Shown here: piece by piece, positions 1-64,000 of the stretch
How the letters are laid out: every line of letters starts with the position of its first letter
Numbering within the stretch: position 1 is the first letter of the stretch
Assembly: GCA_905181965.1 (NCBI GenBank)
Contig: CAJIZY010000003.1
Span: 1 to 64,000, forward strand
From: Akkermansiaceae bacterium
Lineage (GTDB): Bacteria; Verrucomicrobiota; Verrucomicrobiia; Verrucomicrobiales; Akkermansiaceae
Length of the DNA: 64,000 nt
Direction: 5' to 3'
Program-made: the position numbers and the translations under genes
Notes under the pieces: model-generated
Seen by the model: the letters and a program-made list of their open reading frames with translations, nothing else
Databases searched by the model: none
What the model was told of the DNA's origin: nothing

Positions 1-1041
1 GGACACACCGGCACACCAAACTTTGCCGCCATCAAAATGATCGCCATCACATCATTTACCCCAGACACCCTTACGGCATCAATCTGACAATACCCAACCG
101 CTCCGCTTTTCAGAAGCTGCTTAAAGATCACCGGAGAAGCCGCGTGCTCGCCACAGGCAAACTGAAACGATTCGTCTTTGAAGCTCTCCGAGAGCTCAAC
201 ATAACCCAAGAACATCATCCCGCGCGATGGGCTCCTCCACCCACTTCAATCCAAACGGCCCGATAGTTCGCCACGTGTTCCTTGGCCTCGCCCACTCCCC
301 AGATACTGGTTGGCATCCACCATCAGCGACTGATCATTCGCCTATCGCTTCCCGCATGAACTTAAGCCGGGCCACGTCCTCGGAGGAATTTAACCCTACC
401 TTCACCTTGAAGGCGTCGAACCCTTCCCCCTGGAGCTTGCGAACCGTTGCCAGAATCGCCTCATCACTCAGCCCAAGCCATCCAGCGGTGCAGTATGCTT
501 TCGGCCCCAGCTCACTCATCGCCTCCTCACGATCCACCTTTGTTTCACCTGCCTTCTCCAAAATCTTTAAGGCCTCTTCGGGAGTCAAAGCGTCTTTCAA
601 ATTCCTCCAGTCGATACAACCCACCACGAACGCCGGCTTAAGATCCACGAGCAGCTTCCACAGTGGCTTTCCCTCGGCCTTGGCCCACAAATCCCACATC
701 GCGTTAATGATGGCCCCGCATGCCATGCGGAACACGCCATCGTGCAACCACCGCAATTGGTGGTGGTCATTCAGCCTTCGGTAGAGCTTGACCGGGGCTT
801 CGCAAAACTCTTCTAAAGTAGACCCAACGATTAAGGTCGCGAGGTCTTGTATGCCATGACCAATCCAATCAGTCCCTGCCCCGACTGTAAAAACCACCGA
901 CACGCCCCGCAACCCGCCATCGGTCTCCAGATGCAGGACAGCTGATGAGTAATCCGGCGCCTTATGGAAAGGATCAGAACCCAACATGTTGTCCGATGTC
1001 GGCACCCGAACATCAATGACTTTTGCCGAAGTTATTTTCAT
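1..1041 (-). pseudogene. L-fuconate dehydratase, frame-broken and cut by the window edge
   Basis: Enolase-superfamily enzyme converting L-fuconate to 2-keto-3-deoxy-L-fuconate in the cytoplasm. From the ATG at 1041 the frame is open for 235 residues (capping domain, then a KVKVG barrel strand near the end). The rest of the barrel is present in other frames: VDANQY around 303-322, [11 protein letters not shown] around 205-238 and [14 protein letters not shown] around 49-90. Frame changes fall near 338, 302, 260 and 205. The pieces between them match the family without obvious substitutions, so I favour sequence errors over true decay. The C-terminus lies left of the window. The start is 4 bases after the hydrolase stop, making this the last of three operon genes. 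The family call rests on remembered L-fuconate dehydratase motifs; a related sugar-acid dehydratase is possible but less likely given the neighbours. Confidence 0.82.
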
Positions 1042-1045
1042 GCCG

Positions 1046-1914
1046 CTAGCGCTCCTTTAACGGCCACTTGCTTCTGCATTGACCCAAGCCGTCTATCCCC
1101 AGCTCCACGACATCGCCCTCTTTCAAATACACGGGCGGGTCAAATCCCAGTCCAACCCCAGCCGGGGTCCCAGTCGAGATGACATCGCCCGGCAAAAGAG
1201 TCATGAAGCGACTCAGATAACTCACCACTTGCTGGATATTAAAGATGAAATCCGAGGTGCAGCCATCCTGTAGCTGCTCACCATTCACACTCAACCAAAG
1301 CCGCAGATCATTCGGATTCGAAGACCTCGTCACTCGTCGCCAGATAAGGCCCGAACGGCGCATAGGTGTCAGCTGATTTTCCTTTCACCCACTGCCCCCC
1401 TTTCTCTAACTGCCACTCGCGCTCGGAGTAGTCATTATGCACTCCATACCCCGCGACATAATTCAGCGCGTCGTCCTCGCTCACGTACTTCGCCCGCTTT
1501 CCAATTACCACCGCCAACTCTACTTCCCAATCCGTTTTATTTGAATCGCGAGGGATCACGATATCATCATTCGGACCAGCCCAAGCCGTCGTCGCCTTGA
1601 AGAACACCACTCGGCTCACTCGGAGCTTCCATTCCCAGCCTCCTCGGCGTGCGAAGCATAATTCAAGCCTATACAAACTATCTTTGAAGGCCGCGCCACC
1701 GCCGGCGCCAGAGGTCACATCCTCCGGCATTCACCCGAGGCAACGAACCTCCTCGCTCCTGCAGAAACTTCTCTAGCCTTCTCAAGTCCATCCGTTTTCA
1801 AAAACACGCTTCCCCCCAGTCCTCGCCAAAGTCAGCACAGTTCAGGATCTCGGTTTCGGAAGCGAAAACACCAGGCACGACCGCGCCACTCTCGTAGTAT
1901 CGGGTCAGTTTCAT
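1046..1914 (-). pseudogene. Fumarylacetoacetate-hydrolase-family protein (likely 2,4-diketo-3-deoxy-L-fuconate hydrolase), frame-broken
   Basis: FAH-fold hydrolase; beside an L-fuconate dehydratase and an SDR it should cleave 2,4-diketo-3-deoxy-L-fuconate to pyruvate and lactate, the last step of the non-phosphorylative fucose route. The ATG at 1914 overlaps the SDR stop (TGATG). Family pieces are in several frames: IVCIGLNYASHAEEAG near 1640-1690, then an open stretch 1320-1610 with FFKATTAWAGPNDDIVIPR, VELAVVIGK and a GYGVHNDYSER segment, then an open stretch 1046-1325 with GDVISTGTPAGVGLG. At least five frame changes lie between about 1320 and 1810. Total length fits the usual ~285 residues. 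As with its neighbours, the residues are well conserved between breaks, which suggests indel errors. Confidence 0.8.
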
Positions 1915-2682
1915 CAGTCTAAATTTTCTATCTTAACAAGAGTTGCGCCTCCGTCGATATCGTAGGCGGAGCCCGTGATAAAGGCCGCTTTATCCGAGCA
2001 CAAGAATGCGGCCAACTCCGCCACCTCGGAGGGTTTCCCCATCCGGCCGATCGGCTGGTACTCGGAGAGCTTTTGGAACATTCCGGCCCTCTCCTCTTCA
2101 GGGATAATTTTTCTCGAGGTAACCATCCACAAACGGAGTATGAATCCTGAGCCGGGCAAATGCAGTTCGCACGAATTCCTTCCGCCAAATAATCTCTAGC
2201 CACCGACAGGGTCATCGACACCGCCGCACCCTTTGGACATCGAGTAGGCGAACCGCTCCTGAATTCCCACCTTCGCCGCCATCGAAGCCATATTCACAAT
2301 CGCTCCTCCCCCACCTTCGATCATTTTCGGAATCGCAAAGTGAATGCAGTGATAAATCCCTTTCACATTCACGCCATAAATCCGGTCCATCTCTTCAGGA
2401 GTGGTGTCGGCCGCTTTGCCGATCGAGGCGATCCCCGCGCAGTTGACCAAGGCATCGATTCTCAGAAATCCCGGCAATACCTTCCTGCACCGATGCGGTC
2501 GACGAAACATCACATGCTAGGCACTCCGCGCTACCGCCGGCTTCTTTGATCAAACCAACCGTCTCGGTTCCGGCACCCTCATCAAGATCAAGGATCACGA
2601 CATGATTGCCATCTTCCGCCGATCGCTGACAAATCGCCCTGCCGATTCCGGACCCACCTCCGGTAACAATTACATTTTTCAT
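1914..2682 (-). pseudogene. Short-chain dehydrogenase (likely 2-keto-3-deoxy-L-fuconate dehydrogenase), frame-broken
   Basis: Classical SDR of about 250 residues with an NAD(P)-binding TGGGSGIG motif at the N-terminus, NCAGIAS in the middle and the catalytic YxxxK in AYSMSKG. First gene of the operon SDR, FAH hydrolase, dehydratase; this matches the oxidation of 2-keto-3-deoxy-L-fuconate that precedes the hydrolase step. L-fucose dehydrogenase is the alternative role. The ATG at 2682 begins MKNVIVTGG. Frames change near 2475, 2222, 2157 and 2104; removing one base at the last two sites restores [20 protein letters not shown], a normal SDR substrate-loop sequence. The stop at 1914-1916 overlaps the next ATG. 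Confidence 0.8.
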
Positions 2683-2956
2683 AAAGTCTAAAATTCCTGA
2701 GCAGCGAAACGATAACTCAGCGTTAAAATCTAACTGCTTAAGAGTAGTTGGCAGATCTACAAGACCGAGGCAAGCACCCAAACCGAAATTACCTGTCCGC
2801 CACTTGCCCCATAAATTCTCTCGCCAAAAATCTTACTATTTCCTTTCAGGACGAGATTATGATGCGATCTCTATCACTACGGCACCGATAAGCTTGGAAC
2901 TGGGAAATTGTATGACAAACCTAGCCCCAAAGAGGCGTAGGTAGTTCCCACAATTT

Positions 2957-3850
2957 ATGAAGAAGTTCTGGTTCTCTCTCCTCTCCATCATTATGCCCGC
3001 CTCAGCGGTCACATTTCAAGATAACGACACAGTCGTACTCCTCGGAAACACCATGATCGAACGGGCCCAAAAATATGGCCATCTCGAAACAGCGATCAAT
3101 CTCTCGGCTGGAAGGAAGAAACTAAAATTCCGTAATCTCGGTTGGAGTGGCGATACCGTCTTCGGCCACGCCCGGAGTTACTTTGGCCCGCCCAAGGAAG
3201 GCTTTGATCGACTCAAATCCGACCTCACCGAGCTTAAGCCCAACCTCGTCATCGTTTGCTACGGTGCGGTCGCTGCCTATGACGGAGAAAAAGGACTTCT
3301 CGAATTCATCGCTGGATACGAAACTCTTCTCTCGATGATTAAATCATCCGCGAGCCCTCGTGAGATCGTGATCGTCTCACCCCCACCCGCCGAATCCCTC
3401 GGCTCGCCCATGCCTGATATGAGTGAGCACAACAAGCGGCTCGCCCTTTATGCAGAGGCTCTTGGTAAACTCGCCCGAAAACACAAACTCCAATTCGCAG
3501 ACTTCTTTACCACTCTTGGGAAAAGCAAAGGCCTCACCGACAACGGCCTCCATTTCACGCCTGAAGGCTACCAAACCGCAGCTCCAAAATTTGTCGAAGC
3601 ACTCGGTCTTTCCCTTGCTACCGAGAACCAACTTCAAAGCGAGCACGCCCGCAAACTCCGCGAAGCAACCATTGCTAAAAACAAGCTCTTTTTCTTCCGC
3701 TGGCGCCCCGCCAACGAAACCTACCTCCGCCTCTTCCGCAAACACGAGCAAGGCAACAACGTCAAAGAGCTTCCGATGTTTGACCCGCTCATCGCCGACG
3801 CCGAAAAGCAAATCGAAGCCCTTAAAAAAACCACTCTCTCCCTTAAGTAG
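2957..3850 (+). CDS. Secreted SGNH-hydrolase-like protein with altered catalytic blocks
   Basis: A protein of 297 residues with a signal peptide (residues 1-17) and an SGNH/GDSL-type alpha/beta fold of the kind often encoded next to PVC dehydrogenase-cytochrome proteins. Block I, normally GDS, reads GNT in VVLLGNTMIER; block II NLGWSGDTVFG is intact; block III, normally GxN, reads YGAVAAYDG; block V, LTDNGLHFTPEGY, keeps its Asp and His. So the nucleophile serine and oxyanion asparagine are not at their usual places, and esterase activity is doubtful. A C-terminal extension of about 90 charged residues follows the domain. Two bases separate it from the large PVC gene, so they are probably co-transcribed. 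I infer an accessory or carbohydrate-binding role in the periplasm; this is not shown by the sequence. Confidence 0.8.
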   Translation: MKKFWFSLLSIIMPASAVTFQDNDTVVLLGNTMIERAQKYGHLETAINLSAGRKKLKFRNLGWSGDTVFGHARSYFGPPKEGFDRLKSDLTELKPNLVIVCYGAVAAYDGEKGLLEFIAGYETLLSMIKSSASPREIVIVSPPPAESLGSPMPDMSEHNKRLALYAEALGKLARKHKLQFADFFTTLGKSKGLTDNGLHFTPEGYQTAAPKFVEALGLSLATENQLQSEHARKLREATIAKNKLFFFRWRPANETYLRLFRKHEQGNNVKELPMFDPLIADAEKQIEALKKTTLSLK

Positions 3851-3852
3851 AA

Positions 3853-6800
3853 ATGATCACCCGACTTCTCCTCGCGGTCTCTCTCACGACCTTACCAGCG
3901 TTCGCCCAACGCGGACTCAAAGATATTCCTGACCCAGATCCAATCAAACAAGCCGCCGCTTTCAACCTTCCGGAAGGGATGGAGATCCAGCTCGTTGCTT
4001 CAGATCCCATGATCGCGAAGCCGGTGCAGATGAACTTCGATTCCAAGGGCCGTCTCTGGCTCGTCTCCAGTGGTATGTATCCACACATCGTTCCTGGCGC
4101 TGAAGAAAACGACAAGGTCCTCATTCTAGAGGACACGAACGGTGATGGTGTTGCCGACAAGCGCACTGTCTTTGCCGACAACCTGCACATTCCTACTGCA
4201 GTCCTCCCAGCAGATGGTGGAGCTTATGTCGCCAACTCCACCGAGATCATCTTCCTGAAAGATACTGATGGTGATGGAAAAGCTGATCAACGCCGGGTCG
4301 TCCTTTCCGGCTTTGGGACTGAGGACACCCACCACATCGTCCACACTTTTGAACAAGGCCCAGATGGCATGCTCTATTTCCTTCAATCCATTTATATCCA
4401 CAGCCACCTTGAGACCCCTTACGGTGTTCGGCGGCTCATGGGCGGTGGCATCTGGCACTTCCGCCCCGAAACTCAACGCGCCGAGATCCTATCCAAAGGC
4501 CTTATCAACCCTTGGGGATTCATCTTTGACGAACACGGCCAAACATTCGCGACTGATGGAGCCGGCGGTCACGGCATCAATGATATTTTTCCACGCTCTG
4601 TCTTCCGCACTTCACCCGGGGCCAAACGTATCGTAGATGGCCTCAACCCGGGACAGCCCAAGCTTTGTGGCTTGGAAATCCTCTCCGGATCCCACATCCC
4701 AGAAAAGCTTCGCGGCGTCCTGATTGCGCCTGACTTCCGTGGCCATCGCATCAATGCCTACCGCCTAAAACCCGAGGGTTCATCTTACAACTCAACCCGC
4801 ATCGAGGACTTCCTGAGTTCCTCTCACCGCGCCTTCCGTCCCATCGACGTCAAAATGGGACCCGATGGGGCACTTTATATTGCTGACTGGTATAATCCCA
4901 TCATTCAGCATGGCGAAGTCGATTTCCGCGACGATCGCCGCGACCACTCACGGGGCCGCATCTGGCGTGTTACCTTTAAAGGTCAACCGCTCATTGAGAA
5001 AAAGGACTTCTCTAAATTCTCAATCAAAGAACTCCTCGCTCACACCATTTCAAAAGAACGAGTCCACCGCGAACAAGCTCGCAACGAGCTTCGCACCCGC
5101 ACCAATGTTCTCCCAGAACTCAGCGCCTGGAGCAGCAGACTCAGCGATGATTTCTCCCGCATGCAAGCGATGTGGAATCATCAGGCCGTCAACCACACCG
5201 CCGTCGAGCTCATCAAATCCCTCCTCGCATCTGACGATCCCCGCTACCGCGCGGCCGCTCTTCGCGTCATCTATCATCGCCACACCGAAGTCCCCGGCGG
5301 CGGCGATATCGTCAAAAAAGCCATCAATGACCAGAACGGACGGGTCCGCCTATGGGCCGTGAGTTGTCTCGCCCAAATGCCTGGGCCTGACTCAGTTCCC
5401 ACTGCCCTCCAAGCCCTCAATCATCCAGTCGACAAGACTATGGATTTCGCGCTCTGGTCTATCGTCCGCGAACACCAAGAGCATTGGGCTCCAAAATTTG
5501 AGGCTGGCAAGCCTGTCTTCGGAGACAAACTCCCACACCTTATCTTTGCAATGAAAGCCCTTGGGAAGTCACTTTCGCTCGAATCCATCTTCACCAGCCT
5601 CGACAATGGGACCCTCACCCCGACCGAGCGCAAAGATGCCATCTCAGTCATTTCACAAGTTGGCTCCGCAAACGACCTGAGCCGCCTCTTCAGACTAGCG
5701 CCCAAAGAACCGGTCATCCTCGACCAGCTCGTCACTGCTGCTCAAATTCGAAAACTTCAGCCAACGGAGGGTAAAGAACAGCTTCTGCCCTTCCTCGATT
5801 CGAAGAAACCGACTGTCTTCGCAAGCGCTGCGAAACTTGCCGGTCTTTGGAAGTTCGCTCCTGCCCGCAACAAGTTGGTAACTGCTTTCACTCAGTCACC
5901 CGCTAAGCGCCAAGCCGCAGCCGAGGGACTTCGCCTCTTCGGCGACGAGGAAACGATCAAATTCTTTCTCAAGCTTTCGAAGGAATCTCCCGACGAAGCG
6001 ACTCGCGTCATTGCGGTGAAGGAACTGGCTAAAATTGCTCCCGATCGAGCTGCCGCCAGCGCCGTGACCTTATTGCAGCAAGACAAGGCAGGAAAAGACG
6101 AACACCGCTTATTTACGAGCTTCCTGCAAAGCGCCAGAGCCTCTACTTCGCTTGCTAAAGCGCTTGAGGGAAAAACCCTGCCCACCAAAATCGCCACTCT
6201 CGGTCTCCAGCGCGCCGGCACCTCTGGGCGACCACCCAAGGACCTAATGGCGGCCTTACAACTCTCCGGAAAGCTCAAGCCAATGTCTCAACAACCCTCC
6301 AGCGCAGATATGGCCAAGCTCATCGAGCGCGTGCGAACGGAAGGCGATCCTCATCGCGGCGAAACGGTTTATCGGCGGGCCGATCTCCAGTGCATCGCAT
6401 GCCACGCCATCGGCGGAGTCGGCAGCCCAATCGGCCCCGACCTCGTCAGCATCGGAGCCAGCGCCCCGGTCGACTACCTTATCACCTCGCTTCTCAATCC
6501 TAACGACAAGATCAAGGAAGGCTACCACACCACCTTAGTCAGCGAAAAAAATGGGAACGCTCACACAGGTGGTTTGGTCAGCGAAAGTGATACCGAAGTT
6601 GTCCTCCGCGACTACGCGGGCCAGATGAACCGTATCGCCAGGAGTGACATCAAGAACATCACCATCAGCCCCGTTTCCATGATGCCACCCGGGCTCACCA
6701 CCGGGCTTAGGGAAGACCAGTTCATAGACTTAGTTCGATTTCTCTCCGAGTTAGGTAAGGACGGTGACTTTAAGGTTAGCGCGAAACCTATCATCCGCGA

Positions 6801-7197
6801 CTACCTGGTCTTGCAGCCTCACCCAAGAACTGTTGATGGCATGGGCCACTATGGAACCGCCGTCTTTTCCGAGAAATTCGAGGGCTACCAATGGCAGACC
6901 TACGGCAGTAAAGTCAGCGGAGAACTCTTACCTTCTGAACTTCCCAAAGTCAGAGGTCGAGGCCGTAACACCTGGGGAGTCGCTCGCTTTGGCATCACTC
7001 AAAAAGGCAAAGTGAAACTCAAGATCAACGACACCATTCTGCTAGATCTCTTCGCCGGTAAGAAAGAAATCGTTCTTCCTGAAAAGGGCCCTGCCATCAT
7101 TGAGCTCGCCGGAAACGAAGATCCCGAGCATTTCACTCTCGCCGTGAATTCCGCTTACCGCCAGGCTCCTGTCTTACTCGAAATCGTCATCAAATGA
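3853..7197 (+). CDS. PVC-type membrane-bound dehydrogenase/HEAT-repeat/c-type cytochrome protein
   Basis: Large exported protein (1114 residues, signal peptide 1-18). Residues ~30-390 look like a soluble glucose/sorbosone-dehydrogenase-type beta-propeller (EILSKGLINPWGFIFD, GPDGALYIADWYNP). Residues ~400-800 are HEAT-like helical repeats. A c-type haem site CIACH (C847, C850, H851) follows with the IGPDLVSIG and LLNPNDKI elements of the PVC haem-binding domain. The C-terminal ~170 residues form a separate beta-rich domain. Such proteins are common in Planctomycetota and Verrucomicrobiota and are thought to oxidise sugars or alcohols in the periplasm, passing electrons to the haem; the substrate is unknown. 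The stop overlaps the next ATG by four bases (ATGA), so the three genes from 2957 to 8378 form an operon. Confidence 0.88.
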   Translation: MITRLLLAVSLTTLPAFAQRGLKDIPDPDPIKQAAAFNLPEGMEIQLVASDPMIAKPVQMNFDSKGRLWLVSSGMYPHIVPGAEENDKVLILEDTNGDGVADKRTVFADNLHIPTAVLPADGGAYVANSTEIIFLKDTDGDGKADQRRVVLSGFGTEDTHHIVHTFEQGPDGMLYFLQSIYIHSHLETPYGVRRLMGGGIWHFRPETQRAEILSKGLINPWGFIFDEHGQTFATDGAGGHGINDIFPRSVFRTSPGAKRIVDGLNPGQPKLCGLEILSGSHIPEKLRGVLIAPDFRGHRINAYRLKPEGSSYNSTRIEDFLSSSHRAFRPIDVKMGPDGALYIADWYNPIIQHGEVDFRDDRRDHSRGRIWRVTFKGQPLIEKKDFSKFSIKELLAHTISKERVHREQARNELRTRTNVLPELSAWSSRLSDDFSRMQAMWNHQAVNHTAVELIKSLLASDDPRYRAAALRVIYHRHTEVPGGGDIVKKAINDQNGRVRLWAVSCLAQMPGPDSVPTALQALNHPVDKTMDFALWSIVREHQEHWAPKFEAGKPVFGDKLPHLIFAMKALGKSLSLESIFTSLDNGTLTPTERKDAISVISQVGSANDLSRLFRLAPKEPVILDQLVTAAQIRKLQPTEGKEQLLPFLDSKKPTVFASAAKLAGLWKFAPARNKLVTAFTQSPAKRQAAAEGLRLFGDEETIKFFLKLSKESPDEATRVIAVKELAKIAPDRAAASAVTLLQQDKAGKDEHRLFTSFLQSARASTSLAKALEGKTLPTKIATLGLQRAGTSGRPPKDLMAALQLSGKLKPMSQQPSSADMAKLIERVRTEGDPHRGETVYRRADLQCIACHAIGGVGSPIGPDLVSIGASAPVDYLITSLLNPNDKIKEGYHTTLVSEKNGNAHTGGLVSESDTEVVLRDYAGQMNRIARSDIKNITISPVSMMPPGLTTGLREDQFIDLVRFLSELGKDGDFKVSAKPIIRDYLVLQPHPRTVDGMGHYGTAVFSEKFEGYQWQTYGSKVSGELLPSELPKVRGRGRNTWGVARFGITQKGKVKLKINDTILLDLFAGKKEIVLPEKGPAIIELAGNEDPEHFTLAVNSAYRQAPVLLEIVIK

Positions 7198-8378
7198 AAC
7201 TCCTCAAACTTACCCTCCCCATCGGCCTCGTGGCCCTCGTCCTGGCAGCGCACGACTCCGCCAAAGACAAACCCAGCCACGCACGCCAGGTAGTCTCGCC
7301 CGGTGTTTACACCGAAGGAGCCTCTTTTGGTGATGTCGACGGCGATGGCAAGATCGACCTCCTCACTGGGCCCTTGTGGTGGTCCGGCCCCGAATTTAAG
7401 AAATCAAACCGCTACCGCCCGGGCGAAGCCGTCCCTGCCAAAGGCTACAAACACAACTCTTTTCAAAGCTGGGTTCTTGATATCAATGGCGATGGACGTA
7501 GCGACATCTTCCAGATCGCACACGATGGTAAATTCCACCTTGACCTCTACTTACAGCCCGAAAAACAATCGCAGAACTGGGTTAAGCATCGCGTGGTGGC
7601 GAAGATCGGCAACGAATCACCCGAATTAACAGACCTTACTGGTGATGGTAATCTTGAGCTCGTCGCGATGAAGGATGGGCGCTTCGGTTTCTTCACTCCA
7701 GATCCCAAAGCTCCCGAGCAGCCCTGGACTTTCCACTCCATCTCGCCCGAGCGCACCAAGTCGCCTTACTATCACGGGCTCGGCTTCGGTGATCTCAATG
7801 GCGACGGTCGCGCTTTCTTATTGAGAAAGAAGGTTGGTATGAAGCTCCCACCGATCCCCTCAAATCTGGAAATTGGAATTTTCACCGGGACTGATTTGGT
7901 CTTGTTCAACAACTACATCGACATCGATGGCGATGGCGACAACGATGTCGTTTCGAGTACCGCGGCGCACTCCTGGGGACTCGCCTGGTTTGAAAACCAA
8001 AAACGCGAAGGCCGTATCACTTTCAAGAAACACAACCTCATTCCCGAGGACAAATCACCCGGTATTGGGGACGTGACATTTAGCCAGGCCCACGCTCTTG
8101 TAGCAGGCGACTTCAACAAAGACGGGCTCACCGACTTCGCAACTGGTAAGCGTTATTTTGCGCATAACGGAAACGATCCTGGGGCTAACCAACCTGCCGT
8201 TCTTTACTGGTTTGAGCTCGTCCGCGATGACAACGGAGCCCGGTTCACTCCCCACCTCCTCGACACCGATTCAGGGGTCGGGACTCAGCTTGCCGCTGGC
8301 GATGTGAATGGCGACGGCAAAACTGACCTTGGGGTTGGAAACAAGAAAGGGGTTTTTATCTTTAGCAGCTTGAAATAA
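7194..8378 (+). CDS. Secreted FG-GAP/VCBS-repeat beta-propeller protein
   Basis: Signal peptide (residues 1-19) and at least five calcium-binding repeats of the form DxDGDGxxD: DVDGDGKIDLL, DINGDGRSDIF, DIDGDGDNDVV, DFNKDGLTDFA and DVNGDGKTDLG. These make an integrin-like propeller, probably extracellular or periplasmic and a partner of the dehydrogenase encoded just upstream (ATGA overlap). Between about 7814 and 7895 the reading frame gives an odd segment (FLLRKKVGMKLPP), while the alternative frame gives LIEKEGWYEAPTDPLKSG, a typical family sequence. Two compensating indels therefore sit inside the gene; the real protein likely has the second version. Function unknown. Confidence 0.82.
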   Translation: MKLLKLTLPIGLVALVLAAHDSAKDKPSHARQVVSPGVYTEGASFGDVDGDGKIDLLTGPLWWSGPEFKKSNRYRPGEAVPAKGYKHNSFQSWVLDINGDGRSDIFQIAHDGKFHLDLYLQPEKQSQNWVKHRVVAKIGNESPELTDLTGDGNLELVAMKDGRFGFFTPDPKAPEQPWTFHSISPERTKSPYYHGLGFGDLNGDGRAFLLRKKVGMKLPPIPSNLEIGIFTGTDLVLFNNYIDIDGDGDNDVVSSTAAHSWGLAWFENQKREGRITFKKHNLIPEDKSPGIGDVTFSQAHALVAGDFNKDGLTDFATGKRYFAHNGNDPGANQPAVLYWFELVRDDNGARFTPHLLDTDSGVGTQLAAGDVNGDGKTDLGVGNKKGVFIFSSLK

Positions 8379-8429
8379 ATTTAGCAGTGAGTTGAGCTGA
8401 TACTCTAATCCCTTTCGCTGGTGATTTCC

Positions 8430-8975
8430 TCACACTCTGCCACTCATTTTTTTGAGCACCCGCTTCACTGCTTGTGGATAAACGCGATGCTCTGCAATTT
8501 GGATCCTGGCATGCAGAGTCGTCGCAGTATCATCTATTAAGACCTCTACTTTTTCCTGCAAAATCACTTCTCCGGTATCGATTCCGGCATCGACATAATG
8601 AACGGTGCAGCCCGTCACTTCTGCTTGATCAGCCAAAGCCTGCTCCCATGCTGCCTTACCGGGATACTTTGGAAGGAGTGACGGATGAATATTAAGAATC
8701 CGGTTTGGAAAAGCGCTTAAAAGTGGCTCCTTCACTAGGCGCATATAACCCGCGAGACAGATGAGGTCGACACCACCAAGTCGCTTCAAAATTCGCGCGC
8801 TAAGATCAGCGCCACCTACCTCTACCGCAGTTGGAATTCCGAATGCTTTTGCTTTCTCCAAAATCCCGGCACCAGGCTGGTCAGAAATCACCAGCACAAT
8901 CTCATCACCAAATTCCTCCACGAGGGCTTGGAAATTCGACCCCGTTCCAGAACCTAGCACTGCGATCTTCGCCAT
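8430..8975 (-). CDS. purN: Phosphoribosylglycinamide formyltransferase
   Basis: Folate-dependent GAR transformylase of purine synthesis: it transfers formyl from 10-formyl-THF to GAR in the cytoplasm. 181 residues, slightly shorter than the usual ~190-210. Seen: N-terminal phosphate-binding loop GSGTGSNFQAL (residues 8-18), the catalytic NIHPSLLP (95-102, with N95 and H97) and GIDTGEVILQ with the catalytic Asp at 133. The frame stays open upstream to 9077, but the MAKIAVLGSG start at 8975 matches the family and the upstream residues do not. Divergent from trpB; the 189-bp gap between them shows no recognisable motif. Confidence 0.95.
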   Translation of the reverse strand: MAKIAVLGSGTGSNFQALVEEFGDEIVLVISDQPGAGILEKAKAFGIPTAVEVGGADLSARILKRLGGVDLICLAGYMRLVKEPLLSAFPNRILNIHPSLLPKYPGKAAWEQALADQAEVTGCTVHYVDAGIDTGEVILQEKVEVLIDDTATTLHARIQIAEHRVYPQAVKRVLKKMSGRV

Positions 8976-9164
8976 GAAGGGAATCCAGCAGAAACACCTC
9001 ACAAAATCACGACTTGATTTGTGTTTCACACAAATGTGAAAACTCTCAAGCGGATGATAACCAAATAAGAACCCCAAGAAACCTTTCGGGCCTCAGTTCG
9101 TAATGGTTCACAAGACGCCTAAATTTACGCGTGCCAATCCCCACTCATCGGCTACCTTGCCGTT

Positions 9165-10370
9165 ATGAGCAAACAGGCTAGCGCTGTTCCCGACGCAACG
9201 GGTCACTATGGTCAATTTGGAGGATGTTTCGCTCCCGAAACACTCATGACCCCCCTAGATGACCTCGTGGCCGCCTACGAAGAGGCCAAGGCAGATCCTT
9301 CTTTTCAGGCTGAATTGGATGATCTCCTCCAAAATTACTGCGGCCGTCCAACCCCTCTTTACTTTGCGGAGCGTTGGACCGAGCGACTCGGGGGTGCCAA
9401 AATCTACCTCAAACGCGAGGATCTTCTCCACACCGGAGCTCACAAAATCAACAATGCGATCGGCCAGATTCTCTTAGCTAAGAGACTTGGTAAAAAGCGT
9501 ATTATCGCCGAAACCGGGGCTGGTCAACACGGAGTCGCCACCGCAACTGTATGCGCCCGCTTCGGAATGGAGTGCACTGTTTACATGGGCGAGGTCGATA
9601 TGGAGCGCCAAGCCCTTAACGTCACCCGAATGAGGTTGATGGGTGCCAAGGTTGTTCCTGTCACGGCCGGGCAAGCGACCCTTAAAGAAGCTGTCAATGA
9701 ATCGATGCGCGACTGGGTAGCCACCGTCGATAATACCCACTACATCCTAGGTTCCGCTTTAGGACCCCATCCTTTTCCCATGATGGTGCGCGATTTTCAC
9801 CGTGTCATTGGCCTCGAAGCACGCGAACAAGTTCTCCAAAAAGAAGGTCGCCTTCCTGACCTTCTCGTTGCTTGCGTCGGCGGAGGCTCAAATGCCATGG
9901 GGCTATTCCATCCCTTTGTCGATGATCAAGACACCCGGATGGTTGGAGTGGAAGCCGGTGGTGAAGGAATTAAACCAGAGAAGCATGCCGCCAGATTTCA
10001 AGGTGGCAAATTGGGCGTTCTTCAGGGTTCCAAAACCTGGCTCCTTGCCAACGATGACGGTCAAATCCAGCTTACCCACTCCGTCAGCGCCGGCCTTGAT
10101 TACGCCGCCGTCGGCCCTGAACACGCCTACCTCCAAGATATCGGGCGCGCCGAATACACCTATGCAACTGACGACGAGGCGTTAGCCGCTTTTCGAGATT
10201 TGGCTCATACTGAAGGAATCATTCCCGCCCTCGAATCTTCCCACGCCATGGCTTACGTTTCAAAAGTCGCGGGCTCCATGCGCAAGGAAGATATCATTAT
10301 TGCGAACCTTTCTGGACGTGGTGACAAGGACGTCGAGCAGGCCTCCAAATACCTTCTCGGCGACGAATGA
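9165..10370 (+). CDS. trpB: Tryptophan synthase beta chain
   Basis: PLP enzyme that joins indole and L-serine to make tryptophan, working with TrpA. 401 residues, full length. The PLP lysine is K94 in HTGAHKINN, the glycine-rich phosphate loop is GGGSNAMG near 240, and the indole-channel motif AETGAGQHG is present. This is the TrpB1 type. Starts at the ATG at 9165 (MSKQASAV); the GHYGQFGG segment at residues 13-20 confirms the N-terminus. trpA is not in the window, so the pathway genes are dispersed or lie elsewhere. It converges with a small membrane-protein gene whose stop is two bases away. Confidence 0.97.
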
Positions 10371-10371
10371 A

Positions 10372-10602
10372 TCAGTCCCTCCACCAATCGGCGTCTTTCT
10401 CCCAAGGCTGACTCGATTCTTCATCGGGACCGGCTGGCTCGCTTTCCAGCCCTGTCGGAGCCTCATCGTCCTTCAATAAGTCAGCCAACTCATCTTTTTT
10501 CCCGGCGTTCCGCATCATAGAAAAGAGAATTGTCGTCAAAGTACCCGCCGCAATAAGCAGCACGAGCAACATACAAACTGCGAGTGTGTCCTCCGCTGAC
10601 AT
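10372..10602 (-). CDS. Small single-span membrane protein, unknown
   Basis: 76 residues. A hydrophobic segment at residues 8-27 (AVCMLLVLLIAAGTLTTILF) is followed by a short basic stretch (NAGKKDE) and an acidic tail ending WEKDADWWRD. This suggests one membrane helix with a cytoplasmic acidic tail. It does not match a family I know. It is convergent with trpB and separated from it by one base. Its codon pattern and clear membrane topology argue for a real gene, but there is no independent support. Confidence 0.55.
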   Translation of the reverse strand: MSAEDTLAVCMLLVLLIAAGTLTTILFSMMRNAGKKDELADLLKDDEAPTGLESEPAGPDEESSQPWEKDADWWRD

Positions 10603-10760
10603 ATCTGGAGGTTAGCACAACATTTCTCGGGAGAAACCGGCAATTAGGCCCATTTTAGCGCGAACCGGCCAGTCCTGGCGCCTTTTGAATTAGCGAAAGC
10701 CCCGCGAATATTTGATTTCAAACATTTCCATCATCTTTTTCGAAAAACCTCCACGATGGG

Positions 10761-10788
10761 TTGACAAGCGGTTTTCGCCAGCTAGTCT
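10761..10788 (+). promoter_or_regulatory. Candidate sigma-70-type promoter for rpmH
   Basis: A perfect TTGACA at 10761-10766 is followed after 16 bases by TAGTCT at 10783-10788, a weak -10 element. It lies 60 bases upstream of the rpmH start, a sensible place for the promoter of this highly expressed cluster. The -10 match is poor, so the assignment is tentative. Confidence 0.4.
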
Positions 10789-10847
10789 CCGCCTCCCCGC
10801 TCCTCGTAGCTGGATTTTTTTAAAAAACTCACCTTTTTTCTACGGCC

Positions 10848-11033
10848 ATGAAAATGACATATCAGCCTTCCAAGCGCACCCGCAAGAAGCAACACGGTTT
10901 CCGTGCTCGCATGGCTACCAAAGCGGGACGTGGCATCCTCAAGAGCCGTCGCCGTAAAGGTCGGAAGCGCCTTCTTCCGAAGGGTGCCGAGATTCACTTC
11001 AAGCGCCACACGGTGCAGAACAATACCAAGTAA
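10848..11033 (+). CDS. rpmH: Ribosomal protein bL34 with a C-terminal extension
   Basis: Small very basic large-subunit protein. The start [18 protein letters not shown] and the core [21 protein letters not shown] match bL34. At 61 residues it is about 15 longer than the usual 44-46, because of a tail [15 protein letters not shown] after the normal end. It heads the conserved order rpmH, rnpA, yidD, yidC. A hairpin terminator follows directly, so rpmH may also be made as a short separate transcript. Confidence 0.95.
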
Positions 11034-11039
11034 TCAGCT

Positions 11040-11079
11040 GGCCGCCTTCGAGTTTTCCTCAGGCGGCCTTCTTTTTTTC
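11040..11079 (+). terminator. Intrinsic terminator between rpmH and rnpA
   Basis: A 7-bp GC stem, ggccgcc at 11040-11046 paired with ggcggcc at 11062-11068, with a 15-base loop, is followed by ttctttttttc. This is a standard rho-independent terminator or attenuator that would make rpmH mRNA more abundant than rnpA-yidC mRNA. Confidence 0.8.
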
Positions 11080-11096
11080 AGCGTGCCGTCGCAGCT

Positions 11097-11462
11097 ATGG
11101 AACTTTCCCGCAAGCGACGCATGCTCGACTGGAGCGAGTTTCGGACTGTGCGCACCCAAGGACGATCAGCCGCCGGACGCTTTCTTGTCATTGGGAAACT
11201 TGAAGGTGAAGCGACTCTGGACCGCCAGTTTGGGCTCATCACTTCCAAAAAAGCAGGAAAAGCCGTCACCCGGAATCTTCTCAGGCGCAGATTTCGCGAA
11301 ATCATCCGAAAGCATGGCGATAATCTCCACCAAAACGTCATGCTTGTCACCATCGCCCGCTGGCGCGCCTCCCAAGCCACCTTCCAACAACTTGAAGCCG
11401 ATTGGATCAAAACCGCCAAAAGACTCAAAATTTGGCACGAACAACCCATCGATCCCTCATGA
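11097..11462 (+). CDS. rnpA: Ribonuclease P protein component
   Basis: Basic protein cofactor that, with RNase P RNA, removes the 5' leader of pre-tRNAs. 121 residues. The family signature is the arginine-rich helix KAVTRNLLRRRFREIIRKH around residues 54-72, after a FGLITSKKAGKAV strand. The N-terminus starts with the usual pattern of basic residues then an RxxEFxxVxxxGR-like segment (DWSEFRTVRTQGRS). The stop overlaps the yidD start (ATGA at 11459-11462). The RNase P RNA gene is not in this window. Confidence 0.95.
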   Translation: MELSRKRRMLDWSEFRTVRTQGRSAAGRFLVIGKLEGEATLDRQFGLITSKKAGKAVTRNLLRRRFREIIRKHGDNLHQNVMLVTIARWRASQATFQQLEADWIKTAKRLKIWHEQPIDPS

Positions 11463-11737
11463 AATCTCTCATTCGACTGATCATTCGGGCCTACCAGATC
11501 TTTATCCGCCCGGTGCTGCATACTGTCGGCGGACCCAATGCCGGGTGCCGTTACACCCCTTCCTGCTCTCACTATTTTCTCGAAGCCGTCGAATCCTATG
11601 GCTCGCTCAAAGGCACCTACCTTGGGATTCGTCGGATTTTACGCTGTCATCCTTGGGGTGGCTGCGGTTATGACCCCGTTTCATCAACCGGAGGCTCTCA
11701 AGTCTCCTCTAAAAAATCTCCCACAACCCACAACTGA
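11459..11737 (+). CDS. yidD: Membrane protein insertion efficiency factor YidD
   Basis: 92 residues. Small membrane-associated partner of YidC. Diagnostic pattern: an amphipathic N-terminal helix (LIRLIIRAYQIFIRP), then CRYTPSCSHYFLEAVE and RRILRCHPWGGCGYDPV with the conserved cysteines. The frame is open further upstream, but the ATG at 11459 gives the family N-terminus and the typical overlap with rnpA. Two bases separate it from yidC. Confidence 0.95.
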   Translation: MKSLIRLIIRAYQIFIRPVLHTVGGPNAGCRYTPSCSHYFLEAVESYGSLKGTYLGIRRILRCHPWGGCGYDPVSSTGGSQVSSKKSPTTHN

Positions 11738-11739
11738 TC

Positions 11740-13593
11740 ATGGATCGAAAAGCTTGGATCGTCATCTCAATCTGCGCCATTTTACTGGCCCTTAATCTTT
11801 ATTACTCAGGCGAAAACGCAAAAATACAGCGGGAAGCTATGCTCGCAGAGCAGGCAGAAAAAGAGGAACAGGACGCCCAAAAAACTCCTGCCGAAAAAAC
11901 CCCTTCCGTCACCGTCAAACCCCGCCCCATTCCTGAAGACATCGGAACCGAAGAAAGCCACGAGATTGCAACTCCATTCAGCGTCTTCACCCTTTCGAAC
12001 CTCGAAGGCGGAATCGTTCAAAATAAGTTCCTCGAAGAAAAGGCGTTCTCTGGGGACGGGCTGATCACGATGAACGACCTCGGGCTTAATCGTATCGGCG
12101 CCATCACTAAGATCTCAGGAGAAAGCTTAGAGAAAGGTTACTACGAACCAGACGAAAGTAGTAAATCTGAAACCTCGATTACCTACAAAGGCCCTCTTTC
12201 CAACAACCTGATCGCACAGAAAACTTGGACGGTCGTCGAAGAAGAGTCCGCCGGAAGCCCGTATCGTCTGCAGTTTAAGCTGGTTCTTGAGAACACAACC
12301 AACGGCGAGATTTCGCTCAAAGACGTTGCGATCTTTAACGGTTCAGCTGCCCCTACATACGAAGACGAACGCCCCAACTACCTCAACTTCTTCTGGAACG
12401 AAAATGGTAATTACGATTCCGAAACAACGGGTTACTTCAGTAAATTCTTTGGAGCAGACCCCACCGAGTTTCGAACAAATTTCGAGCAAAACCTACTCTT
12501 TACCGGAGTAGAAAACCAATTCTTTGCGACCATCATCACCCCGGAAAAACCCTATCCTGCGACCTTCCGTGCCATCCCGGTAGATGTCGATCTTCCTGAG
12601 TCCCGGGGAAATAAAAGGGTCAAAGCTTTCAACACTTACCTTGCACTTCCCAACGAAGCGATCCCTGCCGGACAAAGTCGCGAATACATCTTCGATGTCT
12701 TCATGGGACCAAAAAATAACGCCCTGATTCGTAGCCTCGATGGAGATAAAGGAGACGTCATGGACTACGGCCTTTTCGGATGGATCAGCCGACCACTCAA
12801 TTGGACACTCAACAAGCTATCCAATCTCTTCGGCGGGCAAGACAATGACTGGTCTTGGGGTTGGGCCATTGTCGTTCTCACGCTCATTATCCGAACCTTT
12901 ATGTGGCCGCTCCACGCCAAGTCGACTCGGACCATGAAGCGGATGTCCAAGCTCCAACCTAAGATCGCGGCACTCAAAGAAAAGTATCCTGACGATCCCA
13001 ATAAAGTGAACCAGGAGATGATGAAGCTCTACCGGCAGTTTGGGGTTAACCCAATGGGCGGGTGTCTTCCCATGCTAGTGCAGATCCCCATCTTCTTCGG
13101 GTTTTACAATATGCTTCAATATGCCGTTGAGCTTCGTAACCAGCCCTTTCTCGGCTGGGTGAAAGACCTTTCGCAGCCAGACACGGTCACCTACATCATG
13201 GGGCTGCCTCTTAATATTCTCCCTATCTTGATGGCTGTCACAATGGTTATTCAAATGCAGATCACCCCAAAGACCGGTGATAAGATGCAGCAGCGCATCT
13301 TCATGCTAATGCCGCTTATTTTCTTCTTTTTCTGTTACAACTTCGCATCCGCCCTCGCCCTTTATTGGACCACTCAAAACATCTTCTCGATCGGCCAAAC
13401 TTGGCTCATGCAAAAGATGCCAGAGCCCGAATTGAAAGCCTCGAAAAAAGCAGGCAAAAAAAGCTGGGCCCAGAAACTCGCTGAAAAAGCTGAGGAAGCT
13501 AAAAAGCAACAGAAAAAAGGAGGCCGAGGACAAAGACCTGGCCAAAAACAAGCTAAGCCGAAGAAACCTCGCGCGCCCAAGACTGGAGGATAA
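11740..13593 (+). CDS. yidC: Membrane protein insertase YidC
   Basis: Inserts and folds inner-membrane proteins, alone or with Sec. 617 residues, Gram-negative type: first membrane helix at residues 5-24, a periplasmic beta-sandwich domain (~50-340), then five helices (from ~370) with the QIPIFFGFYNML and conserved NPMGGCLPML motifs. The last ~50 residues are a lysine-, glycine- and proline-rich tail (KKGGRGQRPGQKQAKPKKP) that probably lies in the cytoplasm near the ribosome; long basic tails occur in several YidC lineages and help ribosome binding. Followed by a terminator at 13631. Confidence 0.97.
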   Translation: MDRKAWIVISICAILLALNLYYSGENAKIQREAMLAEQAEKEEQDAQKTPAEKTPSVTVKPRPIPEDIGTEESHEIATPFSVFTLSNLEGGIVQNKFLEEKAFSGDGLITMNDLGLNRIGAITKISGESLEKGYYEPDESSKSETSITYKGPLSNNLIAQKTWTVVEEESAGSPYRLQFKLVLENTTNGEISLKDVAIFNGSAAPTYEDERPNYLNFFWNENGNYDSETTGYFSKFFGADPTEFRTNFEQNLLFTGVENQFFATIITPEKPYPATFRAIPVDVDLPESRGNKRVKAFNTYLALPNEAIPAGQSREYIFDVFMGPKNNALIRSLDGDKGDVMDYGLFGWISRPLNWTLNKLSNLFGGQDNDWSWGWAIVVLTLIIRTFMWPLHAKSTRTMKRMSKLQPKIAALKEKYPDDPNKVNQEMMKLYRQFGVNPMGGCLPMLVQIPIFFGFYNMLQYAVELRNQPFLGWVKDLSQPDTVTYIMGLPLNILPILMAVTMVIQMQITPKTGDKMQQRIFMLMPLIFFFFCYNFASALALYWTTQNIFSIGQTWLMQKMPEPELKASKKAGKKSWAQKLAEKAEEAKKQQKKGGRGQRPGQKQAKPKKPRAPKTGG

Positions 13594-13630
13594 GGCCAAA
13601 CATTCATTCCAACCAGAATCAGTCAGAACT

Positions 13631-13666
13631 GGACCGTGGGAATTCTCACGGTCCTTTCTTGTTTTT
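13631..13666 (+). terminator. Intrinsic terminator after yidC
   Basis: An 8-bp stem, ggaccgtg at 13631-13638 paired with cacggtcc at 13647-13654, with an 8-base loop, is followed by tttcttgttttt. It lies 38 bases after the yidC stop and closes the rpmH-yidC cluster. Confidence 0.85.
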
Positions 13667-13825
13667 GACCAGACTCGCCCGTTCCAAATGGCTACCGCTA
13701 AACAACCTCTCGTCCGCAATAGGCCAAATTCAGGCTTCCATCTCACCCATTAATTGCGCCCATAAGGCTCCTGCAAAACGAAACTATCGCTTGGACAAAT
13801 TTCGGAGGCGTGTTTAGTTCAATTT

Positions 13826-13845
13826 TCCAACAATGAAGTGTTGGA
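13826..13845. promoter_or_regulatory. Operator-like inverted repeat upstream of the 13871 gene
   Basis: Perfect 7-bp arms tccaaca (13826-13832) and tgttgga (13839-13845) with a 6-base spacer, centred about 35 bases before the start codon. The position fits a repressor site or a hairpin in the mRNA leader. There is no T-run after it, so it is not a terminator. Confidence 0.35.
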
Positions 13846-13870
13846 GACCATAAAACAGCCCTCTCCGTCT

Positions 13871-14797
13871 ATGAAATGTATTGCTTTGCTTTTTTGTTCG
13901 TTACTCCTTCCTGCCAACGGGCAGGAGAAACCGCTCTCCGAACTTGATCGTGAACTTCTTCTCGAAAAGCTTAAGGAAGTCCAAGGCACCTCCGATAGCA
14001 CAGTCAAAGGTCGATATGGGGTTGCTCTTTCAGCTTTCCGAAAAGCCCGTGAAAGTTCAGCTGCAGCACATGAACTCTATCTCAACTGCATCGAAAAAGT
14101 CCGATTTGAAGATCAACTACGGAAGGCCAGTGAATTTCGTGATTGGAAAAAGCGCCACAAGGAACGCGGCGATAGTCCTGCTTTTCGTCTCGCGCTCCGG
14201 CATCAACTTAATTGGCTTGTGCTGACCCTCGAGGCAGCACAAGTAGACGACATTTCTGTTCTCTCAACCAGGGGAGTTGGTGTTCTAGAATCAATCATTC
14301 GCGACGCCGAAGACCTCAAGGGCCAAGACCAGCTTCTCCGAAGTGATCCCTTGAGTAGTATATTCGCTGATGCCTACTCGGTCGGCACTATCGAGATTGA
14401 TACTTGGCCGAAATCTCCACTCGATATAGCCGATCTCTATGAGAACGTTATCCTCCCCCCCCTGCGAACTCCTAAAACACTCGACTCCCTTCGTAAGGCG
14501 TGGCTCAAGCGGGTTGAACACGAAGGAAACCTGCTTGAGAAATGGACCAGCGAAGCGAGCGGTGATCGTGATCGCAAACCAGCCTTCGAAAAATGGCTCA
14601 TTGAAGAGCGTCCAAAATTAACTTGGGCTATGGAAGTCGATCTTTTTGAGGCCGGCGATCAACGCGGAGGGGCTCTCAGGATGCTCGAGCACTTGAAGAA
14701 GCACCTTACTCATAAATCCGCCCCCAAGTGGATCGCTCAGTTTACGACTCTTGTCGAAGGCGGGACTCCTGAGGGAGAGACACAAGAGAGTGAATAA
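13871..14797 (+). CDS. Secreted helical protein of unknown function
   Basis: The start at 13871 gives a clean signal peptide (MKCIALLFCSLLLPANG, cut before QEKPLSEL); an ATG eleven codons earlier gives a worse N-terminus. The mature part (~290 residues) is rich in charged helices with no cysteine clusters or recognised motif; a segment near residues 180-210 (IDTWPKSPLDIADLYENVIL) looks like a conserved loop. I do not recognise the family. It seems monocistronic, with an inverted repeat just upstream of the start and about 200 bp before the next gene. Confidence 0.7.
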   Translation: MKCIALLFCSLLLPANGQEKPLSELDRELLLEKLKEVQGTSDSTVKGRYGVALSAFRKARESSAAAHELYLNCIEKVRFEDQLRKASEFRDWKKRHKERGDSPAFRLALRHQLNWLVLTLEAAQVDDISVLSTRGVGVLESIIRDAEDLKGQDQLLRSDPLSSIFADAYSVGTIEIDTWPKSPLDIADLYENVILPPLRTPKTLDSLRKAWLKRVEHEGNLLEKWTSEASGDRDRKPAFEKWLIEERPKLTWAMEVDLFEAGDQRGGALRMLEHLKKHLTHKSAPKWIAQFTTLVEGGTPEGETQESE

Positions 14798-14990
14798 CAC
14801 GGATCTTTAAGATTCTTCTTTGAATCGCTAAACACTTGCATGGCAAGTAGGCCATCTCCTCATGGACAAGGGGCTTCTTCCATTGACATCATTTTTTCAA
14901 AGAATCTCGGACTTACCTCAGAAGTATAGGGAACTTAGTGGTGCAACCATCATTGTCACAGTATGAACTTTTCGTTACGGTCTATCTGAG

Positions 14991-15662
14991 ATGGTTGAGT
15001 TGGAAGTTTTTATGAAGGAGTCACTCGAAGATTTCGCCCTGAGTCGATCCGAGAAAAAGAGCCTTAAAAACCACTTGTCGCGCATCGCAGGGAATCCCAT
15101 TGAACAAGCCAAAGCTCGACAGCTTGCTTTCAAATTGACGCAAGAAGCCATCAATGAATTCGGGAAAATCACCGCTCTCGACTGGCTTCAAGGATTCATC
15201 AAACTGCTCTACACGAAGGAAAATAAAACTAAGGCTTCCGCATTTTTTAGCCCGGGAGACGACTGCCTCCACCGGATCCGCCAACTGATTAGCGAAAGTC
15301 GCAGAGCCCTCGATATTTGCGTTTTCACCATTACAGACGACCGCATCGTACGACGGTTGGAAGAAGCCCAAGCACGCGGAGTAAAAATCAGAATCATCTC
15401 TGACAACGACAAATCGATGGATTCAGGCTCAGATCTCACCCATCTCTCCAAATCAGGAATCGACTGCCGACTCGACCGAACCGATGCCCACATGCACCAC
15501 AAGTTTGCCATTTCTGATCAAGACCTCCTCCTCACAGGGAGCTACAATTGGACTCGCGCGGCCGCCGCGGAAAACGACGAAAATATCGTAATTACCAATA
15601 ATCCACGACTCGTGAGGAGTTTTACTAGAAAGTTTGAGGAAATTTGGTCCAAGCTTGGTTAA
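14991..15662 (+). CDS. Phospholipase-D-like protein with a single HKD motif
   Basis: 223 residues. A helical N-terminal region (~1-80) precedes one PLD half-domain: a FFSPGDDC strand, then LDICVFTITDDRI, VKIRIISDND, and the catalytic HxKx4D at H169, K171, D176, followed by GSYNWT (GS at 183-184). One HKD per chain means it should act as a dimer, as in the Nuc nuclease and mitochondrial PLD6 group. Substrate could be nucleic acid or phospholipid. There is no signal peptide, so it is probably cytoplasmic. ATG at 15012 (MKESLED) is an alternative start. The 193 bp upstream show no clear motif. Confidence 0.85.
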   Translation: MVELEVFMKESLEDFALSRSEKKSLKNHLSRIAGNPIEQAKARQLAFKLTQEAINEFGKITALDWLQGFIKLLYTKENKTKASAFFSPGDDCLHRIRQLISESRRALDICVFTITDDRIVRRLEEAQARGVKIRIISDNDKSMDSGSDLTHLSKSGIDCRLDRTDAHMHHKFAISDQDLLLTGSYNWTRAAAAENDENIVITNNPRLVRSFTRKFEEIWSKLG

Positions 15663-15728
15663 CAATCACACAGCGAGAGTCCGTTTGTCTGCTTGCACAC
15701 TGAGGCTTGGCGGGTTTTCTTACTGCCG

Positions 15729-17357
15729 ATGAAACAAGCTTTCCTGACAGCTCTCGTTTGCTCCACTGTTTTCGCTCTGGGAGCACCCCTCAAAATTAAG
15801 GAGCTCCGGACCGAATCTGCAACCAATCCAATTGGAGTTTCAAATTCCCCAAGATTAAGCTGGAAACTTAATTCCAACGAACGGGGGAATTTCCAGAGCG
15901 CTTATGAAATCCTTGCCGCTACTAACCAAGAAAAACTTAATGACAAAACAGCTGATCTCTGGGCGACAAAAAAACAACAGGGAGCTGCCAAACTCCTAGT
16001 CTCGTGGCAGGGAAAACCCCTCAAAAACGGCCAAAAAGTCCATTGGAAAGTTCGTGTTTGGGACAAGCAAGATCAGCCTAGCGACTGGAGTAGCATTGCG
16101 ACCTTTGTTGTTGGAAAACAAGCGAAGCTTGTAAAACCCAATCGGATATCAGGCTTCGAAAGCAGCTCCGAAAAAATTAACAAACTTTACACCCAGAGTA
16201 TTACCAGTCTCGAAAAACGTCTTACCGCATTCACAGATGGTGATGTGACCGCCCTAGGGGATGGAAGTGCAGTCCATCGATCTGCCCGTGCATTTCTCTA
16301 TCACTTTGATTCCGTTCCTCACCTCACCGAATGGCTTCGCTTGATGGATTCTGGAATCACCAAGGACAATTTTTTCCCGATCCATCCCGGAGCTCAAACT
16401 ACCGCTCCAGTTTCATCTGACTCAGGAGTTCTTGTCACCCACCCGCTATGGTGGATGAGCGGAGATGCTCAACCAACTCGATCTCGTTGGGATGCTTATG
16501 AGGGTCATATCATTGCACGCGAGGCACAGGATACCCTTCTGAAGGGAACGAGATGGGGAGGAATTGCTGACTCGGAAAACGTGTCAGCTGAATTTATTGA
16601 TCTCTGCTATCTTGGATTCAGCTGCCGCTTGATTCTCGAACTCGCTTTGCCCGCGGTGCAGCCACAAAAAGCGATCCGCTTCCAAGTTTACGCATCTCGG
16701 ATACGCAAGAGCTTTGAACGCCAGTTCGTCAACACAGATGGCTCGTTAAAATCAACATCACAAACCGGCCATGTTCTGGCACTCCGGAGTGCCGTTCTGA
16801 ACCCCCAACAAAAAGCCAAAGTCCTCACCGATTTGATCGCCTTAGTCGCAAAAAACGGATCCAAAGTCGGCCCTACCGGAGCTCATTTTCTTCCAGGTGT
16901 CCTTTCATTAACAGGGAATCAAGATCTCGCACTCAAGACTCTGACGGATCTCAACGCAGAAGAACAAAAAACCTATGCCGAAAGTGGGGTCGCTGAATGG
17001 CTCATGGCTTTCGTAGCAGGCATCGACACGATCGCACCCGGATTTAATCAAGCAATCATTGCTCCCCGCATCCCTTCCGACGATTCTCTAACATGGGTGA
17101 AGGCCTACCATGATTCGCCGACTGGAAAAATTTCGGTTCACTGGCAAAAGCTTTCTTCCGACTCAGCGCTCGCAGCCGAGATCGTGATACCTGCTGGCAC
17201 TCTTTCGCGGGTTATTTTACCAATTAGAGAGAATCAAAAAATCACTGAAAGCGGAGATACAATTGCTGACGCAGAGGGGGTTGAGATCATTGAGAGAAAA
17301 GATGGAAAAGTCTCTCTTATCACCCAATCAGGAAAATACTCCTTCTTGATAAAGTAA
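15729..17357 (+). CDS. Secreted alpha-L-rhamnosidase-like protein, shortened and probably inactive
   Basis: The start at 15729 gives a signal peptide (MKQAFLTALVCSTVFALGA). Residues ~20-125 match the N-terminal beta-domain of bacterial GH78 rhamnosidases (ATNPIGVSNSPRLSWKL, QSAYEILAA, WKVRVWDK). The C-terminal third has GH78-like helices and the IAPGFNQAIIAPRIP element of the C-terminal beta-domain. The protein is 542 residues against the usual ~900-1000, and the catalytic-site motif CPQRDERLGWTGDAQ is missing; only a vague WWMSGDAQ remains. I infer a degenerate family member, perhaps sugar-binding. It may instead be a shortened active form; testing is needed to decide. Confidence 0.7.
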   Translation: MKQAFLTALVCSTVFALGAPLKIKELRTESATNPIGVSNSPRLSWKLNSNERGNFQSAYEILAATNQEKLNDKTADLWATKKQQGAAKLLVSWQGKPLKNGQKVHWKVRVWDKQDQPSDWSSIATFVVGKQAKLVKPNRISGFESSSEKINKLYTQSITSLEKRLTAFTDGDVTALGDGSAVHRSARAFLYHFDSVPHLTEWLRLMDSGITKDNFFPIHPGAQTTAPVSSDSGVLVTHPLWWMSGDAQPTRSRWDAYEGHIIAREAQDTLLKGTRWGGIADSENVSAEFIDLCYLGFSCRLILELALPAVQPQKAIRFQVYASRIRKSFERQFVNTDGSLKSTSQTGHVLALRSAVLNPQQKAKVLTDLIALVAKNGSKVGPTGAHFLPGVLSLTGNQDLALKTLTDLNAEEQKTYAESGVAEWLMAFVAGIDTIAPGFNQAIIAPRIPSDDSLTWVKAYHDSPTGKISVHWQKLSSDSALAAEIVIPAGTLSRVILPIRENQKITESGDTIADAEGVEIIERKDGKVSLITQSGKYSFLIK

Positions 17358-17407
17358 GGCAAAGATCCCTCGTTTCTTTTAACTCCACCAGCCGCTTCTC
17401 TGAAAAG

Positions 17408-17590
17408 CTATTGGTATTGCCACTCCATCGCCTTGAGCAAGCTACTACGAGGCTCACCCCAACGGCTATCGACTCCAAATGAACCGGGAAAACGCTGATT
17501 GGTCTCCCTCCGACCACCCCAACGGGGATCAACAGCACAACCCATCAAGAAAAACGTCAAAAAAATAATGAGCAAAACAATTGCCTTCAC
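17408..17590 (-). CDS. Small lipoprotein
   Basis: About 60 residues from a GTG at 17590 (an ATG at 17623 would add 11 residues before the signal). A hydrophobic signal (KAIVLLIIFLTFFLMG) ends in the lipobox LMGC, so the protein should be lipid-anchored. The mature part repeats a DPRWGG / DSRWGE element, which may be a short internal duplication. Unknown family. It lies downstream of rdgB on the same strand, about 48 bases away. Its length makes the call tentative. Confidence 0.5.
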   Translation of the reverse strand: MKAIVLLIIFLTFFLMGCAVDPRWGGRRETNQRFPGSFGVDSRWGEPRSSLLKAMEWQYQ

Positions 17591-17637
17591 GGCGCAAGCT
17601 TGCAAGTTGATGAACGATGTCAATCGATTTCACGGAG

Positions 17638-18211
17638 CTACCTCAACCAATCGACCACACCTTCGAGAGCACGAGATCGGTGACTCAAGCCATTTTTGAT
17701 CTCTTCCCCGAGCTCAGCGAAAGACCTTTCATAGCCTTCGGGAACAAACAAAGGATCATACCCAAAGCCACCCTCTCCCTGATTTCTTTGAAGAATATGC
17801 CCCTCCACCGCGCCTGAGAAATCAGCGAGAACATTTCCTCCTCGAGCTAGGACAATCACACATCGAAAGCGAGCGGTGCGTTCACTTTGCCCATCCATTT
17901 CACGAAGTAGTTTCTCATTATTCAGGGAATCATTCCCATCCTCCCCTGCATAGCGTGCGGAATAAACGCCCGGATCTCCACCCAACGAATCAACCTCTAA
18001 TCCAGAATCGTCTGAAATAGAAATCAATCCTGATTTCACTAATCGCTTGAGCCTTAAGAATAGCATTTTCAAGAAAAGTTGAGCCCGTTTCCTCGACCTC
18101 CGGGGGATCGGTCAGAACAGACAAATCCAAAACTTCAAAAGCGGAGAGAATGGCTCGAATCTCTTCGACTTTATGGGCATTCCTTGTCGCCACAATCAAT
18201 CGCTGTTTCAC
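17638..18211 (-). CDS. rdgB: XTP/dITP diphosphatase (RdgB/HAM1), split by a frameshift
   Basis: House-cleaning enzyme hydrolysing non-canonical purine NTPs. The N-terminal piece from ATG 18211 has IVATRNAHKVEEIRAIL and ETGSTFLENAILKAQA; the rest, in another frame from about 18030, has ISDDSGLEVDSLGGDPGVYSARYAG, then GFGYDPLFVPEG and the SHRSRAL end. The frame changes at the short A-run near 18035 (minus-strand sense). All catalytic motifs are present across the two frames, so a one- or two-base sequence error is the simplest explanation. A real null mutation is possible because the gene is not essential. Confidence 0.85.
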
Positions 18212-18288
18212 AGACTAAGACTAGCAGCCTCCAAAAATATTTCGACAAATTTGGAATAAAACCGACCATTGGAACGCCTAATACTATC

Positions 18289-18744
18289 ATGAGCCCACTA
18301 AAAACGATTATTTCCACCATCTTTTCAGTCGCCTTCACTGCCACCGCGCAGGCCGGAGACTTCCTCACTGACTTCGACGCGGGAAAGAAAAAAGCCGCTG
18401 CAGAGAAAAAATGCATGCTTGTAAAGTTCACCGGCTCCGACTGGTGCCCTCCTTGCATCAAGCTGGATAAGGAAGTCTTCTCGAAGAAAGCTTTCAAATC
18501 CGGAGTCGAAAAAGATTTTATCGTGGTCGTGCTCGATTACCCAAGAAAGAAAAAGCTCCCTGCAGCCCAGACCAAAACGAACAAGGAAGTGGCCAAGGAA
18601 TATAATCTCCGGAGTTACCCCACCGTAATGTTGATGGATTCACAGGGAAAAGTCTTCAAATCAATATCCGGATACAGCGGCGGTGGCGTCGAGCCTTTCC
18701 TCAAAGAGCTCAAAAACTCATTGAAAGCACGTAAGTTCCAGTAA
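18289..18744 (+). CDS. Secreted thioredoxin-like protein
   Basis: 151 residues starting at 18289, with a signal peptide (residues 1-22, ending TATAQA-GD). Thioredoxin fold with the active-site WCPPC (C53, C56), the cis-proline region YPTVMLMD and a final helix. It resembles thioredoxin-family proteins used for periplasmic disulfide reduction or isomerisation. The frame remains open upstream but only this start makes a signal peptide. Convergent with the mutarotase gene. Confidence 0.85.
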   Translation: MSPLKTIISTIFSVAFTATAQAGDFLTDFDAGKKKAAAEKKCMLVKFTGSDWCPPCIKLDKEVFSKKAFKSGVEKDFIVVVLDYPRKKKLPAAQTKTNKEVAKEYNLRSYPTVMLMDSQGKVFKSISGYSGGGVEPFLKELKNSLKARKFQ

Positions 18745-18782
18745 GTTCTCCCAACTCCGGTTCACCGGGATAAAAGGTCTCA

Positions 18783-18821
18783 AACCTCGCTATGGCTTTT
18801 TGCTTCTACCACGGCGAGGTT
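18783..18821. terminator. Possible bidirectional terminator between convergent genes
   Basis: Perfect 8-bp arms aacctcgc (18783-18790) and gcgaggtt (18814-18821) flank a 23-base loop with a T-run, between the thioredoxin gene and the mutarotase gene, which point at each other. No T-tail follows either arm directly, so this is a weak candidate. Confidence 0.3.
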
Positions 18822-18835
18822 CGATTCTGCAAAGC

Positions 18836-19744
18836 TTAGGACAGCGGCCGAAGCCCAATGACTGTCTCAAGAGTATGCGATCCATTTGGGCGCAGGGTTG
18901 GCTTGTCCGTTCCGGCATTCGCACACTCCACACAAACAAATTCTTTGTAAGCCCTATCCGGTAGATCGGCGAGGGCCTTTGATTTCTCTTTCCACGGATT
19001 CCAGATAACCGTGGAGCGTGATCCAGCCTTGTCGACAAAGACTGATCGGTAGCGATCAAGATCGCGAATCAATACCGACGACATGGATTGATAAATTCGA
19101 TCCACCTCACCTTTGATTTGGAGATTCTTTTCCTGATAAACAGGCTCCTTGTCATCGCTCGCCCGATCAATGTAGTGGGATCCCTTAACTCCCTCGAGTT
19201 GGATACGCTCAATATCACCAAGCGAAAGGTAGGTGTGGAGTGCCGAGCTCACTTTATAGATCTCCTCGCCAGTATTCTTCATGTTCAACTTCACCCGCAA
19301 TTTATCCGCGACACGAATCGTTGCAGTTAGTTCGAAGTCGAAGGGAAAAAGAGCTTTGGTTCCCTCGTCAGAGACTAGTTTGAAAACAAGGGTGGCCATC
19401 TTGCCCACCATCTCGCCGGAGACGAGCTCCCAAAAGCGGGTCCGGGCAAAGCCATGCGCTGGCATCTCTGGATCGTCAGGGTGATTTCCAAACCATGGCC
19501 AACAAATGGGAATACCACCGCGGAGAGCTTTCCCCTCGTTCATCTTGGCCTTTGGACTCACATATAAAACCGGTGGGTGATCGGTCGGAGCCCAGGTGAG
19601 AACCTGCGCTCCGTGGAGAGCAATAGTTGCTGCTGAAACAGGAGTTTGAACTTCGATGACAGGGAAGCCGGATTCTGGTTCAGTGACAGTCAACTCGGGA
19701 GTTCCGCTCAAGATGGTGGTGAGATCTTCAATCGATTGGGACAT
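18836..19744 (-). CDS. Hexose-6-phosphate mutarotase (YeaD-like aldose 1-epimerase)
   Basis: 302 residues. Interconverts alpha and beta anomers of hexose phosphates in the cytoplasm. Family motifs: ALHGAQVLTWAP, the GGIPICWPWFGNHP loop, the catalytic His in AHGFARTRFW and the catalytic Glu in FVCVECANAG near the end. The start MSQSIEDLTT at 19744 fits the family; the frame is open upstream to 19885 without family sequence. It is the last gene of a probable three-gene set with the double-thioredoxin and rhomboid genes (79 bp gap). Confidence 0.9.
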   Translation of the reverse strand: MSQSIEDLTTILSGTPELTVTEPESGFPVIEVQTPVSAATIALHGAQVLTWAPTDHPPVLYVSPKAKMNEGKALRGGIPICWPWFGNHPDDPEMPAHGFARTRFWELVSGEMVGKMATLVFKLVSDEGTKALFPFDFELTATIRVADKLRVKLNMKNTGEEIYKVSSALHTYLSLGDIERIQLEGVKGSHYIDRASDDKEPVYQEKNLQIKGEVDRIYQSMSSVLIRDLDRYRSVFVDKAGSRSTVIWNPWKEKSKALADLPDRAYKEFVCVECANAGTDKPTLRPNGSHTLETVIGLRPLS

Positions 19745-19823
19745 AGCAAAGGTGAAGTCCAGCACCATTGCCACAAGCATCGGAAAAAAGGAACAAAAGA
19801 ATGATTCTTTTTTCACCCGTTTT

Positions 19824-20987
19824 TTATTCTCCCGACTCCTGCCAAACCTGCCCGACGATCTTCTTCCGCAAAACCAGCGGATCAATCACACCAGAATGGC
19901 GAAAGAGAACTTCACCATTCTTACCAACAAGCAAAGTGAAAGGCAGCGCTCCATCCCACGTGGGATCAATGGCTTTTGCTAAATCCTCAGTATCTCCGTC
20001 GAAAAGATAGTTGTTTGTCGTTCTTTTTTCTTCATCCAGAAATGGTTTTGTCCGGGGCGAAAGCCCACAATGAGTTCTCTTTAGGAACCGTAACACCTTG
20101 TCTTTGTCATCAGCGGAATCGAGGCTGATGGGAATAAATTCAAACTCCTGCCACGAATATTGACGGTAGATTTTCACTAATTCGGGAAACTCCACCACAC
20201 ATGGGCCGCAACTTGTTGACCAGAGGTTGATAAGCCGCATACCAGTCCGTCCCCGATTTGCCACCAACTTCCCAAGTGTCTTAGCATCCGCTTTTTCCAC
20301 AGTCACTGGTTGGGCTTTCCACTTGCGGTTTTCCCCTGCGACCATTTCCGATTTTTCCTTCCACTTTGTGCTACATCCCACCGGACGAGTCTTCACAACT
20401 TCAATTTTTTTCCCTTTAAGGATCGCAGAAATAGCATCGCGTGCTTCATTCTTTTCGACCACTCCAACTCTACGACGACCATTGTCCATCCGGCCGTTGT
20501 ACCGGAGGTTGAGATTCTCATCGAAGATGAAAACGTGAGGAGTTGCAACCGCCCCATAGGCTTTGGCTACCTCCTGAGTCTCACCATCGTAGAGATAGGG
20601 TAAATTGAAGCCACTATCCTTGGCGATAAGCCTCATGTCTTCAAAGCCATCGTCATAGACCGTCCATCCAAGCTCCGGCAAATGAAGCCCTTCCGGCGAA
20701 TTACTATTAATGGCAACAAACTTCACAGGCTTACCATTGAAATGCTCAACCAAGGCCACCATACGCCCGTGGGAGGCGATCGCATCAGGGCAATGATTTG
20801 TTGTAAAGATAACCGCGAGAGCTTTTCCCCCGCTGAAATCCTTCAAGGTATAGTTTTTCCCGTCCACTCCTGGCAATTTGAAATCTGGAGCTCCTTGCCC
20901 TTCCGTCAATGGTACAGGTTTATAGGCAAAAAGAGAACCAATGGCAAAAAAGCTAAAGAGCAAAAGTCGCATCGTATCACTACGCAT
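19824..20987 (-). CDS. Secreted double-thioredoxin protein (peroxiredoxin-like domain plus TlpA-like domain)
   Basis: 387 residues with a signal peptide. Domain 1 (~25-200) is a peroxiredoxin-like redoxin with a single cysteine motif TTNHCPDA (C66), the type found in many PVC secreted proteins. Domain 2 (~225-387) is TlpA/ResA-like with an intact SCGPC (C260, C263) and a cis-proline in ALPFTLLVG. A resolving role of domain 2 for domain 1 is plausible but inferred. The start codon directly follows the rhomboid stop (TAG then ATG); a second ATG at codon 6 is an alternative start. Confidence 0.85.
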   Translation of the reverse strand: MRSDTMRLLLFSFFAIGSLFAYKPVPLTEGQGAPDFKLPGVDGKNYTLKDFSGGKALAVIFTTNHCPDAIASHGRMVALVEHFNGKPVKFVAINSNSPEGLHLPELGWTVYDDGFEDMRLIAKDSGFNLPYLYDGETQEVAKAYGAVATPHVFIFDENLNLRYNGRMDNGRRRVGVVEKNEARDAISAILKGKKIEVVKTRPVGCSTKWKEKSEMVAGENRKWKAQPVTVEKADAKTLGKLVANRGRTGMRLINLWSTSCGPCVVEFPELVKIYRQYSWQEFEFIPISLDSADDKDKVLRFLKRTHCGLSPRTKPFLDEEKRTTNNYLFDGDTEDLAKAIDPTWDGALPFTLLVGKNGEVLFRHSGVIDPLVLRKKIVGQVWQESGE

Positions 20988-21842
20988 CTAATCTGCGTTT
21001 CTAGCAAGGAGATATGCCGTAGGAAAACCCAAGAAGATCCCAGCTACCATCCCGGTGAGATGAGCCAATGTATCGATTCCCGGCCCCCCAATTCCATTTA
21101 TCCCAAAGATCATTAACCCAGCCAATAACGGGGTGAATGACCTCAGCCCTTTTCGAAACGAACGCTCTCGCCAAGCCACCTCCAAGCCAGAACCTACCAA
21201 CAAGCCAAGAGCCCCAAAGACCGCAGTCGATGCACCCAGACCAAAATAGCTCTCCGGAAATCGAATAAAGACATTAAGGAGATTCCCAATAAACCCACTC
21301 AATATGATGAGCCCCCATCCTCTTAATGGTCCAAAAGAATTTGCTACAAAGATTCCAAAAACTGAACCAAATGCAGCATTACCCAATAAATGCGGCATAT
21401 CGGCGTGAAGGAACAAGGCAGTAAAAGCTCGATGCCATTCTCCCCCGATAACGATCCCAAGAGTCGAACTGACATACTTTGTCTCAACTTCTGGATACTG
21501 GATTTGCCGGGTAAAACAAAAAAGAAGAGTTCCGATCCAAAGCAGAGCGAGCTCCACTCCCGAACCAAAAATTGGGATCGCGACCGGAGAGGGTTGATAG
21601 ACTTGCTCCTCTCGGTAAAGTCGGAATTCGTTCTGAATCGCCTCTACAAATGCTTCGTCGCCGTGGACTAAGAACCCACCCTCTTCCTCAACTGTAATCA
21701 GACAATCCAGTCTCATTGCCAAAACGACCAAGGCGTATTCCTGCGCTTCCTCCGGTGATTGAAACCGACCGACAGGAACTAGGCCAGAAGCCGCAAACTC
21801 TGGGATTTCCGTTTCAGGCACTTCGAAAAAAAGCACTCTCAC
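20988..21842 (-). CDS. Rhomboid-family intramembrane serine protease
   Basis: 284 residues. An N-terminal cytosolic domain (~1-85) is followed by six or so membrane helices. The catalytic serine is S205 in GLGAST and the histidine is H261 in DTLAHLTGMVAG; the HLLGN motif (151-155) supplies the oxyanion side. The N-terminal domain resembles that of GlpG-type rhomboids. It cleaves single-span membrane proteins within or near the membrane. It is first in a gene order rhomboid, double-thioredoxin protein, mutarotase. The 202 bp upstream hold no gene and no clear motif. Confidence 0.93.
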   Translation of the reverse strand: MRVLFFEVPETEIPEFAASGLVPVGRFQSPEEAQEYALVVLAMRLDCLITVEEEGGFLVHGDEAFVEAIQNEFRLYREEQVYQPSPVAIPIFGSGVELALLWIGTLLFCFTRQIQYPEVETKYVSSTLGIVIGGEWHRAFTALFLHADMPHLLGNAAFGSVFGIFVANSFGPLRGWGLIILSGFIGNLLNVFIRFPESYFGLGASTAVFGALGLLVGSGLEVAWRERSFRKGLRSFTPLLAGLMIFGINGIGGPGIDTLAHLTGMVAGIFLGFPTAYLLARNAD

Positions 21843-22044
21843 CCACGTAGCGCAATGGGTATTTTATAAAGCGATTCGAAATCCAAGATGAGTTTGAAAC
21901 ACAGCATGATCTTACATCGTGCCGTATTGACCCCAATCTGCTTAGTCAGGAGCCAAGAAAGAGATCAAACGCCGGGGCCGGATTCTGCCCCAGACGCCTT
22001 ACCTAAGATCTCCTAGCTCTGCCGAAATAACAGGAGACTTCAAT

Positions 22045-23439
22045 TTAGATTCGAGGAGCCCACCCTTCACGGTAGTCTCTTTTCACGAATTGGTTAGCAC
22101 GATCATTATTAGTCGATTTCATGTTAGGGCCATCCCAATCAATGGGCTGTCCCTCTCCCACTTGCTGGGCAATACATCCTAATAAAATCACTTCATTCAA
22201 GTAAGCTGCGATCTCAAAATTTGAGTAGGCTGGAGAACCACCTTTCATCATTTCGAACCACTCCTCAACGTGTCCAGGAGATCGAGGGACGACTTGCGGA
22301 ATCGCTTTACAAGCCTCGTGCTCACCAGCATCACGGTATCCTTTCTCGCCATTCAAGATCACGTAAGGGTTCCCGCCATAATCATCTTGGGAGAATAACT
22401 TGCCCTTATCTCCAATGATAACAGCACCACTTCCAGGGAGCTTGCCTCCCCGAAGGGCGATTACTTCAGAAACAACCTCCGTTTTGGGACGAACCGGATC
22501 AAAGCTTTGGCGAGGATTACCGTCATACCACCAGAACTTCAATGGTGGTAACCCTTCTCGCTCCGGAAATTCAAACCGCACTCTCGAAGTTAGGGGATAA
22601 GTCTCATCATAGATCCGAGAAGCCATCTCGCATTCAATCTTCGTTGGATAGCCCAACTTCAATGCACGAAAAGGCATATTTACAGTGTGACAAGCCATGT
22701 CACCCAGGGCACCAGTTCCGAAATCACTCCATCCCCGCCACTTGAAGTCATGATAAACACCTTTCTTGTAGGGTCGCATTTGTGCCGGCCCGATGAAGCA
22801 GTCCCAATTTAAGTTATCTGGGATCGGGTCTGCGCCTGCAGGGCGTTCTAAGCCTTGGGGCCAAACCGGACGATTCGTCCACACGTGAAGCTCTTTGGGA
22901 TTTCCAATAACACCAGCTTGAATAAGTTCAACTGATCTACGTAATCCATCTCCAGCACTTCCTTGGTTCCCCATCTGAGTTGCTAACTTTTTTTCGCGAG
23001 ACAAGTTTCGCATCATGCGTGATTCCCAAACCGTTTGGGTCAGAGGCTTCTGACAATAAACATTTTTCCCCATCTGCATTGCCATGATACCAGCCACCCC
23101 GTGGAGGTGATCTGGAGTAGAAATAGTCACCGCATCGACCTTCTCTCCCATCTCAGTCAACATCTCGCGAAAGTCGGAGTATTTGGCGGCCTTGGAATAC
23201 CGCTTTGCCATCTCAGCGAGTTTCCCTCCGTCGATATCACACAAGCCAACAATCTCGCCACCACATTTGGCCGCATTCATCGTATCGCTCCTGCCTTTAC
23301 CTCCCACTCCAATGCAGGCAACCTGTATCTTGGAATTCAGATTCTTACCGCTTAAAAAAGCAGGCATCCCGAATGTCCCTCCCGCAAGGAGACCGGACTT
23401 CTTAATAAATTGACGTCGATTAGTCGATGATTGGGCCAT
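22045..23439 (-). CDS. Tat-exported Gfo/Idh/MocA-family oxidoreductase
   Basis: 464 residues. A twin-arginine signal (NRRQFIKKSGLLAGG at residues 7-21) precedes a Rossmann domain (IQVACIGVGGKGR) and a C-terminal alpha/beta domain. The usual EKP active-site motif reads CQKPLTQTVWE, as in many PVC members of this family. These enzymes oxidise or epimerise sugars with NAD(P); the substrate is unknown and cofactor use outside the cytoplasm is not understood. The start MAQSSTN at 23439 gives the Tat signal. It lies 51 bp downstream of a sulfatase on the same strand, so they may be co-transcribed. Confidence 0.9.
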   Translation of the reverse strand: MAQSSTNRRQFIKKSGLLAGGTFGMPAFLSGKNLNSKIQVACIGVGGKGRSDTMNAAKCGGEIVGLCDIDGGKLAEMAKRYSKAAKYSDFREMLTEMGEKVDAVTISTPDHLHGVAGIMAMQMGKNVYCQKPLTQTVWESRMMRNLSREKKLATQMGNQGSAGDGLRRSVELIQAGVIGNPKELHVWTNRPVWPQGLERPAGADPIPDNLNWDCFIGPAQMRPYKKGVYHDFKWRGWSDFGTGALGDMACHTVNMPFRALKLGYPTKIECEMASRIYDETYPLTSRVRFEFPEREGLPPLKFWWYDGNPRQSFDPVRPKTEVVSEVIALRGGKLPGSGAVIIGDKGKLFSQDDYGGNPYVILNGEKGYRDAGEHEACKAIPQVVPRSPGHVEEWFEMMKGGSPAYSNFEIAAYLNEVILLGCIAQQVGEGQPIDWDGPNMKSTNNDRANQFVKRDYREGWAPRI

Positions 23440-23490
23440 CCTACTAAAACGAGACCTCTGACGCCTGACTTTCAATCACTCTAGAAAACC

Positions 23491-24918
23491 TTACTTCTTT
23501 TTTTTCCCAGCCTTCCGGCGACCACCTGCAGAATTGGGATCGTAAGCCGGGTTTGGCGTCATCATCTGAGCCCCCACTGATTGACGCCAAGCCTTTAAAT
23601 CCTTTAAAAGGGTCGCCACTTTCTTCGGAACTTCGGAAGCTAGATTTTTCTCCTCAAATGGATCCGCCTTCAAATCAAACAATTCTAGGTCTCCATTTTC
23701 AAAAAACTCGATCAACTTCCAATCCCCGTCACGAATCGCGCCATAGGGCTTCGTCCGATGATAATGAGGATAGTGCCAGTAAAGTTTCTCCCGCTTCAGC
23801 TTTGCACTTCCATCTTTCAAAAGCGGACAAATACTCACCCCGTCAAGATGCTCGTCTTTCATAGCGGGTAAGCCTGCCATTTCCAGGAAAGTTGGATAAA
23901 AGTCCATCCCAATCACCGGCTCCTCGCATCGAGATCCCCTCTTAATCTTACCCGGCCACTTCGCGATCAAAGGTTCACGAACTCCACCTTCGTGGGAATA
24001 TCCCTTCCGATCCCGAAGGCCTGACGTGGTATTATCATAGTCGCCACCATTATCCCCCGTCAAAACGATCACCGTATTCTCGGCCAAACCCAAATCATCC
24101 AGCTTGGCCACAATCCGACCCACACTTTGGTCAAGAGCCTCAATCATCCCGGCCCGCTTAGGATTCATATTTTCATTCCGCCGATTGTCGAAGGTCTTCG
24201 CTTTTTCCTGATACTTCTCTGTCAACTCCTTGGGCGACATAATGGGCCCGTGTACCGTGTAATACGAAAAATAGAGGAGAAACCGCTCATCCTTCTTTTC
24301 TTCTAGGAAGTCCATCGCGGCATCCGTCAGCTTATCCGTCAAAAAGTCACCGTTCTCACCATCGTCGAGACCTGGCATTCCAAAAGGCGAAAAATACTTT
24401 CCCGGTCCTTTAGGTTGTCCCCACTCACGGCCACCTACGTTCACATCAAATCCATGACTCGTTGGAAAGTGTTCCTTGAAATCCGGCTCACCAATCGGCA
24501 TCAAGTGCCACTTCCCCAAAAAAGCCGTCGCATAGCCCGCATCTTGCAACGCCTCCGGCAGCAACACCCGCTCGTGATCCATCTTCATCTTCCAGTCAGG
24601 AACAGCCAATTTTGCAAAAGGCCTCCTATGACCGGTTATCCAATCAGTAAGATGTAATCTCGCCGGATACCTACCCGTTAAAATCGCCGCTCGGCTCGGA
24701 GAACAAACCGTACATGCCGAATACGCATTCGTAAAAAGCATCCCATCCTTCGCCAACTTGTCGATGTGAGGTGTCTCATAAAACTCTGCACCGTAACACC
24801 CGAAGTCGCCCCAGCCTAAATCATCCACCAAAAGAAACACAAAGTTGGGCTTCTTTTCCTCAGCCCAAATTAGGCACGAAAGCGTAAGATAACATCCTAG
24901 CAAAAATAATTTAGTCAC
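23491..24918 (-). CDS. Secreted S1-family sulfatase
   Basis: 475 residues; signal peptide (1-19). Sulfatase signature CSPSRAAILTGRYP with the cysteine that becomes formylglycine at C72; calcium-binding DD at 32-33 in LLVDDLGWGD; LGKWH and the C-terminal metal site TGDNGG. A lysine-rich tail (GGRRKAGKKKK) ends the chain. Hydrolyses sulfate esters, probably on polysaccharides, in the periplasm or outside the cell. Needs a formylglycine-generating enzyme, not in the window. The subfamily cannot be fixed by eye. The Gfo/Idh/MocA gene follows 51 bp downstream. Confidence 0.93.
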   Translation of the reverse strand: MTKLFLLGCYLTLSCLIWAEEKKPNFVFLLVDDLGWGDFGCYGAEFYETPHIDKLAKDGMLFTNAYSACTVCSPSRAAILTGRYPARLHLTDWITGHRRPFAKLAVPDWKMKMDHERVLLPEALQDAGYATAFLGKWHLMPIGEPDFKEHFPTSHGFDVNVGGREWGQPKGPGKYFSPFGMPGLDDGENGDFLTDKLTDAAMDFLEEKKDERFLLYFSYYTVHGPIMSPKELTEKYQEKAKTFDNRRNENMNPKRAGMIEALDQSVGRIVAKLDDLGLAENTVIVLTGDNGGDYDNTTSGLRDRKGYSHEGGVREPLIAKWPGKIKRGSRCEEPVIGMDFYPTFLEMAGLPAMKDEHLDGVSICPLLKDGSAKLKREKLYWHYPHYHRTKPYGAIRDGDWKLIEFFENGDLELFDLKADPFEEKNLASEVPKKVATLLKDLKAWRQSVGAQMMTPNPAYDPNSAGGRRKAGKKKK

Positions 24919-25029
24919 TTGGGAGTGATAAATTTCAACAGCCTCTCGTTCAATAGAAACTCTTCGAAGAGAGCAAAAAAGGAAGCTCGTGAATCACGAC
25001 ACTGTGAGAACTACCCTAACCCTCAATCT

Positions 25030-26082
25030 TCAATGATTAAGACTGATCATGAAATCGCGAAAGTAAGCTTTCCCACCTGATCTCCCGCTACGATCTAGAC
25101 TCACTTCGCTAAGATCACCAATATCTTCTACATCCACCGTGATAAAGCTCTGAAAAGTTCGCCCACCTTCTCCCAATTGCTCCAGCAAAACATCTAGCCG
25201 CACATGACCACCCAGCATCTTCGTTACATCAATCGACATCCGCTGTCGGCTATCCCCCAAAGGCTCAAATCCAACCCCTTTCGTGCCACTGAGATGTCTG
25301 TGATTATCGATTCGCTCAAATCGAAACGAGCCACCCTGCATTCCCGGGTGGAACAGCGTCCGGATTCTCCCGATCGTGATCCCCATGTGCCAGGCGCCGG
25401 GTGAAACATCTTCACCTCCTAGGATCACAGAAACCCGGAAACGGTCGCCAAACTCAATCTCCCCCGGCCAAGTCTTCGATTCCAAAATCAATCGTTGGTC
25501 ACCATCTTGTCCCGCTTTTCCCGCAAAGATCAGCCGCGTTCCTTCGACCTTACCTGGACGTTTTGATGAAGTCTCAAAACGAAATTGACGATAGTCTTCC
25601 CTGAGCTTCTCATCACTCTCACCAAACCATTCGAAAAACATTCCTCCCGTATCCGCTGACTTTTCACGTCCTTCCAAACCTTCCGCTAGTAATGACTTCA
25701 CCGCATGCTCAACGGCAACTTCGCGGTCTTTGCGAAAAACTAGTCCTAGCTCTTCAATCACACTCAGAACCCGACGCCTCAACTCGGGATCCTCGGACGG
25801 CTCTATCTCTAGCAACCACTTCAAGGCATCCTCACCACCGCTCATCAATTTCTTACGCCCCCCCTCTCTTTCATCGAAATCCTGCGAAGCGAGCATCGCG
25901 AACGCATCCTCGTCGTTGCCCCGCACGATGCCGTCGATCACGTTGATGTCGAAAGCTCCCGGAATCGAGTCCTTCCCGACTCCCTCCATCTCCCAACTTT
26001 TAGAAACCTTCACGTCATCGGCGGGGACCTCGTTCACGATGTGGTCCCAAAACACAGATCCGTGAGGATCCGCCATGACCAC
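25030..26082 (-). CDS. Protein of unknown function with a HEAT-like segment
   Basis: Up to 350 residues from a GTG at 26082 (ATG at 26076). The stretch at ~60-110 (DFDEREGGRKKLMSGG, DPELRRRVLSVIEEL) matches the degenerate helical repeats seen in many PVC proteins. The C-terminal ~180 residues are beta-rich with repeated mentions of hydrophobic strands ending FRDFMISL, like a concanavalin-type or LamG-like sandwich, but I cannot name it. There is no signal peptide. The 5' end overlaps the start of the divergent sulfatase, which is odd; the ATG at 25989 (MEGVGKDS) may be the true start. Confidence 0.6.
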   Translation of the reverse strand: MVMADPHGSVFWDHIVNEVPADDVKVSKSWEMEGVGKDSIPGAFDINVIDGIVRGNDEDAFAMLASQDFDEREGGRKKLMSGGEDALKWLLEIEPSEDPELRRRVLSVIEELGLVFRKDREVAVEHAVKSLLAEGLEGREKSADTGGMFFEWFGESDEKLREDYRQFRFETSSKRPGKVEGTRLIFAGKAGQDGDQRLILESKTWPGEIEFGDRFRVSVILGGEDVSPGAWHMGITIGRIRTLFHPGMQGGSFRFERIDNHRHLSGTKGVGFEPLGDSRQRMSIDVTKMLGGHVRLDVLLEQLGEGGRTFQSFITVDVEDIGDLSEVSLDRSGRSGGKAYFRDFMISLNH

Positions 26083-27574
26083 GCGGACCTTATCGTTCTG
26101 GCTCTTAAGATACCGGCCGGTCTCCTACTGCTTCTCACCCTTCTCCTCCCCGGCCTCCTCGCTGCTGCCGACAAACCCAACATCATTCTCGTCATGACCG
26201 ACGACCAAGGATACGGGCCGGTTGGCCGTCACGGTCACCCGTGGATCAAGACTCCCAACCTCGACAAGCTCTACGATCAAAGCACCCGCCTCACCCGCTT
26301 TCTCGTCAGCCCCACCTGCTCACCCACCCGCTCCGCTCTCATGACGGGACGCCATCCGCTCAAGAATGGCATCACACACACCATTCTCGAACGCGAGCGC
26401 ATGGCGCTTGATGCCACGATACTTCCCCAAGTTCTGAAAACGGCTGGCTATACTTCCGGAATTTTTGGCAAGTGGCACCTCGGCGATGAGGAAGCCTACC
26501 AACCCCATAAGCGCGGGTTCGATGAAGCCTTCATCCATGGCGCCGGTGGCATCGGGCAGAGTTACAAATGCTCCTGCGCCGACGTCCCCGGCAACAAATA
26601 CTTCGATCCCACCATTCGCCACAACGGCTCCTTCGTGAGAACCAAAGGCTACTGCACCGACCTCTTTTTTACCAACACCATCGTGATCAGAGGCCCAAAA
26701 AGAAAAAAAACCCTTTTTCGCATACATCACCACCAACGCACCCCACGGCCCCTTCATCGCGCCGCCTTCCAATACCAAACGCCTCACCGACCTCGGTTTC
26801 TCCGCCAAGACCGCCGGCTTCTATGGTATGATCGAAAACATCGACGAAAACATAGGGCGGCTCATGACCAAGCTCGCCGAATGGGACCTTGAGGAAAACA
26901 CTATCCTCATCTTCATGTCCGACAATGGTATGACCGGCGGAGGCTCCGGCCGCACCGGCAAGCCCCTCGGCGAAGACAAAAACGGTAAAGCCATGATGAT
27001 GTTCAACGCCGGCCAAAAAGGCCTCAAAGGCAGCGCCGACGAAGGCGGAGTCCGCGTTCCCTTTTTCATCCGTTGGAAAGGAACCCTCGAAGCCGGCCGC
27101 GACATCTCGAACGTCGCCGCCCACATCGATCTCTACCCCACCCTCGTCGAACTCGCCGGAGCCACAATCCCCGAAAAACAAGTTGGAGGCCGCAGCTTCC
27201 TCCCCCTCCTCAAGGATCCCAAATCAGCCTGGCCCGACCGCTACCTCTTCACAAACAAGGCCCGCTGGCCTACCGGATCCGAACCAAACAAGCATCAATG
27301 GAAGAACTTCGCCGTCCGCAGCCACCAATACCGCCTCGTTGACAAACAACTCTTCGACATGCTCGCAGACCCTGGCCAAAAGAACGACATCGCCGCCAAG
27401 CACCCCGAAGTCGTGGAAAAAATGCGCGCTGCCTATGACAAATTCTGGAAAGAAGCCCGTCCTCTCATGGTCAACGAAACCACCCCCATGTCACCAACCC
27501 AGCCCTTCCGGGTGGATTACCAAAAGCAGCTCGTCGGAAAAGGCATCCCAAACTGGGCACCTCCTAAATTATAG
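26041..27574 (+). CDS. Secreted S1-family sulfatase, split by a homopolymer frameshift
   Basis: The sulfatase signature CSPTRSALMTGR (formylglycine cysteine codon at 26317), MTDDQGYG and FGKWHLGDEEAYQPHKRGFDEAF are in the first frame to about 26702. The rest (PFFAYITTNAPHGPF, then MIENIDENIGRL, FMSDNGMTGGG, GVRVPFFIRW) is in another frame. The switch is at a run of eight A at 26703-26710: seven would restore the frame. The N-terminus is also uncertain: the open frame starts with a GTG at 26041, but the ATG at 26075 plus a one-base shift near 26106 would give a proper signal peptide. Full length about 500 residues. Divergent from the 25030-26082 gene. Confidence 0.85.
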
Positions 27575-27708
27575 CCACACTTTTAAAGCACCCGTCCTAT
27601 GCTATAAGAATTAGGCTTTTTAATTTCATTACTCCTGAGGTTCCCCATGGTTCTTGAGAAAATTTCAAAGTTGGCTTGAAATAATCGACAGCCAAAAAAG
27701 TCGTTAGA

Positions 27709-30267
27709 CTACCTCCGGTAGAGGAAAGCATCGGAAGTCACCAGCGAGGCAATCAAAGCCTTCATGCTTCCTCCGCTCTTACGATAAACCCGGTGCGCTT
27801 CCTGCAAAACTGGCGCATCATTGAGAGTTTCATTTCGCCCCATCCAATAACGAAAGGCATGACGAATAAAGACCTGCTCGACCCGCTCGCTCTCTGAAAG
27901 TTTTTTGATGAGATCGAGTGCGTTCTCCACCGGACCATCCAATTTTGGATCACCCGAATCCACAATCACACCGCTGGTATCGACCGGCTTCCCCAACTCT
28001 GTGGTCCGGTGTAAGCCCGCATGATTAAACATCTCAAAGGGAAGACCGAGCGGGTCCATTTTTGCATGGCAAGTCCAGCAGTAGGTCTCACGCGTCACGT
28101 GCATCCGGGATCGCAGTGTTGTGTTTGGCTGATCCGGCAACATCGCATCCACCGTGATTGGGACATCAGGAATACCCCCACCCAAAAGTCGTTCCCGTAT
28201 CCAGCGGCCGCGCAAGATCGCGTGATTGTCCATCGCATCGGAATGCGACACCAACCACGAAGGATGAGTCAAAATCCCCATCCGCTCGCCCTTGGGGGCA
28301 GTCGCTAAAGTTCGTTCTGGCTTCATTGAACCATTTCCAAAAGAACGATGGCTCACCCGTGCAAAAATCTTTGGCCCCGATATTTTAGCCTCCTTCAGCG
28401 CAGGATTCCCCCTCGTTCCAGCCCCCTTTTTGACGATATTCTGCGCTTTCTTCTTCGCTCCTTCCAATTTCTTTTTCTCGCGGTCCAAACCCTTTTTCGT
28501 CTGCCCATCTTTGGCGACCTTAATCTTAGCGTCCAATACCGTTAGCTCTTCCTTCAGAGCCTCCAAATCAGCAGCCGCTTTCTCCTTAGCAAGCTTATCG
28601 GCCTTCTTTTGCTCTGCAATAGCGGCATTTCTCTCCTCCCTCGTTTTTAGGCCCCCAAAATACTTGCTGTCATTTCGGGTTGCCACCACTTTTTGGGTCG
28701 TCAAAAGCTCTTTCAAGACCTCTTTATCCTCCTCAAGAATGAGCTCGATAAGTCGATCTGTACTCGCGGTGGCATCAAACATAGCCCGGTAGTGATTACT
28801 CCCGCGACCCGAAACTCCGGTTGCGGCCAAGGCCTTGTCGTCCTTACAAATGTATCCACCCAGATCGTGATCAAAGTAATCACGGAAGAAGCGCAAGATC
28901 CGGGGCTTACGAAAGCTATTATCCATCAACATCCGAGTGACCTCACGCTTTACATCTGCTCTGGTTCGCATCCGACCCTCTACAATCGACTCCCGAAGTT
29001 GCTCATCCGGTTTAATATAGGACAGCGCATGATTGACGGCCAAGCCCAACTCCCAGTCCTGCAACATCACTCGACCATCTTTTGATGGCTTTCCACTCAC
29101 CCCTAGTTCCGGACGAAACAAGGCATCGCGATCAAGGAAGATCGCCGAAAGCCCGATAAAAACACCGTCTTCCTTTCCGACTTTCTCGATCGCTTCACTT
29201 GTGACCAGCAAATATTGCTCCAACTCCTTCTCGGTCGGAGGACGAAAGGTCACTGCTTCGAAAACATAATTAACCGCTCTGAGTAAAAGATCCTCCGAGA
29301 GTTGCGAGGCCTTCATCACTTCATAAACCGGCGTCAGCGGACGCTTTACTTTTGTACTGTAGACCAAGGCCGTCGGCAGTCCGCGAAGATCGCCCTTCGG
29401 TCTTATCTTCTCATAAGTTGCGGGATCATCAGTGATCTGCTCTGGATTTGCGATACTCAATGGGCCATAAGCCATATAGCGGAGAATGTCTTCAGCTTTC
29501 CCTAGAATTTGCGTCGCCTCGGCACTATTGACGGTGTGAAAATTTGGATAGTTCTCAAAGCCATGCTTCCTTGCTGAAGAGAGCACTACTGGAACACTCT
29601 TTACAGATGTCGCATAGGCGACGGTTCCACCCTGCCATTTGATAATACGATCGGCACCAAAGTAGAGCTTCAACTCACCTCCATGGTTTGTCGGCACCGT
29701 ATCACCGCGCGTCCGCATTCCGGGCTTTTCAGGGTCATACTCTGGCTCGGTATTGATCAACTCATTGAGCCGCGTGATGTGCTCCTGCGGAGTGACCCGC
29801 CAAATCCGTTTTGGAGAGGCCGGTGGCGCCAACTCGATCCCATCCGGCAGCCTACCAAACAAGAGATCGTGATCCAAAAAATTACCCTTATGAGGATCAA
29901 GATGAGCTTGGAATTCGCCCTTATCCTTCATGACCCGCTGAAGCTCATCGACAATCCAATCTGAAAATTTCAGCCGCTCGATCACCTTTGGCTGTTCCTT
30001 TTTCTTCGGCGGCATTTCTCTCAGCGAAACCTGCGCCCAAATCGATTTCCATAAAGCCGCATTGGTTTCGTCAACCGGCCCCAAATCCTCAAGCGACAAA
30101 TCACCCTTCTTCGTCGCTTCGTCATGGCAATCCACACAATGGTAGTCGAGAAACTCCGCTGCAAAGTCCTTGAAACCAAGCTTCACCGGCTCGCCGGGAA
30201 TGTAGGGTTTCGCCCAGCCAATTCCCACGCCGAGCGCGCATACCACCCCACGCAAAATCATACTCAT
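27709..30267 (-). CDS. DUF1592-type exported c-type cytochrome protein
   Basis: 852 residues with a signal peptide. The N-terminal planctomycete-cytochrome haem site is CVDCH (C44, C47, H48), followed by the DUF1587/DUF1592/DUF1588/DUF1585 series: a PEKxGMRTRGD-like segment near 180, [13 protein letters not shown] near 410, [13 protein letters not shown] near 460, the second haem-type motif [17 protein letters not shown] near 745 and a final YWMGRNET domain. About residues 537-625 form a lysine/glutamate-rich coiled-coil insertion not usual in the family. Such proteins pair with DUF1552 proteins; function is unknown, probably periplasmic redox chemistry on glycans. Three bases downstream of the DUF1552 gene. 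Confidence 0.9.
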
Positions 30268-30270
30268 CTT

Positions 30271-31599
30271 TTAAGCCAAGATTTCTTTCAAGGGACCGCT
30301 ACCTGAGTCGAATTTCTTCGCCATTTTTTCGCTCATGTTAAAGCGATCACATGATACTCCCACTGAACCAAGAATGGTGGAGTAAAGTGTATTGATCGGA
30401 CGCTTACCCTCAACATGTGTAAAGCAGCCCGACTTAAAGATCCCGTCACAATTCCCAAGGAGCATAACCGGCCAGTTTGCACCATTCGTATGCTGTTTGT
30501 CAGCATTATTACTGGTGTAAACAATCAAAGTATTATCCATCATCGTGCCGCTTCCCTCTGGCACGCTTTCTAGCTCTTCCATAATCTTGACCAACAGCAG
30601 TGAGTTATACTGGCGGATCTTGATCCAAATCGGATTATCCTTCTGAGTCATATGCCCCAGATTGTGCCCCTGCTTCTCAACCCCCAATCCTTTCCAAGAT
30701 CCGAAAATCTCACCCCGCCCAGATCCAATTGTGAGAACGTTGGTGATGCCAGATTTCAGGGAAGAAATTCCCAAGTCTAAAAGGACATCGTGCCAGTCGG
30801 TTTCAAACTCCGGTGAGGAATAGCGGGCATCCACCTTAGGCGCAAAATTTCGCAGGTGATCAGAAACCTTTCCGAGCCGCTCACGCAACCCGTTCATATC
30901 TTCAAATCCTCCCACAAACTCACCGTAGCGCTGCTTATCCGACAGCGGCAAAGCGCCCCCCTTTGCAGCCGCTAACTGGCCAATTCTCTCCAACATTCCG
31001 GACCGCGCCTCATGCTGCTTGCGGATCTCGCCTTTGGAAATCCCTCCGTAAAGAGTCTGGTAAAGATGGTTCGGATTCGAATGCATGAAGATGGGCTGCC
31101 CAGCTCCGCTCGCCGAAAGGTTTGCAACAGTTGGCTTGGTCTTCATGTTCTCCAGCGAGTCCATCCCGATACACAAATGAGGCAACAAGGTGTCAGGCAG
31201 AGCCTTACTCAGCTCATAATCAATCGTTGAAGCACTAGGTGGCACTCCATCGCTACCACGATATCCACCCAGAGCACCAAAGAAGGCACTGTGCGATGGA
31301 CTAGTATGAATTCCATGCAGACCACTAATGATATGCAAGCGGTCTTTAAACGGCTCTAACGCCGAAATTGGCTCAGGCAACTTCGCCTTCGCGAGGGAGC
31401 TGCTATGTCCCATTCCGTCAGGAATACAGGTTCCGGGCTCAAAGCCCTGATTCTGCATGAAAAAGATCACCCTTTTCGGGCCACCTGATGCGGACGAAAT
31501 CAATTTATTACCATTGCCGAATGAAGGCAGCACGGTGGAACCAAGCGAGGCACCGAAGCCAGCGGCTAAGCTCTGAAGGGTTTTTCTACGAGTCATCAT
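30271..31599 (-). CDS. DUF1552-family exported protein
   Basis: About 443 residues from the ATG at 31599 (a second ATG follows at 31596). A Tat-like signal ([19 protein letters not shown]) is followed by the family segments [45 protein letters not shown] and [25 protein letters not shown]1552 proteins resemble the sulfatase/alkaline-phosphatase fold of the related DUF1501 group and almost always sit beside DUF1592 genes in PVC genomes. Here it is the upstream partner of that pair, with only three bases between stop and start. The 193-bp upstream gap shows no clear motif. Confidence 0.92.
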
Positions 31600-31792
31600 A
31601 ACGATATCGGGGTCAAATCGAATCGATTTCCATTTACCGGACATAATTACGCCCAGTTTTGAAACGAGTTATCAACCCAAAAAATGACCCCCAAATAAGT
31701 AAGCTTTTTTAAAATCTCCAAGCTCAAGCTAAAAGACATCTACCCTCTAGAATCGCAAATCAAGTTTCTCGCTTCTTCCCGCAGTCGTGAAT

Positions 31793-32212
31793 CTATTCAC
31801 CTTGAACCATCACCACGATTCGGCGCGAGTGAGGTTGATTCCGATGTTCAAAAAGAAAAAGCCCCTGCCAGGTGCCAAGGGTCATTTGACCATTTATCAC
31901 TGGAATTACTTCGCTGGTCCGAGTGAGAGCCATACGAATGTGGGAAGGCATATCATCGGGACCTTCATAAGTATGGACAAAATACGGTGTATCCTCGGGA
32001 ACAAGGTGGTCAAAAAAAGCATGAAGATCGGTCCGCGCGCTCGGGTCAGCATTCTCCATAATGACGAGGCTTGCGCTGGTGTGCTGCACGAAAACCGTCG
32101 CCGTTCCAGTAGTAATTCCCGCTTCGGCGATGATATTCTCTATTTGGCGAGTAATCTCATATGTCCCTTTTCCGGAGGAACGGACTGAAAGGGTGGCAGC
32201 ATGCGTTGGCAT
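31793..32212 (-). CDS. YjbQ/UPF0047-family protein (secondary thiamine-phosphate synthase)
   Basis: 139 residues. Motifs of the family are TGTATVFVQHTSASL (with the active-site His), NADPSARTDL and GTWQGLFLFEH near the end. Some members can replace thiamine-phosphate synthase weakly; the true role is unsettled. The ATG at 32212 (MPTHAATLSV) is the plausible start; the frame is open to 32266. It is 55 bp downstream of the sigma-factor pair on the same strand. Confidence 0.9.
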   Translation of the reverse strand: MPTHAATLSVRSSGKGTYEITRQIENIIAEAGITTGTATVFVQHTSASLVIMENADPSARTDLHAFFDHLVPEDTPYFVHTYEGPDDMPSHIRMALTRTSEVIPVINGQMTLGTWQGLFLFEHRNQPHSRRIVVMVQGE

Positions 32213-32267
32213 ACGCGGGATCCTGACATGCCGTTGCCGATGAGAGCAAGCCACCCGATTACCCAAA

Positions 32268-32618
32268 TCAGGGCCGAGGAATCGAAACAGGGGCTTTGGG
32301 AGATGTCACAGAATTCCTCACCGGTTGCTTCGGTTCAAAGATAATTGGTTGCCTCGAGGCGTCTTGCTTGGCTTCAGGTCCATTAGGCCACATCAGAACA
32401 ACTGCCAATAAGGCGGCGTAAGCCATCCCTGCTCCAATAAACCATTTACGATTGCCCGCTCCACCAGACACCCGGGAATTCAAAAACCCCTTGGAAGTTT
32501 CTCTCTCATTCCGACGGCTCTGGAATTCCTTCAGAAAATCCTCAAAATACCCATCCCGAGGTTCCTCAAACCGCTTGAGGCGGATGAGTTTTTGGACCTG
32601 TTTTTCTGGCTCGTTCAT
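32268..32618 (-). CDS. Single-span membrane protein, candidate anti-sigma factor
   Basis: 116 residues: a charged cytoplasmic part (~1-55, with a FEDFLKEFQSRRNERE helix), one membrane helix (~58-77, WFIGAGMAYAALLAVVLMWP) and a short proline-rich tail. It starts 12 bases after the stop of an ECF sigma factor, which is the usual place for an anti-sigma. There is no HxxxCxxC zinc motif, so any sigma binding would differ from the ZAS type. In some Verrucomicrobiota such small membrane proteins follow ECF sigma genes, but the function is inferred from position. Confidence 0.7.
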   Translation of the reverse strand: MNEPEKQVQKLIRLKRFEEPRDGYFEDFLKEFQSRRNERETSKGFLNSRVSGGAGNRKWFIGAGMAYAALLAVVLMWPNGPEAKQDASRQPIIFEPKQPVRNSVTSPKAPVSIPRP

Positions 32619-32630
32619 AGGGGGGGGATA

Positions 32631-33230
32631 TTATTTGATGAACTCTTCCAAATGCCCCTGCAATTGCCGGTGCGCATAGAAAAGCCTCGAACGAACGGTT
32701 CCTTCCGATACTTTTAGAATTTTGCTAATTTCGGCATGAGGAATTCCTTGGATATCAAACATCGTAACGACCGCTCTATGGGCATTAGAAAGCGATTGCA
32801 TTGCTTCGTTCAATTTTTTTTGAAGTTCGTTCAAATCGCTTTGGTGACGGGGATTCGCAGCATGTGCTAAATCGACCATCGCCTCATCATTCTGAATTCC
32901 CGAATCAAGGTTATCGAGACTCCACACAGCCCTGCGGTTGCGCTTCTTGAGAAAATTCAAAGTCATATTCGTCCCGATTGCATAGATCCACGTGTAGAAG
33001 GATGATCGTCCGCGAAAACGATTAAGAGATCGGTAGGCTTTCGCAAAAACATCCTGCGTGAGATCGTTCGCATCCTCTTTGTTTGAGGTCATGTGATAAA
33101 TCATCCCGTAGAGTCGCGGACTGTAACGAACGACTAGCTGATCAAAAGCTAAAGTATCACCACTCTGAGCGCGGGACACGAGCACTTCATCCGCATCGGT
33201 GGGAGATTCATTCTCAAACTCGGAAGACAT
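32631..33230 (-). CDS. ECF-type RNA polymerase sigma factor
   Basis: 199 residues. Region 2 (~22-90) carries the DANDLTQDVFAKAYRSL and FYTWIYAIGTNMTLNFL motifs; a linker rich in Asp and Asn follows, then region 4 (~135-190) with a helix-turn-helix GIPHAEISKILKVSEGTVRSRLFYAHRQL. Directs transcription of a small regulon, perhaps under control of the membrane protein encoded 12 bases downstream. An acidic N-terminal 15-residue tail is extra. No target promoters could be recognised. Confidence 0.95.
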   Translation of the reverse strand: MSSEFENESPTDADEVLVSRAQSGDTLAFDQLVVRYSPRLYGMIYHMTSNKEDANDLTQDVFAKAYRSLNRFRGRSSFYTWIYAIGTNMTLNFLKKRNRRAVWSLDNLDSGIQNDEAMVDLAHAANPRHQSDLNELQKKLNEAMQSLSNAHRAVVTMFDIQGIPHAEISKILKVSEGTVRSRLFYAHRQLQGHLEEFIK

Positions 33231-33297
33231 CTATTTTATGGGGTCCGGTGAAGAATCATCCGACACAATCTTAAGGACAAACCAGAGCAACACATGT

Positions 33298-33654
33298 TCA
33301 ATTTATCTCTGAACAAGATCGTTCCAGGATCACGCCAACCCAATCGGTTTCCGGCAAAATGAATTTTTCAACCTCGACACGAACCTTGCTGACCTCGAAT
33401 TCGCCCAGCACTACTGCGGCGATGTCCTGCGCCAGAGTCTCAATGAGATTACGCTCTTTTTCGGCAGCCGATTCACGAACACGATCCGCGACCGCCTTGT
33501 AGTCAACAGTACCCTCAATACCATCAATCTCCGGAAAACGAATCACTTCAAGCGTGAGATGAACGCGCAACTTTTGAGCCTCGGCCCGCTCCTCGGCCGG
33601 CACACCAATATGCGTCAACAATTCCAGACCTCGAATCACGATCTGATCCTTCAT
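33298..33654 (-). CDS. folB: Dihydroneopterin aldolase
   Basis: 118 residues. Converts 7,8-dihydroneopterin to 6-hydroxymethyl-dihydropterin in folate synthesis. Motifs: IVIRGLELLTHIGVPAEER at the N-terminus (substrate-binding), TVDYKAVADRV, and LIETLAQDIA with the conserved glutamate. The start ATG at 33654 overlaps the upstream HAD stop (ATGA), so the genes are translationally coupled. No other folate gene is nearby. Confidence 0.92.
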   Translation of the reverse strand: MKDQIVIRGLELLTHIGVPAEERAEAQKLRVHLTLEVIRFPEIDGIEGTVDYKAVADRVRESAAEKERNLIETLAQDIAAVVLGEFEVSKVRVEVEKFILPETDWVGVILERSCSEIN

Positions 33655-34301
33655 AAGCCCACCGTAGGTTGAATTATGGAATTCTCCAGCCACTGACGGA
33701 AATCTCCGAGGTGATCAAAGAAATGATGAGGGCCGCTTTGCGCTAGCCGCTCGACCGGGTCATACCCCGTGGCCACCGCGACCGACGCAATCCCTCCATG
33801 TTTTGCAGTATCGACGTCGTGGACCATATCCCCTACGAAAGCAGTGTCGGCAACTGATAAATCGTGCGATTTTAAAATGTCGCCAATCCGCTCGCGCTTA
33901 TCAATCACCCCAGCGTAAATTGCCTCAAAATGGCTATGTAGACCAAATTCATGCGCCTGCTCTGTAAAAAGCCCCTCGTCCATGCTGGAGAGAACGAAAC
34001 AGCGAATCTCTTGATCACGACACCAATCGAGCATCTCACGGGCATGAGGTAAAACGGTCACACCTTTTGGCGATAAATTGAACGAAGTGCGAAATGTATC
34101 CTCTAAAGTTTCAATAGGAACACCGGGTAGCACCTCTTCATAAAATTCGGGATACGGAAGCCGGAAACGCTGGCGGAATTCCTCGCGACTAAGCGTAGGC
34201 ACATTGTGCTCACCCAATACCATGTTGGTCGCGTAAAGCGTTGGAGGAAGATCATCGACTAAGGTTCCCGACCAATCAAAAAGGAGCGAACGATATTTCA
34301 T
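33651..34301 (-). CDS. HAD-family hydrolase with a DWSGT active-site motif
   Basis: 216 residues, phosphoglycolate-phosphatase-like with a helical cap (~15-80). Motif I reads DWSGTLVDD: the nucleophile D9 is present but the second Asp (usually D11) is Ser. Motif II is SSMD (~105), motif III the KRERIGDI segment (~138) and motif IV FVGDMVHDV (~155). The missing general acid recalls phosphonoacetaldehyde hydrolase (DWAGT), although that enzyme's cap lysine cannot be placed here. Substrate unknown. Between the DciA-like gene (13 bp upstream) and folB (ATGA overlap). Confidence 0.85.
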   Translation of the reverse strand: MKYRSLLFDWSGTLVDDLPPTLYATNMVLGEHNVPTLSREEFRQRFRLPYPEFYEEVLPGVPIETLEDTFRTSFNLSPKGVTVLPHAREMLDWCRDQEIRCFVLSSMDEGLFTEQAHEFGLHSHFEAIYAGVIDKRERIGDILKSHDLSVADTAFVGDMVHDVDTAKHGGIASVAVATGYDPVERLAQSGPHHFFDHLGDFRQWLENSIIQPTVGL

Positions 34302-34314
34302 GAATCTCTAAATC

Positions 34315-34710
34315 TTAACCGATAGTAAGCCGGAGAAAAGTAACATTTTCAGCCCCCAGCTCGCTTTGGAGTTTGCGCAGTAGGCCTGGCTTAAGTTGCT
34401 CAAGGTGATAACGCATTGCTGGCTGCAACACTTTGAGAGTAAGGCAGCCCTTCCGGAGCGAGACCGGTTCCGTTTGCTTTGCGATTAAATCCCCAGCCAG
34501 CACAGACCACGCCTCTTTGACACGATCCTCGTCTAGCCCTCCTTGAACGCCAATAGATTCAAGAATCGCCTCAATGTGCGCCCCAGCTTCGCTGATATTC
34601 TTTTCGAGGTTCAGCGGTCGGGAAGCGCCAACCCATTGACCAACGACGTCAGCCCGCATATTCTTCCGGGAAATTAATTTCTCTTTCCCGGTGCTAGGCT
34701 TCTGTCCCAT
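34315..34710 (-). CDS. DciA-like protein (DUF721)
   Basis: 131 residues. The C-terminal ~85 residues have the DUF721 pattern: a VKEAWSVLAGDLIAKQTEPVSL helix-strand, CLTLKVLQPAMRYHLEQLKP and a final short strand (VTFLRLTIG). In many bacteria this KH-like domain protein helps load the replicative helicase DnaB. Here it lies 8 bases downstream of the ferredoxin gene and 13 bases upstream of the HAD gene. Which helicase it serves cannot be seen. Confidence 0.8.
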   Translation of the reverse strand: MGQKPSTGKEKLISRKNMRADVVGQWVGASRPLNLEKNISEAGAHIEAILESIGVQGGLDEDRVKEAWSVLAGDLIAKQTEPVSLRKGCLTLKVLQPAMRYHLEQLKPGLLRKLQSELGAENVTFLRLTIG

Positions 34711-34718
34711 GGCTCGGT

Positions 34719-34958
34719 TTAGGAATCCTCGCCGTCATCACCGATCGCTTCGACCGGGCAACCTTCGAGGGCTTCCATGCAAAGAGCGACTTCCTCGTCA
34801 TTCTCAGCCTGTTTATAAACGTAGGAATATCCTTCGTCGTCGGAACGCTGGAAATTATCTGGTGCGGTTTCGCGGCAGAGATCGCAATCGATGCACTGAG
34901 AATCGACGTAGAATTTTCCTGCAACACTTTCGGGGTTTTTGTCTTCAAGATCAGCCAT
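34719..34958 (-). CDS. Ferredoxin, single [4Fe-4S]
   Basis: 79 residues from MADLEDK at 34958. Cysteines C22, C25 and C28 in CIDCDLC and C67 in GCPVEAI make one [4Fe-4S] site; C60 is an extra. The sequence between (APDNFQRSDDEGYSYVYKQ) is the pattern of ferredoxins in which the second cluster is lost. Acidic overall. Electron partner unknown. First gene of the run ferredoxin, DUF721, HAD, folB. Confidence 0.93.
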   Translation of the reverse strand: MADLEDKNPESVAGKFYVDSQCIDCDLCRETAPDNFQRSDDEGYSYVYKQAENDEEVALCMEALEGCPVEAIGDDGEDS

Positions 34959-35071
34959 GGCTTGGTGCGGCAAATGTTCTATCTCTGATCGCAAAGTGCA
35001 ATCACTTTTTCCGAACATGATTCACGGGTTGCAATGATCCGCCGCGGTGACTATCTCTCTTGGCACCAATC

Positions 35072-35899
35072 ATGCAAAATCAGCCCACCGAACCCCAAAA
35101 TGAGCCTCAAAATGACTTTTGGGACCTTGGTGACGACGATCTCGATCCCGATGAGGCAAAAGAATCAAGCCAGCCAAAACAGCAGTCAACCGATTCAGCA
35201 TCCGCTCAAGACACTCCAGCAGCCCCGCTGGAAGAAATTTTGAGCGACCTAGACGATGATCCACTCCCACCCGCTCTTCCTCCCCAAGAGACCGACCCTC
35301 CTGAGACAACGCCTACGCCAAGACGATATCGGGCTAAAGAGACTGGCCGAGAAGCAACCCCCACAACCGAGATCGAAAAAATATTCATTGGCTCGCTTTT
35401 GGCTGTTTTAGTCGGTCTTACGGTTTGGGGAGGCTACACCTATGTCGGCGCTGCTCCAAATGGTAATCTCGCAGAATACAAGGAAGACTTTCCGATTCAG
35501 GGCGAGTCCGTCACCATTGAAAGCGTTGAGACGTGGTGGCGTGAGCCCGTCCGCGGCGGTGGTGATCCCGACGTTGGCGTGGTGGTTGAAGCCCGCCTCA
35601 TCCCCTGTGCCTCCATCAAAATTAGTGAAGGAGGATCGTCTACCTTGCAAGTGAGCTTCCGCGATGGTGAAGACCAACTGATCGGCGACATTCTCAATCT
35701 TTCCGTAAGTAACGGTAAATTTGAAAATGGCTCGAATGAGGCCTTGGTATACGGCACTGACGGATTTACCAATCCCACCACGATCAATCCTTACGTCAAC
35801 CAAGACATCGCTCCCTGGACCCTCGCCATTGTCGAAAGCGCCGACGGGGCCGAGCCCATCGTCAAGACCCGTATCGAAGCGAACCGCAAAGAAAAATAA
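35072..35899 (+). CDS. Single-span membrane protein upstream of hemQ
   Basis: 275 residues from the ATG at 35072. The first ~115 residues are low-complexity and acidic/proline-rich (DDDLDPDE, LSDLDDDPLPPALPP), then one membrane helix at ~113-133 (IFIGSLLAVLVGLTVWGGYTYV) and a beta-rich C-terminal domain of ~140 residues (GESVTIESVETWWREP, VVVEARLIPCASIKI). The domain would be outside the membrane. Unknown family; hemQ starts 6 bases after the stop, so they are one transcript. Confidence 0.7.
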   Translation: MQNQPTEPQNEPQNDFWDLGDDDLDPDEAKESSQPKQQSTDSASAQDTPAAPLEEILSDLDDDPLPPALPPQETDPPETTPTPRRYRAKETGREATPTTEIEKIFIGSLLAVLVGLTVWGGYTYVGAAPNGNLAEYKEDFPIQGESVTIESVETWWREPVRGGGDPDVGVVVEARLIPCASIKISEGGSSTLQVSFRDGEDQLIGDILNLSVSNGKFENGSNEALVYGTDGFTNPTTINPYVNQDIAPWTLAIVESADGAEPIVKTRIEANRKEK

Positions 35900-35905
35900 A
35901 AATTC

Positions 35906-36736
35906 ATGTCCGATAACCCAACTCCCCTCGTGCCCGTCGAAGGCTGGCACGTCATGCATCTTTACTATTCCATCGATCACAGCCAGTGGTCACTTTTATC
36001 CGAAGCCGAGCAACGCCAGGCCAAAACCGAACTCAGCGAATTGGTCCAGGAGATCCGTTCACACAAGGACACTCAACTCCTCGTCTTCGCCGTAGCCACT
36101 CCAAAGGCCGATCTAGGCTTCATGCTCCTCACCCCCGACTTGCATGACTCCACTCATTTTGAAAAGCGTCTCACTCTCGCCTTGGGACCCGACGTCCTAA
36201 CCCCTACCTATTCCTACCTCTCTCAAACCGAGCGCTCAGAATACACCACCACATCCGAGCAATACGGAAAAGACACCCTTGTCGGGGAACAGGGTATGAC
36301 CGAAGGCAGTGAAGAATACGAAGCCGCCCTCAAGGAATTCGACGAACGCATGAAGCACTACCTTCAGCACCGCCTCTATCCAGTTCTCCCCGATTGGCCC
36401 GCGATCTGTTTTTACCCGATGTCCAAGCGCCGCGCGCCAAGCGATCACTACAATTGGTATTCCCTTGATCATGCCGCACGTGCCAAGCTCATGAAGGGCC
36501 ACGCCACCACCGGTCGCAAATATTCTGGGAAAATCCTCCAGCTCATAACCGGCTCCACCGGACTTGATGAGCATGAATGGGGCGTCACACTCCTAGCCAA
36601 GGACACTATTGAAATTAAAAACATCGTTTACGAAATGCGCTTCGATGAAGTCTCCGCCCGCTTCGCTGACTTTGGTGATTTTTACATTGGGATGCAGCTC
36701 CCACTCAACGAACTTTTCAAACGTATTTGTCTCTAG
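35906..36736 (+). CDS. hemQ: Coproheme decarboxylase (HemQ, chlorite-dismutase family)
   Basis: 276 residues. Last step of the coproporphyrin-dependent haem route: it decarboxylates coprohaem to protohaem using peroxide. The motif YPMSKRR (Y170, the catalytic tyrosine) and the proximal histidine H199 in LMKGHATTGRKY are in place. No signal peptide. The presence of HemQ implies haem synthesis through coproporphyrin, consistent with the many cytochrome proteins in the window. It lies between a membrane protein and a lipoprotein in one operon. Confidence 0.93.
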   Translation: MSDNPTPLVPVEGWHVMHLYYSIDHSQWSLLSEAEQRQAKTELSELVQEIRSHKDTQLLVFAVATPKADLGFMLLTPDLHDSTHFEKRLTLALGPDVLTPTYSYLSQTERSEYTTTSEQYGKDTLVGEQGMTEGSEEYEAALKEFDERMKHYLQHRLYPVLPDWPAICFYPMSKRRAPSDHYNWYSLDHAARAKLMKGHATTGRKYSGKILQLITGSTGLDEHEWGVTLLAKDTIEIKNIVYEMRFDEVSARFADFGDFYIGMQLPLNELFKRICL

Positions 36737-36740
36737 CACG

Positions 36741-37184
36741 ATGAAACCTCTCTGGCTTGCCATCTTCGCCTCTCTTCTGTTGGCGTCATGCTCCAGCTAC
36801 CAGCGAGAGTTTAAAGCATCTACAACCGAGTTTCGCTCAGCCAAGCTCAAGACCACTCCCACCGGCCCTTGGAAAGGAACCTGGAAAAGCGAAGTCAACG
36901 GGCATCATGGTCCGCTCTGGTGTATGATTACAAGGGATGAGGCCTCACCCGAAACCTACAACTTCCGCTACCGTGCTGGTTGGGGCTTACTGCAATTCGG
37001 CGATTATACCCACCCCATCACAACCACACAGGAAGATGGAGCCCTTTCCTTGAACCACTCAATGGCTTTGCCCAACAACTTCGGCACCTATCGTATCAAA
37101 GGACGAGTCGGCCCGACACAATTTGAGTGTCGCTTCCAAGGCAATAGTGACAAAGGAACAATGGTCCTTCAGCGCCCCCACTAG
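36741..37184 (+). CDS. Lipoprotein of unknown function
   Basis: 147 residues from the ATG at 36741, four bases after the hemQ stop. Signal peptide with lipobox LLASC (C17). The mature part has a WKGTWKSEVNGHHGPLW strand pattern and a RYRAGWGLLQFGDYT segment, repeated later as YRIKGRVGPTQFECRF; this looks like a small beta-barrel such as a lipocalin-like fold. Its stop overlaps the stop of the convergent gene at 37181-37184 (CTAG). Confidence 0.75.
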   Translation: MKPLWLAIFASLLLASCSSYQREFKASTTEFRSAKLKTTPTGPWKGTWKSEVNGHHGPLWCMITRDEASPETYNFRYRAGWGLLQFGDYTHPITTTQEDGALSLNHSMALPNNFGTYRIKGRVGPTQFECRFQGNSDKGTMVLQRPH

Positions 37185-38248
37185 CTGTAATACGGCTCGA
37201 CTGCGACGAGGCCGGGTGCTGCATCCCTTGCTTCCCGGGAAGGGAAAAGGTAGAGCGCGTAACCACCATGGCCACCCCCGCAATATTTCCGAGCCACGCT
37301 GCCTAGAATTTCAGGCAACTCTTCCATGCCCTCTTCCAACTGGGCGGAATAAGACATCAAAACCGCCTCAGCTAGCTTGGCAACCGACTCGGCCATCACG
37401 GCCTCTCGAGCTACGGCTCCCGCGCGCTCAATCAAATCGTAATCCCGTTCAAAACCCACCGAACCCGGCGTATCGTGTTGCTTTCTAGTCCAGAGCAAAC
37501 CCATGCATCCAGCCAGAAACGATCCATCTCGTTTCAAATCCAGCCTCGGCCTTTCGCCACTCTTCCAGACACAAATCCCAGTTTCTCGGATCACTGCTGG
37601 ATCCTGCCAACCTACGCCCAAATCTAGCTCGGACTGCACCGAATCTTTGCCATTCAACAAGGCCCAAGCTCCGCTCCCCCCCAGCCCCGCCTTCTGCTCA
37701 TAGGGCCAATCGTGCAAACTTACTTTCGGTGAAATCGCGCAGTTCACAATAAAACCGCCCTTCCGAGCATACTTCGGCACATCCAGCCAGCCACCACCAA
37801 AGTCAACACGCAGAGGAGCCTCCGCCACCCCACCAATCCGATTTACAATAGCGGTCGTCGAAATTGGCTCAAACTTTGGAGGAGTCTTCGGAAGGCGGAC
37901 ATACCGACAACCCAATTCCTCACACAGTCTCTCTTTGATTGCCCCATATTGATCGTCCTCCGTAACCGCCAAAATATCCGGCTTAAGCTCGCGAAAAACT
38001 GGCTCAAAATCCAAGCCCTGTCGTTCTCCATTCCCAGCAACTACGCGGTCTACCATCACCAGAGACCGCAAAAGCTCCACCTTATGATCATCCGGTAACG
38101 AAGGCCTTCGCCCCTTATGCTTCCATAAAATATCCTCATTTGCGAACGAAACTGTCAAGTGATCACCCAAAGCCCGGGCCTCCTCAAAAAACTGTAAATG
38201 CCCCGCATGTAGAATATCATAACAACCTGAAACAAATACCTTCGCCAT
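37181..38248 (-). CDS. Fusion of a cytidylyltransferase-type nucleotidyltransferase and a GHMP-type sugar kinase
   Basis: 355 residues. Residues 1-140 form a HIGH-type nucleotidyltransferase (GCYDILHAGHLQFFEEA, H14 and H17; ISTTAIVNRI at 129-138). Residues 144-355 resemble HddA/L-fucokinase GHMP kinases: APLRVDFGGGWLDV, a glycine-rich GLGGSGAW (188-195), QDPAV (215-219) and CGGGHGGYAL (323-332). The kinase part, ~210 residues, is much shorter than the usual 320-350. The likely job is to phosphorylate a sugar at C1 and make an NDP-sugar, by analogy with HldE and FKP; the sugar is unknown. The two-domain order differs from HldE (kinase first). Confidence 0.8.
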   Translation of the reverse strand: MAKVFVSGCYDILHAGHLQFFEEARALGDHLTVSFANEDILWKHKGRRPSLPDDHKVELLRSLVMVDRVVAGNGERQGLDFEPVFRELKPDILAVTEDDQYGAIKERLCEELGCRYVRLPKTPPKFEPISTTAIVNRIGGVAEAPLRVDFGGGWLDVPKYARKGGFIVNCAISPKVSLHDWPYEQKAGLGGSGAWALLNGKDSVQSELDLGVGWQDPAVIRETGICVWKSGERPRLDLKRDGSFLAGCMGLLWTRKQHDTPGSVGFERDYDLIERAGAVAREAVMAESVAKLAEAVLMSYSAQLEEGMEELPEILGSVARKYCGGGHGGYALYLFPSREARDAAPGLVAVEPYYS

Positions 38249-38314
38249 CGCTTAAAGTAGTCAATCACGCCTCCCTCGCTGGACAAGTCTTTCCCTCTTC
38301 GCTAACGTCTGCGA

Positions 38315-39935
38315 ATGAAGCTTTTCCTTCTTCTCCTATTCCCCTTCACCGCCCTCGCAGAGAAAAAGCGGCCCAATATCGTCTTTTTCTTCACCGATGA
38401 CCATGCTCCTCACGCCATAGGCGCTTATAATGGCTGGCTCAAATCGGTAAACCCAACCCCCGAAATCGACAAGCTTGCCGACGACGGCATGCTCTTTGAG
38501 AATTCCTTCTGCACAAACTCCATTTGCGGGCCCTCTCGCGCCGTCATCATGAGCGGAAAGCACAGCCATAAAAATGGCTTCATGAACAACGGAAACTCCT
38601 TTGATTGGAACCAACAAATCTTCCCGAAAATTCTCCGAGCCGCCGGGTATCACACTGCCCTTTACGGCAAATCCCACCTCAAGGGAAAACCTCAAGGCTT
38701 CGACTCATGGGCCGTCCTTCCAGGTCAGGGCGACTATTACAACCCGGCCATGATCACGCCAAAAGGGCGAAAAATCATGAATGGCTACTGCACCGACATC
38801 GTCACTGACATGGCCATCGACTTCATCAAGGAATCCAAGGAACTCGGCAAACCCTTTATGCTTATGTGCCAGCACAAGGCCCCGCACCGCACTTGGATGC
38901 CAGCTCTGCGCCACCTTCATCTCTATGATGACATCACGATTCCCGAACCCAAAACCGCTCTTCGACCAATACGAAGGGCGCATCCCAGCCCAGCACCAGG
39001 AAATGGAAATTGATCGTCACATGTATCTCGACCACGACCTCTTCACCGACCTCACCCCAGGCCTCGACTTCCCAAAACAGCGCCTTCCAAGCCAGGATCG
39101 CTCCGCCTACCTAAACATGAAACGCATGACCCCGGAACAGCTGAAAACTTGGCGCGCCGCATACGGCCCTAAGGATAAGGCTTTCCGCGAAGCCAAACTT
39201 ACCGGTCGTGACCTCGTCCGCTGGAAGTTTCAGCGCTATGCCAAAAACTACCTCCGCGCTATCAAGGGCGTCGACGAGAACTTAGCACGCCTCCGCAAAG
39301 CGCTGGAAGACCAAGGTCTCGCTGATAACACGGTCTTCGTTTACTCTTCTGATCAAGGGTTCTATATTGGCGATCACGGTTGGTACGACAAACGTTGGAT
39401 GTACGAAGAATCTTTAAAGATGCCTCTCATTATTTCTTGGCCTGGTGTTATTAAACCCGGCTCACGCAATACCGATCTCGTTCAAAACCTCGACTACGCA
39501 CAAACCTTTCTCGAGATGGCCGGGGCAAAAACACCCAGCGACATGCAAGGCACTTCCCTCGTCCCACTGCTCAAAGGCAACAAGCCCAACGACTGGCGTA
39601 AATCCATCTACTACCACTACTACGAGTATCCTTCCTACCATCAGGTCCCCCGCCACAACGGCATCCGCACCGAACGCTACAAACTCATCAACTTTTACGA
39701 ATTTGGAGAGTGGGAATTCTACGACCTCAAAACCGACCCTGATGAGCTCAAAAACCTTTATGGTAACCCCGAGAAAAAAGAGCTTATCGACGATGTCCGC
39801 AAACAACTCCTCAAACTCCAAAAAGGCTACGGCGACGACACGGTTCTCAAAGAAAAGCCGCCGGAGTGGAAGAGCAAAATGCGAACCACCACCAGCGTGA
39901 AAACCAAAGCCAACTTCCGCCCACGCGTGAAGTAG
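38315..39935 (+). CDS. Secreted S1-family sulfatase, split by a frameshift
   Basis: Signal peptide, then [13 protein letters not shown] and the signature [19 protein letters not shown] with the formylglycine cysteine at C71. After about 38955 the frame changes: [11 protein letters not shown] continues correctly as [11 protein letters not shown] if one G at 38957 is removed. The second frame runs to 39935 with [24 protein letters not shown], typical of one sulfatase subfamily, and ends in a basic tail. Full length about 540 residues. A sulfatase that cleaves a sulfated glycan outside the cytoplasm. It is divergent from the nucleotidyltransferase-kinase gene with only 66 bp between starts. Confidence 0.88.
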
Positions 39936-40084
39936 TAAATCTGAAAAATGGCCTGTAAGCTCCGGAGCTTCGGGCGGGTACGAATTCATCAATTCAGGAA
40001 CCACCATCACCAGAATCCGACGCTTGGCACTTGCCATCTCGGCGGAAAAAGCCAGTCTCTCACGCGACAAAACCCGTCATACAA

Positions 40085-41164
40085 ATGAGCGAATTCCAGG
40101 TAGTCCCAACTAAGCAACACGATGATTTAGTCGCTGCAGCCTATCAGGCGAGAGGTTACACGGCAGAAGAATCTTCAGTTGCCGCATCAGTTTGCCAGGA
40201 AGCCGCTCGTCACGGAATCCGAACCCATAATGCCCTCAAAGCTCTTCACCTCGACCACCTTTTTGGTTCCGCCACTGGTGGCTGCGTTCCTGGTGCAGAA
40301 ATCGAAGTCGTCAATGATCGCTTTAAGGCTTCTGAAGTCTGGAATGCCCACAAGAAATTAGGCCAAGCTGTTGCCGTAGCAGCGATCGATCGCTGCATGG
40401 AGATGGCCGACGAATATGGAGTCGGCCAGGTCGCTGTCGATGACGCCTTCCACTACCTCTGGGGTGGCGGCTACGTCATGAAGGCCGCCGAAAAAGGCTA
40501 CATCGCTTACACCAACTGTACCTCCACTCTCGCCGAGGTCGTGCCATTTTTTGGAAAACACCCCACGATGGGCACCAACCCCCACTCATGGGGCTTCCCT
40601 ACTCAAGAGGCCAATGGCTTCCCCATCGTCATCGACTGGGCCACCTCCACCGTCGCCATGGGCCGCGTGCAGCAGCTCAAGCGCGAAGGCAAGCCCCTCC
40701 CTCCCGGAGCCGCTTTAGATGAAGATGGCAACGAAACTACTGACCCAAATGAAGTTGCCTCCCTCCTCCCCTTTGGAGCACACAAGGGTTATGGCATGGC
40801 TCTCATTAACGAACTCGTCGGCGGATTCATCGGCGGCAACCTCCCCACTGAACGGGGGCGCACAGGCGCCAAAACCACGTCCTGTTTCTACTTTCAGGTC
40901 ATTCACCCAGATGCTTGGTCCAGCGGAGCGTTCGTTCACGGTAACCAATCGGCCAACATGAAAGCCGTCCTTGATGACATCCTAGGTCACGGAAACGAAA
41001 AGTGCCTCCTTCCTGGACAAATTGAAGCCGGCTTCCGTAAGCGTAGCGACGCTGCTGGCGGACTTCTTTTCACCAACGCCGAACTTGCCGAATTTAAGGA
41101 ATTGGCCGATGAGATCGGTCAAAGTGGGTGGGGACTCGAAAACTTTCCAGAAGAATCCGCGTAA
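40085..41164 (+). CDS. LDH2/MDH2-family NAD(P)-dependent 2-hydroxyacid dehydrogenase
   Basis: 359 residues from MSEFQVVPTK at 40085. The non-Rossmann malate/L-lactate/sulfolactate dehydrogenase family: RHGIRTHNALKAL, TMGTNPHSWGFPTQEANGFP and FGAHKGYGMALINELVGG are family signatures, including the conserved His in the first and the GAHKG of the nucleotide site. Members use malate, sulfolactate, ureidoglycolate or 2,3-diketogulonate; the substrate is not clear. It is followed closely by the fmdB-like gene (13 bases). Confidence 0.88.
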   Translation: MSEFQVVPTKQHDDLVAAAYQARGYTAEESSVAASVCQEAARHGIRTHNALKALHLDHLFGSATGGCVPGAEIEVVNDRFKASEVWNAHKKLGQAVAVAAIDRCMEMADEYGVGQVAVDDAFHYLWGGGYVMKAAEKGYIAYTNCTSTLAEVVPFFGKHPTMGTNPHSWGFPTQEANGFPIVIDWATSTVAMGRVQQLKREGKPLPPGAALDEDGNETTDPNEVASLLPFGAHKGYGMALINELVGGFIGGNLPTERGRTGAKTTSCFYFQVIHPDAWSSGAFVHGNQSANMKAVLDDILGHGNEKCLLPGQIEAGFRKRSDAAGGLLFTNAELAEFKELADEIGQSGWGLENFPEESA

Positions 41165-41176
41165 GAAACCTACATT

Positions 41177-41455
41177 ATGCCAAATTACGACTATCGGTGC
41201 AAACAATGTGATCACGTCTTCGAGGTCTTTCAGAGCATGAATGACGACAAACTCACTGACTGCCCCCAAGCAGACTGCAGCGGTCAGATCAAACGCCTCC
41301 TTGGAACTGGGGCAGGCATCATCTTTAAAGGATCAGGATTTTACGAGACCGACTACCGATCAGACTCTTACAAAGCCGGCGAGAAAAAAGCCTCCGAATC
41401 TGGTTCATCAAAGCCTGAGAAAAAGGAATCAAAGCCTGCCAAATCCTCCGACTAA
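41177..41455 (+). CDS. FmdB-family zinc-ribbon protein
   Basis: 92 residues. An N-terminal zinc ribbon (MPNYDYRCKQCDHVFEVFQ with C8 and C11, and DCPQADC with the second pair) followed by KRLLGTGAGIIFKGSGFYETDYR, the standard FmdB fold, and a C-terminal lysine/serine/glutamate tail. Function not known; some members are linked to amide regulation. Directly downstream of the LDH2-type gene. Confidence 0.9.
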   Translation: MPNYDYRCKQCDHVFEVFQSMNDDKLTDCPQADCSGQIKRLLGTGAGIIFKGSGFYETDYRSDSYKAGEKKASESGSSKPEKKESKPAKSSD

Positions 41456-41579
41456 ACTCGATAATCCGAAAATCTCGCCTCGAGGACGATAGGCACACCA
41501 AGTGGGGCCTTCTGTCGCTCCTAAAATTCGTTAATTTCATGGTTGGCTCTGCCTCTCGCAACCTCTTCACTGTTCGGTC

Positions 41580-42227
41580 ATGAAGCGCTATTTCATCCTT
41601 TTCACTCTTTCTCTCGTCGGGGCGCTTGGCTACGGAATCTACCTTGGCTTCCAATCGCAGGACCTCTCCGACATCAAGGGACGCTTGGAGGACGATCGCA
41701 CCAAGAATCCATCTAGCGTTCCCAGCCTCATTGAAGAGGCTGCGAAAGATCGCACCGAGAGCGTCACCATTACCGAGCGCCAGCTCAACAGTTGGCTCGC
41801 AGACAAACTGAAAGCCCGTCAAGAAGGACTCCTTGCAGACCACGTCAAAATCAAAGGGGTCTGGGTCCGCTTTGATGAAGAGGAAGGCGGTCGCGCAGAG
41901 ATTATTATTGAACGCGAAATCAAGGGCCACCCCCAAACCGTTTCCAAATTCATCCGCATTGAACGTAAGAAAAAAGAAGACGGCTCCTTCACAACTTACA
42001 TCTACGAAGATGGCGGTCGCATCTGGAATCTCCTTGCCGCTGGCGGTCGCTTCGGCCCCGCCCGCGTCCCCCAAGGATTTCTCTTCTTTACCCACGATGC
42101 CTTTCAGAGCCTGAGAGGTCTTTTTGCCGATGAACTTGCCGCCATGGAAGAAGAAATCACGAAACGTGGTGGTGGACGCATCATCTTCGAAGAGGACCAA
42201 ATGCGCATCGACTTCCCGAAGAACTAG
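41580..42227 (+). CDS. Membrane-anchored YpmS-like protein (DUF2140-like), uncertain
   Basis: 215 residues: N-terminal membrane helix (4-24) then a ~185-residue extracytoplasmic domain. It has the YpmS/DUF2140 pattern of an ITERQLNSWLADKL helix followed by beta strands (HVKIKGVWVRFD, RAEIIIEREIKG). This similarity is from memory and weak. It has no enzymatic motif. It seems to be a single gene, with 124 bp upstream containing nothing recognised, and it is convergent with the Smr gene (9 bases). Confidence 0.65.
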   Translation: MKRYFILFTLSLVGALGYGIYLGFQSQDLSDIKGRLEDDRTKNPSSVPSLIEEAAKDRTESVTITERQLNSWLADKLKARQEGLLADHVKIKGVWVRFDEEEGGRAEIIIEREIKGHPQTVSKFIRIERKKKEDGSFTTYIYEDGGRIWNLLAAGGRFGPARVPQGFLFFTHDAFQSLRGLFADELAAMEEEITKRGGGRIIFEEDQMRIDFPKN

Positions 42228-42235
42228 CTTTGTCA

Positions 42236-42592
42236 TCAACGATTTAGCCAAATAATCGAAGCCCCACGATTGTTTCGGTCCCTCGCATACCTTCCTCCCA
42301 GCTCCTCGGCCAAATGACGCAAGAAAGCTGTCGCACGCGGGCCAATGATGGAATGACCCGACGTCGAACCGTAACCGTGCACGATTTTTAAGCCGGAGTG
42401 GCGATAATGAATCGCCTGATCCAGCGCCTCCACGATTTTTCCGCGCGCCTGCTCCCACGTTTCGCCAGCATGCGCGACATCCACTTCTAACATCCCTTCC
42501 CGGATATCGCGCGGTGCAGGACCATCACATTTGGGGCAATGATTCACCCCAAAGTGATCCATGGGAAAACCACATTCTGGACACCCCCGCAT
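42236..42592 (-). CDS. Zinc-ribbon and Smr-domain protein
   Basis: 118 residues. Cysteines C4, C7, C19 and C22 (GCPECGFP, NHCPKCDG) form an N-terminal zinc ribbon. The rest (~33-118) is an Smr-like domain: ARGKIVEALDQAIHYRHSG, LKIVHGYGSTSGHS with the HGxGS motif, and a GGRYAR end. Smr domains are nicking or RNA-cleaving nucleases of the MutS2/YdaL kind. It starts 5 bases after the stop of the DUF5009 gene. Confidence 0.8.
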   Translation of the reverse strand: MRGCPECGFPMDHFGVNHCPKCDGPAPRDIREGMLEVDVAHAGETWEQARGKIVEALDQAIHYRHSGLKIVHGYGSTSGHSIIGPRATAFLRHLAEELGGRYARDRNNRGASIIWLNR

Positions 42593-42597
42593 CTCCC

Positions 42598-43741
42598 CTA
42601 AATCCGGAAAAATATCTTACGTTTGTAGAGGGTCCGGCACAACCAAAGTATCAAGATCATTCCTCCCACCGCGACCACTAGGGCACCCAGCCCGGACGCC
42701 ATTCCATTCGTCCAATCGGCGATCGAACCGCCCAAAACCCGCCTCAGCAATCTGGTTGAATTTCACGACGTCCGAGAGCAGGTAAATCGCAATCGGATTC
42801 ATTCCAATCCACACAAACGGCATGGCCCACTTTTTGACCCGCACCACGTCTATCACCAAATAAAAGAAGGCTAGTAAGATCAAACTCCAACCACCTGCTA
42901 AAACTACAAAACTGGAAGTCCAAAGGTTCTTAATGACCGGGTGATACTCGCCCCATAAATGCCCTGCCAAAACCAAAGCCACCCCGACTCCCAACAAAGT
43001 TAGAGCTTTCTTTCCTCCTGCCATCCGCTCGTTTTTCAGAACTAGCCCCGTAAAAACTCCCAGCAGACAAGTTGCGATTGCCGGCAATGTGGAAAGGATT
43101 CCTTCCGGATCATGCGTTCCATTCCATTTAAAAAAAGGCAGATATTTTGAATCAAACCAATTCGTTATATTCCGCCCCTCTTCGAAACTCACCGCTTCTT
43201 GACCAGGCATCGCCACGAAAGACAAAAGCGCCCAATACCCGCCAAGTAAAATCAGAAATGCCGCGACCAACCCACGCACTGGTAAATAGATAAACAGCAA
43301 ACCCGTCACCAAATAGCAAATCCCTATCCGCTGTAGGACACCTAGCAACCTCACCCCTTCTAATCCACCTGAGATTCCTCCATAATAAATAATCCCGACC
43401 AACCAAAGCAAAAGCCCCCGCCAAATCACCCGCCGAACCGCGTCACGCCGACTGCTCGACGCTTGTAATTTTCCTAATGAAAACGCTATCGAAGCTCCAA
43501 CAATGAAAACGAAGGACGGGAAAATGAGATCATAAAAACGAAACCCCTCCCAGCTCACGTGTTTTAGCTGAATCATTACGGTATTTAGAACTTCTGATTG
43601 CACCCCGTCTAACTTCGCCAGCGCATGAGCGAGCGCCTCACCACCCACAATCCAAAACATCACAAACCCCCGAAAAGCATCCAACGACATTAATCGCCCA
43701 TTGGAAACCGGGATCAGACTAGGAGAAGCTTCATCAGACAT
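42598..43741 (-). CDS. DUF5009-type membrane acyltransferase (heparan-alpha-glucosaminide N-acetyltransferase-like), C-terminus frameshifted
   Basis: From MSDEASPSL at 43741, with SLDAFRGFVMFWIVGGEALAH at the N-terminus, HVSWEGFRFYDLIFPSFVF and a series of about ten membrane helices, ending with PIAIYLLSDVV. The family contains human HGSNAT, which acetylates glucosamine at reducing heparan ends; the bacterial substrates are unknown. The open frame ends at 42617 in a sequence with no membrane helix, but the other frame from about 42731 gives GGSIADWTNGMASGLGALVV and a last helix, stopping at 42598 (TAG). An extra G in the GGG run near 42731 is the likely cause. Confidence 0.82.
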
Positions 43742-43958
43742 CCCTCTAACTAGTAAATCCAAACTGATTTGACAATCTCCCAAATCCCGATCCACCATTC
43801 CCAACACGCCTGAGCTGCTCTGCATCAGATTTAACCTGTCCCAAGCACTCAAGATGTAGCGCTCAATGCTCTAGCATTCGACGTTTTCTTGCTCAAATTA
43901 CCTTCCCTACTCTAAAGACTTCCAACTTCCTTCAAAATGTGGTCCTAAAGCTCTCGTC

Positions 43959-46644
43959 ATGACTTCGGCAGAGATTCGCAACAGCTTCCTCGACTTCTTT
44001 AAGGAGAAACAGCACACCACTGTCCCCTCCGCCTCTATTCTGCCACAGTCGCCCGGACTCCTTTTTACAAACGCAGGAATGAATCAGTTTGTTCCTTACT
44101 TCCTTGGCACTGAGAAAGCTCCCTACGATCCTCCACGCGCTGCCGATACCCAGAAATGCATCCGTGCCGGCGGCAAACACAACGACCTTGAGGATGTCGG
44201 CTATGACACCTACCACCACACCTTTTTTGAAATGCTGGGGAACTGGTCCTTCGGCAACTACTTCAAAGAAGAAGCGATCGCATGGGCTTGGGAACTCGTC
44301 GTCGAACGCTGGGGACTTCCAGCCAACCGGCTCTACGCGACGGTCTACGCTCCCAGCGAAGGCGACCCTTCGGAATTTGATCATGAAGCCTACCAGCTCT
44401 GGAAAGGCTTCTTTGAAAAAGCCGGCCTCGATCCAAAGATCCACATCGTTAATGGGAACGTCGAAGACAACTTCTGGAAAATGGGAGATACCGGGCCGTG
44501 CGGCCCCTGTTCAGAACTCCATGTCGACATGACACCCAACGGCGACACCGGCGGAAAACTTGTAAATATGGATTCCGATCTCTGCATCGAGATCTGGAAC
44601 CTCGTCTTCATCCAATACAATGCTGAAGAAGACGGCACTTACCGTGACCTCCCCTCCAAACACGTCGACACTGGCATGGGGTTCGAGCGTGTCTGCTCAC
44701 TCATTCAAAATACCAAGAACTTCACTGACTTTTCCAAAAAACCCACAAACTACGCTACCGATGTCTTCCAGCCAATTTTTCGTATGCTCGAAAAACTCAG
44801 CGGCAAAAAATACGTCGACGTCTACCCCGGCGAGGAATCCGATGCCCTCGAACAAGCCATCGCTTTCAGAGTGATCGCTGACCATATCCGCACCCTCAGC
44901 TTCTCGATCGCCGATAGTATAATCCCTGGCAATACCGGACGAAACTACGTCCTTCGCCGTATCTTACGACGCGCTGTCAAATACGGCCGTACTCTCGGAT
45001 TCAATGGCAACGAACCCTTCCTCCCTAGACTCGTCGACACACTCGTCGAGGAATTCAGCCACGTCTTCCCCGAAATCAAAACCAGAGCCGCAGTCATTAA
45101 AGAAACTCTCACCCTTGAAGAAGAGTCTTTCAATAAAACCCTCGACCGGGGAATGGAAAAGTTTGAGAATTCTGTTATTGAAAACGTCTTTCCTCCGGAG
45201 GATGCCTTCCAACTCTACGACACCTTTGGCTTCCCCCTCGATCTTACCGCTCTTCTTTGTCGTGAGCGAGGCATCACTCTCGATGAAAAAGCGGTCGAAG
45301 CCCGTATGGAAGAGGCCCGCAAACTTTCCCGAGCTTCACAAAAGAAAATGGTAGTCCGTGCGACTGAGATTTCTACCGATGTTATCACCGAATTCCTCGG
45401 ATTCGAAAAAAACTCCTGCGAGGCAATCGTTCTCGAAATTCACGGCAATCTCGTCATCACCGATAAAACCGTCTTCTTCACCGAAATGGGCGGACAGGAA
45501 GGTGACACCGGAACCCTTAATGATTCCACCATCACCAGCACCCAACAGATCGGCTCCGCGATCGCTCACCAAATCGAAGGTAATATTCCTGCAGTTGGCG
45601 ACACCGTAGATCTGACAATCAATCGTGAGCGCCGTTCCTATCGAAGCTCACCACACCGCCACCCACCTCCTCCACTGGGCTATACACAAAGTCATCTCAC
45701 CCGACGCTTCCCAACAGGGGTCCAGCGTTTCGCCAGATCGCTTGACCTTTGATTTTAATTCAAAAGCGGTCACTCCAGAACAAATCGAAGCCATTGAGGA
45801 AAGAGTTAATTCCGCAATCAAAGCTGACGATACGGTTTCGTGGGTTGAAGTCCCACACTCAAAGGTGAAAGACCGCGAAGACATCATGCAGTTCTTCGGT
45901 GATAAATATGGTGACCTTGTCCGCGTTGTCCAAATAGGAGGGGGTGACAAAACTCTCGACGGTTATTCGATGGAACTCTGCGGTGGAACTCATGTCCGAA
46001 AAACTTCTGACATCGGTATCTTCAAAATTAAATCCGAAGGATCTACTGGAGCCGGAATTCGCCGCATCGAAGCCGTCTGCGGCCCCGCTGCCGAAGCCTT
46101 TCTCGGCGAACAACAAGAGAAGGAATCCGCAGAAAAATCCGAAGCCCTAGCGAAGCTAGCGAAGGCCAACGAGGCCCTTGCCAAACTTGATGCTCCCACC
46201 CTTTTGGTTCCCGATAATGCCCGAGCCTTCGAAGTGAAAAATCAGGCAATCGAAGCAGAAAAGGCCCTTAAAAAGGCCCAAGCTACTGGAGCAGCCCGCA
46301 TGGCTGACTCGCTTATTGCCGAGAAAAATATCACCGAAAACATCGTCATCTCCACTGCAGGGTCACCCGCTCTTCTTCAAGAGTTGCTGAACGGCTTGAG
46401 GAAAACCCACTTCACCCAAGCCGCCTTTATCGTAATCGACGACGGCAACAAACTCCACCTTGGCGCATTTTGCGGAGAAGAAGGAAAGAGAAATGGTCAC
46501 GGTGCCGGGACTCTCATTCAAAAACTTGGGCCCATCGCTGGAGGAAAAGGAGGGGGTAAACCTGACATGGCTCGAGGCGCCGCTTCCGACCGCGACAAAA
46601 TCAGTGAGCTCGCCACAGCTGCAAACACAGAGCTTGGACTTTAG
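43959..46644 (+). CDS. alaS: Alanyl-tRNA synthetase, split by a one-base insertion
   Basis: About 895 residues in total. N-terminal class II catalytic domain (SAEIRNSFLDFFKEKQH, LLFTNAGMNQF, GGKHNDLEDVG, NTGRNYVLRRI). Editing domain with HHTATHLLHWAIH and SMELCGGTHV (the zinc-binding His and Cys), and the C-Ala tail (GGGKPDMARGA). The first frame ends with DLTINRERRS, the second starts at SIEAHHTATH. An extra T at about 45639 shifts the frame (CGT TCC T ATC GAA). Both halves are well conserved and the enzyme is essential, so a sequence error is more likely than a real mutation. Confidence 0.96.
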
Positions 46645-46668
46645 CCTGAGCCACAGCCCTCGCTCAAC

Positions 46669-47373
46669 TTGCTCCACCTCGAACATAAACGTAAATTTCT
46701 AGCACGTGAAGGTTACCTCATCGTAAGAGGCTTCTTCCCGCAGGACGAAGTCGCTGCTCTCATTGCAGAGCAGAATGCCTTTTACCGTGGCGAATACGAC
46801 TTAACCCCGCCCTTCATCTGGCCCCAAGTCCGCTCCTGCCAAGCCAAAACCCGCAAACATCCTTGCGCGTCCTTTTTCTGCTCCGGAATGGCAAGGCTCA
46901 CCCGCGATGGTCGTCTCGCTTCCCAAATAAAGGATAACTTTAATCTCAACCAACTTCGCTTCTGGCATGATCAACTCCTTTACGAAGAGCCTTATCGGTC
47001 GAAAAAAATTAACTACCACTGGCACCGCGAAGAATCACGCTGGCTCACTTGCTGCGCCAGAAAAATGGTCACCGCTTGGATACCGCTCGTCGATTTCACC
47101 CCAGAAATGGGGCCCATCACCATGATGTCACACGACAAACCTTGTCGCATGACCCTCAGTGCTGGAGACCTCGTAATCTTTCCCTCTACCACCCTCCACG
47201 GCAATCCACCCAACTATGGTGACCAGCCCCGACGCGCCCTCGCCGCACACTTTGCCTCTGCCGATCTACACTATCAAAAGAATGGGAAATTCTCCCACAT
47301 GAACGAACGGATCGTGCGCCGCATCGATGGCCTCCCTGACTTTCAAGATCCTAAAATCTGCCCCTTAGTCTAA
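46669..47373 (+). CDS. Phytanoyl-CoA-dioxygenase-family oxygenase, short with HxE
   Basis: 234 residues from a TTG at 46669 (no ATG is nearby in frame). Fe(II)/2-oxoglutarate oxygenase of the PhyH family: EGYLIVRGFFPQDEVAALI at the start, then WHREESRW, which corresponds to the usual WHQD site, so the metal-binding Asp is replaced by Glu, and the distal His in TTLHGNPPN. The stretch between MGPITMMSHDKP and MTLSAGDLVIF is ~20 residues shorter than normal. Likely a small hydroxylase of unknown substrate. The stop overlaps the ROK gene stop by 4 bases on the other strand. Confidence 0.75.
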   Translation: MLHLEHKRKFLAREGYLIVRGFFPQDEVAALIAEQNAFYRGEYDLTPPFIWPQVRSCQAKTRKHPCASFFCSGMARLTRDGRLASQIKDNFNLNQLRFWHDQLLYEEPYRSKKINYHWHREESRWLTCCARKMVTAWIPLVDFTPEMGPITMMSHDKPCRMTLSAGDLVIFPSTTLHGNPPNYGDQPRRALAAHFASADLHYQKNGKFSHMNERIVRRIDGLPDFQDPKICPLV

Positions 47374-48248
47374 CTCTGCCCCAAGGCTACACATCCAAGA
47401 ATCCCTGCATGATCACCCAATTGGGGAAGCACGACAAGCTCTCCAGCATCTGGTAACTTCAAGTAGCCATTAACCAAGCGTATCACTTCCTGACGAACCA
47501 ACGCCAGCAGCTGTTCCTGATGCATCACGCCGCCGCCAAGAATGATCTTCTCTACCGGAGCAATCGTCAAAACGTTCACACATGCTTGCGCAAGATAGTA
47601 TGCCTCTAGCACCCACGCTGGATGATCAGCTGGTAATTCTTCGGCCTTTTTCCCCCAACGTTTTTCAATTGCGGGACCACACGCAAGGCCCTCCAGGCAA
47701 TCCCCGTGGAACGAACACACTCCCGCAAAATTATCATCAGGGTGCTTCGTCACTCGCATATGCCCCATCTCGGGATGTCCAGATCCGTGCACTAGGGAAC
47801 CCTCGACTATCAGGCTTCCGCCAATGCCAGTTCCCACCGTAAAGTAAGCCGAATGTTTAAATCCTTTTGCCGCACCCCAGTTTGCCTCTCCAAATAAGGC
47901 CGCGTTCACATCAGTTTCAAACACAACAGGAACATCACCGAACGCCTCCCGAAGAGGGCCTAGCAAATCCGTTTGCGACCATCCAGGCTTGGGCGTTGAG
48001 GTAATAAAACCGTAAGTTTCCGACCCCACCTCAAGATCCGCCGGGCCAAAAGTCCCGATAGCTAAAGCTTCCGCTTTTCCGTGGGCAGACTAATTTATCT
48101 CGAAAAATTCTACTAAGCGATGAATAGTTTCCCCGGGAGTCGTAGTTGGGATCTTCTCATGCACGATAGTCTCACCGGGCCCACTTGAGAGAGCGGCGAC
48201 CATCTTTGTCCCGCCCGATTCCACTGCTGCAACCATTCTTCCACTCAT
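47370..48248 (-). CDS. ROK-family sugar kinase (fructokinase-like) with an in-frame amber codon
   Basis: About 292 residues in one frame. N-terminal phosphate loop VESGGTKMVAAL, then SFGP-like IGTFGPADL and the zinc-binding CSFHGDCLEGLACGPA with the AEEL and VGTGIGGSL strands; fructokinase type. Codon 53 is TAG (48090-48092), leaving a 52-residue stub; from the GTG at 48029 the frame is open again to the stop. The upstream part fits the family, so this is one gene interrupted by a nonsense codon, not a late start. It may be an error (CAG to TAG) or a real mutation. Confidence 0.8.
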
Positions 48249-48339
48249 CTGAGGTCATTGCGTATCAAACGAGTCTGACTGCGTAAACCTCTGAGATGAC
48301 ACTTGTCAAAAACATGCTTTGTCGATAGTTGCCTCCGCC

Positions 48340-48768
48340 GTGGCTGACTTTCGATTTGAAAACCTAGAGGTATGGAAAATGGCAACCGAGATTGGACATC
48401 GTGTTGCCGACCTCGCCGATGGTATCGATTCTTTGGGTAAAACCTGTTTTGCCAATCGACTGCGTGAGGTCAGTTATCGTATCTCGGGCATTCTTGCCGA
48501 GGGCAGCAGCTGCCCAACCAAGCCTGAATTTGCCGTCTTTGTAAGTCATGCGCGTGGAGCGACTCTGGAAATTGCCAACCTTATCATTTTCTTCTCTGAG
48601 CGAGAACTCATCTCCGAAGAAGACGAAAGTAATCTCGTCAACATGCTAAAGCGTGAATCCAAGATGCTCGACAACTTCCGTCAAAGCCTCGAGCGTGCCG
48701 GAATTCCTTCCACGTCGGAGCTTAGAATTCCTTCGACGAATCGGAGATTTTTTTGCGAGCAATCCTGA
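48340..48768 (+). CDS. Four-helix-bundle protein (23S rRNA intervening-sequence family)
   Basis: About 142 residues from a GTG at 48340 (MADFRFENLEVWKMA; a TTG at 48319 would add seven residues). The pattern FENLEVWKMATEIG, EVSYRISGILAEGSS and ARGATLEIANLIIF is that of the small four-helix-bundle family often encoded inside 23S rRNA, but here as a free-standing gene. Function unknown. The last ~16 residues repeat an IPSTSEL/IPSTNR unit and overlap the ABC permease gene on the other strand. Confidence 0.75.
   Translation: MADFRFENLEVWKMATEIGHRVADLADGIDSLGKTCFANRLREVSYRISGILAEGSSCPTKPEFAVFVSHARGATLEIANLIIFFSERELISEEDESNLVNMLKRESKMLDNFRQSLERAGIPSTSELRIPSTNRRFFCEQS
48701..48746. repeat. Imperfect direct repeat of about 20 bases
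   Basis: gaattccttccacgtcggag (48701-48720) recurs as gaattccttcgacg-aa-tcggag (48725-48746), four bases apart. The second copy lies in the overlap of the convergent four-helix and ABC permease genes and encodes the repeated IPST peptide in the former. Confidence 0.6.
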
Positions 48769-50395
48769 GTTTACTCAGTAGCCAAACTGTTAAAATGGCT
48801 CCAACTCCCTGCCAAAACCAGAAGGCATTCGGGATCGCTCTTGCCACATCTCTAGGCATTCCCTCCTCGGAGAGAAAAACCCCCGATCCATAAATCGGCC
48901 ACGATACCGGACAAATCCCAGCTAACCAGACGGCCAGGGCGACGAAATCGTCGCTACTCACGGCCAAAATAACACCCAACATTACAGGGAGAATTCCTCC
49001 GAGAATAACCACAAGCCCAGTCACCTTACGTCCTACCGATTCCAGAAGCGCAGCCATTCCCAATCCCCCACAAGCCAGAATAGAAAACATTGCCACGGGA
49101 GTCACCACTAGTAGCGACAGCTCGGGATACCAGTGGGAGCCGATGAGCGCTTTCCCAAAAATGAACCATCCCGCGGCGCCCATAACTGACATGGTCAAAA
49201 CCCACGGGACTGAGGTCGCGGCGTCCGATAGCAAAGGCAACGCCGGATTGCCCAGCTTACGCGCCCGCCGCCAGCCACGAACTTGACCGTGCAAATCAGC
49301 AGAAATAATAAAAGTTAGCCACCAGAGACTAGCAAGCGTCACCAAGCCATAAATCCCAATCATCACAGTAGCCTCCCAAGTCTTCGGGCTCCAGAACTGG
49401 ATATCCGGATTGATCAAACGCCCAAATCGTCGGTCAAGTTCACGTGAGGGGAACAAATCCCCCGAATTCATCAGGGGTAACGCATTCCCCAACAACATCA
49501 TCTGGAGCCAGCCGAAAAGACCAGTAGCAGCAAACTTTCCGAGGAGATGACAATCTGCCTTTCGCCACCGCCGCCAAAGCATCATCACCATCGCAAGGCT
49601 TAAAACACCTTGCGAAATTAAGGTGAAAACATACTGCGGGAGGTTTAACCCAAAAAACTTAGCCGGAGGGATAATCGTATTAAAAACCTCCGCAGCATCC
49701 CCCAGCGGTCGCGGAATTAAACTCGGGTAAACCTCATTAAAAACGGGATAAATCGTAACATACTTTAAGTAAACTAACCCAAACTTGGCAGCTTGCGGGA
49801 TAATCAAATAAAGGACCATCACCAGACCAGTTGAAGTGAGAAAAGCCCATCGCCTATTCTTCATCACTGATCCCGCTAAGAGCCCAGTAAGATGATAAAG
49901 AATCGCTGCCATAAAAAAAACCGCGTAAAGCTGTAAAACCCCATTAAGCGGAACCTGCCCCTTCCAAATCGAATATCCAGTGAAAGGTAAAGTCGCCAAG
50001 AAAAGAATCCACTCACGAATGGGGAGCCCAAACAAATAACCCAACACCTTCGTAAATGGAGTCATGGGAGCCAGTCTTTGATAATCAATCACTCCTTCAT
50101 CAGCCTCGGTAGTAATTCCCGCCGCTGCTTGTCCGGTTCCTAGACCAAACAGAATGAGCCCTTGAAGAATCAATAACGGAATTAAAGGCATACGTCCCAC
50201 GTCAATGGGATTCTGGATTGATCTCGCAGTAGTTTCCCGCGCGAGAAAAAAGAAAAAACCAGCTACGAGAATTGTCATTAACAACGCCACCCCAAAACTC
50301 GCCGGACGGAGCCGACTTCGCGCGTAACGTTTTAAGATCGGATTAGCCCAAATCATCCACGCCGGTAATGGCGTTAATTTTTTAAAACCACTCAT
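48722..50395 (-). CDS. ABC transporter permease
   Basis: 557 residues with ~12 hydrophobic segments, an ABC-2-type exporter permease without a recognised substrate motif. Long loops contain ITTEADEGVIDYQRLAPMTP and GNPALPLLSDAATSVP. It follows the ATPase with an ATGA overlap (50392-50395), so both are co-translated. Together they could export a lipid, peptide or polysaccharide, or act as a gliding-type transporter; substrate unknown. The C-terminal end overlaps the convergent four-helix gene by 47 bases. Confidence 0.85.
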   Translation of the reverse strand: MSGFKKLTPLPAWMIWANPILKRYARSRLRPASFGVALLMTILVAGFFFFLARETTARSIQNPIDVGRMPLIPLLILQGLILFGLGTGQAAAGITTEADEGVIDYQRLAPMTPFTKVLGYLFGLPIREWILFLATLPFTGYSIWKGQVPLNGVLQLYAVFFMAAILYHLTGLLAGSVMKNRRWAFLTSTGLVMVLYLIIPQAAKFGLVYLKYVTIYPVFNEVYPSLIPRPLGDAAEVFNTIIPPAKFFGLNLPQYVFTLISQGVLSLAMVMMLWRRWRKADCHLLGKFAATGLFGWLQMMLLGNALPLMNSGDLFPSRELDRRFGRLINPDIQFWSPKTWEATVMIGIYGLVTLASLWWLTFIISADLHGQVRGWRRARKLGNPALPLLSDAATSVPWVLTMSVMGAAGWFIFGKALIGSHWYPELSLLVVTPVAMFSILACGGLGMAALLESVGRKVTGLVVILGGILPVMLGVILAVSSDDFVALAVWLAGICPVSWPIYGSGVFLSEEGMPRDVARAIPNAFWFWQGVGAILTVWLLSKLRIARKKISDSSKEF

Positions 50396-51339
50396 ACCTC
50401 ACGATTCCCCTCCGCAACTCGCACTAAAATTTCCTCGAAGGACGAGCTTTCCTCTTCAAAAGAGCGAATTTTCAAACCTGCATTTACGAGCTCTATCAGC
50501 AATCTTTCCTGCTCTTCCTCTCCTCCCAAAAATTGAAATCCGACTCGTGAACCATCCACCTTCAATTCACTCACCCCTGTCCACCCTTCCAACCATGCTT
50601 TAACTTTTTCCGAGTCACCAGAAGTCATTACGCTCAAATTGCGCTCGGCCCGACCCAGCGCCCTTCTCACCTCTTCCGCCGTTCCGCTAGCCAGCAGTTC
50701 ACCTTGGTTCATGACGCATAGCGACGAGCACATTTCCGCCAACTCACTAAGGATGTGGGAACTCACAACAACCGTCGCTCCGTCTGCCGCCAAAGCCTGC
50801 AGTGCAATCCGCATCTCGCGGCGCGATAGTGGATCAAGTCCACTAGCCGGCTCATCAAGAATTAGGACCTTGGGGCGATGCAATAGCGTCTTGGCAAGAA
50901 CCAGACGCTGTGTCTGCCCACGCGAGAGCTCTTTGCACCAAGCACTTCGCTTACCATACAAATTTACGATCTTAAGGCACTCATCTAATCTCTCGCGGCG
51001 GTCGCTAGCGCGGCCCAACCGATGAGTATCCGCATGAAAATCCAAAAATTCCCATAGCTTCAAGTCGGACGGCACCGGTGCAAGGTCTGGCATGTAAGCC
51101 ATAACTCGGCGCGCCTCCTCAGCCGACTCAAATATATCAAACCCCGCCACGTTCACTTCCCCGTAAGTTGGCTCCATCAAAGTCGTGAGAACCTTAAAAG
51201 TGCTCGTCTTTCCCGCTCCATTGGGCCCCACTAACCCATACACAACCCCTGATGGAATCGTCAGGCTAATGTCATTAACCGCTACAAAATCTCCGTAATC
51301 AACACGGAGATCTTTAATTACGATTCCTGACTCGCTCAT
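50392..51339 (-). CDS. ABC transporter ATP-binding protein
   Basis: 315 residues. Walker A GPNGAGKT (38-45), signature LSRGQ (138-142), Walker B VLILDEP (158-164) and the H-loop SSHILSEL near 195. The ~80 C-terminal residues beyond the ATPase domain resemble those in ABC-2 exporters of the CcmA/NatA type. Next to the coiled-coil gene with no gap (51339/51340), and overlapping the permease gene. Confidence 0.95.
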   Translation of the reverse strand: MSESGIVIKDLRVDYGDFVAVNDISLTIPSGVVYGLVGPNGAGKTSTFKVLTTLMEPTYGEVNVAGFDIFESAEEARRVMAYMPDLAPVPSDLKLWEFLDFHADTHRLGRASDRRERLDECLKIVNLYGKRSAWCKELSRGQTQRLVLAKTLLHRPKVLILDEPASGLDPLSRREMRIALQALAADGATVVVSSHILSELAEMCSSLCVMNQGELLASGTAEEVRRALGRAERNLSVMTSGDSEKVKAWLEGWTGVSELKVDGSRVGFQFLGGEEEQERLLIELVNAGLKIRSFEEESSSFEEILVRVAEGNREV

Positions 51340-52284
51340 TTAAAAGATATCTCCCTCCAAAAGATCAAAATCTTTAGGAGGAGCCAACTGATAAAGCTCC
51401 CATTGCTCGGCTACTTTGCGTAGCTGATTCTCCCGGTGTTCATTCAGCGCCTCTCTCTGGTCCGGAGTCAGCGCCCCATTAATCGCAGCATCCCTCGCCA
51501 CACGATCTAAGGGAGCGGTTGCTCCACGATAATCTTGAGGGTTAACCTCCGGTCGATAGTCTTCGGAACCCCGCGCCATCACCCGAAAAAGCTCAGCTTG
51601 CTGTTCATCATTCAATGTCACGATCTCATCCAGTCGCCCAAGTTTCCGGTCCGCCTCCTCCTGCACCGCCTCAACCCTCTTTGCAAGACGCTCTTCTTTA
51701 AACTGTTCCAACTCTTCCCCTTTTAAAAAACCCTCCATCAAGTCGTTCGTTTCCTCGAAATCACGCCAATCGTTTTCAGTAGCCTGCACGAATTCCACAA
51801 AACCGCTCTGATCACTATTAATCACTTCGGTGATTCTCTCAGCATTTCCCTCACTTCGTTTCTTAAAATGCCCACGTAATTCATTCCTCTGGGCTACCGT
51901 CAAAGTGTAATTACGCGTCCACTCAGAAACCCGGGCATCGACCCACTTCGCTTCGTTCACCTTCCTAACCCGCTCCATCACTGGAGCAACCTGCCGCATC
52001 CAAGGTTTCGCACTTCCCAAAATATCATCAAAGCTAATTTCCTTCCCATCCTTGAGATCACGAGCCAATCGCCGAAACTTAGAAGACCCTGACCCTTCGG
52101 CACGTTCCACATAAGCCTTCAATGCCCTTGCTTCTCTGCTACTCTTAGCCGCCTCCTGCTCAGCAAGCTCTAACCGGTCTTGGATCGAACCTGGGGGAGG
52201 ACGCTGACTTTTTGAAAAGAGATAACCTCCCGCACATCCCACAACGAGACCGAGCACTAACCCCAAAGATTTCTTAAGCTGCAC
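51340..52284 (-). CDS. Membrane-anchored coiled-coil protein, unknown
   Basis: 314 residues. One N-terminal membrane helix (8-24, LGLVLGLVVGCAGGYLF), then a helical domain with coiled-coil heptads (~35-70 AEQEAAKSSREARAL and ~190-230), many charged residues and repeated REALNEHRENQL-like segments. It looks like a Spy/periplasmic-chaperone type helical bundle (TLNDEQQAELF and LTPDQREALNEH are typical). Ends one base before the ATPase start, so it is part of the ABC operon and may be a periplasmic partner. The 71 bp upstream of its start hold nothing recognised. Confidence 0.75.
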   Translation of the reverse strand: MQLKKSLGLVLGLVVGCAGGYLFSKSQRPPPGSIQDRLELAEQEAAKSSREARALKAYVERAEGSGSSKFRRLARDLKDGKEISFDDILGSAKPWMRQVAPVMERVRKVNEAKWVDARVSEWTRNYTLTVAQRNELRGHFKKRSEGNAERITEVINSDQSGFVEFVQATENDWRDFEETNDLMEGFLKGEELEQFKEERLAKRVEAVQEEADRKLGRLDEIVTLNDEQQAELFRVMARGSEDYRPEVNPQDYRGATAPLDRVARDAAINGALTPDQREALNEHRENQLRKVAEQWELYQLAPPKDFDLLEGDIF

Positions 52285-52355
52285 AAGAAACCCCTAGCAG
52301 ATTATTGGGACGATGTCCCTAGAAAGTAAGCTCCGGAGCAGATTAAGCTGAAAAC

Positions 52356-53096
52356 TCAATTCGACACCGCGATAAGATGAAGCGTTGCGACATAAACAAG
52401 TTCACCGTCGTCGCCCTCGCCCAAATTATTAATCTCATTTATAATCTTCCAACCTGACTTTTTGAGGAGCTTTTTTAATCCCGTATCGGTGAAAAATCGC
52501 AACCGCTGAACAGTCTCTTCCCTCCTAACAATATTCCCCGAAGCATCCTTCAAAGTATAACGATGTTTCCTTACTAAGCTTCCGACTTGCTCTTTAATTT
52601 TATGCTGCGTCTCCAGTTCACCAGCTTCACCAGTTGGCAAAACAACCTTACGATCAAAATACCATTCGCTCGGGGCTAGATCTCCGGAGATCTCTGCCCA
52701 GGGGAAAAACAAAGTCAGATAAAGAGAGTCTGCTTGTTCACTCAACCGCGCGAGCTGTTTTTGCGGATCTAAAAAAAGCTGGAAAGTGAAGGCCGGAATC
52801 ACGATAGCAGCATACTTGCCCTCATGCTTTTGCCATTCTTCTTCAAGCACCTTTGCATCAGGAAATTTTTCTCGTGAGAGCCTCGCCATTTCAGACGAGC
52901 ATTCAAGTCCCAGCACATCGTGTCCCGCCGCGACTAAAGGACCCAGTAAGCGCCCCGACCCGGAGCCAATATACAGACACCTCCCTTTTCTATCCTCTAG
53001 AAATTTCTCGATTAAAGGTAATTCGCTAGGCGCTTCCTCGGCCTCCCAAAACAAGTCGTGCCAAGAAGCTTCAAAACCCTCGTAACCCGAATTCAT
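52356..53096 (-). CDS. SAM-dependent methyltransferase
   Basis: 246 residues. Class I fold: LYIGSGSGRLLGPL glycine-rich SAM loop at 41-54, LECSSEMARLSREKFP acidic-loop strand, and VIPAFTFQLF (motif IV). A DLAPSEWYF segment and a long beta-hairpin follow. Substrate unknown. The ATG at 53096 overlaps the stop of the small protein upstream (ATGA), so it is translationally coupled to the 53093-53350 and antiporter genes. Confidence 0.85.
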   Translation of the reverse strand: MNSGYEGFEASWHDLFWEAEEAPSELPLIEKFLEDRKGRCLYIGSGSGRLLGPLVAAGHDVLGLECSSEMARLSREKFPDAKVLEEEWQKHEGKYAAIVIPAFTFQLFLDPQKQLARLSEQADSLYLTLFFPWAEISGDLAPSEWYFDRKVVLPTGEAGELETQHKIKEQVGSLVRKHRYTLKDASGNIVRREETVQRLRFFTDTGLKKLLKKSGWKIINEINNLGEGDDGELVYVATLHLIAVSN

Positions 53097-53350
53097 GATT
53101 CAGATTTTCCCTCAGACACTTCTTTCTTTTTTAAGGCCTTAGTCTGTCGAATTGAAAAGGAATGAGTTCCTTGTTCAGAAGCTTCAATTTCTTCGTCCTC
53201 CGATAAAACCGGACTCAACTTTCCATCTTCGGTTTCGGTGAAAAGAATAATAGAATTGTCGCCGTGCGCCGTCTTGAAATCTTCCATCGTGAAAACGTCC
53301 GTCAATAAGGTTGATTTCATCTCGGCGCCCTTTTCCACAAAAGAACTCAA
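53093..53350 (-). CDS. Small acidic protein between antiporter and methyltransferase
   Basis: Up to 85 residues from a TTG at 53350 that overlaps the antiporter stop; ATG at 53320 (MKSTLLTDVF) is the more likely start, giving 75 residues. Short beta-rich part (SIILFTETEDGKLSPVL) and an acidic/basic charged tail. No known family. Its tight overlap on both sides suggests a real gene coupled with its neighbours. Confidence 0.6.
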   Translation of the reverse strand: MSSFVEKGAEMKSTLLTDVFTMEDFKTAHGDNSIILFTETEDGKLSPVLSEDEEIEASEQGTHSFSIRQTKALKKKEVSEGKSES

Positions 53351-54972
53351 ATCGGAAAATCTCGGCCCCCCAAGGAAACAAAATGCGCACGCATGTGATT
53401 AGCGACCGCTTTTTGGTGATGAAAATCGACATCCGATGGCGTGATCTGCCAAACGTTAGCCTTGCCAAATCGGTGCTGAAATTCGCGCGCTGCCAGCGAA
53501 TTCACCTCATTATTGGGAGTGGCCGCCACCAAGTGCCCAAGCCCCGCGAAATCGATTTCCTCCTCAGCATACTCCGAGAGAATATTAGCTCGCACTGCCT
53601 GTAAGCCATCAAGCCTTGCAGCCGATACTTTCTCGAAGCGTGTGTCTAGCAAAAGGCAGTGGTGCCCTTGGTCAACCAAACCCTTTGCGACAACCCGAAT
53701 CCAAGGCTCAGCTCCAGCAAAAAGCACACCCGTAGGATTAGCATCGGACAGCCCAAGCCGACGCGCCAAAGGAGCCGCTAGCAGACCATAAAAAGTGACC
53801 GTTCCCAGGATCACAATAAAAACTAGGGGAACCAATTCACCAGCCTCCCCGGCCAAAACGACATAAGTTTCGTTCTCGGGGTTTAACTTCGCCGCCCCCA
53901 TAATTTGAAGAGCGAAAACTGACGTTACGGCTGCCGCCACGATTCCCCGCGGAGCCAATAGGGCTAAAAAAAGTTGCTCCCGAAACGTCGTACGCGCCGA
54001 TCCAAGATTCGCCAAAAAGACGGAAGCCGGACGCACCACCAAAATCAAGACGAGGAGGAACATCAGCCCCTTTTGCCAAACCATTTGAATCTCCGATATC
54101 CCGATCCGCCCAGAAAGCATTAAGAAAAGGAGAGAGATAATGAGCACTCTCAAGTTCTCTTTAAATTCAAGAATGTGCCGCACTGACACTTTTTTCTGAT
54201 TGGCCAAAGCCACTCCTAAAACAGTCACCGTCAGCAAGCCCGCTTCATGTTGAATGGCATTGGAACCTGCAAAGGCCACTCCAACCAAAGCCAGAAAAAA
54301 CATGCTCTCCAGAAAATCTGGGATCAAGTGCCGCGACATTAATCCCTCGGTCACCTTTGCCAACCCCCAACCCAACCCCACCCCAACAACCAGCGTCTTC
54401 ACCAGAGCAGTAGCCACAATATCCCAACCCTGGCCGACTCCACCTTCCTGAATCGTAATAAAAACCAAGACCGCTAAAACTGCCCCGATGGGATCTACCA
54501 CGATTCCCTCCCACTTGACGATCGAAGCCACCTTACGACGTGGCCTAATCAAGCGGAGCAAAGGAGCCACCACAGTCGGCCCAGTCACCACTAAAATCGC
54601 TCCCAACAGCGCACAAATTTGCCAGTGGTATCCCAGAGTGTAGCGTGCTGCCACTGCAGTGAGACCAAAAGCTAATACCACCGCGATGGTGCAGAGTCTT
54701 AACACCGGAGTGCCAGCCTCTTTGAGCTCGGAGAATTTTAAAGTTAGCCCACCTTCAAAGAGGATAATCGCTACGAAAAAACCAACTAGACTTAAGAGAG
54801 AACTCTCATCCTTAAGATAATTATCAATCCGCATTCCGGTAAAATGCGAAAGCGCAAACCCCAAAATGAGTAAAAGTAAGATTGACGGTAGCTTCATCCG
54901 CCAAGCCGACCATTGGGCCACTACCCCAAGGAGTAGAAGAAAGGCAAGATAGGCAAGGAGGCTCACCTGCAA
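53347..54972 (-). CDS. Cation:proton antiporter (CPA family) with a NAD-binding-like C-terminal domain
   Basis: 541 residues. About 12 membrane helices with the CPA motif VTGPTVVAPLLR (~130) and the ion-site VVDPIGAVLAV; then a C-terminal domain with TrkA/KefC-like beta-alpha-beta strands (VLFAGAEPWIRVVAKGL, LDTRFEKVSAARL, HLVAATPNNEVN) that would regulate transport by nucleotide binding. It belongs to the NhaP/KefB type exchanging Na+ or K+ for H+. The stop overlaps the small gene's TTG. It starts the six-gene minus-strand run down to 48722. Confidence 0.9.
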   Translation of the reverse strand: MQVSLLAYLAFLLLLGVVAQWSAWRMKLPSILLLLILGFALSHFTGMRIDNYLKDESSLLSLVGFFVAIILFEGGLTLKFSELKEAGTPVLRLCTIAVVLAFGLTAVAARYTLGYHWQICALLGAILVVTGPTVVAPLLRLIRPRRKVASIVKWEGIVVDPIGAVLAVLVFITIQEGGVGQGWDIVATALVKTLVVGVGLGWGLAKVTEGLMSRHLIPDFLESMFFLALVGVAFAGSNAIQHEAGLLTVTVLGVALANQKKVSVRHILEFKENLRVLIISLLFLMLSGRIGISEIQMVWQKGLMFLLVLILVVRPASVFLANLGSARTTFREQLFLALLAPRGIVAAAVTSVFALQIMGAAKLNPENETYVVLAGEAGELVPLVFIVILGTVTFYGLLAAPLARRLGLSDANPTGVLFAGAEPWIRVVAKGLVDQGHHCLLLDTRFEKVSAARLDGLQAVRANILSEYAEEEIDFAGLGHLVAATPNNEVNSLAAREFQHRFGKANVWQITPSDVDFHHQKAVANHMRAHFVSLGGRDFPI

Positions 54973-55154
54973 AGACTGACTTCAATCTTCTTCTCCGCCA
55001 AGTCTAGATCTCAATCGGAACAAACACATGCCCAAGACCATCCTCAAATGGCGATCCAAAACCTACTCCCCGCTTATCGCCAGAAGGAGGATCCATCCTT
55101 TTGAGACCCTCACAATCACAAAGCCTACCTCAGGAAGAGAGAGTCTCAAAGAAG

Positions 55155-56828
55155 CTACCAAGGCAGCGGGAAAGCGGCATTGAAAGCGAAGACTTTTTCA
55201 CGAATCTCAACAAGTTTTTCATCATCTTCGCGAGCTTCTAAGGCTTCATGGATTAAATCAGCCACCATCTCGATATCATTTTCTTTCATCCCACGAGTTG
55301 TCACCGCAGGAGTTCCAATTCGAATCCCGCTCGGCTTCATTGGACCAGCTTCATCAAAGGGAATCGAGTTCTTGTTCACGGTGATACCGACCTTGTCGAG
55401 GGTGTCAGAAACAATCGATCCATCGAGGCCCACCGGACGAAGATCAACCATGAAGACATGATTGTCAGTGCCTCCAGAAACAATGCGATAACCATTCTTT
55501 CCTAGAGCCGTAGCCATTGCCTGAGCATTCTTAACAACTTGCTCCTGATACTCTCTGAACCCAGGCTTGAGAGCCTCGCCAAAGCATACCGCCTTAGCTG
55601 CAATAACATGCATCAGCGGCCCACCTTGAACCCCCGGAAAAACTCGGCCATCGATTTTCTTGGCATACTCCGACTTACATAAAATGATGCCGCCACGAGG
55701 TCCGCGCAGAGATTTGTGAGTGGTAGACGTCACAAAATCAGCATGCGGAACCGGGCTAGGATGAACTCCTGCCGCGACCAATCCAGCTATGTGCGCCATG
55801 TCGACGAACAAATAAGCTCCGACCGCTTTCGCAATTTTCCCCATCCGTTCAAAATCAATCGTTCGCGAGTATGCACTCGCTCCACAAGTGATTAATTTGG
55901 GCTGCACCTCCTGCGCTTGCGCTTCAAGAGCGTCGTAGTCGATGCACTCATCTTCTGCAGCCACTCCATAGTGGGTGACATCGTAGAGCCGACCCGAAAA
56001 GTTAGCCGGATGGCCGTGTGTCAAGTGTCCACCGTGCGCAAGATCCATGGTCAAAATTTTGTCACCTGGTTGCAGCACAGCAAAGTAAACTGCCGTGTTG
56101 GCTTGGGACCCGGAATGAGGCTGTACGTTGGCATGCTCTGCTCCAAAAATCTTCTTGAGCCGATCGATCGCAAGTTCCTCGACCACATCAACATTTTCGC
56201 ATCCTCCATACCAACGACGCCCGGGGTAACCCTCAGCATATTTATTAGTCAAAAGCGAACCTTGGGCCTCCATCACTGCAGGACTTGCAAAATTCTCGGA
56301 AGCAATCAGTTCAATGTGACTCCGCTGGCGTTTTTCCTCGCCGACAATAGCATCAAAAACTTCGGGATCCGTCATCGCAAGACGCGATCCCGACGCTTTA
56401 CAAAGTCGGAGCTCATGACGCCCACCCTCGAAATCTGTCTTAAGAAAAACCTCAACGATCTCAAGTGCGACTTTCTCTTTCACTGCCTTCTGACCGAGAC
56501 AGAGCACATTCGCATTATTGTGAGACCGCGCGAACTCCGCCTGCTCTACATTATGAATATTAGCACCCCGAACATCACGGAAACGATTCGCGGCGAGGCA
56601 CACACCCGCGCCGGAAGTGCAGATCAATATTCCACGATCGACGCGCTCCTCATTTACCGCACGGGCCACCTCATTAGCAAAATCGGCATAGTCAACCGAA
56701 TCGGTCCCATGGGTACCATAATCGACGAACTCTCGGCCCGCCTTTTTCAAAGCCTCCACGACAGCATTTTTCAACTCAACTCCGCCGTGATCGGCCCCGA
56801 CTGCAATGCGGTAAGAATCTGCACTCAT
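55155..56828 (-). CDS. glyA: RpiB-GlyA fusion: ribose-5-phosphate isomerase B plus serine hydroxymethyltransferase
   Basis: 557 residues. Residues 1-~145 are RpiB ([12 protein letters not shown] at 9-20, [13 protein letters not shown] with C70, FEGGRH at 133-138). From M152 the sequence is Gly[24 protein letters not shown], the PLP lysine K372 in [13 protein letters not shown] and a normal C-terminus. GlyA alone is ~406 residues, full length. The glyA ATG is at 56375; one frame over, a TGA overlaps it (ATGA), so a single missing or extra base near the RpiB end would turn an ordinary overlap into this fusion. Both activities (pentose isomerisation; serine to glycine plus methylene-THF) should be present whichever is true. 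Confidence 0.88.
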
Positions 56829-56891
56829 TAGACCCCCCTTCATTGGCCCCTACTTGCCAAAATGGCAAGCGCTCACTTACCAAAAGACCAA

Positions 56892-57362
56892 TCAAGACTC
56901 CTCTTCCCGATTTTCCATGAAGCCTAAAATCCCGCCCATCGCGGCATTAAGGACCTTCGAGGTCATTTCATAAGCAGGTCGCCCCATCCCGATAGGATCA
57001 GGAACATCCACTCCCACCTTACCGTCCATCTCCACAAAATCGCAGGCAAGATGATATTTCTCCTCATACTCCGGATGCATTATTTCCAACATTTCAAGAT
57101 GTCCCTCGGTCATGCAAAACACAGCATCTGCTTCCTCTAGCATTGAGCCATCTACCATGCGGCTCCGAAAGTTCTCCAGCTCGACTCCCTGCTCTTTGAG
57201 AACAGTGACCGTTTCATGACTCGCCGAACTCCCGGGCTGGGCTGCCACTCCAGCAGAAGAAACTTCAATATCCGTTTTTTCGGCTGCCTTGCGAAATATC
57301 CCTTCCGCCATTGGGCTCCGACAGGTATTTCCAGTGCACACAAATAGGACCTTTCTCGACAT
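56892..57362 (-). CDS. Low-molecular-weight phosphatase, YwlE-type protein-arginine phosphatase
   Basis: 156 residues from MSRKVLFVCTG at 57362. P-loop CTGNTCRS (C9 to S16) and general acid D122 in VPDPIG. A Thr follows the Asn at position 13 in the loop, as in YwlE arginine phosphatases, where tyrosine phosphatases have Ile. The order ywlE, rpiB, glyA matches Bacillus, supporting an orthologous cluster. Its kinase partner McsB is not in the window. The frame stays open upstream to 57449, but the family start is clear. Confidence 0.9.
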   Translation of the reverse strand: MSRKVLFVCTGNTCRSPMAEGIFRKAAEKTDIEVSSAGVAAQPGSSASHETVTVLKEQGVELENFRSRMVDGSMLEEADAVFCMTEGHLEMLEIMHPEYEEKYHLACDFVEMDGKVGVDVPDPIGMGRPAYEMTSKVLNAAMGGILGFMENREEES

Positions 57363-57414
57363 GGAAAGGACGCTAGCGCTTCCCAAGTATCTCTCAATAA
57401 GCAATTCACCTCTC

Positions 57415-57840
57415 ATGAAAATCCTCTTCTTCCCCATTAACCTTATCATGGCCGGTCTCTTCTTTGTTTTCGCTTGGTTTCAAAGAAACGATATTGATCC
57501 AGAAATCTACTCAAGCCCCTCTTTCGGAAACCCTACTCTCGACTCCGCGCTCTGGTTCCTCTTTTATGCCGTCATTGGGTTAGTCTTTCTCCTTCTAATA
57601 AAAAAACGCATCCCGGTCTGGTATTTCATTCTCGCAATCATTGCCTGTCTGATAGAAATGTGTCTCTCAGGGCCTGGCCTCTGGGAAAACATATTCGGTG
57701 AACAATCTTTCACCATGACTGGTGAATCAATGTCTGGAACCGACCCGCGCGTCGAACTCACTCGCGAATTTTTTGGGGCAGTCATCGCTCTTGCCGGAGT
57801 AACTTTCCAATGGTCGCAGAATAAAAAACTCAGCGCCTGA
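57415..57840 (+). CDS. TMEM220-like membrane protein
   Basis: 141 residues from the ATG at 57415 with three or four membrane helices. The N-terminal NDIDPEIY sequence after the first helix matches the FAWFQRNDPDP-type pattern of the TMEM220 family of small membrane proteins; the similarity is from memory. Function unknown. The gene is divergent from the YwlE-type gene with 52 bp between start codons, so both share a small promoter region. Confidence 0.7.
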   Translation: MKILFFPINLIMAGLFFVFAWFQRNDIDPEIYSSPSFGNPTLDSALWFLFYAVIGLVFLLLIKKRIPVWYFILAIIACLIEMCLSGPGLWENIFGEQSFTMTGESMSGTDPRVELTREFFGAVIALAGVTFQWSQNKKLSA

Positions 57841-57919
57841 TTAATAAACCTTCTAGGTTACCGCGAAAAAGATCTGCAATGGGGGATTTGGATAAACCCA
57901 AGGACTCCCGGGGGTCTCG

Positions 57920-59152
57920 CTAAATCCCAGCGGGCTTCCAAGCATCTGAATATTCTCTCTGCCAGTATTTCTTGGGAACATCAGAGCCTTTAATCTGAAT
58001 ACCCTCACGGTAGGAAATATTCCCAAGGTGACAGAGCATTGTGCTCTTTTGGGCATCAGAAATTTCCGCATTGAGAGCTTCTCCCTTTCGAATGGCATTG
58101 ATGAAATTTTGGAAGTGCAGAACATCATTAAGCTTAGGAACATTCTCATGCACAAGCTTACCCGCGTTGTCATAAATTCGATAACCCCCGCTATCGAATG
58201 ACATGATCCCGCCATCACCATAAACACTCACAAAGGGATGCTTCTCCTGCTTCCGTTGCAGGCAACTGCTCCCATGCCAGCTCATCCCAACCTTACCGAA
58301 GTCGTAGGTTGCATCAGCAGTATCAGGCGTCTCTTGATCATCATTAAAGTGGTAACGCCCACCAATACAGCTGGTATTATGGGGTGAATCAACTCCCAGT
58401 GCCCAGCGAGCAATATCAAGTGCATGAACTCCATTATTAGCAAGTTCACCGCCGCCATAAGCCCAGTGCCAATGCCAGTTGTAGTGGATCAAATTATCCT
58501 TGTAGGGTCGCACCGGAACTGGTCCCTGCCAAAGCTTGTAATCAAGGTTTTCCGGAACTACCGCAGGCTTCCCCTTTCCAATCGAATCTCGCTTGTTGTC
58601 ATACCAGCAACGCGCATACCGAAGCTTCCCAATCACCCCAATCTTGAGCTTTTCAATCCCCTCGCGAAAAGCTGGAGCACTTCTTCTTTGATTGCCCATC
58701 TGCACTTTCCGATCGGTCCGTTGAGCTGCTGCCACCATGAGCTCGGCCTCGCGGGGATTATGACTTCCAGGTTTCTCAACGTAGACATGCTTCCCCGCGT
58801 CACACGCAAGAATCGTGGCAGGGGCATGCCAGAAATTTGGAGCTGCGATTGATAGAATATCGACCTCTTTATCCTCAAGAATACGACGAAAATCGGTGAC
58901 TGCTTTGGGAAGATTACCCTTCTGGCGGTCAGCTGTATATTTCGCTCCAGCCGCCAGACGACTCTGATCGACATCGCAAACATAGGCAATCTCAACGCCT
59001 TCTAGCTTCGCAAAATTGTTGATATGGGCTTTTCCTCTGCTAAGGCCCATTATCCCCACCCTAAGCTTCTGCCCCGGTCGACTTTCGGCCCGTAAATGAC
59101 CTGCAAGTGCAGCTGCAGAGGCCGTGCTAATGAATTGGCGACGATTGTTCAT
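57920..59152 (-). CDS. Tat-exported Gfo/Idh/MocA-family oxidoreductase
   Basis: 410 residues. Short twin-arginine signal (NNRRQFISTASAAALAGHL), then the Rossmann loop LRVGIMGLSRGKAH and the active-site EKP in VYVEKPGSHNPRE (regular here, unlike the QKP of the 22045 gene). The C-terminal domain has GGGELANNGVHALDIARWALG, usual in this family in PVC bacteria. Substrate unknown. Divergent from the sialate O-acetylesterase gene, which suggests shared regulation. Confidence 0.92.
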   Translation of the reverse strand: MNNRRQFISTASAAALAGHLRAESRPGQKLRVGIMGLSRGKAHINNFAKLEGVEIAYVCDVDQSRLAAGAKYTADRQKGNLPKAVTDFRRILEDKEVDILSIAAPNFWHAPATILACDAGKHVYVEKPGSHNPREAELMVAAAQRTDRKVQMGNQRRSAPAFREGIEKLKIGVIGKLRYARCWYDNKRDSIGKGKPAVVPENLDYKLWQGPVPVRPYKDNLIHYNWHWHWAYGGGELANNGVHALDIARWALGVDSPHNTSCIGGRYHFNDDQETPDTADATYDFGKVGMSWHGSSCLQRKQEKHPFVSVYGDGGIMSFDSGGYRIYDNAGKLVHENVPKLNDVLHFQNFINAIRKGEALNAEISDAQKSTMLCHLGNISYREGIQIKGSDVPKKYWQREYSDAWKPAGI

Positions 59153-59200
59153 CCCAAAGTTCTAGTGATTGATAGAACTCTTGGCGAGCATTTCGGAGGA

Positions 59201-59221
59201 ATCTCAATCTAAATTAGAGAT
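59201..59221. promoter_or_regulatory. Operator-like inverted repeat in the divergent gap
   Basis: atctc (59201-59205) pairs with gagat (59217-59221), and an inner palindrome tctaaattaga lies at 59208-59218. It sits midway between the divergent Gfo/Idh/MocA and sialate O-acetylesterase starts, where a shared regulator would bind. Short arms make it a weak candidate. Confidence 0.25.
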
Positions 59222-59290
59222 AAGAAGAAAATTCCACAACTCCATGAAAGAGAACATCGTTTGGGCGACTATCTTTAATCTGAATCTTTT

Positions 59291-60745
59291 ATGAACATAC
59301 GACACCATCTCTCGGCAACTCTCTTCCTAGCGGCAATATTTCCATCCTCAGCGGATGTCAGCGTTTCAAAGGTCTTTGGCGACCATATGGTTTTACAGCA
59401 AAAAGCGCCGATCCGTGTCTGGGGAACCGCCGATCCCGGGGAACGTGTTAGTGTGTCTCTCGGCGGTAAAACCTTGGAAACCACCGCAACGAACGAAGGC
59501 TCTTGGCGGGTTGATCTCCCATCTCTCACGGCAGACAACAAGCCCCATACCATGACTATTAAAGGTAAGAATAGAGTCGAAATTAAAGACGTCCTTCTCG
59601 GAGAAGTCTGGATCTGCTCAGGACAATCTAACATGGAGTGGGCGGTTAACCGCTCTCTCAATCCTAAGGAAGAAATTGCAGCAGCAAATCACCCGAAAAT
59701 CCGCCTCTTCAATGTTCCTGGACACGTGGCAAAACCGGAGCCTGAAAAAGATCCCCGGGGTCAGTGGCAGATCTGCTCGCCGGCGACCATTCCTGGCTTC
59801 AGCGCGGTCGGCTACTACTTTGGGCGCAAACTCCAAAAGGAACTTAACGTCCCCATCGGCCTTGTTGGGACAAACTGGGGCGGCACTCGCATCGAACCAT
59901 GGACTCCGCCAGTCGGCTTCAAATCAGTTCCCAACCTAAAAGACTATGTCGAGAATCTTGATACCGTTGCCAAGGCTCGCGCCGAGGGGAAGAAAGCAAA
60001 CCCTAAAGGCGGCGCCGTACAAATTTACAACGGAATGGTTCACGCACTGACACCACTCAGCGCGCGCGGTGCAATCTGGTATCAGGGTGAATCCAACGCC
60101 GGTGATGGACTCCGCTACGATCACCTCAAGGAAGGGCTCGTGAAAGGATGGCGCTCGGCCTTCGATAACGAAGACCTTTCCTTCTACTGGGTTCAGCTCG
60201 CCAACTTCCAAAACCCCGGAGACAAACCGGAAGGTGGTGGCTGGGGCCCAGTTCGTGAAGGACAACGTCGTGCGCTGCGACTCCCTAAAACTGGCATGGC
60301 TGTCATTATCGACATCGGAAATGCTAGAGACATCCACCCTAAGAACAAACAAGACGTCGGCAAACGCCTCGCGCTTTGGGCTCTCGCGAAGGACTACAAT
60401 CAAAACATCGTTCCCTCCGGGCCACTCTACAAATCAATGAAAAAAGAAGGACCTAAGATCAGAGTTTCCTTCGACTACGTCGGCTCTGGCCTCACAACCG
60501 GCGAGAAGAAAGGCTTGGACCCAATGAAGGAAACCACGGGCACAAAATTGGCCCGCTTCTCTATTCAAGACGAAGCTGGAAAGTGGCATTGGGCTGAAGC
60601 CAAAATCGACGGCGAAGATGTTGTAGTTTGGCACGACGAAGTTAAAAAACCACAGCACGTCCGCTTCGGTTACGAATCCAACCCTGTCGGTATCAATCTT
60701 TACAATAAGGAAGGCCTTCCGGCTTCCCCCTTCACGACGGACTAA
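59291..60745 (+). CDS. Secreted sialate O-acetylesterase-family protein
   Basis: 484 residues; signal peptide (residues 1-21). SGNH-type esterase: GQSNMEW with the catalytic Ser, a YQGESNAGDG loop, and IDIGNARDIHPKNK with the catalytic Asp and His. The N-terminal ~85 residues are a beta-sandwich (VFGDHMVLQQKAPIRVWGTADPGE) usual in this family. It removes acetyl groups from sugars such as sialic acid or acetylated polysaccharides, outside the cytoplasm. Confidence 0.93.
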   Translation: MNIRHHLSATLFLAAIFPSSADVSVSKVFGDHMVLQQKAPIRVWGTADPGERVSVSLGGKTLETTATNEGSWRVDLPSLTADNKPHTMTIKGKNRVEIKDVLLGEVWICSGQSNMEWAVNRSLNPKEEIAAANHPKIRLFNVPGHVAKPEPEKDPRGQWQICSPATIPGFSAVGYYFGRKLQKELNVPIGLVGTNWGGTRIEPWTPPVGFKSVPNLKDYVENLDTVAKARAEGKKANPKGGAVQIYNGMVHALTPLSARGAIWYQGESNAGDGLRYDHLKEGLVKGWRSAFDNEDLSFYWVQLANFQNPGDKPEGGGWGPVREGQRRALRLPKTGMAVIIDIGNARDIHPKNKQDVGKRLALWALAKDYNQNIVPSGPLYKSMKKEGPKIRVSFDYVGSGLTTGEKKGLDPMKETTGTKLARFSIQDEAGKWHWAEAKIDGEDVVVWHDEVKKPQHVRFGYESNPVGINLYNKEGLPASPFTTD

Positions 60746-60750
60746 AATAA

Positions 60751-61899
60751 TCAGGACGCAAGCGCCTTCGAGTAGATTCGGCGGCGCTTGTGAGTCTCGT
60801 GCTCGATATCTTTCCAAAGCGAAAGCACTTGTGAATTCGTCTCGAGTTCGCCGTTCGTTTCCACCCATTTAAAACCAGCGGCAGCCGCAGACTGGTGCAT
60901 CTCCTGCATAACAACCGCGTTTAACCCAGCGTTCCGAAGTTTCGGCGCGACCGCGATCAGGTAGAGATCCAGCGTATCACGACTCCCTTTTAGTTCCCCA
61001 CCCAACCAAGCTAGAAAAACACGTCTCATCCTACCTTGCAATTTCTGCATTAAGCCAGACCACGAAGGCATAGCGACCCCTAGGGCCACGATCTTGTCTT
61101 CCGTATCGACTACCAATTTCACAAAGCGCGGGTCGATAAGGTTGAAAAACTTTTTAATTAGCGCATCGATTTCGCCATCTGTCATTGGCGTGAATTCGTA
61201 AAGATCCGAATAGGCAGCATTAATTAGTTGGAAAATTTCACGCCCCAGCGGGCGCAATTCACCTACTGATTTCTTCTCAACCAAGCGTAGCTTTTTTTTC
61301 TTCAAAGCATATTGAGCAACTCGCTGGTATTTCGAGTTTAGCTCAGGAGGCAGTTCAAAACGGTGCTCAACATAATCGACTTCCTTAGCGAAGCCACACG
61401 ACTCAATGGTCGGTCCATAATAAGGGAAGTTATACGAGGAAACAACAGTTGGAAGCCGATCAAAACCATCAACGAGCACCGCCGACCGCTCAAAGGTAGT
61501 CAGCCCAAAAGGCCCTTCAAGAAGGGTCATTTCTTTTTCCACTGCCCAGTTTTCAACAGTTTCCAAAAGAAGCCTCGCCACTGCCGGATCATCTTCGAAG
61601 TCCAGTAAACAGAATCGCGCCGCCTCCACGTTACGGAGTTTGTTATCCCGACGATGAATCACTCCTGCGATCCGTCCGACACACCTGCCATTACGTATGG
61701 CTAACCAAAGTTGGAGTTCACAATTCTCCAATCCGGGATTGGCTCTAGCATCAAGAGACTTGAGTTCATCGCGAATCAAGGGCGGGACCCACAAAGGGGC
61801 GTTATAATAAAGATCGAACAAAAACTGCACGAACCGAAGACGATCTCTTCGCGAACCCGAAAGACTTTCGATTTTTATGAGACTTTCGTTATCGGGCAT
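60751..61899 (-). CDS. GNAT-type N-acetyltransferase protein, two-domain
   Basis: 382 residues from MPDNESLIK at 61899 (an ATG eight codons earlier is possible). A GNAT-like first half (VQFLFDLYY, LWLAIRNGRCVGRIAGVI, RLLLETVENWAVEKEMTLLEGPFG) and a second half with VTxDxKIVALGVAMP and the LYLIAVAPKLRNAGLNAVVMQEM pattern suggest two acetyl-CoA-type domains. It has been seen in many environmental bacteria as a protein of unknown function. It ends 6 bases from the esterase stop (convergent). Confidence 0.75.
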   Translation of the reverse strand: MPDNESLIKIESLSGSRRDRLRFVQFLFDLYYNAPLWVPPLIRDELKSLDARANPGLENCELQLWLAIRNGRCVGRIAGVIHRRDNKLRNVEAARFCLLDFEDDPAVARLLLETVENWAVEKEMTLLEGPFGLTTFERSAVLVDGFDRLPTVVSSYNFPYYGPTIESCGFAKEVDYVEHRFELPPELNSKYQRVAQYALKKKKLRLVEKKSVGELRPLGREIFQLINAAYSDLYEFTPMTDGEIDALIKKFFNLIDPRFVKLVVDTEDKIVALGVAMPSWSGLMQKLQGRMRRVFLAWLGGELKGSRDTLDLYLIAVAPKLRNAGLNAVVMQEMHQSAAAAGFKWVETNGELETNSQVLSLWKDIEHETHKRRRIYSKALAS

Positions 61900-62031
61900 C
61901 GGCTGGCGAGGACCTTGGAACATCGAAGCTCTTAGGACAAGTGGTTTGGTAGCACTTCATTTCCAGAAAACTAACTCGTATCATCTGATGAAAGCTCCCG
62001 ATGATTTTATCGCTAGTTTAACCCACTACAA

Positions 62032-62048
62032 AAACCTATTTTAGGTTT
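62032..62048. repeat. Short inverted repeat in the 61900-62165 gap
   Basis: aaacct (62032-62037) and aggttt (62043-62048) around a 5-base loop. No T-tail follows. It lies between the divergent GNAT and DUF445 genes in an otherwise featureless gap; a regulator site is possible but unproven. Confidence 0.25.
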
Positions 62049-62165
62049 CGATTATTGTAAGGTCTCCCAAACGGTAACAGCCAATCTCAAAGAAATCAAA
62101 AAGCGGTATTGAAGAAATGCAATATCCCCCCGTATTAAAGAGCCACAAATCATGCCCTTCAACCG

Positions 62166-62906
62166 ATGGTAAGCCAGTTCCCTTTCTTCAACAAAAGCCT
62201 AGTCACTAATCTCGTCGCCATTCTCTTCGCGGTCACAGGCTACTTTCTTCCCGCTCCTTTTAGCGATCCATTTCTAAATATCGGATTATTCGCCTTCTCA
62301 GGAGCCCTCACAAACTGGCTAGCAATTCACATGCTATTTGAAAAGGTTCCCGGCTTTTACGGATCAGGTGTTATCCCCGCCCGCTTTGAAGATTTTAAAG
62401 AAGGCATACACCGCCTCATCATGAAACAGTTTTTCACGACAGAGAACGTGGCCCGGTTCTTCAAAGGGAATCAAACCGGAGACAAATCCGGAGTCGACCT
62501 TTCACCCTTGATTGATTCGGTTGATTTAGACCCAACTTTTGAAGCTTTAAAAAAGGCTGTCATGAATTCTAAATTCGGGGGCGCCCTCGCCATGTTTGGA
62601 GGGGCCGCTGCGCTTGACCCCATCAAGCCCGACTTTGTTGAAAAAATGAGAAGCTCCGTAAAAGAGATCGTTTCATCCCATGACTTTCAGGAAAAACTTC
62701 AAGCCCTTGCAACCGGAGGAGCGAGCGATCACTCCGAGCTCCTGGACCGCGTCAGCGCCATCGTCGAAAAACGACTTGAAGAGCTCACGCCAACCATGGT
62801 CAAAGAAATCATCCAACAAATGATCCGCACTCACTTGGGTTGGCTCGTCGTCTGGGGTGGAGTCTGCGGAGGTCTCATTGGCCTCATTGCTAGCCTATTT
62901 CGCTAA
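62166..62906 (+). CDS. DUF445-family membrane protein
   Basis: 246 residues. An N-terminal helix pair (SLVTNLVAILFAVTGYFL, FLNIGLFAFSGALTNWLAIHMLFEKVPG) has the family motif TNWLAIHMLF and GVIPARFEDFKEGI, and the C-terminus ends with a hydrophobic helix (GGVCGGLIGLIASLF). The middle is helical and variable. Members are thought to be integral membrane proteins of unknown role (related to YheB). Starts with the ATG at 62166. Confidence 0.85.
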   Translation: MVSQFPFFNKSLVTNLVAILFAVTGYFLPAPFSDPFLNIGLFAFSGALTNWLAIHMLFEKVPGFYGSGVIPARFEDFKEGIHRLIMKQFFTTENVARFFKGNQTGDKSGVDLSPLIDSVDLDPTFEALKKAVMNSKFGGALAMFGGAAALDPIKPDFVEKMRSSVKEIVSSHDFQEKLQALATGGASDHSELLDRVSAIVEKRLEELTPTMVKEIIQQMIRTHLGWLVVWGGVCGGLIGLIASLFR

Positions 62907-63031
62907 GCCTGGCTGCCTCCGCTCAAAACCCGGAATCTCCAGCCGATGGCCCAACGCTCATTTTAAAATTCTCTGCTACAACTGTTCTAAAACCTCTATC
63001 TCCTCGGCGAAATTAGCCCGCGCTTTCAAGA

Positions 63032-63046
63032 AATACCCGTGGTATT
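63032..63046. promoter_or_regulatory. Operator-like palindrome upstream of the DUF1549 gene
   Basis: aatacc (63032-63037) and ggtatt (63041-63046) with a 3-base spacer, 33 bases before the start codon. A perfect 6-bp inverted repeat in this position could be a repressor site; there is no T-run after it. Confidence 0.3.
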
Positions 63047-63078
63047 ATTTCCCAGTCAGTAGGATCGTAAATTATACT

Positions 63079-64000
63079 ATGCCGTCAATATTTCGAATCC
63101 TCCTATCCTCGATTTTCTTTGCGGGTTCAGGAACTGCTCAGAAAGTCAGCTTTAATCGCGATGTCCTGCCCATTCTCTCAGATGCTTGCTTCACTTGCCA
63201 TGGACCCGACTCTGAAACCCGCGAAGCCGACCTAAGGTTAGACCTTGAGAGGGAAGCCAAGGCTAATCGTGATGGCTTTCCTGCCATTGCTTCAGGCAAT
63301 CCCGATGAAAGCGAGTTGGTCTTCCGCATTCTAAACGAGGATCCGGAGGAGATTATGCCTCCCCCTGATGCACATCGTCAACTTACTGACAGCGAAAGAC
63401 AAACTCTACAAAAGTGGATCAAGGAAGGAGCTAGGTGGGAAAACCACTGGGCCTTTGTAAAGCCACTTTCACCTCCGCTGCCAAAACCCTCTAACTCAGA
63501 GTGGCCGAGAAATCCTATCGACCACTTCATTCTTCACACACTCGATCAAGAAAACCTTTCACCATCCCCCGAAGCCTCCCGCGAAAAAATCATCCGCCGC
63601 GTCACCCTCGATCTTACTGGCCTCCCTCCTACTCTTGAAGAAATCCGATCTTTTCTCTCAGATAAAGAAAGCGGCGCTTACGAACGCACCGTCGATCGAC
63701 TCCTCGCCTCTCTCCGCTATGGAGAAACAATGGCTCTCCCTTGGCTCGAAGCAGCCCGATTCGCAGACACTGATGGATACCAATTTGACGGCCCACGTTT
63801 CATGTGGCGTTGGCGCGACTGGGTGATCAAAGCTTACAACAAGAACAAACCATTCGATGAATTTGCCATCGAACAAATTGCAGGCGATCTCCTCCCCAAG
63901 GCCACTCTCGATCAAAAAATTGCAACCGGCTTTAACCGAAACCATCGCTACAATTCAGAGGCCGGCCTCGTTCCCGAGGAATTCCTGCTCGAAAACGCGG
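63079..64000 (+). CDS. DUF1549/PSD1 planctomycete-cytochrome protein, cut by the window end
   Basis: Starts with ATG at 63079 and stays open to the right edge (307 codons seen). A signal peptide (residues 1-20), then a haem-binding site of the planctomycete cytochrome kind, ACFTCHGPD (C37, C40, H41), and the DUF1549 segment WPRNPIDHFILHTLDQENL with RRVTLDLTGLPPTLEEI and ARFADTDGYQ. A DUF1553 domain is expected further right. Such proteins are thought to do redox chemistry on sugars outside the cytoplasm; they usually pair with DUF1501 proteins, which may follow. Confidence 0.92.
   Translation, partial: MPSIFRILLSSIFFAGSGTAQKVSFNRDVLPILSDACFTCHGPDSETREADLRLDLEREAKANRDGFPAIASGNPDESELVFRILNEDPEEIMPPPDAHRQLTDSERQTLQKWIKEGARWENHWAFVKPLSPPLPKPSNSEWPRNPIDHFILHTLDQENLSPSPEASREKIIRRVTLDLTGLPPTLEEIRSFLSDKESGAYERTVDRLLASLRYGETMALPWLEAARFADTDGYQFDGPRFMWRWRDWVIKAYNKNKPFDEFAIEQIAGDLLPKATLDQKIATGFNRNHRYNSEAGLVPEEFLLENA

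Follow-up and report, generated by a model that had tools for sequence, protein, structure and literature searches.

In the window analysed here, a stretch of 64 000 nucleotides of Akkermansiaceae DNA, three consecutive + strand genes encode an SGNH-fold protein without the classical catalytic residues (S; 297 aa, 2957–3850), a PVC-type haem-binding CxxCH protein (D; 1114 aa, 3853–7197) and an FG-GAP repeat protein (F; 394 aa, 7194–8378). Our preferred reading, which we consider probable, is that a periplasmic haem dehydrogenase oxidises sugars with S as one of its subunits, a non-hydrolytic one, and F as an optional accessory. The genes are arranged as an operon just as the original prediction had described it, with a 2-base gap between S and D and an ATGA overlap between D and F, and its description of three exported proteins agrees with the signal-peptide-like N-termini, judged by eye, of all three putatively exported products. 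Purifying selection acts on all three genes, the dN/dS values against five relatives being 0.07–0.19 for S, 0.05–0.09 for D and 0.06–0.23 for F, with synonymous change near saturation for one of the five (L062). The three polypeptides are separate in the window, and pairs of them are fused in other genomes.

S belongs by sequence to the Pfam family Lipase_GDSL_2 (PF13472; 8.9e-15), and NCBIfam gave no family for S or for F at E values up to 0.1. Scanning genomes with an alignment of the family confirmed at least 582 relatives of S, and the best 80 of these were used for the counts that follow. As had been proposed, block I reads G-N-T in place of GDS, so that Thr32 (3050–3052, + strand, like all positions given here) stands at the nucleophile position, where Thr is found in 77 of the 80 relatives and Ser in one, leaving 79 without the nucleophilic serine. 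The loss of the GxN asparagine was likewise seen: block III reads G-A-V, Val105 (3269–3271) takes the place of the oxyanion Asn, and the Asn is gone in 73 of the 80 relatives (Asn in seven). The further proposal that an Asp–His end survives held for the histidine, His199 (3551–3553), which is the sole classical catalytic residue kept in S (His in 69 relatives, gone in 11), but not for the aspartate. When S is aligned with two SGNH hydrolases of solved structure, 1yzf and 4iyj, the Asp of their D-G-x-H falls on Asn196 (3542–3544) within the T-D-N-G-L-H of block V in S, a position that is Asn in 72 of the 80 and Asp in eight; the aspartate originally read as catalytic, D195, lies one residue off and is variable (Asp in 24/80).

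Thr, Asn and His occur together in 65 of the 80 best relatives, and the Ser, Asp and His set occurs in none of these 80. The residue alignment also held 20 further sequences from own-genome and phylum searches, at least two of which share their contigs with two members of the 80; among these 20, the Thr, Asn and His combination is present in 12 and position 32 lacks Ser in 19. One of the 20, L053, is a weak match (E 2e-5) and a classical SGNH hydrolase, and was not counted as a relative of S; it has a gap at position 32 in the alignment, but its block I, read at the same locus as L170, carries GDS. A different serine was considered as nucleophile and rejected: the sole serine invariant among the 80, S64, sits in an ordinary block II (GWSGDT), and its position is E, A, T or P in eight of the 20 further sequences. 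Elsewhere in the same genome, normal GDS motifs were read at six of 10 PF13472 loci, the other four being S itself, a fused relative with GNG, a locus with GTS and one not read in frame. S shares with SGNH/GDSL hydrolases the fold, the Gly–Asp of block II and the His of block V, but differs from them in the replacement of Ser by Thr and of the catalytic Asp by Asn, in the missing oxyanion Asn, in a conserved C-terminal signature and in its tie to a haem dehydrogenase. We are confident in not counting S among the classical SGNH hydrolases. The original view of S as a non-hydrolytic partner and not a plain esterase is well supported by these residue counts and by the many relatives in which S adjoins D or is joined to it in one protein.

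The residue pattern of S is not a product of chance, because its dN/dS is low and the three replacement residues travel together in so many relatives, and a reading of S as a decaying gene was rejected on the same dN/dS values. The conserved Thr-Asn-His combination leaves room for binding or for unusual chemistry. S could be imagined as an active enzyme with a rebuilt site in which Thr acts as the nucleophile or His activates water; a deacylase, or an acyl or glycosyl transferase, that prepares the sugar for D would be an example. That the three residues are kept together rather than randomly decayed would fit such an enzyme, as would the folds nearest to S, which are those of active esterases: BT4096 (7br2) is the closest solved structure (Z 19.3, rmsd 3.8 over 269 residues), acetylxylan and sialate esterases come after it, and the other listed matches (Z 14.4–17.5) are nearly all SGNH-type esterases by title. 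The loss of the oxyanion Asn in most relatives, the loss of the His in 11 and the complete absence of the Ser, Asp and His set from the 80 speak against it, and we know of no SGNH enzyme with a Thr nucleophile; we regard an active S as unlikely, if the foremost of the alternatives, and return to S as a non-hydrolytic subunit.

Conservation in S is strongest in GNTxxER, RNLGWSGDT, ARSYFGPP and a C-terminal signature around RWRPxNETYLxxFRKHEQGxN. The last of these (aa 241–277, 3677–3787) is highly conserved, and most fused relatives at a greater distance share its RPxN core. When S is predicted alone the model is good overall (pLDDT 88, pTM 0.87) but poor at residues 61–80 and 251–270, which hold conserved motifs and fall within the conserved block II loop (aa 59–82, 3131–3202) and the C-terminal signature.

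The genes for S and D are linked across genomes, lying side by side in some and fused in others. In 60 of the 80 best relatives D lies no more than 600 bases downstream of S, and in three more the distance is about 735–741 bases; in the remaining 17 no D was seen in the flanking DNA examined, which offered at least 1 kb of room in 16 cases and no room in one. The original prediction would have been undermined had its genes failed to co-occur in other genomes, and for S and D they co-occur widely. A phylum scan of 240 genomes gave S relatives at 1e-10 in 17 of them, the source genome included; 38 of the 52 distinct S-relative frames listed exceed 900 aa, and every one of the 12 long S-bearing ORFs that were fetched carries D in the same ORF. 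Around six close stand-alone relatives of S, about 16 kb each, a D match was found in two and none in four. In a tree of S (99 tips), 86 stand-alone members form a single group, with support 0.88, next to a fused clade, and further fused members fall on both sides of the midpoint root, a topology that hints at an origin of stand-alone S by the splitting of a fused ancestor. Taken as a functional statement, we find it highly likely that S works with D.

A structural basis for this partnership was sought in relative L060, for which the stop between S and D was read through and the chain, ending in the HEAT repeats of D, came to 841 aa. AlphaFold2 gave the joined chain a pTM of 0.90, although the linker (residues 280–301) stayed below pLDDT 50 throughout and at about 34–39 on average. 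We roughly estimate that the pTM would be about 0.65 if parts of this size were placed freely; a defined arrangement of S and D is therefore predicted, and the model suggests that S docks on D. Both conserved but poorly predicted stretches of S were expected to become firmer with D attached. This was so for the loop at residues 61–80, whose block means rose from 70 and 60 to 89 and 74, but the C-terminal signature gained nothing (about 50 in both models); the comparison is a loose one, as it sets the S of the window against that of L060 (67% identical) with different alignments. The lack of any gain in the signature would suit an S that is an ordinary protein of the carbohydrate-binding-module kind, linked to D by shared regulation only and forming no physical complex with it. 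So would the 17 loci where S occurs without D, and two relatives, L069 and L080, in which S stands behind a different propeller (PQQ_2 by Pfam in L080) and D is missing. Such an arrangement is nonetheless difficult to square with the S–D fusion in all 12 long ORFs or with the pTM of the joined model, and we consider it quite improbable in comparison with a physical subunit of the dehydrogenase.

The place of F is less firm. It matches Pfam FG-GAP_3 clearly (2.4e-27; 95.8 bits against a cut-off of 26.9), and it follows D in 18 of the 60 loci where D adjoins S, while 30 have room for F but lack it and 12 have no room. Identity to the F of the window is about 59% or higher for eleven of the 18 neighbours and 28–31% for seven. 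The three-protein complex that had originally been proposed is accordingly less supported than the S–D pair, F being present in only 18 of the 48 loci with room; it draws some support from one relative (L090) in which the N-terminus of S carries a fused F and D follows immediately, and from F–D fusions in eight of 18 regions fetched around F relatives, where the D domains are 24–32% identical to that of the window. The best reading of F is that of an optional accessory or partner. Were the three genes neighbours by mere chance, with S a decaying esterase gene, the absence of F from 30 of 48 loci would be expected. Yet S is under constraint, S–D, F–S and F–D fusions have arisen repeatedly, and chance adjacency should be rare, because only about 23 TIGR02604 places occur in the 2.64 Mb assembly (counted from 32 rows; the assembly is 62% complete). 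We judge an accidental neighbourhood exceedingly improbable.

D is the presumptive catalytic member of this system. It passes both NCBIfam cut-offs for PVC-type haem-binding CxxCH proteins, with 261 bits against TIGR02604 (cut-off 122.2) and 118.1 bits against TIGR02603 (cut-off 68.15), and its domain matches comprise DUF7133/TIGR02604, HEAT repeats and TIGR02603. It departs from other members of that family in having a dedicated SGNH-like partner as neighbour, with some members having F after it as the third gene. The haem domain (aa 831–965, 6343–6747), which contains CIACH at 6391–6405 and has a related solved structure in the diheme protein 7zs0, is preceded by an N-terminal beta-propeller (DUF7133; aa 33–385, 3949–5007) of predicted sugar-dehydrogenase fold, and CxxCH is present in all 51 full-length D ORFs. 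The fold was assessed on the propeller of L060, not on the protein of the window: the 16 structures that match it best are titled as sugar or PQQ-type dehydrogenases (Z 27.5–30.7), and other propellers score Z 24.3 and below. At the level of sequence, seven of 24 propellers match the Pfam family GSDH weakly, with a best E of 1.4e-4 at a threshold of 0.1, and that of the window is not among the listed matches; searches of PDB sequences returned no PQQ enzyme, HEAT repeats dominating the matches in one and the propeller alone giving only weak NHL/teneurin-type matches in another; and a PHROGs search gave nothing useful. D also has a conserved THH motif, which may resemble the catalytic His region of PQQ sugar dehydrogenases. 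Compared with those enzymes (soluble glucose dehydrogenase, aldose sugar dehydrogenase, CAZy AA12), D has a similar propeller fold but no PDB sequence match to them, and it adds HEAT repeats and haem c. Oxidation, as first proposed for the complex, is thus favoured by the predicted fold and the haem motif and stands as a predicted activity of D.

We found nothing on an SGNH–TIGR02604 pair among the matches listed for the open-licence literature, and almost nothing published there on PVC-type heme-binding, TIGR02604 or TIGR02603 proteins; a search for TIGR02603 within the main text of PMC8756737 gave no match.

We infer the substrate, cofactor and electron path of D, and the role of S, as follows. 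S–D(–F) would be a modular exported oxidoreductase in which S docks on the N-terminal propeller and HEAT part of D and, as a non-hydrolytic subunit, most likely holds a sugar or glycan or presents it to the propeller. Oxidation of the sugar by the propeller would use PQQ or a similar cofactor, electrons would pass to the C-terminal haem c of D, and F may be an optional binding module in part of the family. More speculatively, and with less conviction than we attach to the subunit itself, it is possible that PVC haem dehydrogenases have recruited a family of SGNH pseudo-enzymes with a conserved Thr-Asn-His as a subunit, and that these have been exchanged among DUF7133 and PQQ_2 propellers and combined with FG-GAP and 3-keto-disaccharide hydrolase modules, the whole forming a large periplasmic system that oxidises glycans and delivers electrons to haem c or cupredoxin. 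If S is a dedicated pseudo-enzyme subunit, the S–D, F–S and F–D fusions offer a direct handle on the function of TIGR02604-type proteins and their partners, and GDSL-lipase-family matches in such operons should not be called lipases.

Carbohydrate oxidation is indicated by several lines taken together, namely the fold matches of the propeller, the haem domain, the fusions to 3-keto-disaccharide hydrolase and cupredoxin domains and two published systems. The first of these is Lac161_ORF7 from a verrucomicrobial cosmid, a protein whose TIGR02604–HEAT_2–haem c architecture is, by its description, like that of D and for which lactose hydrolysis with a Km of 1.8 mM is reported (PMC5342196); it differs from D in being a reported lactose-hydrolysing protein, and the portion of that source consulted mentions no SGNH partner. 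The second is the 3-ketoglycoside pathway (LacABC and DUF1080 hydrolases), in which periplasmic sugar oxidation is followed by a DUF1080 hydrolase and to which our system may be likened; for other bacteria, it has been proposed that DUF1080 proteins work together with a periplasmic lactose 3-dehydrogenase (PMC9007349). The link to our operon lies in other genomes: a 3-keto-disaccharide hydrolase (DUF1080) with haem c is fused to S–D in L046, and in Rubritalea profundi (L059) the S–D–F operon has genes for a 3-keto-disaccharide hydrolase and a gluconolactonase-like protein as neighbours; no DUF1080 gene was seen adjoining the operon in the window. Two S–D relatives (L048, L049) end in a cupredoxin in place of the haem domain, and a third (L050) weakly so. 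Together with the hydrolase fusions, these make periplasmic glycan oxidation a testable proposal. L050 also carries a ThuA match below its cut-off.

Relatives of F, the FG-GAP repeat protein of the S–D–F operon, were found in 96 of 141 genomes of the source bacterium's order (threshold 1e-40). At loci L145–L151 and L160, single open reading frames of approximately 1540–1640 amino acids each encode such a relative joined with a distant dehydrogenase of the TIGR02604 type. The domain typical of S, the SGNH-like exported protein, occurs fused behind a different propeller at L069 (positions 707–3139), where the propeller is similar to PQQ_2 by eye, and at L080 (51–2714), where it is PQQ_2 by Pfam; neither fusion has D, the PVC-type haem-binding dehydrogenase-like protein, as a neighbour. 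The source genome also carries a further S–D pair on contig C11 (L054, 3585–6706), with S and D as separate open reading frames and D itself split across two.

Divergent from the operon, on the minus strand of the window (334–2781), lies a cluster encoding an MR_MLE-type dehydratase, an FAA hydrolase and short-chain dehydrogenases, which we take to resemble an oxidative L-fucose/L-rhamnose route. Its reading frames are broken in the window, while in the counterpart from a relative (L055, 5998–9727) they are single open reading frames. Elsewhere in the window (43959–46644), a gene that appears to encode an alanyl-tRNA synthetase is split into two overlapping open reading frames in different frames, and the assembly may therefore contain frame errors. 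In Rubritalea profundi, a 3-keto-disaccharide hydrolase gene and a gluconolactonase-like gene adjoin the S–D–F operon (L059, 8122–9793).

What the first reader, a model, noticed from the sequence alone, without database searches (positions are those of the whole stretch)
37181..38248. Nucleotidyltransferase fused to a shortened HddA/fucokinase-like GHMP kinase
A cytidylyltransferase (HAGH) domain followed by a GHMP kinase with GLGGSGAW and CGGGHGGYAL motifs makes a two-step NDP-sugar enzyme. HldE has a PfkB kinase first and FKP has a different pyrophosphorylase, so this pairing of a HIGH-type transferase with a ~210-residue GHMP kinase appears to be a distinct solution. The kinase is ~40% shorter than usual, with an apparently missing N-terminal lobe segment.
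Basis: partly seen in the sequence, partly recalled or inferred. Interest (0 to 1): 0.7.

Follow-up and report, generated by a model that had tools for sequence, protein, structure and literature searches.

The report
Bifunctional fucose-activating enzyme, miniature kinase
This gene encodes a two-domain enzyme, widespread in Verrucomicrobiota including the gut bacterium Akkermansia, that probably phosphorylates the sugar L-fucose and then attaches it to a nucleotide for building cell-surface glycans; it does this with an unusually stripped-down kinase and a different partner domain from the known fucose-activating enzyme.

Summary
In detail: 37181-38248 (minus strand, 355 aa) is an intact fusion of a HIGH-type nucleotidyltransferase (HAGH) and a roughly 215-residue GHMP kinase lacking about 65 residues between motifs 1 and 2, plus smaller pieces. 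It is not a sequencing error. All but one (a broken copy) of 189 open frames holding the kinase part also hold the transferase, across Verrucomicrobiota. With related sequences in the alignment, the kinase part is predicted to fold as a complete small GHMP kinase (pLDDT 92.5). Its best solved match is the fucokinase part of FKP.

The substrate reading changes: L-fucose, not heptose, is favoured. The gene sits in operons with L-fucose permease, isomerase and mutarotase, or beside gmd/fcl. Fucose-binding residues of FKP are conserved. Genomes carrying it never carry FKP (0 of 78, 7 expected). Its Akkermansia muciniphila orthologue, Amuc_1591, was recently linked genetically to fucose/D-arabinose handling (PMC13313206) and proposed as a fucose-nucleotidyltransferase.

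So one member is already described. Added here: the kinase reduction with surviving intermediates, phylum-wide spread, fucose operons and the replacement pattern with FKP. No activity is shown; the nucleotide used is unknown.

The parts
37181..38248 (-). whole gene: two-domain nucleotidyltransferase / miniature GHMP kinase, 355 aa (stop codon at 37181-37183)
   Evidence: ORF and translation; orthologues of 57-97% identity in the genus and related families
37835..38248 (-). N-terminal HIGH-type nucleotidyltransferase domain (residues 1-138)
   Evidence: Pfam PF01467 E 7.8e-12; rfaE_dom_II 63.7 bits, below its cut-off of 181.5
38198..38209 (-). HAGH nucleotide-binding motif (residues 14-17)
   Evidence: HxGH in 187 of 188 full family ORFs, the exception being truncated at its N-terminus
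37184..37831 (-). C-terminal miniature GHMP kinase domain (residues 140-355)
   Evidence: AlphaFold2 model pLDDT 92.5, pTM 0.90; best PDB match is the fucokinase part of FKP, 9iip, E 3.3e-10; profile hits
37775..37816 (-). GHMP motif 1, PLRVDFGGGWLDVP (residues 145-158); R147, W154, D156 align with fucose-binding R592, W599, D601 of FKP
   Evidence: conservation; alignment to 9iip; FKP residues from PMC11982464
37688..37717 (-). site of the ~65-residue N-lobe deletion between beta-2 and motif 2 (residues 178-187)
   Evidence: alignment with full-length HddA-type kinases and the two intermediates
37664..37687 (-). GHMP motif 2 / phosphate loop GLGGSGAW (residues 188-195)
   Evidence: motif present in 188 of 188 family ORFs
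37601..37630 (-). E207 and GWQD216: candidate Mg-ligand Glu and catalytic Asp (FKP E751 and D762)
   Evidence: GWQD in 188 of 188; E207 and D216 at least 97% conserved; FKP has E then GGGWQD with the Asp 11 residues on
37259..37288 (-). GHMP motif 3, KYCGGGHGGY (residues 321-330); includes G326, mutated to Glu in D-arabinose-resistant Akkermansia
   Evidence: alignment; PMC13313206

Best explanation
A bifunctional L-fucose-activating enzyme, a functional analogue of FKP. The C-terminal miniature GHMP kinase phosphorylates L-fucose at C1 with ATP. The N-terminal HIGH-type nucleotidyltransferase then joins fucose-1-phosphate to a nucleotide, giving NDP-L-fucose for surface glycans (exopolysaccharide, LPS). 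Shown here by computation: the fusion, its conservation, motif retention, the predicted GHMP fold, fucose operons, and absence of FKP from carriers. Shown by others in one orthologue: loss of Amuc_1591 relieves D-arabinose toxicity. Inferred: that both domains are catalytic, that L-fucose is the physiological substrate throughout the family, and that the product is GDP-fucose rather than CDP- or ADP-fucose.
For: Fold: the kinase model matches the FKP fucokinase first, 9iip E 3.3e-10, then heptokinase WcbL. Residues: FKP R592, W599, D601, D762 (PMC11982464) align with R147, W154, D156, D216, all at least 97% conserved; GGWxD and GWQD are FKP-like, where the HddA-type kinases examined mostly have GGGxD and G[KRH]QD. 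Operons: FucI (equivalog above cut-off) 5' of the gene in L081, L089 and L214; FucU 7-9 nt 3' in L089, L214 and L228; FucP in L214. In surface-polysaccharide clusters of Akkermansiaceae, gmd and fcl lie beside it in 25 and 24 of about 30 loci. Replacement: 78 carriers and 35 FKP genomes among 384 of the class, overlap 0, expected 7.1, p 2e-4 uncorrected for relatedness. Within the genus gmd accompanies it: 17/21 carriers against 1/6 non-carriers, p 0.008; the window's own genome has gmd. Genetics: all 12 D-arabinose-resistant A. muciniphila mutants hit Amuc_1591 (V176G, G326E, frameshift) and L-fucose restores growth (PMC13313206); L207 is that gene by residues 176 and 326 and its murJ neighbour, and is 61% identical to the window protein.
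Against: No enzyme activity has been measured for any member. Fucose operons cover only a few lineages; many loci, including the window's own (a divergent sulfatase, chlorite dismutase-like gene, folB), carry no fucose-specific neighbour. HIGH-type transferases known to me use CTP or ATP for sugars and alcohols, not GTP, so GDP-fucose would be unusual. The candidate Mg-ligand Glu lies 9 rather than 11 residues before the catalytic Asp. The structure alignment included full-length HddA-type rows, which could push the model towards the GHMP fold; the shallow alignment without them folded poorly. Gmd/fcl adjacency would also fit any surface-polysaccharide gene.
Confidence: 0.68

Rival explanations
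1. Transferase with a non-catalytic sugar-binding domain: the mini-GHMP part has lost kinase activity and only binds or positions fucose(-1-phosphate), or regulates the transferase.
For: About 40% of the kinase is gone, including N-lobe strands and helices; it falls below Pfam GHMP detection; the Akkermansia paper calls the protein a nucleotidyltransferase whose C-terminus binds the sugar.
Against: Phosphate loop and catalytic Asp motif are kept in 188 of 188 members, and motif 3 in most; loss of catalysis usually relaxes these. No other fucokinase is fused or consistently adjacent. G326E, in motif 3, removes the D-arabinose effect.
Confidence: 0.15
2. Heptose-activating enzyme: HddA-like kinase plus HldE-like transferase making NDP-heptose.
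For: The transferase domain scores best against HldE domain II; the kinase is HddA-related, and the intermediates match HddA as well as FKP.
Against: Both HldE scores are far below curated cut-offs (63.7 of 181.5; 48.6 of 521). No heptose-pathway gene was recognised among the recurrent neighbours; fucose genes were. FKP-type W and GWQD signature.
Confidence: 0.06
3. D-arabinose-activating enzyme: the physiological product is an NDP-D-arabinopyranose.
For: FucI and FucU enzymes also handle D-arabinose (general knowledge); the Akkermansia orthologue mediates D-arabinose toxicity.
Against: D-arabinose is toxic and L-fucose relieves it in Akkermansia; neighbours are the L-fucose permease, isomerase and mutarotase equivalogs plus gmd/fcl.
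Confidence: 0.06

Closest known systems
Amuc_1591 of Akkermansia muciniphila (putative fucose-nucleotidyltransferase, PMC13313206)
   Same: Same two domains in the same order, 61% identity over the whole length; V176 and G326 conserved.
   Different: The window species is a different Akkermansiaceae genus with a different neighbourhood (not murJ). In the passages read, the paper does not report the kinase deletions, the intermediates, the phylum-wide spread or exclusion with FKP.
FKP, bifunctional L-fucokinase / GDP-fucose pyrophosphorylase (Bacteroides fragilis; PRK13412)
   Same: Two-step fucose activation proposed; C-terminal GHMP kinase; fucose-binding and catalytic residues conserved; best fold match.
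   Different: FKP has an N-terminal Fucose_pyrophosphorylase domain (PF07959), unrelated to the HIGH-type domain here, and is about 950 aa against 355. NF009948 scores 18.8 against a cut-off of 721.
HldE / RfaE (heptose kinase / adenylyltransferase)
   Same: HIGH-type transferase fused to a sugar kinase.
   Different: HldE has a PfkB-type kinase placed first; here a GHMP kinase comes second. Scores below both curated cut-offs.
HddA / WcbL heptose kinases
   Same: Same GHMP branch; second-best fold match.
   Different: Full-length (about 340 aa), stand-alone; GGGTD and G[KR]QD instead of GGWxD and GWQD in most examined.
L141/L142 intermediates (NT + GHMP, 445-462 aa, Verrucomicrobiota)
   Same: Same domain order; share the N-lobe deletion.
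   Different: Retain the helix after motif 2 and a Pfam-recognisable GHMP C-terminal domain.

Membership tests
Amuc_1591-type NT/mini-GHMP family | NT domain followed by ~215-residue GHMP part in one ~355-375 aa protein | tested here: met
Amuc_1591-type NT/mini-GHMP family | residues V176 and G326 whose mutation gives D-arabinose resistance | tested here: met
   both conserved in the window protein
FKP (PRK13412 / NF009948) | N-terminal Fucose_pyrophosphorylase PF07959 | tested here: not met
   Pfam scan finds only CTP_transf_like; no PF07959 hit in G000
FKP (PRK13412 / NF009948) | curated score cut-off 721 bits | tested here: not met
   18.8 bits
FKP (PRK13412 / NF009948) | fucose-binding R592/W599/D601 and catalytic D762 | tested here: met
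   aligned R147/W154/D156/D216
FKP (PRK13412 / NF009948) | catalytic E751, 11 residues before D762 | tested here: inconclusive
   conserved E207 lies 9 residues before D216
FKP (PRK13412 / NF009948) | fucokinase and GDP-fucose pyrophosphorylase activity | not testable with these tools
   needs an enzyme assay
HldE | N-terminal PfkB kinase | tested here: not met
   no PfkB domain; kinase is C-terminal GHMP
HldE | curated score of domain II (181.5 bits) | tested here: not met
   63.7 bits
HddA / WcbL | full-length GHMP kinase with N- and C-terminal lobes | tested here: not met
   N-lobe segment of about 65 residues absent; no Pfam GHMP match
GHMP kinase superfamily | three motifs in order and GHMP fold | tested here: met
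   motifs; profile hits; model and Foldseek, with the caveat that HddA-type rows were in the alignment

The most novel reading that the evidence does not exclude
A second, independently built fucose-activating enzyme in which an exceptionally small working GHMP sugar kinase is paired with a HIGH-type transferase that either uses GTP (which would be new, as far as I know, for a sugar-activating member of that fold) or makes a new donor, CDP- or ADP-L-fucose.
Probability: 0.4. Interest if true: 0.72.

Novelty: new variant of a known kind. Interest (0 to 1): 0.52.

Why it matters
Fucose salvage into surface glycans is known through FKP in Bacteroides and eukaryotes. Here many Verrucomicrobiota, including Akkermansia, appear to have replaced FKP with a non-homologous transferase and a stripped kinase. 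If confirmed it explains how Akkermansia captures mucin fucose for its own envelope, shows how little of a GHMP kinase is needed, with surviving intermediates, and provides a 355-residue enzyme for making nucleotide-fucose in place of FKP's roughly 950. Automatic annotation misses this: the curated libraries recognise only the transferase half.

Tried and rejected
Sequencing error or chance fusion: rejected, 188 fused ORFs in many genomes; the single lone kinase ORF (L061) is a broken copy. Kinase part as merely an NT subdomain without kinase ancestry: rejected by the profile, intermediates and fold. Shallow alignment A1 for structure: residues 124-240 below pLDDT 50, redone with A4. Viral scan for the intermediate kinase: no relatives; phage records give only the NT half at about 31% identity. 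Records labelled as outside Verrucomicrobiota (Porticoccaceae, Bacteroidales, Fibrobacteres, Mariniblastus) may be binning or naming problems; kinship is not told for them, so spread outside the phylum is undecided. FucU is not found over cut-off in the window's own genus.

Full report
WHAT IS THERE. The ORF at 37181-38248 is on the minus strand and encodes 355 residues. Residues 6-136 are a CTP_transf_like nucleotidyltransferase with HAGH. Pfam finds nothing in the remaining 215 residues, and NCBIfam only a sub-threshold FKP match at motif 1. A profile of 69 diverse family members reaches solved GHMP kinases.

IT IS A CONSERVED FAMILY, NOT AN ERROR. The full fusion occurs at 57-97% identity in about 20 genomes of the genus and in two further groups, in 78 of 384 genomes of the class, and in at least 400 places in GTDB contigs, the best 80 being nearly all Verrucomicrobiota (Akkermansia, Luteolibacter, Haloferula, Coraliomargarita, Opitutaceae). 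Of 189 open frames with the kinase part, 188 also contain the transferase; the exception is a broken copy. Lengths cluster at 355-375 aa. HxGH is kept in 187 of 188 frames (the other is N-terminally truncated), and the phosphate loop and GWQD in 188 of 188. Some of these frames are the same gene fetched twice, so the counts are of loci, not species.

HOW THE KINASE WAS SHORTENED. Aligned with full-length HddA-type kinases from the same phylum, the family lacks about 65 residues between beta-2 and motif 2, about 20 after the motif-2 helix, and further short stretches in the C-terminal lobe. Two Verrucomicrobiota proteins, L141 and L142 (445 and 462 aa), have the same domain order and the first deletion only, and their C-terminal lobe is still recognised by Pfam. 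They look like surviving intermediates. That is inference from two sequences; no tree was built.

FOLD. A shallow alignment gave a poor model of the kinase half. With 115 rows, including the intermediates and 18 full-length kinases, the kinase part alone is predicted at pLDDT 92.5, pTM 0.90. The best PDB match is the fucokinase part of FKP with fucose-1-phosphate (9iip, E 3.3e-10), then WcbL. The full-length rows may bias the fold, so this shows compatibility, not proof.

ACTIVE SITE. In FKP, R592, W599 and D601 contact fucose, and E751 and D762 are essential (PMC11982464). R147, W154, D156 and D216 align with four of these and are at least 97% conserved. The fifth, E207, is conserved but two residues closer to the Asp than in FKP.

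SUBSTRATE FROM CONTEXT. In L214 the order is fucP, fucI, a small hydrolase-like gene, this gene, fucU; in L089 it is a DeoR regulator, an FGGY kinase, mqo, fucI, this gene, fucU; L081 and L228 carry part of this. FucP, FucI and FucU all exceed curated equivalog cut-offs where tested. In other Akkermansiaceae the gene lies in a surface-polysaccharide cluster with gmd (25 loci), fcl (24), a WecG/TagA-type glycosyltransferase (28), UDP-glucose dehydrogenase and sulfate-activation genes. The window's own locus has no such neighbour, but its genome has gmd on another contig.

REPLACEMENT OF FKP. Of 384 genomes in the class, 78 carry the family and 35 carry FKP (PF07959 over cut-off). None carries both; 7.1 expected, p 2e-4 without correction for relatedness. 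Only one taxonomic family contains both kinds. Within the genus, gmd accompanies the gene (17/21 against 1/6, p 0.008); several genomes are incomplete, so this is supporting rather than strong.

PUBLISHED ORTHOLOGUE. Lakey et al. 2026 (PMC13313206) found that all twelve D-arabinose-resistant A. muciniphila mutants carried mutations in Amuc_1591 (V176G, G326E, a frameshift). They modelled it as a nucleotidyltransferase plus a sugar-kinase-like domain aligned to 9IIP, found that L-fucose relieves toxicity, and proposed a fucose-nucleotidyltransferase in an operon with murJ. Locus L207 has V176 and G326 and a murJ neighbour above the curated cut-off, and is 61% identical to the window protein. 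I found this paper after reaching the fucose reading from gene context.

VERDICT. Most likely a bifunctional L-fucokinase / fucose-1-phosphate nucleotidyltransferase, working like FKP but not a member of the FKP family (its defining N-terminal domain was tested and is absent). The heptose reading is unlikely. A non-catalytic sugar-binding C-domain remains the main rival. The nucleotide used is unknown.

Noticed in passing
window 38315-39935 (+): Sulfatase gene next to and divergent from the fusion is split by a frameshift near 38955: N-terminal part in one frame, C-terminal part (SGSH_C) in another. Unbroken 538-aa sulfatase-cluster ORFs sit at the same place in close relatives (L041, L042).
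   Followed up: partly
window 43959-46644 (+): A gene read as alanyl-tRNA synthetase is also split by a frameshift near 45640. Two such breaks suggest indel errors in this assembly; the fusion gene itself is intact.
   Followed up: partly
L206 4050-5671: In one Akkermansiaceae genome (probably Akkermansia) the fused gene has a divergent transferase domain and overlaps a second, stand-alone HIGH-type transferase of 171 aa, as if the transferase had been duplicated.
   Followed up: no
L208/L209 (G150) and other genomes of genus g3: Several genomes carry two copies of the fusion: in G150 one lies at what looks like the murJ-type locus, the other beside a WecG/TagA-type glycosyltransferase. They may serve different glycans.
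   Followed up: no
L067, L073, L085, L106, L108: In Opitutales relatives the gene sits in a housekeeping run: a recJ-like gene just 5', then tyrosyl-tRNA synthetase and a probable mreB-type cell-shape cluster 3' (assigned by reading the sequences, not by profile).
   Followed up: no
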